From contig DAOURL010000003.1 in the NCBI GenBank assembly GCA_030625165.1, positions 1-38,707 on the forward strand: a stretch of 38,707 nucleotides of DNA, read 5' to 3'. Positions within the stretch are counted from its first letter, which is position 1, and each line of letters starts with the position of its first letter. Below the pieces are notes generated by a model. The model was not told where the DNA came from. It saw only the letters and a list, made by a program, of their open reading frames with translations, and did not search any database. Of this stretch, positions 1 through 38,707 are shown piece after piece. The DNA comes from Methanosarcinales archaeon. GTDB taxonomy: Archaea; Halobacteriota; Methanosarcinia; Methanosarcinales; Methanogasteraceae. Both the position numbers and the translations under genes were made by a program.

Positions 1-330
1 GTCCTCGACAGCGGGGATTCCCAGCGGCCTCTTATCGCCATTTGGCTTCGGGATATAGACGCGCAAGACTGGTTGAGGCTTGTACTGCTTTGCTTTGAGC
101 CTTGCCACCAGATCTGCGATATTCTCATCCAATGCTTTCGCATATTCTCCTACTGTTACTCCGTCAATTCCGGGAGATTTACCTCTCTTTAACTCCCTGT
201 AACAATCTTTTAGGAAATCCTCTGTAAGCAAGTGTGCTAATGACGTAAACTTGCATTTTGGATCTTCCTTAGCTTTTGTAGCTATAATTGCTATAGCTTT
301 TAGAGTTTTGGACATCAGTTTTGTTGTCAT
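1..330 (-). CDS. ltrA: Group II intron reverse transcriptase/maturase, N-terminal 110 residues (partial)
   Basis: Reverse-complement translation from the ATG at 330 stays open to the window edge, so the ORF track missed it for lack of a stop. It contains the N-terminal RT landmarks of group II intron proteins: RGKSPGIDGVTV at about residues 51-62 and RVYIPKPNGDKRPLGIPAVED at the left edge, which are the RT0/RT1 blocks. The protein would help splice the intron RNA and copy it into new sites. The palm with the catalytic YADD, the thumb/X maturase domain and any endonuclease lie outside the window, so it cannot be judged intact. The start follows the ribozyme part directly, as in bacterial-type introns where the protein is encoded in domain IV. 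Confidence 0.93.
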   Translation of the reverse strand, partial: MTTKLMSKTLKAIAIIATKAKEDPKCKFTSLAHLLTEDFLKDCYRELKRGKSPGIDGVTVGEYAKALDENIADLVARLKAKQYKPQPVLRVYIPKPNGDKRPLGIPAVED

Positions 331-886
331 CTACATTCCACCTCAGGGTGTGGTAGATGTGCCCCTGGTGTCCAGCGCACTTCTGTCAGCCCCTTCCCTC
401 CACAGGAGTTACCCTGCTTCAACGGTAATATGGGCTGATCCGACTCCCAGTATGCCATTTGCGAGGTCTCACCGTTCATAGGCTTGACATCGCATACTCC
501 TGCTCCTGTACGGGGTGCAAGGAGAGTACATTGGGTCTCCCGAGTTCCCATAGTCACCGTTTGATACCATGCTACGGTCTTAGACCCCGCTGGACTCACA
601 TCACCTCGCAATGTCCCAGAGCTCCCTGCTAGATTCCAAGACCGGAGGATTGGACTAACGGTGGTGTGAATGCTGCCTTCCGTTACACGAAAAACGTCGG
701 CTTCCAGGATTGTCGAAATTTCGGGGCTCATAACCTTCACCTTTCGATTGCGGCCTAGTATCCCGTTCCCCCGGCCTCACAACAGTCTGTTACCAGACTG
801 CGTGCGGGGTTCGGTTCTGAGGTGGTGGCTAGCCTTTCCTCAGGCTGGATTTTCACCAGCTGGCGAGTATGGATTTATCTCGGCAC
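1..886 (-). mobile_element. Group II intron, 5' part (truncated by window edge)
   Basis: On the minus strand this stretch reads as the 5' ribozyme portion of a group II intron followed by its intron-encoded protein. About 550 nt without a credible protein lie upstream of the reverse transcriptase ATG at 330. They contain stretches I recognise from archaeal and bacterial group II introns, for example the segments reading GGTGAAAATCCAGCCTGAGG and GCAGGGTAACTCCTGTGGAG. The 5' boundary is uncertain: a GTGCCGAG that loosely fits the GUGYG start consensus ends at 886, inside a small hairpin GGCAC-GAGA-GTGCC. The 3' half (rest of the protein, domains V and VI, 3' exon) lies left of the window. The ORF track line at 327-740 minus is a translation of ribozyme sequence and not a gene. 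Confidence 0.8.
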
Positions 887-895
887 TCTCGTGCC

Positions 896-923
896 ATTCG
901 TCCATTCGTGAAATTCGTGATAA
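896..923. repeat. Short ATTCGTG-rich intergenic repeat
   Basis: The unit ATTCGT(G/C) occurs three times in tandem (attcgtc, cattcgtg, aaattcgtg) next to the intron boundary. From general familiarity this resembles a dispersed intergenic repeat of archaeal and bacterial genomes. No second copy is visible in this window. Confidence 0.4.
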
Positions 924-1043
924 AAACTGCCAGAAATAGACTAAATTCATGATAAACCCCTCGAAACCAAAGTGGGGTGAGCTCTAGTAAATAACCGGTA
1001 TGACTGGTCATTTTTGCGCTGCAACGCGAGATACCAAAGACCC

Positions 1044-1060
1044 GATTTTTAGACATTGCC
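1044..1060 (+). repeat. IS-end-like motif (GATTTTTAGACATTGCC)
   Basis: A member of the same motif family as 6120-6136, 6366-6382 (inverted) and 21355-21373 (inverted). It lies between the intron and pyk. Either a degraded element end or a dispersed repeat. Confidence 0.5.
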
Positions 1061-1090
1061 CGGATTATGCAAAACCCGCGGTCTCAAAAC

Positions 1091-1140
1091 CCTTATATGC
1101 CATCCCCCAGAAGAGTAAACCAGACTTGGGTTGGGGGATG
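1091..1140 (+). promoter_or_regulatory. pyk promoter with 9-bp inverted repeat (candidate operator)
   Basis: A TATA-like box (CCTTATATGCC, 1091-1101) is followed by a perfect inverted repeat CATCCCCCA (1101-1109) and TGGGGGATG (1132-1140), separated by 22 nt. The arm centres are 31 bp apart, about three helical turns. With the usual 25-30 nt from TATA to transcription start, the start would fall near 1120, between the arms. That favours a DNA operator for a dimeric regulator over an RNA hairpin. The right arm ends just before the mini-ORF at 1143. Function is inferred; the repeat itself is seen. Confidence 0.5.
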
Positions 1141-1142
1141 AT

Positions 1143-1196
1143 ATGCAATTCCTGACCGACTGGAACCCGGACTATTACACTTGCACAGAACCATGA
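1143..1196 (+). CDS. 17-codon mini-ORF overlapping the pyk start
   Basis: An ATG at 1143 opens a 17-codon frame, MQFLTDWNPDYYTCTEP, whose TGA (1194-1196) overlaps the pyk ATG at 1193 in the ATGA arrangement typical of translational coupling. A purine-rich GGGGGATGAT immediately precedes its ATG and could act as a ribosome binding site, whereas pyk itself has no clear one. It may be a leader peptide or a translational relay for pyk, or chance. I recognise no family and the length is below reliable detection. Confidence 0.3.
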   Translation: MQFLTDWNPDYYTCTEP

Positions 1197-2611
1197 CCCT
1201 GAGAAGAACAAAGATCGTCTGCACTACCGGACCAGCCACTGAATCCGAGGAATCCCTGCGCCAGCTGATCGGACACGGTATGGATGTCTGCCGGCTCAAC
1301 ATGTCCCATGGCACGCATGAGTGGCACGCGAGACAGATACGCATGGTACGGGCACTTTCGCAGGAGCAGAACCGTGCTGTAGCCATCATGACGGATATCC
1401 AGGGTCCGAAGATCAGGACATCCCGGGTGCAGGGCGGAAGCGTCATTCTACGCGCTGGAGATGATCTGACCATCCATTCCAGCGATATAATCGGGGATGA
1501 GTGTCATATCGGCGTGAGGTATCCGCTCTTTGCTAAAGAGGTATCCGAGGGTCAGACGATCCTGATCGATGACGGCAGGATCAGGATGGTGGTCGTGGAA
1601 ACCGATGGTGCGTGTGTCGAGGCGAAGGTCGTTGTCGGAGGAGTTCTCACCGATAAGAGGGGTGTAAGCGTCCCGGATGCACATTTTTCGGTACCGAGCG
1701 TCACTGAAAAGGACAAAAAGGATCTCTCATTCGGAATAAAGCACGATGTCGATTACATCGCGGTTTCATTCGTGAGAAGCGCGTCTGATATCTCCGGCGT
1801 CAAGCAGATGATCCATGAGCAGGGGGCAGATATCCCGGTCATTGCCAAAATCGAGACGAAAAAGGGGCTTGACAATTTTTCAGAGATACTGAAGGTGGCG
1901 GATGGTATCATGGTGGCGAGAGGGGATCTCGGAGTCGAGATTCCGATCGAAGAGGTGCCGATTACGCAGAAGAGGCTCATCAAGGAGTCCAATGCATCAG
2001 GCAAGCCTGTTATCACCGCAACCCAGATGCTCGAATCGATGATCCATGATGCGATCCCGACCCGCGCCGAGGCGACAGACGTCGCAAACGCCATACTGGA
2101 CGGGACTGATGCGATCATGCTCTCAGGGGAGACCACGATCGGGGACTATCCGATCGAGAGCCTTGTTATGATGGACCGGATCGCAAGAACGACCGAATCT
2201 GCGGGCTGGCGGGTGCGCATGGAAGCAGACGCCGATGCGACCGGACTCTCGATAAAACGCAGCATCGGGCGCGCCGTCTGCCAGCTTGCATGCGATCTGA
2301 ATGCCGCAGCGATCATCACCACCACGTACTCGGGAAGCACGGCAACGGTCGTCTCGATGTACCGCCCGGAAACTCCGATCATCGCGATAACACCGGACGA
2401 AGCGACATTCCGCAGACTTGCACTTATATGGGGCGTTACCCCACTGATAATCCCTACAGTGGAGACGACTGATGAGGCGATGGATGCATCGGTGCGATCT
2501 GCGATGGACGCCGGGTTCGTGAAGGCAGGGGACCGGGTGGTGCTCACGACAGGGGTGCCGATCTTCGTTGCCGGAACCACCAACCTGATCACGGTGAGGG
2601 TGGTGGAGTGA
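1193..2611 (+). CDS. pyk: Pyruvate kinase
   Basis: Pyruvate kinase transfers phosphate from phosphoenolpyruvate to ADP, the last step of glycolysis, in the cytoplasm. I start it at the ATG at 1193 (MTLRRTKIVCTTGPATES), giving 472 residues, the normal length; the track start at TTG 1181 adds four residues without support. Family landmarks are MTDIQGPKIRTSRV, the B domain around IGVRYPLF, VIAKIET with the catalytic Lys, MVARGDLGVEIP, and the signature VITATQMLESM followed by TRAEATDVANAI and DGTDAIMLSGET. The C-terminal domain ends in GVPIFVAGTTNLI. A palindromic promoter and an overlapping mini-ORF precede it. Its last 99 nt have a diverged second copy at 5878-5976. Confidence 0.97.
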   Translation: MTLRRTKIVCTTGPATESEESLRQLIGHGMDVCRLNMSHGTHEWHARQIRMVRALSQEQNRAVAIMTDIQGPKIRTSRVQGGSVILRAGDDLTIHSSDIIGDECHIGVRYPLFAKEVSEGQTILIDDGRIRMVVVETDGACVEAKVVVGGVLTDKRGVSVPDAHFSVPSVTEKDKKDLSFGIKHDVDYIAVSFVRSASDISGVKQMIHEQGADIPVIAKIETKKGLDNFSEILKVADGIMVARGDLGVEIPIEEVPITQKRLIKESNASGKPVITATQMLESMIHDAIPTRAEATDVANAILDGTDAIMLSGETTIGDYPIESLVMMDRIARTTESAGWRVRMEADADATGLSIKRSIGRAVCQLACDLNAAAIITTTYSGSTATVVSMYRPETPIIAITPDEATFRRLALIWGVTPLIIPTVETTDEAMDASVRSAMDAGFVKAGDRVVLTTGVPIFVAGTTNLITVRVVE

Positions 2612-2666
2612 GGATGCAGGAAATGTTTTATATTTAGCTTCATCAGAGAGGTAACAGGTGGATAAA

Positions 2667-2882
2667 ATGGATATGACTGAGGTCGAGAGACGGTTGCTCG
2701 GATTGGATGATGAGATCCATGATCTTCTGCGATACATCGCTATATCTAAAGAACGAGATATAGAGGTCGAACTTGAGAACTATGAAGATATGAAGGAAAC
2801 GATATCAAGGAACTTGAAAGAACCGTTGGATCCCACTGCTGAGATTGGAAAGATGCGGGAGAAGCGATATCTGGTGCAGTGA
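2667..2882 (+). CDS. Small acidic protein, probable antitoxin partner of the PIN protein
   Basis: This 71-residue charged, helical protein (from ATG 2667; GTG 2658 would give 74) has no domain I recognise. It sits directly before the PIN gene and overlaps it by one base (TGATG at 2880-2884). That size, order and coupling are those of type II antitoxin genes. The sequence is rich in Glu, Asp, Lys and Arg, with a likely long helix around VERRLLGLDDEIHDLLRYI. GAGAGG and AGGTGG lie upstream, which leaves the exact start open. A TATA-like TTTTATATTTAG (about 2625-2636) could drive the pair. The function is inferred from context only. Confidence 0.6.
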   Translation: MDMTEVERRLLGLDDEIHDLLRYIAISKERDIEVELENYEDMKETISRNLKEPLDPTAEIGKMREKRYLVQ

Positions 2883-3370
2883 TGAAACTCACGATCGACA
2901 GTGATGTGCTTGTTTATGCTTTTGTCAAACCCACTAAAAAGATATATAAGGAGCAGTTTGAGGAATTTGCAGCTTTGCATGATAAAGCGGATCGTATATA
3001 TAAAGGTGTGATCAGGGGCGACCACGAGTTGGTAATTCCTTCAACGGTTTTAATAGAAGTTGCGATTGTCATGAGCAGAATGGTGGGCAGTGATATCGCT
3101 AAAGCGGTTTACGAGAGGCTAAAGGGACACACCACTGAAATCCTGTACCTGAACGAAAATTTTACGACATATTGTGTAGACCGGGGGATTAAAACTCATT
3201 TAAGTGGATTTGATACCGTTGTTTTCTCCTGTGCCGATTATATGGATTCCGAGTTCATAACGAATGACCGACGTCTCTTTCGCAACGTTAAAAAGCACCA
3301 TCCGGGCACAAAGATGCACCTTCTGAGGGAGATGGATGCTGATGAGATTGAATACCTGAGCATGGTGTAA
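2882..3370 (+). CDS. PIN-domain ribonuclease, VapC-like toxin
   Basis: PIN proteins are Mg-dependent ribonucleases, usually the toxin of VapBC-type pairs that cut tRNA or rRNA. The 162-residue protein from ATG 2882 has the expected acidic set: Asp in LTIDSDVLVYAF near residue 7, Glu in VLIEVAIVMS near 60, Asp in SGFDTVVFSCA near 110, and Asp in FITNDRRLF near 128. It is somewhat longer than classical VapC (about 130-140), with an insertion after the first strand. It overlaps the preceding small gene by one base. The pair lies in the accessory pocket behind pyk and may be mobile. An rRNA-processing role cannot be excluded, but paired context favours a toxin. Confidence 0.85.
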   Translation: MKLTIDSDVLVYAFVKPTKKIYKEQFEEFAALHDKADRIYKGVIRGDHELVIPSTVLIEVAIVMSRMVGSDIAKAVYERLKGHTTEILYLNENFTTYCVDRGIKTHLSGFDTVVFSCADYMDSEFITNDRRLFRNVKKHHPGTKMHLLREMDADEIEYLSMV

Positions 3371-3441
3371 AGGCGTGACTAATGGTTGCAGTCACCCTGC
3401 AGATGGATTTTGCGTAGAGTGAGTTTATGGGAAACCAACGC

Positions 3442-3461
3442 GTGGTTTTGAGATTTTTGTA
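3442..3461 (+). repeat. Direct repeat copy 1 (GGTTTTGAGATTTTTGTACC)
   Basis: This 20-mer recurs with a one-base insertion at 6153-6173 (GGTTTTCGAGATTTTTGTACC). Both copies lie downstream of a pyk 3' end, at 2611 and 5976, which supports a duplicated block. Confidence 0.65.
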
Positions 3462-3474
3462 CCAGGCAAACGCC

Positions 3475-3486
3475 ATAGATAAATAC
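3475..3486 (+). promoter_or_regulatory. TATA box of the KAP ATPase gene
   Basis: ATAGATAAATAC is centred about 26 nt before the ATG at 3508, with no Shine-Dalgarno in between. This fits a leaderless archaeal transcript and supports the chosen start. Confidence 0.45.
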
Positions 3487-3507
3487 GAATAGTGCTTATC
3501 ATTCTGT

Positions 3508-4152
3508 ATGGCTGAGGAGACGCCCAGACTGGAGATATTCGGGGATTCACCGACAACAGAAGATGGGTTGGGCTTTGACGATTATGCAGATATTCTTCTG
3601 GAGTTGATAGGGAATTTTGATGTAAGGAGCCCTCTGACCATCGGTATTCATGGAAGATGGGGTAGTGGGAAGACAAGCTTGATGAGGATGGTTGAGGCGA
3701 AGTTTGGAGATGACGAGGGTGTTAAGACGATCTGGTTCAATGCATGGGCTTATGCGGATGAACCGATCGGACTTGCATTGTTGCAACAGATATTAAATGA
3801 GTTCCAAAAGGAAGAGAAGTTAACAGTTAAAGGTATAAGACTGCTTGGAAACATTGGCAAATTGGGCACTGACGCCCTCTTAAGAAAAACCACAACGATA
3901 ACCCTTAAAGAAGCGGAAAATCTTTTTGAGAGTAGCGTTGGGATAAAAAGCACTCTCAGAGATGATTTTGAATCCGCAATAGATGAGTGTTTGGAAGATG
4001 GCGGGAGGTTAGTTGTTTTCATCGACGATCTGGATAGATGCCTGCCGGAGAAGACAATCGAGATTCTTGAGGTGATAAAGCTCTTTTTAGACGTTCCAAA
4101 GTGTATATTCGTGATTGGCGTGGAGAAAGAGGCGATCGAGAGGGGAATTTAG
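3508..4152 (+). CDS. KAP-family P-loop NTPase, N-terminal part ending at an in-frame TAG
   Basis: This is the ATPase half of a KAP-family NTPase (STAND/AAA-like; family members are linked to membrane-associated or defence functions). Walker A is GIHGRWGSGKTS at residues 46-57 and Walker B is RLVVFIDDLDRCLPEK at 167-182. TIWFNAWAYADEP near residue 75 is the conserved post-Walker A block of KAP proteins. No membrane insert is evident between the Walker motifs, unlike many relatives. The frame stops at TAG 4150-4152 after EKEAIERGI, but the same frame continues without another stop to 5664, so 3508-5664 was one gene of about 718 codons. A GAG to TAG change is the simplest cause. Readthrough or pyrrolysine are possible but less likely. 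Confidence 0.85.
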   Translation: MAEETPRLEIFGDSPTTEDGLGFDDYADILLELIGNFDVRSPLTIGIHGRWGSGKTSLMRMVEAKFGDDEGVKTIWFNAWAYADEPIGLALLQQILNEFQKEEKLTVKGIRLLGNIGKLGTDALLRKTTTITLKEAENLFESSVGIKSTLRDDFESAIDECLEDGGRLVVFIDDLDRCLPEKTIEILEVIKLFLDVPKCIFVIGVEKEAIERGI

Positions 4153-4257
4153 GTAAGATACAAAAGCAAGGAGCAGAAAATACCGATCAGCGGACAAGAT
4201 TATATAGAAAAGATAATTCAGATTCCTTTTGTCCTTCCGCCCATCAGAGAAGATGAT

Positions 4258-5664
4258 ATGGCGGATTTTATCGAAAATTTGGGTATTGGGGAACAAGAAA
4301 AGGGATATGTAACAATCGTTGCAAAATACACTGGATGCAACCCTCGGAAAGTGAAGCTGTTCTTGAATGTCCTTAGAATACGACGGGCGATTGCGGAAAG
4401 GACAGGAGGGGGGATTGAGCCTGATCTGTCTGCGAAACTCTTCGTCTTCGAATACGTTTTTCCGGAGTTTTACAGGGATGTTGTAAAGTACAAGGGTGGA
4501 GATCTTCTCTGCAAGTTAGAACGGCTTGCAAAAGGGGATTATGACGAAAAATTGAAAGAAGAATTGGAAAACTCTGAACTCCTGAGGAAATATCATGAAG
4601 ATGGGGATTTGAGTATCTTATTGAGAGATGAGCCGTTCTTCTGTGGAATCGATATTGAACCATATATCCACCTCTCAGGAACTGAAGCGTTTCAGGAAAT
4701 TATAGTGTATAATGAATTTATACTGAATGAGTTGTTCTGTGGGGATTATATGAAAATGGATCAAGCTGTGATTACGATTAATGGAATGCCGGATTCAGAG
4801 AAACAGCAATTTTTGAAAGGTGTTATATCAAAATTAAAAGATGGGGCTTGGCGTGTGCGTGAGAATGCCGCAGAGGTTCTTGGGTCGATAGGCGATGCAA
4901 GAACGGTTGAAGCACTGATTGGAGCGTTGGAGAATGGAGATGAGGATGAGTCTGTGCGGGGGGCTGCTGCACGGGCTCTTGGACATATAGGTGATGCAAG
5001 AGCGGTTGAAGCACTGAAATATGTGTTGAAGGATGAAGATGCTTTGGTGCGTTGGAATGCTGCAGAGGCTCTTGGAGGAATAGGTGATGCAAGAGCGTTT
5101 GAAGCACTGATTAGAGCGTTGAAGGATGTAGATTGGCGTGTGCGCGAGAATGCTGCACGGGCTCTTGGAGGAATGGGTGATGCAAGAGCGTTTGAAGCAT
5201 TGGAAGAAGTGTTGGAGGATGAGACTGCGTCTGTGCGCGGGGCTGCTACATTGGCTCTTGGGATGATGGGTGATGCAAGAGCGGTTGAAGCATTGGAAAA
5301 AGTGTTGATGGCTGATGATGACGTGTCAGTGCGTGGAAATGCTGCACTGGCGATTGAGTGGGTGGGTGGTACAAGAGCGGTTGAAGCACTGATTGGAGCG
5401 TTGAAGGATGTGGATAGGCATGTGCGTGAGAATGCTGCAGAAGCTCTTGGGGATATGGGTGGTACAAGAGCGGTTGTTGCATTGGAAAAGATGTTGAATG
5501 ATGATGACGCACTTGTGCGTAGGATCGTTGTAACGGCCCTTGGGAAGATAGGTGATGCAAGAGCGGTTGAAGCACTGGAAAAAGCATTGAAGGACGAGGA
5601 TTTTGTTGTGCGTGAGAATACTTCATGGGCTCTTGAAGAAATCAAAGCCAAACAAAATCAGTGA
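4258..5664 (+). CDS. C-terminal part of the KAP NTPase: helical region plus about 8.5 HEAT repeats
   Basis: This is in the same frame as the ORF ending at 4152; codons 4153-4257 are open and read VRYKSKEQKIPISGQDYIEK, the expected KAP continuation, so this is the downstream part of a split gene. The first ATG after the stop is 4258 (468 residues). The helical sensor region NPRKVKLFLNVLRIRRAIAE follows. From about residue 195 come eight full repeats and a partial ninth of roughly 31 residues, pattern VRENAAEALGxIGDARAVEAL, a PBS-lyase-type HEAT solenoid likely to bind protein or nucleic acid. Without readthrough or reinitiation it lacks an ATPase. An ATPase fused to a repeat sensor recalls STAND-type immune receptors; that role is inferred. 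Confidence 0.82.
   Translation: MADFIENLGIGEQEKGYVTIVAKYTGCNPRKVKLFLNVLRIRRAIAERTGGGIEPDLSAKLFVFEYVFPEFYRDVVKYKGGDLLCKLERLAKGDYDEKLKEELENSELLRKYHEDGDLSILLRDEPFFCGIDIEPYIHLSGTEAFQEIIVYNEFILNELFCGDYMKMDQAVITINGMPDSEKQQFLKGVISKLKDGAWRVRENAAEVLGSIGDARTVEALIGALENGDEDESVRGAAARALGHIGDARAVEALKYVLKDEDALVRWNAAEALGGIGDARAFEALIRALKDVDWRVRENAARALGGMGDARAFEALEEVLEDETASVRGAATLALGMMGDARAVEALEKVLMADDDVSVRGNAALAIEWVGGTRAVEALIGALKDVDRHVRENAAEALGDMGGTRAVVALEKMLNDDDALVRRIVVTALGKIGDARAVEALEKALKDEDFVVRENTSWALEEIKAKQNQ
4840..5640 (+). repeat. Tandem ~93-bp repeats encoding HEAT units
   Basis: About nine in-frame units of roughly 93 nt repeat words such as GGTGATGCAAGAGCGGTTGAAGC and GTGCGTGAGAATGCTGCA. The high DNA-level similarity suggests recent unit duplication or gene conversion. 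Copy number is prone to assembly error and natural length variation. Confidence 0.9.
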
Positions 5665-5877
5665 CGAGGTGCTTCCGCCCCCCCCACCGGCATGCAACAC
5701 CCCGTCTGTGAGAATTGTTGACCGAGCGGCGGGCGCATCCCACCCCGAATCCTTGGCACGCAATCCAACCCCCACGCTGCTCGCGTATCCCCCCCATCCC
5801 ACCCCTGCCCGGCAGCAACCCGGCATCGAATAGCGGAATCGGGCACACCGTCTGCCGGTGGGCATATACCCCACGCC
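5665..5877. other. C-rich spacer without recognisable gene
   Basis: On the plus strand this stretch is strikingly rich in C runs (CCCCCCCC near 5680, CCCCCCC near 5790) and carries no credible ORF. It joins the end of the HEAT gene to the pyk remnant and may be a rearrangement junction. Confidence 0.5.
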
Positions 5878-5976
5878 GGCTTCGTGAAGGCAGGGGACCA
5901 GGTGGTGCTCACGACCAGAGTGCCGATCTTTGTTTCCAGAACTACGAATCTGGTCAGGGTTCGTGTGGTGGAATGA
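5878..5976 (+). pseudogene. Pyruvate kinase 3'-end remnant (second copy)
   Basis: Thirty-two codons plus stop, GFVKAGDQVVLTTRVPIFVS and onward, align without gaps to the last 99 nt of pyk (2513-2611). I count 17 nucleotide and 6 residue differences, and both end in TGA. There is no start or upstream pyk sequence, so it is a remnant of a duplication or recombination. Most differences are synonymous, so the copy may have been coding for some time before it was cut. A direct repeat found after pyk (3442) also follows this copy (6153). Confidence 0.85.
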
Positions 5977-6033
5977 GAACGGAAAACGGGCAATGTCGAC
6001 TTTCCCAGTGAAATCGCCATGCCATTAGATTCT

Positions 6034-6108
6034 ACCGCAGAGTGCGCAGAGCCACGCAGAGGACTTACGCAGCCTTGAAACTCTGCGCCCTCTGCGTTCT
6101 CCGCGGTG
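6034..6108. repeat. Palindromic CGCAGAG intergenic repeat
   Basis: The stretch from ACCGCAGAGTGCGCAGAG to CTCTGCGTTCTCCGCGGT is an imperfect long palindrome of CGCAGAG units. It resembles a repeat type scattered in intergenic regions of many prokaryotes. The last bases of the window (ACCGCAGA, 38700-38707) look like the start of another copy. Confidence 0.6.
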
Positions 6109-6119
6109 ATAAATCACTT

Positions 6120-6136
6120 GATTTTCAGACAGTGCC
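6120..6136 (+). repeat. Inverted repeat left arm, IS-end-like (GATTTTCAGACAGTGCC)
   Basis: This is a perfect 17-bp inverted match to 6366-6382; with a small interruption the similarity extends through CACTT/AAGTG on the outside. Related 17-mers occur at 1044-1060 and, inverted, at 21355-21373. The look is that of insertion-sequence terminal repeats, but no transposase lies between the arms. Confidence 0.6.
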
Positions 6137-6152
6137 CGAAAAACGAATCCCC

Positions 6153-6173
6153 GGTTTTCGAGATTTTTGTACC
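6153..6173 (+). repeat. Direct repeat copy 2 (GGTTTTCGAGATTTTTGTACC)
   Basis: This is the partner of the copy at 3442-3461, with one inserted C. It lies 177 nt after the pyk remnant stop; the first copy lies 831 nt after the pyk stop, the difference being largely the PIN pair. Confidence 0.6.
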
Positions 6174-6262
6174 CAAATGACCACATCTCATCCACCTGAA
6201 CCATATACATTAAATATAGTCGTCACCGTAATACAACACCCTGCACCAAGACGTTGCATACT

Positions 6263-6347
6263 GCCGGGGTGGCAGAGCGGACTAACGCGGCAGGCTCGAG
6301 ACCTGTTGTTCCCTTGGAACACTTGGGTTCGAATCCCAACCCCGGCG
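6263..6347 (+). tRNA. tRNA-Ser(CGA)
   Basis: The 85-nt gene folds as a class II tRNA. The acceptor stem is GCCGGGG with CCCCGGC, the discriminator is G, and the anticodon stem GCAGG/CCTGT carries loop CTCGAGA with anticodon CGA (codon UCG). A long variable arm GTTCC-CTT-GGAAC and a T arm TTGGG-TTCGAAT-CCCAA follow. The long variable arm and G73 fit serine. The 3' CCA is not encoded. The gene lies between the arms of the 17-bp inverted repeat at 6120 and 6366. Confidence 0.95.
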
Positions 6348-6365
6348 TAACCCAAATGTCCTAAA

Positions 6366-6416
6366 GGCACTGTCTGAAAATCTGAAGTGTTTTCACTGGT
6401 ACTTTCAGATAGTGTC
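6366..6416 (-). repeat. Inverted repeat right arm and adjoining imperfect hairpin
   Basis: GGCACTGTCTGAAAATC (6366-6382) is the inverted partner of 6120-6136. It also faces a weaker copy, ACTTTCAGATAGTGTC, about 6400-6415, so that 6366-6416 forms an imperfect hairpin of its own. The arrangement resembles a solo transposon end or a miniature element. Confidence 0.5.
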
Positions 6417-6518
6417 GCTGCGGCGATACTAACATATTCCGTGATAAATAATCATACTAAAATAACCAGATATTCGATGCGGCACCCGGGCAAGTTTGTA
6501 GTCCGTTTTATGGAAAGC

Positions 6519-6528
6519 CTTATATACC
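6519..6528 (+). promoter_or_regulatory. TATA box for psmB-FttA
   Basis: CCTTATATACC is a strong archaeal TATA box. Transcription would start near 6550, leaving a short leader that contains GAGGTG (6585-6590) before the psmB ATG at 6597. Confidence 0.55.
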
Positions 6529-6596
6529 GGACGTATCACACTATAAATTGAGCAATTCATTGAGAAACTCGTTTTTTCGGTTATGAGGTGCTTCTA

Positions 6597-7229
6597 ATGG
6601 ACGATAATATACTAAAAGGTACGACCACTATTGGATTAGTTTGCAAGGACGGCGTTGTTCTCGCAAGTGAGCAGAGAGCAACGATGGGATATCTCATCGC
6701 GAGCAAGGATGCACAGAAGATATATAAGATCGATGATACCGTCGGCATGACCACAGCAGGCGCTGTCGGTGATGCCCAGCGGCTTGTACGCGTCATCTCG
6801 GTGGAATCGAGTCTGCACAGGATGCGGACGCACGAGCCGATGACGGTCAAGGCAATGGCAAACCTGCTCTCAACCGTGCTCGGTGCACAGCGGATGATGC
6901 CGTTTTATGTCCAGCTCCTGCTCGGAGGCGTGGACAAGACCGGTCCACGCATCTACTCACTGGACGCGCTCGGGGGGAGGCTTGAGGAGCGAAAAGCGGT
7001 ATCCACCGGATCAGGATCGCCGATTGCTTACGGAATACTTGAGGATCGATACAGGGAAGACATCACCACCGACGAGGGCGCCGATCTCGCGGTGCGTGCA
7101 CTACACAACGTTATGAAGCGGGACTCGGCATCCGGGGATGGGATCGATGTGATAATTATCACAAAAGACCAGTATACCCAGATGCACGGGGACGATATCA
7201 AGAAGAGAATCGGCGAACTGGGGAATTAA
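6597..7229 (+). CDS. psmB: Proteasome beta subunit
   Basis: This is the catalytic beta subunit of the archaeal 20S proteasome, which degrades unfolded or tagged proteins in the cytoplasm. The start at ATG 6597 follows GAGGTG with 6 nt spacing; the track's GTG 6588 lies within that site. The short propeptide MDDNILKG is followed by [17 protein letters not shown], so autocleavage exposes Thr9 as the nucleophile. Other landmarks are [19 protein letters not shown] with the active-site Asp/Lys set and [15 protein letters not shown]. At 210 residues it matches family length. Its TAA overlaps the next ATG by one base (TAATG), so it is co-transcribed with the FttA nuclease gene. No alpha subunit lies in the window. 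Confidence 0.97.
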
Positions 7230-9142
7230 TGGGTATAGAAGAGACACTGTCTGAATTAAGGCAGCGGATACGGAAGAATCTTCCGGTTGGAGTGACGATC
7301 TCGGACGTGGAGTTTGAGGGTCCCGAACTGGTGATATACACGAAGGAGCCGCGGAAACTGGCAGACAACGGCGAGATCGTGCGGTCGATTGCGAAGGATG
7401 TGCGAAAGCGGATCGTGATACGTCCTGACAAAAGCGTGCTGTACGATCCTGATGATGCGACCGCTGCAATCGAGAAGATAGTGCCTGCAGATGCAGGCAT
7501 CACAGACTACTGCTTTGATAGCGATACCGGAGAGGTTATGATCGAGGCAGAGAAGCCAGGGCTCGTTATAGGACAGCACGGATCAATGCTTCGTGAGATT
7601 ACGAGACACATCGGCTGGACGCCAAAGGTCGTGCGCACCCCGCCGATCGAGTCGTCGACGATAAAGAACGTCAGGCATGTGCTGCGCGAGAGTCTTGACG
7701 AGCGCAAACAGATCCTGCGGGAACTCGGGGAGAAGATCCACCGCAGCATCACGTCTCCTGATAACTGGATACGCGTAACAGCACTCGGAGGTTGTAGGGA
7801 GGTTGGACGGAGTTGCTTCTTGTTGTCAACTCCGGAAACGAGAGTATTGATTGATTGCGGAATCAATGTGGGCGCTGATGACAACGGCGGCACACCATAC
7901 CTGTACATCCCTGAAGTCTCCCCTATCACTCATCTCGATGGTGTAGTTGTGACACATGCACATCTCGACCACTGCGGGCTTGTGCCGCTCTTATTCAAGT
8001 ACGGGTACCGTGGTCCTGTGTATGCCACACCCCCCTCCCGCGATCTGATGGCGCTTCTGCAGATCGATTACATCGATGTCGCGAACAAGGAAGGAAGGCG
8101 GATCCCGTATAGCTCGGATATGGTCAGGGAAGCGCTCAAACACACAATAGTTCTCGATTACGGGAGCGTTACCGATATCGCGCCTGACATGAAACTGACA
8201 CTCCACAACGCAGGACACATCCTCGGATCAGCGGTCGCTCACTTCCACGTCGGTGATGGTTTGCACAACGTGGTATTCACTGGCGACTTCAAGTACGAAA
8301 AGACGAGATTGTTCGACAGCGCTATCAATAATTTCCCGAGAGCGGAGACCGTGATCATGGAGGCGACTTATGGCGGTCCGAACGATTTCCAGCCTCCGCG
8401 GAATGTTGCAGAGAAGAACATATCAGAGATCGTGAAGAGGACTGTCGAGCGCGGGGGCAAGGTGCTGATCCCTGCTTTTGCGGTCGGGCGAAGTCAGGAT
8501 GTGATGCTGGTTCTCGAAGAGGCGATGCGGAAGAAGAGGATCGAGCAAGTTCCGATATATTTGGACGGCATGATCTGGGAGGCAACAGCGATCCACACCA
8601 CGCATCCTGAGTATCTGAACAGCGATCTGCGGAATCAGATCTTCCACAAAGGGATGAATCCATTCCTTGCGGATTGTTTTGTCAAGGTGGATTCGCAGAA
8701 GATGCGCGAAGATCTTTTGAGCAATATCGATCCCGCGATTATCATCTCGACCTCGGGAATGATGAACGGCGGTCCGATCATGGAATATCTCAAGGCATTT
8801 GCACCAGATGAGAAGAGCACTCTGGTATTTGTCGGCTATCAAGCCGAGGGGACTGTAGGACAGCGCATCCAGAAGGGGCGGACCGAGATACCGATAACAA
8901 GGAGGGGCGTGTCCGAGTTGCTCAAGATCAAACTCGAGGTCTGCACGATCGATGGGTTTTCAGGGCATTCGGACCGGAACCAACTGGTAAAATACATCAA
9001 GAACATGCGTCCGAAACCGGAGCTTGTGATGACTGAGCATGGTGATGAGAGAAACTGCTTGAGTCTTGCAAGTGCGATTTATAACAAACATCACATCAAA
9101 ACTCAGGTGCCGAAAAATCTCGAGACCGTGCGAGTGGCGTGA
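7229..9142 (+). CDS. fttA: KH/beta-CASP metallo-beta-lactamase ribonuclease, transcription termination factor FttA (aCPSF1)
   Basis: FttA, also called aCPSF1, cleaves nascent RNA and terminates transcription in archaea, the counterpart of eukaryotic CPSF73. The 637-residue protein has two N-terminal KH-like domains (about 1-70 and 75-145, with [20 protein letters not shown]), then the metallo-beta-lactamase core from about 185. The metal motif is [14 protein letters not shown] near residue 240, followed by [14 protein letters not shown] and the beta-CASP cap with [20 protein letters not shown]-terminal motifs are [29 protein letters not shown] and [10 protein letters not shown]. Length and domain order match the family. 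It follows psmB with a one-base overlap. T-rich tracts and a perfect inverted repeat lie downstream. Confidence 0.96.
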
Positions 9143-9191
9143 GCCGATTTTTTCCGATTCTTTCACACGATTTTTTCACAAAAAATCGAGT

Positions 9192-9333
9192 AAAAACTGC
9201 CCTTCGGGTCGGAAACAAGTTTTTGAATGCGGAGCACCAGCGGAACCATCAAACCTTTGTGGAAAGTTTGCGAGTGAAAAAACCGGAGTATAACCCGAAG
9301 GGCAGTTTTTGATCAAACTTTTGTGAAAAGTTT
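9192..9333. terminator. Convergent intergenic region with perfect 18-bp inverted repeat and hairpins
   Basis: AAAAACTGCCCTTCGGGT (9192-9209) is repeated perfectly inverted as ACCCGAAGGGCAGTTTTT (9293-9310). A second hairpin, AAACTTTT-GTG-AAAAGTTT, lies at 9315-9333, and a related CAAACCTTT/AAAGTTTG pair near 9249-9270. The stretch sits between the ends of two convergent genes and just after T tracts near 9150-9180, so it likely serves bidirectional termination. The long loop would also fit a small repeat element. Confidence 0.55.
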
Positions 9334-9348
9334 GGTGAAAAGTTTGGG

Positions 9349-9807
9349 TTACACAAACTCGATCGCTTTTGACGGGCAGGTTACGATACAGACATCGCAC
9401 AGGATCTTGTTCTGCCCGAACCGCCTGCATTCGCCGACATTCTTCGAAGTGACGACACCACCTGCCACTTCGAGGATCACCTTATCGTTGGATGGTGCAA
9501 GCCCGAGAGCCGCGCCGTGCGGATCATTGGCAACGTTTACTGGGCAGGCAACGACGCAGTTCCCGCATCCGAAGCATAGCTCCTCATGGATGACCAGACC
9601 GGTCTCGGTAGCGCCGCTCACTGGCGCAAGCAGCGATTGCAGCTCCTGCAATTGGCTCTCGTACCCGCTCTCGTAGAGCGGCGGGCAATCAGCGATCTCG
9701 GATTCGCCTGACAGAAGCGAACTTGCGAACGCCATGCACGTGGGCTTTTCGCACTCCTTGCAGTTCAGTTTCGGGAGTAACTGGTAGATTTCCATGATAC
9801 TTACCAT
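9349..9807 (-). CDS. Polyferredoxin-like 4Fe-4S protein with an N-terminal corrinoid-protein-type Fe-S domain
   Basis: This 152-residue cytoplasmic electron carrier has three cysteine clusters. Residues 12-41 (LPKLNCKECEKPTCMAFA plus a later Cys) match the four-Cys Fe-S domain found at the N-terminus of CdhE/AcsC corrinoid proteins. Two ferredoxin-type sets follow: CFGCGNCVVACP near residue 77, and a C-terminal CDVCIVTCP near 135 whose fourth ligand is probably the earlier Cys of GECRR. I use the ATG at 9807, preceded by GGAGATGA; ATG 9795 is an alternative. It is convergent with fttA and divergent from MC1. The partner enzyme is unknown; a role in C1 or formylmethanofuran redox chemistry is inference. 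Confidence 0.85.
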   Translation of the reverse strand: MVSIMEIYQLLPKLNCKECEKPTCMAFASSLLSGESEIADCPPLYESGYESQLQELQSLLAPVSGATETGLVIHEELCFGCGNCVVACPVNVANDPHGAALGLAPSNDKVILEVAGGVVTSKNVGECRRFGQNKILCDVCIVTCPSKAIEFV

Positions 9808-9846
9808 TGCATCTCATCTCCGCGGATCATCGCATACAGGCGATAC

Positions 9847-9857
9847 CTTAATATTCT
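9847..9857 (+). promoter_or_regulatory. TATA box for the MC1 gene
   Basis: CCTTAATATTC lies about 60 nt before the MC1 ATG at 9912, giving a leader with a clear GAGGTG ribosome binding site at 9900-9905. Confidence 0.45.
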
Positions 9858-9911
9858 ATGAACGTTCAGTATCACCTGCGCATGACTTAAACATAGCGCG
9901 AGGTGTAAGTT

Positions 9912-10202
9912 ATGGAGAAAACAAGGAACTTTGTACTGCGGGACAATGGTGGCAGCGAACATGGTGTCTTTTCGGGAAAGCAGCCTCGACAGGCAGCGCT
10001 TAAGGTTGCGAATCGGGTTGGCAGTACCAAAGCCAATCCTACACGGATAATGCTACGTGAACGCGGCACAAAAAAGGTACACATCTTTGAGGGGTGGAGG
10101 GAACAGGTTAACGCTCCAAAGAACAAGCCGGACTGGATGCCAGATAAGATATGGAAGCCAAACGTCAGGAAGATCGGCATCGAATCGCTCGAGGACGTCT
10201 GA
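9912..10202 (+). CDS. Non-histone chromosomal protein MC1
   Basis: MC1 is a small basic DNA-bending protein that compacts and shapes chromatin in Methanosarcina-type archaea and haloarchaea. The 96-residue product is close to the known proteins along its whole length: TRNFVLRDNGGSEHGVFSGK, QPRQAALKVANR, LRERGTKKVHIFEGW, APKNKPDWMPDKIWKP. The last of these includes the Trp-containing loop that contacts bent DNA. The start has GAGGTG six nt upstream. It is a single-gene unit followed by T-rich sequence (10210-10250) that can end transcription. Its presence is a useful lineage marker for this window. Confidence 0.96.
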   Translation: MEKTRNFVLRDNGGSEHGVFSGKQPRQAALKVANRVGSTKANPTRIMLRERGTKKVHIFEGWREQVNAPKNKPDWMPDKIWKPNVRKIGIESLEDV

Positions 10203-10262
10203 GCGATTCTGTTTTTATTTTTTGATTATTCTGTAGTTTTTATATTTTCCTATATATTCGTT
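10203..10262 (+). terminator. T-rich terminator after MC1
   Basis: CTGTTTTTATTTTTTG, GTAGTTTTTATATTTTCC and further T runs follow the MC1 stop directly, as in intrinsic archaeal termination. Confidence 0.55.
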
Positions 10263-10431
10263 TATTCGTGGATGCGCAAGCAAAGGCGCAGCCATCCCTT
10301 GGTGCCGATTTTATGCCAACAGCTTCGCTTGCACTCACAGTCATGAACTCACGCGTTTGGGTAATAGCACGAATTCAGATAAGTTATTCCCTAACAAGCC
10401 CTGAGCATGTTCAAAAAGCCGAGCTCCAGAT

Positions 10432-12048
10432 TCATTCATCCCCATTCTCAACGCCGATCACTGCAAAGAACCGTTTCACCACCACTTCTTCTGAGATCTT
10501 CATCAGTGCCTGCCTATCCCTTGCGTCGCTGAAGACTCCAAGCGGGATCTGGGCGCCAGCCATTGTTGAGTGCCCTCCTGCCGAACCGGTCTCCCCGAAC
10601 GCGTCCTGCATCGACTTGCCAAGATTCAGCCGGACATCATTGCTTCTTGCAGAGATGTATATCTGGTCCTCGCCGATCCCGTATACAAGAACAGTTGTGA
10701 TCCCCTCAAGGTTCAGCAGATAGTCGGCTGCCTGTGCAAGCGCATCCCGATCCCGTAGGATCCCTACATTCGTGATCAAGTAACTGCCCTTGATCTTCCG
10801 GTTAATTATCGCCTCCCCGAACACGTCCAGCGTTTCTGCGGAAATGGCTGGCGTTTCGATCATGTTTAGGATATCATGGTCTGCGAGAGGATAGAGAAGT
10901 GCAGCCGCAGTCAGATCGATCGGATTGGCATTCCGTTTGAATCCGAGTGTGTCGGTGCGGATGCCGTATAATAGCGCGGTCGCAAGATCCTTGCTGATCG
11001 GAATATCGAGTTCCTGGAGATATTTCGTCATGATCGTTGCTGTAGCTCCGGCATTCGGGCGTATATCTATATACTCAGCATGTACCGCCTTCATCTCGGC
11101 AGGATGATGGTCGATGATGATAGTAACATCAGAATCCTTCGGGAGCAGGTTGTTCTCCCCTGGCATCGAACAATCGATAAGCGCAATCTTCTTGAAATCT
11201 TCAAGAGAATGTGCTTTCGGTTCATCGAGTTTGCATATATCGATTTGGAGCAGATTTATGAATGCCTTGTTCTCCTGGTGACCGATCTCGCCCCGGTACA
11301 GCATCTCGGATTCGATACCAACGCTCGCAGCAATCGTTTTTAGGGCAAAAGCACTGGACATGGCATCCGGATCCGGATTGTCGTGAACCACGATGGCAAG
11401 TTTCCCTTTACCGATCGAGCGCAGGATATTAAGGACGTTCGAGGCATGTCTGGCAGATTCCACGCGGTCGAGTATCCGCAGCGTAGCATCGGAAACGACC
11501 CTTGGCGGCATGATCACGCTGTCAGCCCCTGCCTCTATAAGTTTGGTCTTTGCGATGCTGTTTGGTGCACGTGCAATCACCTGAATGCCCTCTGATGCCT
11601 GCTTTATGGTAATGATTGCGTTTTCGTTTGCGGAAACGTCAGAACTCAAGATCAGCGCCACTTCAACGCTCTTGATATCGATCGGATCGAGCAGACCAGG
11701 GTCGTTGAGATCGCCTACGATGGCTTCAAACTCCTGTTCCTTGAGTGTCTCAACCTTCCCAGCATCCCTGTCGATCAGTACAACCGTCTTGTTCCGATTC
11801 ACAAGTTCTCTGGCAACCGCTGACCCGATGTTACCGCTGCCTATGACAAGATACGGTGATTGCAATTTCTTATCGCCATTCGTCGCGCTTTTATGTGGGT
11901 CTGATGTTTTTTTGGAGTCGGTGATACTGAGACCTCCACGAATATCGGATGTCTGAAGCGTATAAGCACTTTTCGCCATGATTACGAGACGTTCATCATA
12001 CATAATCCTATCGACGATGTAGGGGGCTGATAAGTTGCGTGATGCCAT
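10432..12048 (-). CDS. TrkA-N (RCK) domain fused to DHH/DHHA1 phosphoesterase
   Basis: The N-terminal half is a Rossmann nucleotide-binding TrkA-N domain (YLVIGSGNIGSAVARELVNR near residue 67). The C-terminal half is a DHH phosphoesterase: DNPDPDAMSSAFALK near 220, IIIDHHPAEM near 295, YGIRTDTLGF near 355, and the DHHA1 GGHSTMAGAQIP near 505. Related DHH enzymes hydrolyse small phosphodiesters such as cyclic dinucleotides, pApA or oligonucleotides, and RCK domains sense nucleotides or ions; the exact substrate here is unknown. The full track ORF is 538 residues. Internal ATGs at 12003 and 11979 are equally possible starts, since the first 40 residues are not part of a domain. It is divergent from rpl3. 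Confidence 0.88.
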   Translation of the reverse strand: MASRNLSAPYIVDRIMYDERLVIMAKSAYTLQTSDIRGGLSITDSKKTSDPHKSATNGDKKLQSPYLVIGSGNIGSAVARELVNRNKTVVLIDRDAGKVETLKEQEFEAIVGDLNDPGLLDPIDIKSVEVALILSSDVSANENAIITIKQASEGIQVIARAPNSIAKTKLIEAGADSVIMPPRVVSDATLRILDRVESARHASNVLNILRSIGKGKLAIVVHDNPDPDAMSSAFALKTIAASVGIESEMLYRGEIGHQENKAFINLLQIDICKLDEPKAHSLEDFKKIALIDCSMPGENNLLPKDSDVTIIIDHHPAEMKAVHAEYIDIRPNAGATATIMTKYLQELDIPISKDLATALLYGIRTDTLGFKRNANPIDLTAAALLYPLADHDILNMIETPAISAETLDVFGEAIINRKIKGSYLITNVGILRDRDALAQAADYLLNLEGITTVLVYGIGEDQIYISARSNDVRLNLGKSMQDAFGETGSAGGHSTMAGAQIPLGVFSDARDRQALMKISEEVVVKRFFAVIGVENGDE

Positions 12049-12161
12049 TGGTATTTACGATTTTTCCACAACCATTGTACCAGAGTAATCCAGACAAACC
12101 CCTTTTGAACGTTAACATTAATACGGTATAAAGCGATGCTTCTGGAAAGAGGATTTGAAAA

Positions 12162-13118
12162 ATGGCAACGATACACAGACCAAGAAGAGGGTCACTTGCA
12201 TTCAGCCCGAGAAAAAAAGCAAAAAAACCGATCGCACGGATACGATCGTGGCGGACCGATGGAAAAGAGCCGAAGCTACAGGATTTTGCAGGGTACAAGG
12301 CAGGAATGACCCATGTGCTAATGATCGACGACCGTCCGAACAGTATTACAGCAGGTATTGAGATATCGGTGCCTGTAACGATCATCGAGACTCCTGTCAT
12401 GCGCGCTGTTGCGCTGCGTGCCTACACAGACAGAGGGTACTATGGGATGAAAATGATTACAGAGGTGTGGGCAGACCGTGATAACGATAACATTGAACGC
12501 GCTCTTGAGGAGGGTACGGTACGCGAGATCCGTGCGGTCGTCCAGACCATGCCGCATCTCGTGTCAGGGATTCCAAAGAAGACACCTGACGTGATGGAGA
12601 CGCTGATCGCTGGCGGGGACGTTGCCGCACAGCTCGAGTACGGAAGATCGATTCTCGGGAAGGAGTACCAGATGGCAGACCTCTTTGCTGAAGGTGTGTT
12701 TGTGGATGTTGCCGCGATAACCACCGGAAAAGGGACGCAGGGACCTGTGAAGCGATGGGGTGTGCAGCTGCAGAAGGGTAAGCATAGCCGTACCGGAAAG
12801 AAGCGACACATCGGAAACCTTGGTCCATGGACCCCGCATTATGTGCGGAGAACTGTGCCGCTGATGGGGCAGACCGGGTACTACCAACGCACCGAATTTA
12901 ACAAACGGATCTTAAAGATCGGATCTGATGGGACTGAGGTGACTCCGGATGGAGGATTCATAAACTACGGCATCGTCAGAAACGGGTACGTGATGATTCG
13001 TGGAAGCGTTCCTGGTCCGTCGAAGCGATTGGTCCGGATGAGACCGCCCATACGCGGCAAGCTGCCATTGGACGCTCCTGCAATCACTTATATCAGCAAA
13101 GAATCGCATCAGGGGTGA
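12162..13118 (+). CDS. rpl3: 50S ribosomal protein L3
   Basis: L3 binds 23S rRNA near the peptidyl transferase centre and helps start large-subunit assembly. The 318-residue product has the archaeal/eukaryotic form, starting [20 protein letters not shown], with [12 protein letters not shown] near residue 45, the [20 protein letters not shown] finger that reaches the catalytic centre, and a C-terminal [14 protein letters not shown] block. A GAGGAT precedes the ATG and a TATA-like TTAATACGG lies near 12116. It is followed after 5 nt by rpl4. Normally this begins the archaeal S10-type operon with L23, L2 and S19 after L4, which is not the case here. Confidence 0.97.
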
Positions 13119-13123
13119 TTTAG

Positions 13124-13873
13124 ATGAAAACTAATGTTTTAAGTTTATCGGGAGACGTTTTACGTGAAATTGATCTTCCGGATGTATTTTCCGAGGCATA
13201 CCGTCCAGACCTCATCAAAAAGGCAGTCCTTGCCGCGCAGGCAAACCGCAGGCAGCCGTATGGCGTAACAGCGTACGCGGGCATGAGAACCTCGGCGCGC
13301 TCGCTTGGATCAGGCAGGGGGATAGCGCAGATCCCACGACTTGTAAACTCAAACCGCGCTGCACGGGTTCCGCAGGCAAAGGGCGGCAGAAAAGCACACC
13401 CGCCAAAGGCAGAGAAGGACTGGAGCGAGAAGATCAACCGGAAGGAGCGAAGGTTTGCGATAAGGTCAGCGATTGCCGCCACAACCAATCCGGACCTCGT
13501 TGCTGGCAGAGGGCACAGGTTCGAGGCAGATATCGGTCTTCCGATCGTTCTTGAGGATGCGTTTGGGAGTCTGGCAAAGACGAAGGACGTTTGCGAGGTT
13601 TTGCAGGCGATCAACCTCTGGCAAGACGTGATCCGTGCCAAGACCGGGAAGCATATCAGGGCTGGCAGAGGGAAACTTCGTGGCAGGAAATACAAGAAGC
13701 CAAAGAGCATCCTGATCGTGACATCCGATTACAGCGGCATCGAGAAGGGTGCGCGCAACCTCTCTGGCGTGGACGTCGTGATGTGCGACCGGTTGAATGC
13801 CGAAATGCTCGCACCGGGCACACACGCAGGCAGGCTCACGATCTGGACCGAGAGCGCGATTGCGGGGCTGTAA
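13124..13873 (+). CDS. rpl4: 50S ribosomal protein L4
   Basis: L4 lines the exit tunnel of the large subunit. The 249-residue product has the archaeal L4 pattern: [20 protein letters not shown], then the long basic tunnel loop with [20 protein letters not shown] and [10 protein letters not shown]-like sequence ([14 protein letters not shown]), then the globular body ending [26 protein letters not shown] precedes the start, 5 nt after rpl3. The expected rpl23 and rpl2 do not follow; a kinase-like gene begins 9 nt after the stop. Confidence 0.97.
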
Positions 13874-13881
13874 ATCTAAGT

Positions 13882-14955
13882 ATGAATCCAGACGACATCG
13901 CCGAGTACCTGAAACAGGTGTACCAGAAGGATATCGTAGTAACAGGCACAGGGAAACTCGGCGAGACTGAGGAAGGGCTTAAAGAGTTCGGATACGGAAA
14001 ACCGCTCCTCATCAGATTCTCAGCAGACGGCGAATCCAAATCCGCAGTCCTCTCGTCCATGCGGACCGAAGGCGGGTTCGGTCATGATCATTTCTCTGAC
14101 CGGGCGCAGATCCTGATCTGGCAGTATGCAACATTTAACAGACTGCCAGAGCACGTTCGATCGATCGATTGCGGCTATTTCACGCACGATGGCAAACTTA
14201 AATCGGCAGGCGATGCGGAGGAGTATTTCCTGCTGATGGAGGAGGTCGAGGGTGTCGAATATTTCCTTGATCTTGAGCGGATCCGAACGGGTGGTGCAAC
14301 CGAACTGGATATAGCGCGGGCAAGCGCATTATCCGGTTATCTGGCTGACATTCACGCCCGGAAGCATGATAACCGGGAACTCTACGTAAGGCGAATAAGG
14401 GATCTTGTCGGGCATGGCGAGTGCATCATGGGCTTGATGGACAGTTATCCTGACGATCTCGACTTTATCACCGGAAAGGAACTTGCCGAGATCGAGAGAT
14501 CATGTATCGACTGGAGATGGAAGATAAAATCGAGAACAGATCGGTTGTGCATGGTTCACGGAGATTTCCACCCGTGGAATGTGATGTTTCGGGAAGGGAC
14601 TGACTTTACTGTGCTCGACCGGAGCCGCGGTGAATGGGGCGAGGCAGCAGACGATCTATCGAGCATGACCACCAATTACCTCTTCTACTCTCTTCAGGAA
14701 CACGGACGGCTGGATCACGACTTCAAAAGGATATACGACCGGTTCATGGAACATTATCTTGCAGAAACAGGAGATTGGGATGTCTTGAAGGTTATCCAGC
14801 TCTTCTACGCGTTTCGTGGACTCGTGGTGGCAAGCCCGGTATGGTATCCGAATCTTGACCGCGAGATCAGGGTGAAGCTGTTCAATTTCATAAGAAACGC
14901 GCTTATGGATGATGAGTTCGATTATAAGAACGTGAATTCGTATTTTTCGGGATAG
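13882..14955 (+). CDS. Phosphotransferase of the aminoglycoside/choline kinase fold
   Basis: The 357-residue protein has the protein-kinase-like fold of APH enzymes, which phosphorylate small molecules such as sugars, choline or aminoglycosides. The catalytic loop is CMVHGDFHPWNVMF near residue 230. The metal-binding Asp is in FTVLDRSRGEWGEAADDLSS near 245, and YFLLMEEVEGVEYFLD is the hinge-like segment. LLIRFSADGESKSAVLSSMR suggests the ATP-binding lobe. The start is ATG 13882, nine nt after rpl4; the 454-residue track ORF extends through rpl4 in another frame and is wrong. It probably shares the rpl3-rpl4 transcript. Substrate unknown; drug resistance should not be assumed. It ends in TAG, a rare stop in this window. 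Confidence 0.82.
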   Translation: MNPDDIAEYLKQVYQKDIVVTGTGKLGETEEGLKEFGYGKPLLIRFSADGESKSAVLSSMRTEGGFGHDHFSDRAQILIWQYATFNRLPEHVRSIDCGYFTHDGKLKSAGDAEEYFLLMEEVEGVEYFLDLERIRTGGATELDIARASALSGYLADIHARKHDNRELYVRRIRDLVGHGECIMGLMDSYPDDLDFITGKELAEIERSCIDWRWKIKSRTDRLCMVHGDFHPWNVMFREGTDFTVLDRSRGEWGEAADDLSSMTTNYLFYSLQEHGRLDHDFKRIYDRFMEHYLAETGDWDVLKVIQLFYAFRGLVVASPVWYPNLDREIRVKLFNFIRNALMDDEFDYKNVNSYFSG

Positions 14956-14993
14956 TTCTCCTTATAGGGGCACTAAAACCAGTGCCGCGAGTG

Positions 14994-16160
14994 TCATGCG
15001 ATCCCATCATCTGTCGACTCAACAAACTCCCCGATCCGGGCAAGTGCCTCCTTTATGTCATCCCTCGATGCAGCATACGAGCACCGCAGGAATCCAGCTC
15101 CAGAGTCCCCGAACACATTGCCGGGAACTACTGCCACCCGCTTCTCAAGCATCAGCCGCTCTGCAAATTCATCCGCGGTCATCCCCGTGCCCGCAATCGA
15201 TGGAAATGCATAGAACGCTCCTTTTCCCCAGAAACAGTCAAGCCCGATCTTGTTAAAGCCGTTGATGATCAGATGTCTCCTGCGGTCGTACTCCCGCACC
15301 ATCCGCTCCATCTCCGCCCTCCCGTTCCGAAGCGCATCGATTGCAGCAATCTGCGAAGTGCTCGGGGCACAGAGCATGGAGTACTGGTGTATCTTCGTCA
15401 TCGCTCCGATGATATCACTGCTTCCGAGAGCATATCCGACCCGAAGTCCGGTCATCGCATGAGACTTTGAAAAGCCATTGAACAGAACCGTGTTCGTAAT
15501 CATTCCGTTTAAGGATGAGAAACAGGTATGTTTTCCGTCGTACGTGAGTTTATCATAGATCTCATCAGAGATGACGATTAAATCGTACTCGGTTGCGACA
15601 TCTGCAATCTCTTCGAGATCCTTTTTTCCCATTGTTGCGCCTGTCGGGTTATTCGGGTAATTGATCATGATTGCACGCGTCTTTTCCGTTATCTTCTCCT
15701 CTATCCGCTCTGCCGTAACCTTGAAATCATTCTCGATGCTTGTGGCAACCGTAACCGGAACTCCGCCGGCAAAGATCACGGTCGGGACGTAAGAGACGTA
15801 GCACGGCTCAGAGATGATGACCTCATCGCCACGATTCAGAATCGCACGCATCGCAAGGTCTATCCCCTCACTCACCCCGGTCGTGATCAGTATCTCCTCG
15901 TTCGGATCGTAGTGGAGTGAGTGGTCCCGCCGGAACGTGCCCGCGATCTCTTCTCGCAACTCAGGGAGTCCCTGATTGGAGGTGTACGAGGTATGTCCCT
16001 GCTCAAGCGCGTGGATGCATGACTCCCTGATATGCCACGGGGTCACAAAATCGGGTTCGCCCACGCCGAGCGAGATCACATCCTCAAGTTCGTTTGCCAG
16101 ATCAAAGAACCTGCGGATGCCAGACGGCGGCACACTCTGCACCGTGTCTGAGACTCGCAT
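14994..16160 (-). CDS. PLP-dependent aminotransferase, class I/II
   Basis: The enzyme moves an amino group between an amino acid and a 2-oxo acid using pyridoxal phosphate. From ATG 16160 it has 388 residues. Landmarks are ISLGVGEPDFVTP, TSNQGLPELREEIA, the cofactor loop TTGVSEGIDLAMRAIL, NYPNNPTGATMGKKDLEEIA, SDEIYDKLTY, the PLP lysine in FNGFSKSHAMTGLRVGYA, and the substrate-binding Arg in FLRCSYAAS. The class resembles archaeal aspartate/aromatic aminotransferases; specificity cannot be told. The 16160 start is 7 nt after the Lrp-family regulator stop, with GAAGGCAG just before. The track's longer start runs into that gene. The coupled regulator may sense its amino acid. Confidence 0.92.
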   Translation of the reverse strand: MRVSDTVQSVPPSGIRRFFDLANELEDVISLGVGEPDFVTPWHIRESCIHALEQGHTSYTSNQGLPELREEIAGTFRRDHSLHYDPNEEILITTGVSEGIDLAMRAILNRGDEVIISEPCYVSYVPTVIFAGGVPVTVATSIENDFKVTAERIEEKITEKTRAIMINYPNNPTGATMGKKDLEEIADVATEYDLIVISDEIYDKLTYDGKHTCFSSLNGMITNTVLFNGFSKSHAMTGLRVGYALGSSDIIGAMTKIHQYSMLCAPSTSQIAAIDALRNGRAEMERMVREYDRRRHLIINGFNKIGLDCFWGKGAFYAFPSIAGTGMTADEFAERLMLEKRVAVVPGNVFGDSGAGFLRCSYAASRDDIKEALARIGEFVESTDDGIA

Positions 16161-16167
16161 CTGCCTT

Positions 16168-16656
16168 CTATGCAACAATCGGGAGACGTTCTGCGTGCTC
16201 TGTTTCATGCAGGATCACACCATCCTCCTTGTAGGTCTTCAGAACGAAATGGGTGGCAGTACTCTGCACCTGCGGCAGGGTCGCAATCTTCTCTGCGACA
16301 AAAAACGCAACCTGCTTCATCGATTTGCCGCGCACGGTGAGCGAGATATCATGATCTCCTGATATCAATCTGACCGATCTAACCTCAGGGAATTTTGAGA
16401 TGCGGTCTGCAACCACATTGTATCCGGTTTCACGCTCAAGGGATACTGTTATCTCGATGATCGCATAAACAAATCCATTATCTACTTTGTCCCAGTCGAT
16501 GATGGTCTTATATTTACAGATTGTGCCGTCCCCTTCCAGTTGACGTACACAATCCCTGATCTCCTCATCCGAGCTGCCAGTAAGGGATGCAATCTCGCTA
16601 ATATCGATTTTCGGATCGTTTTCGATGATCTCAAGTATGTTCTGTGCGAGATCCAT
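16168..16656 (-). CDS. Lrp/AsnC-family transcriptional regulator
   Basis: The 162-residue protein has an N-terminal winged helix-turn-helix (residues 1-60, with DISEIASLTGSSDEEIRDCVRQL) and a C-terminal RAM/ligand-binding domain (about 65-140, with VRSVRLISGDHDISLTVRGK). Such proteins bind DNA as dimers or octamers and respond to amino acids. It sits between a CBS protein (3-nt gap) and the aminotransferase gene (7-nt gap), so it probably acts on amino-acid metabolism including that neighbour. It ends in TAG. Confidence 0.9.
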   Translation of the reverse strand: MDLAQNILEIIENDPKIDISEIASLTGSSDEEIRDCVRQLEGDGTICKYKTIIDWDKVDNGFVYAIIEITVSLERETGYNVVADRISKFPEVRSVRLISGDHDISLTVRGKSMKQVAFFVAEKIATLPQVQSTATHFVLKTYKEDGVILHETEHAERLPIVA

Positions 16657-16659
16657 CCG

Positions 16660-17244
16660 TCAGTCCTCTAAGTATGCAGAGTCGTGGCTGGAATCGGTTG
16701 GTTCTTTCCACCTGGCGTCCTTGCAGTCATCGCATAGCGATCTCCCATCGACAACGGTCAGATTGTATGAATACTGCCCGCAGGCATCGCACATACCTTC
16801 GAAATCTGATGTCAGTAGGGATTCGACCTCGGATTCCATGAGTTCCCGCAGGGTGTCGCTCATCTCAGCGGATACGGTAACGATGTCCTGACTCGTGATG
16901 ATGCCGATTAAGGTATCGTTTCGGAAGACTGGTAGCCTTCTGATCTTATTCGAGAGCATCATCTGAATCGCGTCGCTCACCGGCGTATTATGGTCAACGG
17001 TGATCAACGGGGACGTCATAATCTCAGAAAGCGGTACGGTACTCGGTTTCCTGTCATCAGGTATAATCTTGCGTGAGATGTCGCGCTCGGTTATGATACC
17101 GACTGGTTTTCCATCTTCTGTAATGACTACACTTGATCTATCATATTTGATCATCTCCTTTGCGATATTCACCAGCGAGTCGCCAATGTCTGCTGTGATC
17201 ACGCTTGGTGACATGACCTCTTGCACCGGTCTATCAATGTCCAT
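16660..17244 (-). CDS. CBS-domain pair protein with C-terminal zinc ribbon
   Basis: Two CBS motifs fill residues about 8-130 (VQEVMSPSVITADIGDSLVN, GIITERDISRKI, LSEIMTSPLITVD, GIITSQDIVTVS) and should form a Bateman module that binds adenine nucleotides or S-adenosyl compounds. A zinc ribbon follows near 150-175 (CDACGQYSYN and CDDCKDARWKEP). It is a cytoplasmic sensor of unknown target; nucleic-acid or protein contact through the ribbon is plausible. It lies 3 nt before the Lrp gene and 61 nt after the ABC permease in a run of same-strand genes. The proximity to nucleoside-salvage genes would suit an adenosyl ligand, but this is inference. Confidence 0.88.
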   Translation of the reverse strand: MDIDRPVQEVMSPSVITADIGDSLVNIAKEMIKYDRSSVVITEDGKPVGIITERDISRKIIPDDRKPSTVPLSEIMTSPLITVDHNTPVSDAIQMMLSNKIRRLPVFRNDTLIGIITSQDIVTVSAEMSDTLRELMESEVESLLTSDFEGMCDACGQYSYNLTVVDGRSLCDDCKDARWKEPTDSSHDSAYLED

Positions 17245-17305
17245 TTACAAACCTCCTGTTTCTTTGCTACAGCATTGGTGCTGATCGTTATCAAGGTTGC
17301 GTCCA

Positions 17306-18076
17306 TCATGCAATAACTCCTTTGCGCCATCTGGAGAGCCGCTCGTCTACCAGAAACCGAAACGCCCGGTCGATGAAGAGCGCAATGAACCCGAGGAGGA
17401 GCATGTACGCCATGACGTGGTCCATCTTGTAAAAATGCACCCAGTGCGATATCTTGTATCCGATTCCGGTTCTCGATACGCCAAACATCTCTGCCGCCAC
17501 CACACACATCCATGCGACACCCATCGCAACCCTGATCCCTGTTGCGATATCAGGGATTGCAGACGGGAACGCAACCTTCCTGATCAGGTCATAATTTCTT
17601 GTGCATCCAAGCACCATCGCCGCCTCGATAAGAACCTTCGGCACATTCCGAAATCCCTGGTATGTATTGATCAGGATCGGGAATACCGCCCCGATAAACA
17701 CGATGGTTCCGGCAGACGTGTGTGTGAGCCCAATAAACGCTATTGCAAAAGGTATCCATGCAAGCGGCGGTATCGGGCGCAGGATCTCTATGATCGGATC
17801 GAATATCCGGTCGATCATCCGGAACCAGCCCATGCCAACCCCGAGTGGTATCGCAACGCACATACCGGCAGCCATGCCGATTCCAAAGTGTAGCAGACTG
17901 GTCGCAGCATCAGTGATCATAACGTCCCATAGACTGAAAAATGACGCCAGAACATCGGTGAAACCGGGCAGGATGAAGTTGCCCCTCTTTATATGGGGGG
18001 CAGTTAGCTGCCATATCACGACCGCAACGCAGAGCGAGACGATCTCGACGCCATATCGCCTGATCGCGGAGATCAT
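17306..18076 (-). CDS. ABC transporter permease, nitrate/sulfonate/taurine type (SsuC/TauC-like)
   Basis: The 256-residue integral membrane protein has about six membrane segments, for example IVSLCVAVVIWQLTA near the N-terminus and IGMAAGMCVAIPLGVGMGW. The cytoplasmic coupling loop that docks the ATPase is VLIEAAMVLGCTRNYDLIRKVAFPSAIP. The pattern PIIEILRPIPPLAWIPFAIA is typical of the SsuC/TauC/NrtB group, which import organic anions or vitamin precursors. The start is taken as ATG 18076, 1 nt after the previous stop; the track start 18106 lies inside that gene. No ATPase or binding-protein gene is adjacent, so it is an orphan permease that needs partners elsewhere. Confidence 0.9.
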   Translation of the reverse strand: MISAIRRYGVEIVSLCVAVVIWQLTAPHIKRGNFILPGFTDVLASFFSLWDVMITDAATSLLHFGIGMAAGMCVAIPLGVGMGWFRMIDRIFDPIIEILRPIPPLAWIPFAIAFIGLTHTSAGTIVFIGAVFPILINTYQGFRNVPKVLIEAAMVLGCTRNYDLIRKVAFPSAIPDIATGIRVAMGVAWMCVVAAEMFGVSRTGIGYKISHWVHFYKMDHVMAYMLLLGFIALFIDRAFRFLVDERLSRWRKGVIA

Positions 18077-18077
18077 G

Positions 18078-18728
18078 TCACTGGAGTTTGTCGTGCATCT
18101 CTTCAAGTGCCTTTGAGTCCTTGCCCATCCGCACCATCAGTTCTGCGATCGCTGCATCGAGGAATACGAGCGCGGTGATCTCGAAGGTGGTGCCAAGCGG
18201 TGCAAGTTCTGAGAGTTTCGCATACTTCCCGAGGAGATGCTGCACAAGATAGTCGCCCTTGCCATTCTTTGCCCTGCCAAAGATTCTCACAGTCTTGTCT
18301 GCCATTATTCCGAGAGTGGAGTCCGGTTGAGAGGTGACGACGATCAGAGACGCTCCGATCTTCTTTACGACCTGTCCAAGATCGACGATCGAGAGGGTTT
18401 CACCGGATCCGCTGATCGCGACCACCACATCGCCTGAGTGCAGCGCTGGCGTTGTCGACTCGCCCACCACATACACGCGCAGTCCGAGATGCATGAGCCG
18501 TGTTGCAAATGCCTTACCGACGAGACCTGACCTGCCAGTCCCCATCACAAAGATGTTCTTTGCACCCAAGATCTCATCGAGCATCTCTGAAACCGAGTTG
18601 AGATCGAGTTCACTAAGCGCCTGCTCTATGTGCTTTGTCAGTATCTCCATCGATGCGTGCAGGGTTTGGCACTTCGGTACTTCGTTGGTGGTCTCTTCCG
18701 GTGTAGCTCTGTTTTTATCTTCAGCCAT
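18078..18728 (-). CDS. hxlB: SIS-domain 6-phospho-3-hexuloisomerase
   Basis: PHI interconverts 6-phospho-3-hexulose and fructose 6-phosphate. With hexulose-phosphate synthase it fixes or releases formaldehyde and, in archaea, supplies ribulose 5-phosphate. The 216-residue protein carries an N-terminal tail of about 25 polar residues, then the SIS domain: IFVMGTGRSGLVGKAFATRL near residue 60, VVGESTTPALHSGDVVVAIS near 90 and ISGSGETLSIVDL, then FGRAKNGKG and EITALVFLDAAIAELM at the C-terminus. These match PHI better than GlmS-type SIS proteins. It is 1 nt from the deaminase gene upstream and from the permease downstream. The synthase (HPS) is not in the window. Confidence 0.87.
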   Translation of the reverse strand: MAEDKNRATPEETTNEVPKCQTLHASMEILTKHIEQALSELDLNSVSEMLDEILGAKNIFVMGTGRSGLVGKAFATRLMHLGLRVYVVGESTTPALHSGDVVVAISGSGETLSIVDLGQVVKKIGASLIVVTSQPDSTLGIMADKTVRIFGRAKNGKGDYLVQHLLGKYAKLSELAPLGTTFEITALVFLDAAIAELMVRMGKDSKALEEMHDKLQ

Positions 18729-18729
18729 C

Positions 18730-19992
18730 TCATTGCCTCCTGTTTACCAGGTCAAAAGCTGTTTCTGATGCTTTCATAAGAATCTCTTCCTCACCATCTA
18801 CCACCCCCCCCTCCATGAGCACGGCGCCATCGCATATCGTGGTGTCAACGCAGTTTGAGGACGCGTATATCAGGTTCGAGTCGAGGTTGTGAAGCGGCGT
18901 CATCCCTGGCAGTTGCAGATCGATCAAGAGCAGGTCTGCTGGCGCACCCTCGGTTATCTCGCCGCCCCCTTCCCCTATGCGCAGGGCTTGTGCGCCATGT
19001 TTCGTGACCATCGAAAGCGCATCGCGCGCTGGCATCATGGTCGGCTGGTTCGTTGCTGATTTCTGCGATAGTGATGCGAACTTCGCCGACTCGAGCATGT
19101 TTAAATTGTTATTGGATGCGCACCCGTCAGTCCCTATCGAGATGCTGACTCCTGCGGCGCGTAAGCAAGGGTATCTCATCTTCTGCCCGACAGCGAGTTT
19201 CATGTTTGAAGTTGGAGTGTGAGCTATCTTAACGTTATGTTTCGCAAGCAGCGATATCTCATTGTCATCGAGCCAGACGCAGTGCGCGGAAACGACATTC
19301 GGACCGAGAAATCCGAGCCGGTCGAGGTACTCGACAGGGCGCATGCCATTCTTCTCGATGCAGTCCTTGACCTCCTGTTCGGTCTCCGAAACGTGGATAT
19401 GGACCAGCAGATCCTCTTCTCTTGCAAACTCTGCGATCCATAGAAGACTCTCCTCTGAGACTGTGTAGATGGCATGAGGACCAAGCGCGGGGATCACCCG
19501 ATCCGAGTAATCCTTCGTTAGTTTCGTGATCAGTCTTTTATTCTCCCTCTGCGTCCCCTCATCTGACCCGCCTGACCCAGCATCGACATCGATGAAGACG
19601 TTACTGATGACGCCGCGTATCCCCATCTCATCGACCGCTTTTGCGCTTTCCAGGGCGTGCCAGTACATATCGTTAAACGTAGTCGTGCCAGTCCGTATCA
19701 TCTCAAGGCACGCAAGTTTTGTGCCCCAGTAGACGTCTTCCCCGGTCAGTTTCGCCTCCGCTGGCCAGATCCAGTCCTGTAGCCACGTCTGCAAGGGAAG
19801 ATCATCGGCATACCCGCGAAAGAGTGTCATCGCCGCATGGGTATGCGTGTTCACAAAGCCGGGCACAAGTGCCTTTCTCTTCGCGTCAATAACGGTATCA
19901 GCATCATACGCGGCACAGCCGATCTCAGCGATCGCGGCGTCCTCGATGTAGACGTTTCCGTAGTTTTCGGTATCTCTTAAGAGTAGGCTCAT
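18730..19992 (-). CDS. dadD: 5'-deoxyadenosine / S-adenosylhomocysteine / methylthioadenosine deaminase
   Basis: This is an amidohydrolase that removes the 6-amino group of adenosine derivatives, such as 5'-deoxyadenosine from radical-SAM enzymes, SAH or MTA. The 420-residue product has the metal motif PGFVNTHTHAAMTLFRGYAD near residue 50, the first-shell Glu/His set HIHVSETEQEVKDC near 200, SAHCVWLDDNEI near 235, and SIGTDGCASNNNLNM near 295. The substrate-binding stretch LPLQTWLQDWIWPAEAKLT is typical of the MtaD/SAH-deaminase family. Its start overlaps the phosphorylase stop by 4 nt, giving an obvious two-step pathway: the deaminated nucleoside is split by the neighbour. The DadD name follows the archaeal assignment; specificity is inferred. 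Confidence 0.9.
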   Translation of the reverse strand: MSLLLRDTENYGNVYIEDAAIAEIGCAAYDADTVIDAKRKALVPGFVNTHTHAAMTLFRGYADDLPLQTWLQDWIWPAEAKLTGEDVYWGTKLACLEMIRTGTTTFNDMYWHALESAKAVDEMGIRGVISNVFIDVDAGSGGSDEGTQRENKRLITKLTKDYSDRVIPALGPHAIYTVSEESLLWIAEFAREEDLLVHIHVSETEQEVKDCIEKNGMRPVEYLDRLGFLGPNVVSAHCVWLDDNEISLLAKHNVKIAHTPTSNMKLAVGQKMRYPCLRAAGVSISIGTDGCASNNNLNMLESAKFASLSQKSATNQPTMMPARDALSMVTKHGAQALRIGEGGGEITEGAPADLLLIDLQLPGMTPLHNLDSNLIYASSNCVDTTICDGAVLMEGGVVDGEEEILMKASETAFDLVNRRQ

Positions 19993-20669
19993 CTGATCAG
20001 CCTCATGATTATATCTGTGACCATCTCGCGTTTTCCCTCAATATTTCCGATGATCGCCTCATAGCTCAAACCCGGTTCCTGCGCTGCAACACCGTTTGCA
20101 TAGTTATCGACCGTGCAGAGCGCTGCAACAGGGATTCCTGCCTCGCAGCAGAGGGTTGCCTCGTTTGCCATCGTCATGCCGACGATATCAGCGAACTGCC
20201 CAAGAACTCTAATCTCTGCTTTTGTCTCGAATCTGGGTCCATGCGTCTGCACATATACTCCCCCATCCTTTCCGTGGCTCGCCTTGACAATCCTGCTCCG
20301 CAACCCCCTATCGAGTTCCGGAACGATATGGCGTATCTCATCGTCGTAGAATGTTAGTGGCATTCCGAAGTTTATGTAGTCGTGCGGAACAACCAGCGCG
20401 CCGGGCGGTATCTCCGGATTCAGGCTGCCTGTCGAGCAGACGCATACCACGCCATCCACGCCTGATTCTTTGAGTGCCGATATGTTTGCGCGGTGATTTA
20501 TCCGGTGCGGCGGCGTATCCATGGCAATGCCGTGGCGCGGCAGGAAGATGGCGTCACTCCCCTCGAAAATCCCCACATCGCCATATTCGGTTCTGACGGT
20601 CTCCTTTCTACATTTCCTGCCCTTGAACTCTTCTCCAATCAGATTTGTGCCGGTGATGATACCGAGCAT
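19989..20669 (-). CDS. 5'-methylthioadenosine/inosine (6-oxopurine) phosphorylase
   Basis: The enzyme cleaves purine nucleosides with phosphate. The 226-residue protein, from ATG 20669, has MLGIITGTN, the phosphate-binding FLPRHGIAMDTPPHRINHRA near residue 50, CVCSTGSLNPEIPPGALVVP near 85, and GPRFETKAEIR with VGMTMANEATLCCEAGIP near 165. In the base-binding site it reads CTVDNYANG where adenosine-type MTAP has a DYD pattern, which suggests preference for 6-oxopurines such as methylthioinosine or 5'-deoxyinosine. That matches the overlapping deaminase gene downstream. The track start 20693 reaches into the DUF106 gene; 20669 has GGAG upstream and lies 4 nt after that stop. Confidence 0.92.
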   Translation of the reverse strand: MLGIITGTNLIGEEFKGRKCRKETVRTEYGDVGIFEGSDAIFLPRHGIAMDTPPHRINHRANISALKESGVDGVVCVCSTGSLNPEIPPGALVVPHDYINFGMPLTFYDDEIRHIVPELDRGLRSRIVKASHGKDGGVYVQTHGPRFETKAEIRVLGQFADIVGMTMANEATLCCEAGIPVAALCTVDNYANGVAAQEPGLSYEAIIGNIEGKREMVTDIIMRLIR

Positions 20670-20673
20670 TGAA

Positions 20674-21276
20674 TCATGCTCCGCCGATATCAAGCGCCTT
20701 CCTGATCACCTGACTGACCGGTAGTGAGCATATCATGTACCAGACGATCCAGTACTGGATGCCAAGAAAAGCAGGTTCGCCAAGCGATTTTATTCCCCAG
20801 AACGGGAACGTTATGGCAAATCCAGGATTGGCTTCGACATACGCCCATGCCCAGAAGAAGAGCGGTAACGAGATGATGCTGATGTATGCCATCGGCTTGA
20901 GTTGTTGTTTCATCATCTTGCCCTGATCGCCCATCATGGCAGCACGCTTCTCATCAAGTTTCTTTAATCTCTGTTTGTTCTCTGCGAGTTGCGCTTCCCG
21001 ATATTCCTTCTGAAATCCCTTCATCTTTTCAGAGAATGTGCGCATCAGTTCCCAGTCGATGGTGTACTTCTGGATGAGCGAGGCATAGAGCCCGGTGAGT
21101 GCAGCCATCACGAAGAGCGTGATGTGAATCGGCAGCATATCAGGCAGCGGTCCGAGCAGTGCACCAACGATCCTGGCAACACCGGGTCGGAAGTCCGGTA
21201 GCAGCAGCACTCCAAGCAGCATCGATATTCCGAGTGCAAGCCCGATCCGTTCCAGCGTCTCTTTCCATTGCGACAT
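20674..21276 (-). CDS. DUF106 / EMC3-TMCO1-like membrane insertase
   Basis: This 200-residue membrane protein belongs to the archaeal DUF106 family, related to the Oxa1/YidC/EMC3/TMCO1 insertases that help place membrane proteins. It has an N-terminal hydrophobic segment (GLALGISMLLGVLLLPDF), a second (ITLFVMAALTGLYASLIQKY), a cytoplasmic coiled coil rich in charge (SEKMKGFQKEYREAQLAENK to about 125), and two C-terminal hydrophobic segments (AYISIISLPLFFWAWAYV, YWIVWYMICSLPVSQVI). In many archaea the gene neighbours secY and adenylate kinase; here it heads a run of salvage genes instead. The start at 21276 has no strong ribosome site. Confidence 0.9.
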   Translation of the reverse strand: MSQWKETLERIGLALGISMLLGVLLLPDFRPGVARIVGALLGPLPDMLPIHITLFVMAALTGLYASLIQKYTIDWELMRTFSEKMKGFQKEYREAQLAENKQRLKKLDEKRAAMMGDQGKMMKQQLKPMAYISIISLPLFFWAWAYVEANPGFAITFPFWGIKSLGEPAFLGIQYWIVWYMICSLPVSQVIRKALDIGGA

Positions 21277-21354
21277 ATATGCCGAACTTGTGTGCCGATC
21301 TATAAAAAACTGTCGCGATATCGGGGGGACATAACCCCTAAATTTTGTTTCGAA

Positions 21355-21373
21355 GGGACAATGTCTAAAAATC
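21355..21373 (-). repeat. IS-end-like motif (GATTTTTAGACATTGTCCC)
   Basis: On the minus strand this differs at one base from the first 17 bases of the copy at 1044-1060 and is related to 6120-6136. It lies just after the moeA stop. No transposase is nearby. Confidence 0.5.
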
Positions 21374-21376
21374 CGA

Positions 21377-22906
21377 TTATGCCTTAAACGAATCAGATAT
21401 CGTTGAAAGAAACGCCTTTACATTCTCAGAATCGATCCGGTCGTGAAGCACAATGAGCGTATACGCTTCATCTCCGTGCAAAAATTCGTGTATGACCGAA
21501 ACGCCATCCATATCAGGAAGTTCATCTGTGGAAAGAGGGATTCCTGCGATATCGGCTATTCCATTTTGCAGAGCATCGATTCCGGCGGCAACGCCAGTGT
21601 GGATCATCCGCACACGAAACGGCAGCATCTCCATGAGCCGGTTTACCTCATAAAAAGCTGCTCCCGCGAATACGAGATCGTATGCAGCCGCATCCCCAAA
21701 GAGCGTAACCTCGACCGTCTCGCCTGCTTCCATGATCTCGGTCTCGGGAAGGATCTCGATAAACCCGTCCGCGGATGCGAGCGCTGTAATCGCGCCTGAA
21801 CCCTTGATCACAGGATACGCCATCCCCCGCACCAGCGCTACCGGCAGGAGCTGGTGCCTTCCTGCCGACTGGATCATTGATCCGAGCACAGCCTGCTGCG
21901 GTCTCGCTGCTACACCTGCAACGTATCCGAGAACATCGCGTATTCGCGGAGCTACTAAATAATAAAACATGCTCAGCGCCGATGTTGGGAAACCTGGAAG
22001 CCCTATGACTGGTTTTTCCATCTTCGCTATTATCATCGGCTTACCGGGCTTGATATTGATCCCATGCGCAAGCACCTCGCCGCACTCCTCGAGGATGCGG
22101 GGCATGATGTCCCCGGACCCGGCAGACGTGCTTCCGGATGTGAGGATCAGATCGCACTCTGAAATGGCTTTCTCGAGGACTTCCACCGTCTTTTTTTCGT
22201 CATCCGAAACGATCCCGTACGCAACCGGAGTTGCCCCGCATTCGCGCACCGCAGCAGATAGCGTGTGCGCGTTCACATCGTATACTTTCCCCGGATCCAT
22301 TTTATCGCCCGCAGGGACGAGTTCGTTTCCGGTCGAGATGATCCCGATGCGAAGCGAGCGAACCCGGACATGCGAGACTCCGATGGCTGCGAGAACACCT
22401 GCCTCACGCGATCCGAGAAGCGTTCCTTTCGGAAGCACCCGCGTCCCGTCCCGGATGTCGGCTCCTGCCCGCATGACATTCTCATATACGTGGACCGCCC
22501 GGTAAATCGAGACCGAAGACGAAGATTCGCCTTCCTTGGTGTACTCGACCATCACGACCGCATCAGCGCCCGCAGGAAGCATCGCGCCCGTGGAGATCTC
22601 GGCAGCAGTGCCCTCGGATATCGTAAGCAACGGAACGTCCCCGGCAGGGATCCTGCCAGCGATCACAAGTTGCACCGGCTCTTCTTCCCGCGCCATGTAC
22701 GTATCTGCCGCACGCACCGCGTAGCCATCCATGTCTGCACGGTCAAACGATGGTACATCAATAGGCGCGAAAACATCCTCTGCAAGGACGCTGTGGTATG
22801 CCAGATCGAGCGGTACGACCTCGGTGCTGCTGCGGATGATTGATCTGAGTAGCTCCTCCGCTCTTCCGATCGGTATCAACTCGTGAAATTCCTTCCGGTT
22901 TGCCAT
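21377..22906 (-). CDS. moeA: Molybdopterin molybdenumtransferase MoeA with C-terminal PBP-like domain
   Basis: MoeA inserts molybdate or tungstate into adenylylated molybdopterin, needed for enzymes such as formylmethanofuran dehydrogenase. From ATG 22906 the product has 509 residues; the track start 22999 adds unlikely sequence. MoeA parts are AEDVFAPIDVPSFDRADMDG near residue 40, SSGAMLPAGADAVVMVE-like sequence (STGAMLPAGADAVVMVEYT), LTSGSTSAGSGDIMP near 265, KPGKPMIIAKM and GLPGFPTSALSMFYY. The last 110 residues (from FGDAAAYDLVFAGAAFYEVN) resemble a PBP-like substrate domain, a known MoeA fusion in archaea, here apparently one lobe only. A TATA-like CCTATTTG lies about 25 nt before the ATG, so the transcript may be leaderless. 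Confidence 0.92.
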   Translation of the reverse strand: MANRKEFHELIPIGRAEELLRSIIRSSTEVVPLDLAYHSVLAEDVFAPIDVPSFDRADMDGYAVRAADTYMAREEEPVQLVIAGRIPAGDVPLLTISEGTAAEISTGAMLPAGADAVVMVEYTKEGESSSSVSIYRAVHVYENVMRAGADIRDGTRVLPKGTLLGSREAGVLAAIGVSHVRVRSLRIGIISTGNELVPAGDKMDPGKVYDVNAHTLSAAVRECGATPVAYGIVSDDEKKTVEVLEKAISECDLILTSGSTSAGSGDIMPRILEECGEVLAHGINIKPGKPMIIAKMEKPVIGLPGFPTSALSMFYYLVAPRIRDVLGYVAGVAARPQQAVLGSMIQSAGRHQLLPVALVRGMAYPVIKGSGAITALASADGFIEILPETEIMEAGETVEVTLFGDAAAYDLVFAGAAFYEVNRLMEMLPFRVRMIHTGVAAGIDALQNGIADIAGIPLSTDELPDMDGVSVIHEFLHGDEAYTLIVLHDRIDSENVKAFLSTISDSFKA

Positions 22907-23076
22907 TGTATGGAGTAAGGGACTTCCAAACAAATAGGTTACCCCACTGTACAACCTGAAGCCTCGATCACTCCGCCCCCAAATGAAATTTGGAAGCATC
23001 CGCGGGATGGGGGTCGGGTGTTTGACGAGCGATGACGGAGGTGGGTGGTCGAGAGTATGGGAGCTACTAACTATGA

Positions 23077-23442
23077 CTAAATCTCTTCAAAATATTTTTT
23101 AATCCTTTCTACAACGTGATTCGACTTATTACTTTTATGATATATCTCGATAAATATTATCTTTTCACTATCTTGTATATGTGCATAAATTATACGAAAC
23201 CCGCTTCTACAACCTTTGCCTCTAAAATCTCTAGATCTAAAATTTTTCACCTTGTAAATTGGTGTTTTGACATTTGCTCCAAGGCCAGATATTTCAAAAG
23301 TCCCAGACGTATGCTTGGGCAATGTTTTAGTTAATACTTTTTGAAAGTTCTCAAAATCATTATTAAGTGATCTATATTTTTTAGATAATTTTTCCAATTC
23401 TTTACGAAACTCTGGAACAGCCTCAAATTTAACATCCACCAT
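23077..23442 (-). CDS. RelE/ParE-like toxin of a type II TA pair
   Basis: The 121-residue basic protein resembles RelE-family mRNA interferases or ParE-like toxins: an N-terminal helix pair (FRKELEKLSKKYRSLNNDFE), a beta sheet with basic residues (YKVKNFRSRDFRGKGCRSGF), RIIYAHIQDSEKIIFIEIYH near residue 85, and a final helix VVERIKKYFEEI. These are the typical RelE strand and C-terminal blocks. It overlaps the Panacea gene by 14 nt. The pair is clearly more AT-rich than flanking genes, which suggests acquisition. It ends in TAG. Whether it cuts mRNA cannot be judged from sequence. Confidence 0.82.
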   Translation of the reverse strand: MVDVKFEAVPEFRKELEKLSKKYRSLNNDFENFQKVLTKTLPKHTSGTFEISGLGANVKTPIYKVKNFRSRDFRGKGCRSGFRIIYAHIQDSEKIIFIEIYHKSNKSNHVVERIKKYFEEI

Positions 23443-24004
23443 CTATATCATCATATGTCCTTATTGATAGTTCCGAATCTCTGTAAAACACTAATTCATA
23501 ATCAAGTTCCTCGAAATCTTCCGCTGTAATATAAGGGATGTCTTTATGCGAATGCTCACTTATTTGCGTAGCATTAAAAAGGGAGTACTTATCTATGTTT
23601 TCATCAATAAAATTCAATTCCTCTTTGGCAATCTTTGATGTATTTGGTTCAGCAGTCGAAAGATATTTTATCTTTTTATATGCACCTTCAAACCATGTTT
23701 TTTCTTCTATTAACCCCTCTTCAACGAGTTCGTTTACAACAGCATCAAAATCACGCGGTGCGGGACCAAACGGATATTTCAAGTAAGTTTCCCCTGTTAA
23801 TTTTTCCTCGAACATCTCATAATAATTGAAATCAGTGAAATACAGAATTTTATATAGTACCGTTTTGCCTACGTTGTCAATGCCACTTGTTTTATGAATT
23901 ACATAATGAAGAATTCGTTTGAATTTTTCTGTGTCAAGCAATTCGGATGAATCGTCGTAAGGCGCATTGGACACCATAATATCCTCAACTTTCAAAGTTG
24001 TCAT
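23429..24004 (-). CDS. Panacea-domain (DUF4065, SocA-like) antitoxin
   Basis: The 191-residue protein has the Panacea (SocA/GepA, DUF4065) pattern: KFKRILHYVIHKTSGIDNVG, then KTVLYKILYFTDFNYYEMFE and LTGETYLKYPFGPAPRDFDA, covering about residues 27-95. The C-terminal half is acidic. Panacea domains serve as antitoxin modules combined with many unrelated toxins. It is first in a two-gene unit with the RelE-like gene, overlapping by 14 nt. Low GC content and the short palindrome-free upstream region mark it as a likely transferred island between moeA and cdhD. Confidence 0.85.
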   Translation of the reverse strand: MTTLKVEDIMVSNAPYDDSSELLDTEKFKRILHYVIHKTSGIDNVGKTVLYKILYFTDFNYYEMFEEKLTGETYLKYPFGPAPRDFDAVVNELVEEGLIEEKTWFEGAYKKIKYLSTAEPNTSKIAKEELNFIDENIDKYSLFNATQISEHSHKDIPYITAEDFEELDYELVFYRDSELSIRTYDDIDGGC

Positions 24005-24446
24005 CTCCTATAAATAGTGCTAATGTTACCATAATACTTAAAATCGACTGATGCCATCCCCAAAACCATATCGTCCACGCATCCATCCCAACTCCGCAGC
24101 CATCACGATACCCCCGATGAAGTCACCAAACCCCGCACTTAAGTCCAGAGCCTGAACATAGCGATTTCCTGCCATTCATCTTGCCGTTGCGCTCAAGATT
24201 AAGTTCATCAGTAGCCATACCAACGAGGATATTGCAAGACTGCCTTATGGATCGCGTGGATTCCATGCATTCGTGATGCAGTCGCCATGATACTTGAACC
24301 TGTACGTCGATTTCACAAGTGTTCGTTAAGACTATCTGCGGTCAACCAGGAATGTCCGTGATATGCCCCGGATAAGAGTTGACTGCCCCTGCCGAACCTG
24401 AGCAATCTGCAACATTTAATAAACCTGTAATATCATTGAAACCCGC
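24005..24446. other. Intergenic region, 442 nt, no recognised gene
   Basis: No credible ORF or RNA gene was found between the Panacea gene and cdhD. TATA-like ATTTAATAAACC (24413-24424) before the cdhD ATG at 24447 is the likely cdhD promoter, again about 28 nt upstream and without a Shine-Dalgarno. Confidence 0.4.
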
Positions 24447-25766
24447 ATGACAACTACCACTCTCACGCTATCCGAACTCAACAAACTGCTCGAGAACGTG
24501 CTTGAACTGAAAGGCGTTACGATAGAGGGGGATATCGAGATCGAATTTGAGGGCGGAGGCGGCGGTCAGGAAGTGCTGCAAGTGGCTGGATATGAGCTCG
24601 CGCAGATCGCGGCGCGGTTGAATAACGTCACAGGTATGATGGGGTTTCCGGCAGGGCAGGTGCTGCCCGCCATGCAGCCGATGACGTTGCCACCCCAGGT
24701 ACAGTCCCGGATCCCGCAGGAGTTAATTCCAGCCTCCTTTGACGTGGACCCGGTCTCTGAGTGGAAGCACGGGATCGAGGAGGTTGTGCTCGGTGCAACA
24801 TCCTCTGACGGCGGCACACGCAAAACGACGGTCACACTTGGCGGCGAACATGCGCTGCCGTTCTACTTCGATGCGCCGATGCCGAATCCGAATTACGTCT
24901 CGATCGATGTCTTTGACATGCCCATCGGAATGGCACGCGCTGTGCGCATGAACTACGAGGATGTACTCGAAAGCCCGGCTGAGTGGGCAAAGAAGGTGGT
25001 CTCGAAGTTCGGCGCGGATATGGTCACGATCCACCTGATAAGCACCGACCCATCGATCAAGGACACGCCTGCATCAGAGGCGGCGAAGGTGGTCGAGGAT
25101 GTCTTGCAGGCGGTAGACGTCCCGCTCATCATCGGGGGCTCCGGGAATCCGGATAAGGATCCCGAGGTTCTTGAGAAGGCGGCAGAGGCTGCCGAAGGCG
25201 AGCGGTGCCTGATCGCGTCTGCAAACTTAAACATGGACTACCAGCGGATCGCAGCCGCGGCAAAGGAGTATGGTCATGCGATCCTCTCGTGGACGCAGCT
25301 CGAGATCAATGCGCAGAAGGAACTCAACCGCAAACTGATGAAACAGTGCAACATCGAGCGTTGTGACATCGTGATGGATCCGACAACCGCGGCGCTTGGT
25401 TATGGTCTCGATTACGCATACTCAAACATCGAGCGCATCCGGCTCGCAGGGTTAATCGGCGACCAAGAACTGAACTTCCCGATGTCGTCAGGAACCACGA
25501 ACGCGTGGGGCGCGAGAGAGTCGTGGATGGCGGTCTCGCCACTCAAGGAGGACTCGGACTGGGGACCCCGCGAATACAGGGGACCGATCTGGGAGATCAC
25601 GACGGGACTAGCGCTTGCGCTTGCTGGCGTTGACCTCTTCATGATGATGCATCCGACATCGGTTCAGGTACTAAAGTCTGTGACCGGCATGTTGCGCGGC
25701 GGCGATGGCGGCGCGGATGTTGCTGCGGACGTCCCGGACTGGGTTGGGATGATGATTGAGGGGTGA
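24447..25766 (+). CDS. cdhD: Acetyl-CoA decarbonylase/synthase, delta subunit (corrinoid Fe-S protein small subunit)
   Basis: CdhD pairs with CdhE to form the corrinoid protein that carries the methyl group between tetrahydromethanopterin and acetyl-CoA synthase. The 439-residue protein has family landmarks: [24 protein letters not shown] near residue 130, [91 protein letters not shown] and the C-terminal [20 protein letters not shown]. The TIM-barrel region looks complete. In relatives cdhD usually neighbours cdhE and the rest of the cluster; here no other cdh gene is present. An upstream TATA box suggests a leaderless mRNA. Confidence 0.96.
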
Positions 25767-26300
25767 AACTTCCGCGCAAGCATTGTGGTGTCGTCCCATC
25801 CGCTGTTACAGAATATTCCGTGAACCCGGGCTTATTGCCCGAGTTGTGGATAAAATCGTTGGAACTCAAGTTAATGGCTGTGCCGCTGCTGTGCAGCTTG
25901 GTCTGATAATCGGCATTCAAGTCATACACTTGACCCGCGTGTCGAACGATACCATTTCACGATTCGCAGCAGGCATTCTCAGAGGTTGATGGACTGAAGT
26001 GTGCAGCCCTGGTGAAAAAGGGCTGCACAGTCACAACCACGCGAACGGATTAAAAAAGGGACGTGGTAATAATCATCATGATGTTACATCAATATAAAGG
26101 AATTTGTGGAGAGGATGTCACGTTCGCCCCACCGACGCTGCCTGAATGTCCATCCTGTCGGCTATTCTATCACCGGGACATTCGGGTTGTGCCCACTCAC
26201 ATAAAAACCCGTTTCCGTGCGTGGGCGTCAACGCCAGAAGGCACGACAACCCCTTATGAATCAAAACCTTTATCCCACAGACATTAGAGACTGGTATACA
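25767..26300. other. Intergenic region between cdhD and rpoA1 with one hairpin
   Basis: No recognised gene in 534 nt; the ORF at 25756-25989 shows no family features and starts inside cdhD. The stretch has a strong hairpin at 26001-26028 and the rpoA1 TATA box near 26268. Confidence 0.45.
26001..26028 (+). terminator. 10-bp perfect hairpin after cdhD
   Basis: GTGCAGCCCT (26001-26010) and AGGGCTGCAC (26019-26028) form a perfect stem with an 8-nt loop, extended by one T-A pair. No T run follows directly, so it may stabilise the 3' end or bind a regulator rather than act as an intrinsic terminator. Confidence 0.5.
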
Positions 26301-28934
26301 ATGAAACAGATCAGTGCTCCAAAGAGAATCTCAAGGATAAAATTCGGCTTAATCTCACCGCGGGAATATCGGAATATGAGCGTCACCAGAATTATCACGG
26401 CAGATACTTATGATGAGGATGGTTTTCCGATCGATATGGGGCTCATGGATCCCAGACTCGGCGTCATCGATCCGGGATTGCGATGCAAAACCTGCAACGG
26501 AAGGGCTGGGGAGTGCCCGGGTCATTTTGGGCACATAGAACTGGTGGCACCCTGCGTGCACGTCGGGTTTGCCAAGCAGATACGGAATCTGCTCAGGAGT
26601 ACGTGCAGAAGTTGCAGCCGACTGCTTCTGGATGCAGGGCGGAAGAAAGAGTATATCGAGCAGATCTCGGCTCGGAGGAGTCAAGGGCAGACCATCGATT
26701 CACCGGTTGAACATGTCTTTGCCGAGGCGAGCAAGGTCGAAGTGTGCCCGTACTGCGGCGAGCACCAACTGAAGATCACGTACGAAAAACCGACCACGTA
26801 TTATGAGGACGGGGACAAACAGCTTCCAAGCGATATCAGGAATTGGTTCGAGCACATACCGGATGAAGATCTTCCTGTCTTTGGTATGGACCCGAACAAC
26901 GCGCGCCCCGAATGGATGATCCTGACGGTGCTGCCTGTGCCGCCGGTCACTGTGCGCCCGTCGATCACACTCCAGACAGGGCAGCGAAGCGAGGACGATC
27001 TGACACACAAACTCGTTGATATTATCAGGATAAACCAGAGGTTCCAGGAGAATAAGGAAGCGGGCGCGCCGCAGTTGATCATTGAGGATCTCTGGGAACT
27101 CTTGCAGTATCATGTAACCACTTTTATGGACAACAGCGTCTCAGGGATACCTCCGGCAAGGCATAGGAGCGGAAGACCCTTGAAGACCCTGTCCCAGCGC
27201 CTGAAAGGGAAGGAAGGGCGGTTCAGGGGCAGTCTCTCTGGCAAGCGTGTCAATTTCAGCGCGAGGACTGTTATCTCGCCGGATCCTAACCTGTCGATCA
27301 ACGAGGTCGGCATTCCTGAGGCGATTGCAAAAGAACTGACAGTCACGTTTAAGGTTGTGCCGAGAAACATCGAGGAACTCAGGGAGTACGTGCGCCGCGG
27401 TCCGACCAATCACCCGGGCGCGAACTACGTGGTCCGGACAGATGGGCACAGACTGCGGATCAGCGATACGACCCGCGAGGAGATTGCGGATATGCTCGAA
27501 TACGGATGGTTCGTGGACCGGCACCTCAAGGAGGGCGACATCGTGCTCTTCAACAGGCAGCCGTCGCTTCACAAGATGAGCATCATGGCGCACGAGGTCA
27601 GGGTCATGCCCGGAAAGACGTTCCGGTTAAATCCAGCGGTATGCCCGCCGTACAACGCTGATTTCGATGGCGATGAGATGAATCTTCACGTACAGCAGAA
27701 CGAAGAGGCAAGGGCAGAGGCAGCGATACTGATGCGGGTTCAGGAGAACATCCTCTCGCCACGATTTGGCGGTCCGATCATCGGCGGAATACACGATCAC
27801 ATAACAGGCATGTTCCTATTGACGCGTGAGAAAGCGATCGACAAGAACAGCGCACTCGAGATCCTGCGGAAATCAGGGGTGCGCGACCTGCCGCAGCCTG
27901 ACCATATCGAGGATGGCACCCCATACTGGACCGGAAAGCAGATATTCAGCCAGATTCTACCGGAAGGGTTAAACCTCGAATACAATGCAGAGATATGCGA
28001 GGAATGTGATGAATGCAAGAAGGAGAACTGCCCGAACGATGCGTATGTCGTCATAAGTAATGGGGAACTGCTCTGTGGGACCATCGATGAGAAATCGATC
28101 GGCGCGTTCAAGGGAAAGATCGTAAACAAGATCGTCAGGGAGTTCGGGACTGCTGCCGGGGCAGCGTTTATTGACAATATGACAAACCTTGCGATCCGGG
28201 GCATCATGTATCACGGATTCAGTTTCGGAATCGATGATGAGGATATCCCGAAAGAGGCGGTCAAACAGATACAGGAGATCAATAAGGACGCGATGTACGG
28301 AAAGGAGAGCATCGCAAGTCTGATCGACAAGTATGAACATAAAGAGCTTGAGTCGCTGCCCGGGCGAAGCAGCGAAGAGACGCTTGAGCTTCGGATCATG
28401 CAGATTCTCGGAAGGGTTCGTGACGAGGCTGGCGACAAGGCGGGATTGCATCTTGGTATCGATAACTCTGCTGTTGCGATGGCGGTTTCAGGAGCCCGTG
28501 GCTCGATGCTGAATCTTGCACAGATGGCTGCGTGTGTCGGACAGCAGTCGGTGCGGGGTGCCCGCATCCAGCGGGGGTACTCCGGTAGAACGCTTCCACA
28601 TTTCAAGAAAGGGGATCGCGGCGCAGAGGCGCACGGATTTGTACAGGCATCGTATAAGAGCGGGCTTTCTCCGGTCGAGTATTTCTTCCACGCCATCGGT
28701 GGCAGGGAGGGTCTCGTGGACACTGCTGTCAGGACGTCCCAGTCAGGGTATCTCCAGCGTAGGATGGTGAATGCGCTTCAGGATCTGGAGGCGCAGCATG
28801 ACGGCACGGTCAGGGACACCCGTGGCATGATCGTGCAGGCAAAATACGGCGAGGACGGAGTTGACCCGTCACGCGGCTTCGATCGTTACCACATACAGCG
28901 AATCGTAAAGGACGTGATGGAGGCACCAGAATGA
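26301..28934 (+). CDS. rpoA1: DNA-directed RNA polymerase subunit A'
   Basis: A' is the N-terminal two-thirds of the largest polymerase subunit and holds the catalytic aspartates. From ATG 26301 it has 877 residues, normal for the family; the track's 26217 start is unsupported. It shows the clamp zinc site CKTCNGRAGECPGHFGH near residue 57, a second zinc site CRSCSRLLL, the active site NADFDGDEMNLHV near 450, RQPSLHKMSIMAHEVRVMPG just before it, and the bridge-helix region VDTAVRTSQSGYLQRRMVNA near 815. A TATA-like ACCTTTATCCC lies about 30 nt upstream, suggesting a leaderless transcript. rpoA2 follows with a 4-nt overlap. rpoH and rpoB are not upstream. Confidence 0.98.
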   Translation: MKQISAPKRISRIKFGLISPREYRNMSVTRIITADTYDEDGFPIDMGLMDPRLGVIDPGLRCKTCNGRAGECPGHFGHIELVAPCVHVGFAKQIRNLLRSTCRSCSRLLLDAGRKKEYIEQISARRSQGQTIDSPVEHVFAEASKVEVCPYCGEHQLKITYEKPTTYYEDGDKQLPSDIRNWFEHIPDEDLPVFGMDPNNARPEWMILTVLPVPPVTVRPSITLQTGQRSEDDLTHKLVDIIRINQRFQENKEAGAPQLIIEDLWELLQYHVTTFMDNSVSGIPPARHRSGRPLKTLSQRLKGKEGRFRGSLSGKRVNFSARTVISPDPNLSINEVGIPEAIAKELTVTFKVVPRNIEELREYVRRGPTNHPGANYVVRTDGHRLRISDTTREEIADMLEYGWFVDRHLKEGDIVLFNRQPSLHKMSIMAHEVRVMPGKTFRLNPAVCPPYNADFDGDEMNLHVQQNEEARAEAAILMRVQENILSPRFGGPIIGGIHDHITGMFLLTREKAIDKNSALEILRKSGVRDLPQPDHIEDGTPYWTGKQIFSQILPEGLNLEYNAEICEECDECKKENCPNDAYVVISNGELLCGTIDEKSIGAFKGKIVNKIVREFGTAAGAAFIDNMTNLAIRGIMYHGFSFGIDDEDIPKEAVKQIQEINKDAMYGKESIASLIDKYEHKELESLPGRSSEETLELRIMQILGRVRDEAGDKAGLHLGIDNSAVAMAVSGARGSMLNLAQMAACVGQQSVRGARIQRGYSGRTLPHFKKGDRGAEAHGFVQASYKSGLSPVEYFFHAIGGREGLVDTAVRTSQSGYLQRRMVNALQDLEAQHDGTVRDTRGMIVQAKYGEDGVDPSRGFDRYHIQRIVKDVMEAPE

Positions 28935-30067
28935 CCGTAACAGCAGATAGTATCGAGAAGAGTGTAAGCGCGCTCTCATTGCCGCCAAAGATCAGGGATA
29001 CCCTTCGAGAGGAGCTCCTGGAAGTCAAACCGACCAGGAAACAACTGGATGAGATCATCGACCACGTTATGAGCGGGTATGCGGCTGCTTGCATCGAGCC
29101 GTGTGATCCGGTCGGAGTGGTTGCCGCGCAGTCGATAGGCGAACCCGGGACGCAGATGACGATGCGTACCTTCCATTACGCTGGTGTCGCCGAGATCAAC
29201 GTAACGCTCGGGCTCCCGAGGTTGATCGAGATCCTTGATGCGCGAAAGAATCCGAGTACACCGGTGATGACCGTATATCTGAGAGACGGCGCAAGCAAAA
29301 AGAAAGCCCATGATGTTGCATGGGAGCTCCAGAAGACGACCATCGCAGATCTGGGCGGAATTATTACAGACCGCGCAAATTTGGTGATCTTAATCGAAGT
29401 GGATGAGGATACCCTGTATGAACGAGACCTGACACTATCCGACATCATCGAAAAACTCGAAGCCAAACTAAAGATCCCGATCGAGGTGGAGGGGTACACG
29501 CTCAGCCTCAGTCCGAAGGAGTCCAATCTTGGTTCGCTGGTGCAGTTGGGCAGGAATCTTAAGAAAGTACTGATCAAAGGCATTGAGGCGATCCCAAGGG
29601 TGGTTATACAGAAGGAAGGTCTTGAATACGTGCTCTATACCGAAGGCACGGCACTTCAGGAGGTTTTCGATATCGAGGGCGTCGACCCTGCCCGAACGAT
29701 CTCCAACCACCCCGGCGAGATGTGCGAGGTCTTCGGGATCGAGGCTGCCAGAAACTCAATTGTAAAGGAGATCATGGAGACACTGCGCGAACAGGGGTTA
29801 AACGTGGATGTAAAACACATCATGCTCGCATCAGACATGATGACCTGCGACGGAGAGGTCAAGCAGATCGGAAGGCACGGACTATCCGGCGAGAAGGCGA
29901 GCATCCTCGCTCGGGCTGCATTCGAGGTGACCGTGAATCACCTGATCGACGCCGGCATACGCGGTGAGATCGATGAGTTAAGCGGCGTCACCGAGAACGT
30001 AATCGTCGGGCAGCCGATCAATCTCGGAACCGGGGATGTGCATCTGGTCGCAAAGCCGCCTGCGTGA
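28931..30067 (+). CDS. rpoA2: DNA-directed RNA polymerase subunit A''
   Basis: A'' is the C-terminal third of the split archaeal largest subunit and supplies the trigger loop and jaw. The 378-residue product has VGVVAAQSIGEPGTQMTMRTFHYAGVAE, the trigger-loop block, near residue 60, then LGLPRLIEILDARKNPSTP, and ends with GEIDELSGVTENVIVGQPI and NLGTGDVHLV. Its ATG overlaps the rpoA1 stop (ATGA at 28931). The usual archaeal followers (L30e, NusA-like protein, S12, S7) are absent; a minus-strand zinc-ribbon gene comes next. Confidence 0.98.
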   Translation: MTVTADSIEKSVSALSLPPKIRDTLREELLEVKPTRKQLDEIIDHVMSGYAAACIEPCDPVGVVAAQSIGEPGTQMTMRTFHYAGVAEINVTLGLPRLIEILDARKNPSTPVMTVYLRDGASKKKAHDVAWELQKTTIADLGGIITDRANLVILIEVDEDTLYERDLTLSDIIEKLEAKLKIPIEVEGYTLSLSPKESNLGSLVQLGRNLKKVLIKGIEAIPRVVIQKEGLEYVLYTEGTALQEVFDIEGVDPARTISNHPGEMCEVFGIEAARNSIVKEIMETLREQGLNVDVKHIMLASDMMTCDGEVKQIGRHGLSGEKASILARAAFEVTVNHLIDAGIRGEIDELSGVTENVIVGQPINLGTGDVHLVAKPPA

Positions 30068-30088
30068 GTTCATAGTTCCATTTCAGGT

Positions 30089-30217
30089 TCAGGTCCGCGC
30101 TACATTCTCGCTCCCACACTGTGGACAGGTGACCGGAATGAAGTTCGGATCTGCTTGGAACGTGAACCCACACACACCGCATACGAAGTAGACCAGTGAC
30201 TGATCAATATCATCCAT
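30089..30217 (-). CDS. 42-residue zinc-ribbon protein
   Basis: This ORF is shorter than the track cutoff. From ATG 30217 it reads MDDIDQSLVYFVCGVCGFTF and continues to CPQCGSENVART before TGA. Two CxxC knuckles about 16 residues apart form a rubredoxin-like or RNA-polymerase-type zinc ribbon. A TATA-like TTTATATACC lies about 25 nt before the ATG (30237-30248 on the plus strand), as expected for a leaderless gene. It is convergent with rpoA2, 21 nt from its stop. The function is unknown; small ribbons of this kind often bind nucleic acid or act in electron transfer. Confidence 0.75.
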   Translation of the reverse strand: MDDIDQSLVYFVCGVCGFTFQADPNFIPVTCPQCGSENVART

Positions 30218-30324
30218 GGTAATTATTATTGCGTGGTGGTATATAAATGTTGTTATCAGGGCGGGGGTTCACGACTCCCCGCTTCACCCAAGCGTTTAAT
30301 ATATCAGGTGTCGCACCAACTTTC

Positions 30325-30465
30325 ATGGAACCATGCAGGGCATGCTACAAAGAATGTGGAACTATAAGATTGTGCAAGAACGAACCCCTGCCGCTCGGAG
30401 AGGTCAATTTCGAGTTGATGGAAGGATTTGAATACTCGATGGCTGAATGGATGGCTTACCTGTAA
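30325..30465 (+). CDS. 46-residue Cys-rich small protein upstream of ccmC
   Basis: From ATG 30325 the product has four cysteines in its first 17 residues (MEPCRACYKECGTIRLCKNE) and an acidic C-terminus, EVNFELMEGFEYSMAEWMAY. The box TTTAATATATC (30295-30305) is centred about 25 nt upstream, which supports this start over the longer track ORF from 30247. It ends 2 nt before ccmC and should be on the same transcript. No family recognised; the cysteines could bind metal or heme-related ligands. It has no membrane segment, so it does not look like CcmD. Confidence 0.6.
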   Translation: MEPCRACYKECGTIRLCKNEPLPLGEVNFELMEGFEYSMAEWMAYL

Positions 30466-30467
30466 AT

Positions 30468-31142
30468 ATGAATAAACGCAACATATTCTACCTGATAACC
30501 GCTGTAGTCCTGATCGCGGCGACCTACATGGTCTTCACGAGCCCAGCGATCAACCCGGGCGAACGCCCGACGCTATTGAGCGATGACGAATGGCAAAACC
30601 GGGTCCAGAGTTACAGGGTATTCTATTTCCATGTCCCGCTCGCATGGGTTTCATATCTAGCGTTCTTTCTGGTATTCATCGCGAGCATCAGGTATCTCCA
30701 AACATCTCATGTAAAATGGGATGTCTATGCAGCATCTTCTGCTGAAATTGGAGCTGTTTTCTGCGCTCTCAATCTCCTAAGCGGTATGCTGTGGGCAAAG
30801 GGAGCGTGGGGGATCTACTGGGACTGGACTCCACGCCTTACCTTTCAACTCATCTTGTTTTTGCTTTATGTATCGTACATAACATTGCGGCGTGCGATGG
30901 AGTCAGAGAGCCGTGCACGCTCATCTGCGGTATTCGGAATCATAGCATTCGCCGCGGTACCGATGAGTTACCTCTCGATCAAACTCTGGCCTCCGTTGTA
31001 TCATCCCGACCTGACAGGTGAGGGTGGCGGCATCGATAGCCCGATCATCGTGTACACGCTCCTCATTAATATATTAGCATACACATTATTATACCTCTCG
31101 CTGCTCACCATCAGGATGGATAATGAACGCGCTCTATCATGA
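30468..31142 (+). CDS. ccmC: Heme exporter / cytochrome c maturation protein CcmC
   Basis: CcmC holds heme at the outer membrane face and passes it to CcmE during cytochrome c assembly. The 224-residue protein has six likely membrane segments, beginning FYLITAVVLIAATYMVF. It carries the WWD-type motif GAWGIYWDWTPRLTF near residue 110 and two outer histidines that ligate heme, in YFHVPLAWVSY near 55 and LYHPDLTG near 180. The start ATG 30468 follows the Cys-rich gene by 2 nt; the track's 30447 start lies inside that gene. CcmE, CcmF and CcmA/B are not in the window. Its presence implies c-type cytochromes, found in cytochrome-bearing methanogens and methane or alkane oxidisers. Confidence 0.9.
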   Translation: MNKRNIFYLITAVVLIAATYMVFTSPAINPGERPTLLSDDEWQNRVQSYRVFYFHVPLAWVSYLAFFLVFIASIRYLQTSHVKWDVYAASSAEIGAVFCALNLLSGMLWAKGAWGIYWDWTPRLTFQLILFLLYVSYITLRRAMESESRARSSAVFGIIAFAAVPMSYLSIKLWPPLYHPDLTGEGGGIDSPIIVYTLLINILAYTLLYLSLLTIRMDNERALS

Positions 31143-31192
31143 ATCCGCATCTTCTCGTAATCCTTAATTACAACCGCGCTTAAGTCTCTACC

Positions 31193-32803
31193 ATGCCAGT
31201 AATCACCCTCTATTACACCGATCTTGAGAATCTGATCGGGACGGATCGGGATACGATACAGGGCCGCATCCCGATGATCGGTGCCGACATCGAGCGCGTA
31301 TATGACGATTACGTGGATATCGAGTTCTTTCCTGACCGCCCTGACCTCTACAGCGTCGAAGGCGTAGCCCGGGCTATGCGCGGGTTTCTCGATATCGAAA
31401 CAGGCATTCCTGAGTACGAGGTCGGGCAGTCAGGGATTACGATCACATCCGATCACGAAATCGGAAAGATACGCCCGCATCTTGCCTGTGCAGTAGTAAA
31501 GGGCATCAAATTCACCCCATATTCCATAGAGTCGCTGATGAGCCTGCAGGAGGATCTGCACTGGGGAATCGGGCGCAACCGCTCGAAGGTATCGATCGGC
31601 GTTCACGATCTCGACCGTGTGACTCCGCCGTTCGAGTACATCGCAGCAGACCCTTCCTTCGAATTTGTCCCTCTCGATTTCGATGTCCCGATGTCGATGG
31701 ATGAGATTCTCACAGAGCATCCGAAAGGGGTTAAATTCGCACATCTCGTCGAAAAATTCGATAAATACCCTCTGATTCTCGATTCTCTCGGAAACGTGCT
31801 ATCATTTCCGCCGATCATCAACGGGACACTAACACGCGTGAGAGACGAGACTGAAGACCTGTTCATTGAGGTTACCGGCACGGACAAATCCGTATCTGTT
31901 GCACTAAACATCGTAACAACCGCACTTGCTGAACGCGGCGGGAAGATCGAGTCTGTGCAAATACAGACCCCTGAAACCGGATGCACGACACCGAACCTCG
32001 ATCCTGTAACGCGCCGGATCGCGGTCGGCGATGCAAACGCTCTGCTCGGGCTGAATATTAGCCGCGACCAGATCATGCAGTGCCTCAGGAGGATGCGTTT
32101 TGGAGCGGTACACTTTCGGGACGATGCGATCGAGGTGAGCGTGCCCGCGTACCGTGCAGACATCATGCATGACTATGACATATTCGAGGATGTTGCGATC
32201 GGGTATGGGTACGAAAGAATCGCGCCCCTACTTCCTGAGACGATGACCATCGGAGAAGAGCACCACATATCCCTTGTAAAGGCAGGTCTTCGCGATATCA
32301 TGGTGGGGCTTGGTTTTTACGAAGTCATGCCGTTTACGCTAACAAGCGAGACCGTGCATTTCGAGAAGATGCAGAGACCGCACACAAGCGCCACACAGGT
32401 CATGCACCCGATCACAATAGAGCAGACGATGCTGCGCACGACGATCCTTCCGAACTTGCTTGAGATACTCTCGTTTAACCAGCACCGGGAACTGCCGCAG
32501 CGCATCTTCGAGGTCGGGGATGTGGTTGCTCGCGGCAGGAATGCTGTTCATCTTGCCGCGGTCGCAATCGACCCACATGCGAACTTCAGCGAGATCAGGT
32601 CAATGGTGGATGCTGTGATGCACGAACGGGTGGTTGCTTACGAGATCGCCGAGTCGGATGATCCTGCGTTCATCGAGGGCAGGCGTGCCGACATCATCGC
32701 TGGCGGCAGGCGTGCCGGAGTCTTTGGGGAGGTGCATCCCGGGGTGATACTGAACTTCGGACTGGACCAGCCGATCATCGGGTTTGAGATGGGGGGGCTG
32801 TGA
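31193..32803 (+). CDS. pheT: Phenylalanyl-tRNA synthetase beta subunit
   Basis: PheT is the beta subunit of the heterotetrameric enzyme that charges tRNA-Phe. The 536-residue archaeal-type protein has the B3/B4 domain ([52 protein letters not shown]), the B5 domain with [20 protein letters not shown] near residue 325, and the catalytic-like core with [10 protein letters not shown] and [12 protein letters not shown]. It lacks the tRNA-binding EMAP domain of bacterial PheT, as expected. CTTAATTAC is centred about 26 nt before the ATG, so it is probably leaderless. pheS is not adjacent. It lies 50 nt after ccmC. Confidence 0.97.
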
Positions 32804-32850
32804 TCACCCCGGATCTGGCTTTGGGTCTGGCTCATTACAGGCACGCATAC

Positions 32851-32922
32851 ACAACTGATATGGTTGTATCACAAATTACAACTTTTACGGTTGTATAATA
32901 GATTACAACCAACACAGGTTGT
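32851..32922 (+). promoter_or_regulatory. Iterated ACAAC-N7-GTTGT operator array before the satD-like gene
   Basis: Six half-sites alternate in direction: ACAAC at 32851, 32878 and 32905, exactly 27 nt apart, each followed by GTTGT at 32863, 32890 and 32918 (spacers 7, 7 and 8). Read the other way, the pairs also form GGTTGTA-N-TTACAAC palindromes (32862-32882, 32889-32910). The last half-site touches the TATA box. This is the layout of an operator bound cooperatively by a dimeric HTH protein, most simply the neighbouring gene product acting on its own promoter. Confidence 0.8.
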
Positions 32923-32931
32923 TTTTATATG
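32921..32931 (+). promoter_or_regulatory. TATA box of the satD-like operon
   Basis: GTTTTTATATG is centred about 28 nt before the ATG at 32955, with no clear ribosome site, so the mRNA is probably leaderless. The TATA box abuts the last operator half-site. Confidence 0.55.
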
Positions 32932-32954
32932 CGATGGCTGACATAGTATGAACT

Positions 32955-33611
32955 ATGGAACAGAAGCTCTACGTGCTGTTGGGCGATGTTGTCCAATCCC
33001 GCCGGATAAGCGATCGGGAGGATTTTCAAAACAGAGTTGAGGAAACCTGTAAAAAAATAAACGCCCTGTATGCAGAGGATATGTACGCAGATTTCAAAAT
33101 TCTAAAAGGGATCGACGAGATAGGAGGCGTGTTATCGGGTATGTCGAGCGCTTATGGGATTATCGCCACCATATCAGAAGAACTTCACCCAAATTCAATG
33201 CGTTTCGCGCTGGTCTTTGATTACATCGATACTGCCATAGAAACCAGAAACGTAACAAAGATGGACGGCTCCGCATTTCACAAGGCATCGGACATGTTAC
33301 ATAGACTCAAAAGCTCAAAATTGATCTTCGACATGTCTGTCGGCGACACGACAATCGATACCGCAATAGCCGGACAGGTCAATTTAATTTTGCTGCTGAA
33401 GCGAAATTGGTCTGCACGACAGCATCAGGTAGTCAGGGAATATGAACGAACTAAAAATCAATCCGCTGTGGCAGAAAACTTGGGAATAACCCAGCAAGCA
33501 GTCTCAAAAATACTTAACCGTTCGATGTGGAAGGAGATCAAGACAATTGAAGAAAATTTAAGTCTTGTGCTGCGTAATTACCATCAAGCATCGGGAACGG
33601 GATGTAGATGA
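32955..33611 (+). CDS. SatD-like protein with C-terminal helix-turn-helix
   Basis: The 218-residue protein starts LYVLLGDVVQSRRISDREDF, the SatD-family N-terminus. Mid-protein blocks are DFKILKGIDEIGGVLSGMSS near residue 50 and MRFALVFDYIDTAI near 85. The end carries a helix-turn-helix, QVVREYERTKNQSAVAENLG then ITQQAVSKILNRS, near 155-190, like sigma-70 region 4 or Sau3AI-type HTH units. SatD was named from a streptococcal acid-tolerance locus; its biochemical role is unresolved. The HTH makes a DNA-binding role likely, and the operator array at 32851-32922 is the obvious target. The stop overlaps the next ATG by 4 nt. Confidence 0.8.
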   Translation: MEQKLYVLLGDVVQSRRISDREDFQNRVEETCKKINALYAEDMYADFKILKGIDEIGGVLSGMSSAYGIIATISEELHPNSMRFALVFDYIDTAIETRNVTKMDGSAFHKASDMLHRLKSSKLIFDMSVGDTTIDTAIAGQVNLILLLKRNWSARQHQVVREYERTKNQSAVAENLGITQQAVSKILNRSMWKEIKTIEENLSLVLRNYHQASGTGCR

Positions 33612-33973
33612 TGATCGAACACATAAACCCAACCGAAACAGCCATCCTTGTAGGCGGATATGTCGTTTTACTTGCTACAAGCGGGATCGTAGTGAACTTC
33701 ATCCTGTCTGATATCTCAGGAGAACCCATAAGCCGAAAAATTGGCAAGGAAGCGCGTGATACTGGTTTCATAATCGGGAAATGTGAAAACCTGTTGATAC
33801 TTACCTTTGTGATTCTGGACGCATATACAGCGATGTCGGTGATATTCGCTGCAAAAACCATAGTTCGCAGAGACGATATGGCTAAAAATTCATTATTCTT
33901 TCTTGCAGGGACGATGGTTAATGTCACTTATTCGCTGATGGTTGGCTTAATTATAAAACTGCTTATATGTTAA
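33608..33973 (+). CDS. Small membrane protein, partner of the SatD-like protein
   Basis: This 121-residue protein has three or four hydrophobic segments: ETAILVGGYVVLLATSGIVV near the start, LLILTFVILDAYTAMSVIFA near residue 65, and SLFFLAGTMVNVTYSLMVGL then IIKLLI at the end. Between them is a basic loop with SRKIGKEARDTGFIIGKCEN. The pattern GKxEN...LDAYTAMSVIFAAKTIVR resembles the C-terminal part of DUF3307-type membrane proteins that neighbour satD genes in bacteria, here alone as a short gene. It overlaps the satD-like gene by 4 nt (ATGA), so both are made together. Function unknown; I infer a membrane effector or sensor. Confidence 0.72.
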   Translation: MMIEHINPTETAILVGGYVVLLATSGIVVNFILSDISGEPISRKIGKEARDTGFIIGKCENLLILTFVILDAYTAMSVIFAAKTIVRRDDMAKNSLFFLAGTMVNVTYSLMVGLIIKLLIC

Positions 33974-33987
33974 CTGGGACGCCGCCC

Positions 33988-35391
33988 TCACAGGCACGCA
34001 TCGACAAACGCCTCAGCAAACCGCAGATACGAGCACGCGTGAAGATGCGCATATCCTGCAAGCGTGTTCTCGACCATGATCCCGTCCCAGCCATCTTTGA
34101 TCCCGACCCCCCGCGTAAGCCGGATCGCAAAGGTGGCATCGCCGATATCCGTGACCGACGAATGATGGAACTCATGCCCCCTGAATGAGTCGCCGACTCC
34201 CCCGATCGGCGTATCCGTCGTGAACGAGCCGATATTGTAACTCACGACCTTGCCGCCCATCTCAACCGTGGCAGGGATTGCGCCGACCATCTCGAATGCC
34301 TCGCCAGACATCCCGTGCATGCCGCTCTTTGTGACTATCTGCTCTGCAAGATACATCAGCCCGCCGCACTCGCCGTATATCGGCATGCCGCCTGCCGATG
34401 CCTTTCGTATGCCCTGCCGGATGCGCTTGTTCGCTTCGAGTTCCTTTGCAAAGAGTTCGGGATAGCCGCCGCCTATGTAGATTCCGTCCACGTCGGGGAG
34501 CGTTCTGTCATGGAGCGGACTGAAATAGACGATATCTGCGCCATGCAACCTCAGAAGATCAAGGTTATCCGCATAATAGAAATTAAACGCCTCGTCAAGC
34601 GCAACACCGATCCTGATCTTCGCCCTGCCGCCGGCATCACCTCCCGCAAAGATTGAGGGTTCTCCGACATCGAGCGGTTCAGCCGTCTCTGCGATATCGG
34701 TCAGCTGCTCGAGGTCGATGTTTTCTGAAACGATCTCTGTTATCCTGGAGATGCGCTCCCTGAATTCAGGAGACTGCCTGCCCTCATTCACAGGAACCAG
34801 ACCCAGATGCCGCATCGTAAGCCCCATGGCATCGTCTCTCGGAACCGTGCCGATGACAGGGATGCCGGTGTAGTGCTCGATAGCGGATACCGCCTTTTCA
34901 GCGTGTCTTCTGCTTCCGATCTTATTGAGGATCACGCCTCTGATATCAACCGCAGGATCAAACGCCCTGTAGCCCATGACCACTGCGGCTGCGCTTCGTG
35001 TGATGCTCCTCGCATCGATTAGTAGGATCACAGGACATTTCAGTGCCTTTGCGACCTGAGCCGTGCTTCCAAGATCGCTCAACCCCTCGAATCCTTCGTA
35101 TAGCCCCCGAACTCCCTCGATGATGGCTAAATCAGCATTCCTCTCGTCCAGTGCATGGGAGAACGTCTCGAGCACAGCGTCTTCTGTCATCAGATAGCCG
35201 TCGAGATTCCTGCACCGATTTTTGCATGCGAGTGTGTGGTAACTCGGATCGATGTAATCGAGACCTACCTTAAACGGCTGCACGTCCAGATGCTTGCTAA
35301 GCGCAGCCATGATCCCGGTGCAGACCGTGGTCTTTCCTGCAGACGACCGATCAGCAGCGATGAGCACTCTGGGGGTGTTATTTTGTGTCAT
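33988..35391 (-). CDS. cfbB: Cobyrinate / Ni-sirohydrochlorin a,c-diamide synthase
   Basis: The enzyme uses ATP and glutamine to amidate the a and c side chains of cobyrinate (CbiA, vitamin B12 route) or Ni-sirohydrochlorin (CfbB, coenzyme F430 route). The two cannot be separated from sequence alone. From ATG 35391 it has 467 residues. Landmarks are the P-loop RSSAGKTTVCTGIMAALSKH near residue 17, KVGLDYIDPSYHTLA near 40, IIEGVRGLYEG near 90, and the class I glutaminase half with YIGGGYPELFAKELEANKRI, the nucleophile Cys in YGECGGLMYLAEQI near 340, and the His in FRGHEFHHSSV near 400. It is convergent with the satD-membrane cassette. In a methanogen-like genome CfbB is the favoured role. Confidence 0.9.
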   Translation of the reverse strand: MTQNNTPRVLIAADRSSAGKTTVCTGIMAALSKHLDVQPFKVGLDYIDPSYHTLACKNRCRNLDGYLMTEDAVLETFSHALDERNADLAIIEGVRGLYEGFEGLSDLGSTAQVAKALKCPVILLIDARSITRSAAAVVMGYRAFDPAVDIRGVILNKIGSRRHAEKAVSAIEHYTGIPVIGTVPRDDAMGLTMRHLGLVPVNEGRQSPEFRERISRITEIVSENIDLEQLTDIAETAEPLDVGEPSIFAGGDAGGRAKIRIGVALDEAFNFYYADNLDLLRLHGADIVYFSPLHDRTLPDVDGIYIGGGYPELFAKELEANKRIRQGIRKASAGGMPIYGECGGLMYLAEQIVTKSGMHGMSGEAFEMVGAIPATVEMGGKVVSYNIGSFTTDTPIGGVGDSFRGHEFHHSSVTDIGDATFAIRLTRGVGIKDGWDGIMVENTLAGYAHLHACSYLRFAEAFVDACL

Positions 35392-35582
35392 TGTGATTTG
35401 ATCGTTGTGTGAAAGAGGTTGTAATATCAATTAAACTTTTTTGACGCGATGGGGCGGATACGAAAGCAGACAACCAGAAAGTTTAATGTACCCCTGATTC
35501 ATAGATCGAGCGATGCATGGCTATCAGAACGGTGATGAACTTGTGCGATGAAGAAGAGCAGACGCAATTGGAAGGTGAGACC

Positions 35583-35759
35583 ATGTCCGACATACAACTG
35601 GATAATGGCATCACGATATCGGTCGGTGACATCGAGATCAGCGTACACAGCAATGAACTGACATTCGATGAACTCGAGGAACGGTTGTTTGCTATCATCG
35701 ACAATGTTGACAGGCGATTTGCGAACAGAGACAAGAATTATATGAATTATACGGTTTGA
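35583..35759 (+). CDS. Small acidic protein upstream of pdxS, function unknown
   Basis: From ATG 35583 the product is 58 residues, MSDIQLDNGITISVGDIEIS and onward, with a central LTFDELEERLFAIIDNVDRR helix. GGTGAG six nt upstream supports this start; ATG 35517 would give 80 residues and lies about 30 nt after a TATA-like GTTTAATGTA (35480-35489). The stop is 9 nt before the pdxS ATG, so the two are probably one transcript. I do not recognise the family. The acidic, strand-then-helix design could be a small protein-binding or regulatory domain. Confidence 0.65.
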   Translation: MSDIQLDNGITISVGDIEISVHSNELTFDELEERLFAIIDNVDRRFANRDKNYMNYTV

Positions 35760-35768
35760 GGTGGATAA

Positions 35769-36662
35769 ATGGATTTGAATGAACTCAGGCACGGTACCGA
35801 ACTGTTGAAGCGGGGGTTCGCTGCCATGCAGAAGGGCGGCGTGATCATGGACGTGACGACGCCTGCGCAGGCGGTCCTTGCAGAAGGGGCTGGTGCGGTT
35901 GCTGTGATGGCGCTCCACGCGGTTCCATCCGAGATCAGGAAGCAGGGCGGTGTTGCGAGGATGGCTGACCCGCAGATCGTCTGTGAGATCATCGACTCGG
36001 TAACGATTCCTGTGATGGCAAAGGCGAGGATCGGGCACACCATGGAAGCACGGATCCTCGAGGCGATCGGTGCTGATATGCTCGATGAATCGGAGGTGCT
36101 GACGCCTGCTGACGAATTCCATATCGATAAGACCGAATTCACAGTACCATTCGTGTGCGGCGCACGCAATCTCGGCGAGGCGCTCCGGCGTATAGCAGAG
36201 GGTGCCGCGATGATCAGGACGAAAGGAGAAGCAGGCACCGGCGATGTGAGGGAAGCGGTCAGGCATACGAAACTGATCGGGGGAAGCATCCGGTCCCTGA
36301 AAGGGAAGAACAAGGAGGAACTTGCAAGAGTTGCAAGGGAGATCGAGGCACCATTCGAACTGGTCGAGGAGACCGCGAAACTCCAGCGGCTGCCAGTGGT
36401 CAACTTTGCAGCAGGCGGAGTTGCAACTCCTGCCGATGCGGCACTGATGATGCAACTCGGAGTGGACGGCGTCTTTGTTGGATCAGGGATTTTTACGGCA
36501 GAGAATCCGGAAAAGATGGCGAACGCGATCGTAGAAGCTGTCAATAACTACGATAAGCCAGATGTTCTCGCCGAGATCTCGAAGGGTCTCGGAGACCAGA
36601 TGAAAGGGATCGATATCAGGACGCTTTCTGACGTGGAGACGTTGCAGACGCGCGGCTGGTGA
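35769..36662 (+). CDS. pdxS: Pyridoxal 5'-phosphate synthase subunit PdxS
   Basis: PdxS makes pyridoxal phosphate from ribose 5-phosphate, glyceraldehyde 3-phosphate and ammonia delivered by PdxT. The 297-residue protein has [20 protein letters not shown] near the N-terminus, [16 protein letters not shown], the catalytic Lys in [20 protein letters not shown] near residue 80, [20 protein letters not shown], the second active-site Lys/Arg block [11 protein letters not shown] near 150, and [16 protein letters not shown] with [12 protein letters not shown] near 235. GAGGTGG precedes the ATG. pdxT is not adjacent. Its last 47 nt overlap the end of the convergent HAD gene. Confidence 0.97.
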
Positions 36663-37485
36663 GACATTCTATCAGGGACTCGGATAGCTCCATCTCCCTG
36701 ATAACATCCGGAAGAGACGAGATATCCGGTATAAGTATATCCGCGCTATCGCATAATTTCTGCAATTTAGCAGAACACTGCTGCATCGTCAGCACTCCCA
36801 CATCTGCTGCCCTGATCGCGCGAAGGTCGTTAATCTCGTCGCCGACCATGACGACCGTGTCATGAGTTTTCTGTAGATCCAGGATGAGACGTTCCTTGAT
36901 GTGCGGGGTTGCAACCGGAACCACATGATCGTGCGGAATCTTCAGACGATCCGCAAGCACTGATAGATTTCGCATACTGTCGCCGGATGCGATGTATAGG
37001 TCTGCGCAATCTGCAAGTTTTGCAATCGTTGCTTCTGCGCCATCGAAGAGTTTTCCGCCTGAACATACCACGTAATGAATCGCTCCGGTGGGCACGTCGA
37101 TCACGAATCCGGTTCCGATATAAAAGACGTCTTTGCACTTCTCTCTCACCGCTGCTACCACATCCAAGAGATCGGAGATGCGAGCGCCTCCTGAATTGCG
37201 TTTTAACATATTCAGGACATCGTCAGTCGTGATATCATCGCTTGCACAGCCGATGTTTATGTCGATCTCGTTTTCACTAAGAAAAAGCGGCAGAACCTGG
37301 TCCGGCGGATAGTTCGGGAGCATATCCGGCGGCAGATCAATTGCAACGAGCGCCTGGGACTCGCGGACGAGATGCAGGGCGACGGTATCATAAAGCGTGC
37401 CTCCGCTCTCCATGTCCTTTGCCACCCTGTACGTATGCATCAGCGTACCGGATGAGTCAAAGACGATCGCAACACGGTGGGTCAT
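36616..37485 (-). CDS. HAD-superfamily phosphatase, archaeal type
   Basis: From ATG 37485 (289 residues) the protein has HAD motif I in [17 protein letters not shown], motif II in [20 protein letters not shown] near residue 190, the Lys of motif III near [13 protein letters not shown], and motif IV in [20 protein letters not shown] near 230. Motif I reads DSSGT instead of DxDGT, so the second Asp used by true phosphatases is missing; this is closer to the DKTGT form of P-type ATPases. An insert of about 140 residues lies between motifs I and II. A TATA-like ATTAATACCC about 30 nt upstream suggests a leaderless start. The substrate is unknown. The gene overlaps the pdxS end by 47 nt. Confidence 0.82.
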
Positions 37486-37616
37486 CTGTACTGATGGTTG
37501 CTGCGCGGGTATTAATGGTTTTCTCATGACCGTATCCCCGGACCCACGCAACTGCTCGCCCCCCATCCCCGCGAACCGAAATGTTCATAATCAATCCGCA
37601 GCAATCAGAGACCTGC

Positions 37617-37688
37617 GCCTCGGTGGCTTAGCGGTATAGCGCGTCCTTGGTAAGGACGAGGTCGCGGGTTCAATTCCCGCCCGAGGCT
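37617..37688 (+). tRNA. tRNA-Thr(GGT)
   Basis: The 72-nt gene folds as a standard tRNA: acceptor GCCTCGG with CCGAGGC, discriminator T, D arm GGCTTAGCGGTATAGC, anticodon stem CGTCC/GGACG with loop TTGGTAA and anticodon GGT (codon ACC), T arm GCGGG-TTCAATT-CCCGC. The 3' CCA is not encoded. A T run (GATTTTTTG) follows within 15 nt and probably ends the transcript. Confidence 0.96.
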
Positions 37689-38296
37689 TGTTAAGATTTT
37701 TTGAGGTATCCTCGATCCCTGATCTTCAAACCGCATACCAGATCCAGGTGATGCGCTTTCAGCGGCTTGACCACACATTCGCTCTTTGGTAGCTGCCTTG
37801 TTTCAGATCGTCCCTCTCAGCAGACGGCAGGATTGCGTCTGTGCGGGATTGCGTCTGTTGCTGCTACTACAACCTGAATCGTGATGATACTTGGCACGTC
37901 AAAACCGATAGCGACACGCCTTTCAGATGACAGTCTGCCTTCACCGAGGGTGGCACAGGGTTTTAGCTGGTATGACGCGCGACCGGTAACTTTTTATACT
38001 ATGGACAACACAATTGTTATTATTATGAGATGTGTGCGGGGAGTGGGGGCATTTTCCTTTGCGCATCTCATAATGATACTGATCTACGGGGCTACTGAAA
38101 TGTGTAGCACTGCACTTCTAAAAAACATATAACAACCGGTACAACGGGTATCTGCTGGCAATCACGTCTATATCGCTTTTGCTTTTTCGCATTGACATCC
38201 GGAACTTTTGCGGTTCCATTCACATCCAACGAACAGATTTCGCACACATCTAACGAGTTATCTGCTGCAGGGTCGGGGGTCTTGCTGCAGGAGTGA
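37689..38296. other. Long non-coding stretch with a promoter-linked stem-loop
   Basis: No recognised protein gene in 608 nt. The ORF at 37881-38132 shows no family features. It contains the promoter and inverted repeat described at 37991-38074, and otherwise nothing I can identify. Confidence 0.4.
37991..38074 (+). promoter_or_regulatory. TATA box followed by inverted repeat at the predicted start site
   Basis: TTTTTATACT (37991-38000) is followed about 26 nt later by ATTATGAGATG (38022-38032), whose inverted copy CATCTCATAAT ends at 38074. Inner wobble pairs extend the stem to about 15 bp, with a G-rich 5' side of the loop. It could be the 5' stem-loop of a small RNA or an operator. A 42-codon ORF (38004-38132) overlaps it but would start before the predicted transcript. 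Confidence 0.4.
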
Positions 38297-38626
38297 ATGG
38301 GGTGCAAACAGGAATTGTGCAATAGATTTATTGGTTTTCCACCAACTGTTCTATATGATGAATTTAAAAAAAATTCCCCCCGGATTGCACTCGGCATCTG
38401 GGCATCATCAGTCCTCTTAATCGGCGTATCAATCTACTGGTTTATGGGCAAACCAGCAGATATGTTTCGGGCAGTCGGGTCGCTGGTGGTTCTAAGCATG
38501 TTAACGATTAGCCTGATCTGGTACATAACTACAAAGCAGATTGATAGGATGGACAAGGGCAAAAAACTTGCCGGGGCAGTAGGCATTCTCGAAGGAAAGA
38601 TTATTCGTAACTACACAGGTACCTAA
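38297..38626 (+). CDS. Small membrane protein, two membrane segments, unknown function
   Basis: The 109-residue product has two hydrophobic segments, ALGIWASSVLLIGVSIYWFM near residues 31-50 and VGSLVVLSMLTISLIWYI near 60-77, followed by a basic cytoplasmic-like tail (TTKQIDRMDKGKKLAGAVGI). GCAGGAGTGA stands directly before the ATG at 38297. It ends in TAA with no downstream gene in the window. I recognise no family. The absence of shadow features and the coherent topology make it a probable real gene. Confidence 0.6.
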   Translation: MGCKQELCNRFIGFPPTVLYDEFKKNSPRIALGIWASSVLLIGVSIYWFMGKPADMFRAVGSLVVLSMLTISLIWYITTKQIDRMDKGKKLAGAVGILEGKIIRNYTGT

Positions 38627-38707
38627 ACCACTATCGGGGGACTTCACTATGCAGGGACTACCCGAGACATGGGCATACTGTAACCAAACAGGGAATTTAA
38701 CCGCAGA

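Follow-up and report, generated by a model that had tools for sequence, protein, structure and literature searches.

The window analysed here, a 38,707-nt stretch of DNA from a methane-oxidising Methanosarcinales archaeon, carries a compact cassette in which an operator array precedes satD and a gene for a small membrane protein. We consider it probable, at roughly 0.78, that SatD is a one-component regulator that represses its own operon, with an N-terminal part that would sense a nucleotide and the membrane protein as its output. Many archaea and some bacteria share this layout, and it suggests what a protein family so far without a role might do. The features of the locus, in window coordinates, are as follows.

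32837–32848, no strand assigned: left one of the two 12-bp direct repeats, ACAGGCACGCAT, that bracket the cassette
32849–34001, forward strand: inserted cassette of 1153 bp, made up of array, satD, membrane gene and right repeat
32851–32867, no strand assigned: operator site 1, ACAAC-N7-GTTGT, kept in L003 and L004
32878–32894, no strand assigned: operator site 2, ACAAC-N7-GTTGT
32905–32922, no strand assigned: operator site 3, ACAACC-N6-GGTTGT, adjoining the TATA box
32924–32931, forward strand: TATA-like box, TTTATATG, recognised from its sequence, 24 nt 5' of the satD ATG (32955)
32955–33611, forward strand: satD (PF16264), predicted N-terminal nucleotidyl-cyclase-fold domain and C-terminal helix-turn-helix (HTH)
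33608–33973, forward strand: membrane protein of 121 aa with three transmembrane helices, homologous to the C-terminal half of DUF3307
33990–34001, no strand assigned: right one of these two repeats, again ACAGGCACGCAT

Three palindromic sites are observed in the window where 0.16 are expected, and none of 100 shuffles reaches three. A preliminary description of this DNA had placed like half-sites exactly 27 nt apart. This is correct for ACAAC, which starts at 32851, 32878 and 32905, and fails for the final step of GTTGT (starts 32863, 32890 and 32918), which measures 28 nt because the third ACAAC/GTTGT spacer is 8 nt long instead of the 7 found elsewhere, displacing the last GTTGT by one base. 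Its other structural claims were borne out: the array does run up to the TATA box of an operon of two genes, with site 3 abutting TTTATATG; the first gene is SatD-like with a C-terminal HTH; and the second encodes a short membrane protein whose reading frame opens within the satD stop codon, at 33608, giving a 4-nt overlap. The 24 nt between TATA box and ATG fit a leaderless or nearly leaderless satD mRNA from an archaeal promoter, a start read from the spacing. Within this genome (2.3 Mb, 86% complete) the array occurs only at the satD locus, and matches to the individual site pattern are about as frequent genome-wide as those to a reversed control pattern (9 versus 8 per strand).

Arrays of the same type stand before satD in other genomes. 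They are found in the close relatives L003 and L004, upstream of orthologues with 58–67% identity in other genomes of the order (L005, L007 and L008), and upstream of haloarchaeal-type orthologues with 38–41% identity (L048, L049, L054, L056, L068 and L069). The same half-sites precede orthologues of 38–67% identity that occupy different genomic positions, within the order as well as among haloarchaea and Thermoplasmatota, and the form of site 3 is identical in haloarchaea, Acidobacteria and Ignavibacterium. For a wider survey, each region was given a four-half-site score and compared with 100 dinucleotide shuffles at a threshold of p ≤ 0.01; this score replaced an earlier detector (6-mer arms, fixed identity) that had missed several arrays. 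Tandem palindromes, 26–30 nt apart, were detected upstream of satD in 25 of 72 loci and just after satD in 11 of 69 regions, and control windows inside satD gave none in 72, counts that are not independent because the loci are related. The usual build consists of two 6-bp half-sites about 6 bp apart, recurring every 27–29 bp. Half-sites read ACAACC in the window type, in Acidobacteria (L072) and in Ignavibacterium (L081), ACAAGG in Actinobacteria, and ATAAGG, ATAACC, TTCGGC, TAAAGC or TGAACT in other clades. The repeats sought at homologous loci are therefore present at many of them; about half of the sampled loci, mostly archaea of family f10 (L023–L029, L040 and L042–L046, for example), have no array detectable by the four-half-site test, although the paired genes and the HTH are retained there. 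In several clades the array follows satD and precedes the membrane gene, which marks the latter as the regulated target.

Does SatD itself recognise these sites? The HTH spans approximately residues 154–189, with a recognition helix at 180–189 and Q181 as putative specificity residue. Across loci, the more two recognition helices differ, the more their operators do (r 0.72), and the correlation persists after correction for the distance between N-terminal domains (partial r 0.65, permutation p 2e-4); with the recognition helix removed, the partial correlation of operators with the N-terminal domain is 0.15. The half-sites entering these correlations were read by eye. An automatic count gave ACAA at 20 and ATAA at none of the loci with Gln181, as against ATAA at 8 and ACAA at 1 of those with Ser, Ala or Pro at this position (Fisher p 2e-6). 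The residue-181 switch is seen in window-type SatD proteins of 40–41% identity (L050, L055), in DUF3307-type loci (L011–L013, L059, L061) and in a bacterium (L073), and its occurrence in such distant branches makes a single inherited event unlikely. This covariation is the strongest evidence that SatD is the predicted binder. As the half-sites follow the recognition helix, SatD very probably binds the array sites and controls its membrane partner. Together with the arrays at homologous loci, the covariation gives good computational support to the initial proposal that SatD autoregulates an operon shared with a membrane gene.

The pairing of the two genes is widespread in archaea and also bacterial, and so is not limited to one archaeon. 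SatD is present in 12 of 60 relatives and in 52 of 394 genomes of the phylum; the pair occurs in the same archaeal order, in haloarchaea, in Thermoplasmatota and in several bacteria, including Cellulomonas, Arthrobacter, Calditrichaeota and Ignavibacterium. By automatic recognition, a partner of the DUF3307 C-terminal family lies directly downstream of satD in 64 of 76 non-window loci; of the other 12, several are explained by a contig end or a frameshift, and the partner in L073 was missed by the pattern. BLAST among the neighbours of distinct loci showed that only satD and its membrane partner recur, the exceptions being two near-identical loci and a few paralogues shared by chance.

Several loci depart from this layout. 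SatD is fused to TPR repeats in L059 (864–2597) and to HEAT repeats in L060 (939–2645), each followed by a DUF3307-type gene, and these fusions may provide an additional input that senses proteins. Genomes of the same family also contain a distant second lineage of satD (L009, L010 and L015; about 28–31% identity), in which repeats of the GAACT type separate satD from the membrane gene and do not lie upstream. One genome, G004, carries both lineages, and its satD at L003 has a TAA seven codons ahead of the usual end, probably a harmless shortening. In L007 and L021 satD is intact and the membrane gene has an internal deletion or truncation.

The window membrane protein matches no Pfam family, PF11750 included. 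A profile of the small satD-side membrane proteins nevertheless aligns by hhalign with the C-terminal half of satD-side DUF3307 proteins (probability 99.8, E 3e-28), which identifies the window protein as the C-terminal module of DUF3307-type partners standing alone. The partners measure between 118 and 285 aa and share a conserved polar signature, and residues G53, G57, E60, A81, K83, R87, G101 and T102 are invariant from archaea to Actinobacteria. AlphaFold2 predicts three long helices and some short ones for the window protein, almost wholly membrane helices; the model contains no soluble nucleotide-binding domain, and no meaningful match was found in a search for its structural relatives.

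The extent of the cassette is defined by sister genomes. Of the ANME-2 genomes of the same genus, those represented by L111, L112 and L116 have a pheT-cbiA junction without it, and the window, L113 and L114 contain it. At the empty site pheT adjoins the cobyrinate-synthase-like gene with a single copy of ACAGGCA(C/T)GCAT between them, in L116 with one change. This 12-bp repeat has only two copies in the window, those that bracket the cassette. Exact empty site and bracketing repeats together show that the cassette holds no more than the array, satD and the membrane gene; no transposase is present. It was therefore either acquired through an insertion or removed when the two repeats recombined. 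In L113, the same locus as L004 and L014, both bracketing repeats read ACAGGCATGCAT, as against ACAGGCACGCAT twice in the window, a difference that reflects either separate insertions or conversion between copies.

What, then, might SatD sense? Against PF16264 the window protein scores 70.7 bits (cut-off 29), its residues 8–192 corresponding to model positions 4–197 of 211; judging from this profile, the C-terminal HTH is part of the family model and so no peculiarity of the window locus. Its closest named relative (L065) belongs to an ANME-2 cluster archaeon. An AlphaFold2 model built with 14 homologues reaches a pLDDT of 92.6, and Foldseek against the PDB places class III adenylyl cyclases at the top (probability 1.00, E 2.1e-4), followed by guanylyl cyclases, Cas10, OptS/mCpol and GGDEF domains, with moderate TM-scores of 0.41 normalised by query and up to 0.62 by target. 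The model suggests that the N-terminus, approximately residues 1–130, has a nucleotidyl-cyclase (palm) fold with D11 and D54 as putative metal ligands; both aspartates are invariant in alignments of 32 and 15 sequences. The fold assignment rests on the predicted model; four archaeal class III cyclases align only weakly in hhalign (P 0.018), although the alignment does pair D11 and D54 with the metal aspartates. Against solved structures, the sequence profile matches mainly through the HTH, its cyclase match being weak (1ybt, E 0.28), and a Pfam profile search gave no PF00211 match. Of the class III transition-state Asn/Arg, the Asn lacks conservation, with His109 (in the window type) or Arg in its place, at a position judged by eye where the alignment is uncertain. 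With the metal aspartates kept and the catalytic Asn not conserved, we infer a nucleotide-binding sensor and not a classical cyclase, and the model thus suggests that SatD is a nucleotide-responsive one-component regulator.

These elements can be combined into one mechanism. The C-terminal HTH, probably as a dimer, would bind the 17–18-bp palindromes, which stand in tandem at intervals of 27–29 bp. As site 3 adjoins the TATA box, SatD bound there most likely blocks TBP or RNA polymerase, and would so repress, rather than activate, satD together with the membrane gene transcribed along with it. For the N-terminal domain the most likely role is that of a metal-nucleotide sensor, by which DNA binding is either released or tightened. 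The three-helix membrane protein, a minimal DUF3307 C-terminal module, would be the regulated output.

The predicted fold also invites another interpretation: SatD could be an active synthase whose nucleotide messenger gates the membrane protein, as in Pycsar and Panoptes, with DNA binding as a second role. The invariant D11 and D54 sit like the catalytic pair Asp6/Asp57 of OptS (PMC12657218), mCpol/OptS is among the Foldseek matches, the operon likewise joins a cyclase fold and a membrane protein in two genes, and the partner shows a very weak similarity to PycTM (E 0.019). We nonetheless regard this as unlikely, since the partner, unlike OptE, is nearly all membrane helices without a soluble nucleotide-binding domain, His109 or Arg replaces the class III catalytic Asn, defence neighbours are absent, and the operator arrays indicate transcription control. 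Similarly improbable is the broader idea that SatD is a transcription factor whose cyclase-fold domain is catalytic and fused to the DNA-binding domain, so that it makes (or turns over) a nucleotide, responds to it and switches a minimal membrane effector throughout archaea and bacteria. The suggestion of a defence cassette, made at the outset, is not supported: PADLOC gave no real match for either gene (best E 0.034 for PtuB and 0.019 for PycTM, the Panoptes and Pycsar synthase and effector models being unmatched), and 56 neighbours yielded scattered matches only, with no recurring defence genes. Four IMG/VR scans and a search of a phage collection found no relatives either, which likewise leaves a viral origin without support.

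Small overlapping genes behind an autoregulatory-looking array could also form an addiction pair of the toxin-antitoxin kind, with the membrane protein as toxin and SatD as autorepressing antitoxin. Clean presence and absence among sister genomes with flanking direct repeats would fit, as would the broken partners beside intact satD in L007 and L021. Against this stand the length range and polar signature of the partners, the arrays placed solely before the partner in several clades, and the SatD model, which has no unstructured antitoxin-like segment. The phage collection also gave no match, and among 72,556 plasmid records there were just 3 matches, all haloarchaeal. An addiction pair seems quite unlikely to us; it and messenger synthesis are possible but weaker readings than autoregulation. 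It is very improbable that another regulator binds the array and SatD is merely located behind it. Binding by SatD is a prediction, and the window genome presumably encodes many further HTH proteins; however, the array is confined to the satD locus in this genome, and in archaea and bacteria alike the half-site can be predicted from the recognition helix of SatD itself.

If SatD is an autoregulator, two widespread families without a settled role, SatD and DUF3307, become a testable regulator-target pair. The predictions gained are binding sites, residue Q181 as a switch of site preference, a nucleotide-binding sensor and a defined output gene. Archaea and bacteria would have one set of regulator and operators in common, and the exact empty site in sister ANME-2 genomes presents the two-gene cassette as recently gained or lost. 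No published account of SatD operators or of a SatD cyclase fold was found in the literature searched.

Among known systems, the SatD family (PF16264) takes its name from the Streptococcus mutans sat operon, and a passage of PMC10326533, citing Kremer 2001, traces its acid-tolerance annotation to that operon. The window protein is a full-length match to the family profile including the HTH, and an adjoining membrane-protein gene is typical of the sampled loci. DUF3307 (PF11750) genes also lie beside satD; their C-terminal half is homologous to the window membrane protein, which is without the N-terminal PF11750 domain. With class III nucleotidyl cyclases (Rv1900c CHD, 1YBT/1YBU), GGDEF domains, mCpol/OptS and Cas10, SatD shares the predicted fold and the two metal aspartates; it differs from class III cyclases in that the catalytic Asn is not conserved, in its fusion to an HTH and in the missing PF00211 match. 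The Rv2242 fragment 9F80 and BAD_0249 (3ONQ), which we take to be regulators combining a cyclase-like domain with a DNA-binding domain, are among the structural matches, with a high rmsd of about 15 A over the whole chain and no sequence similarity shown; their operators are not known to be related to those of SatD. Panoptes (OptS/OptE) and Pycsar resemble the satD pair as two-gene operons of a palm- or cyclase-fold protein and a membrane protein; the SatD partner differs from theirs in having no soluble nucleotide-binding domain, and SatD itself in its HTH and its operators.
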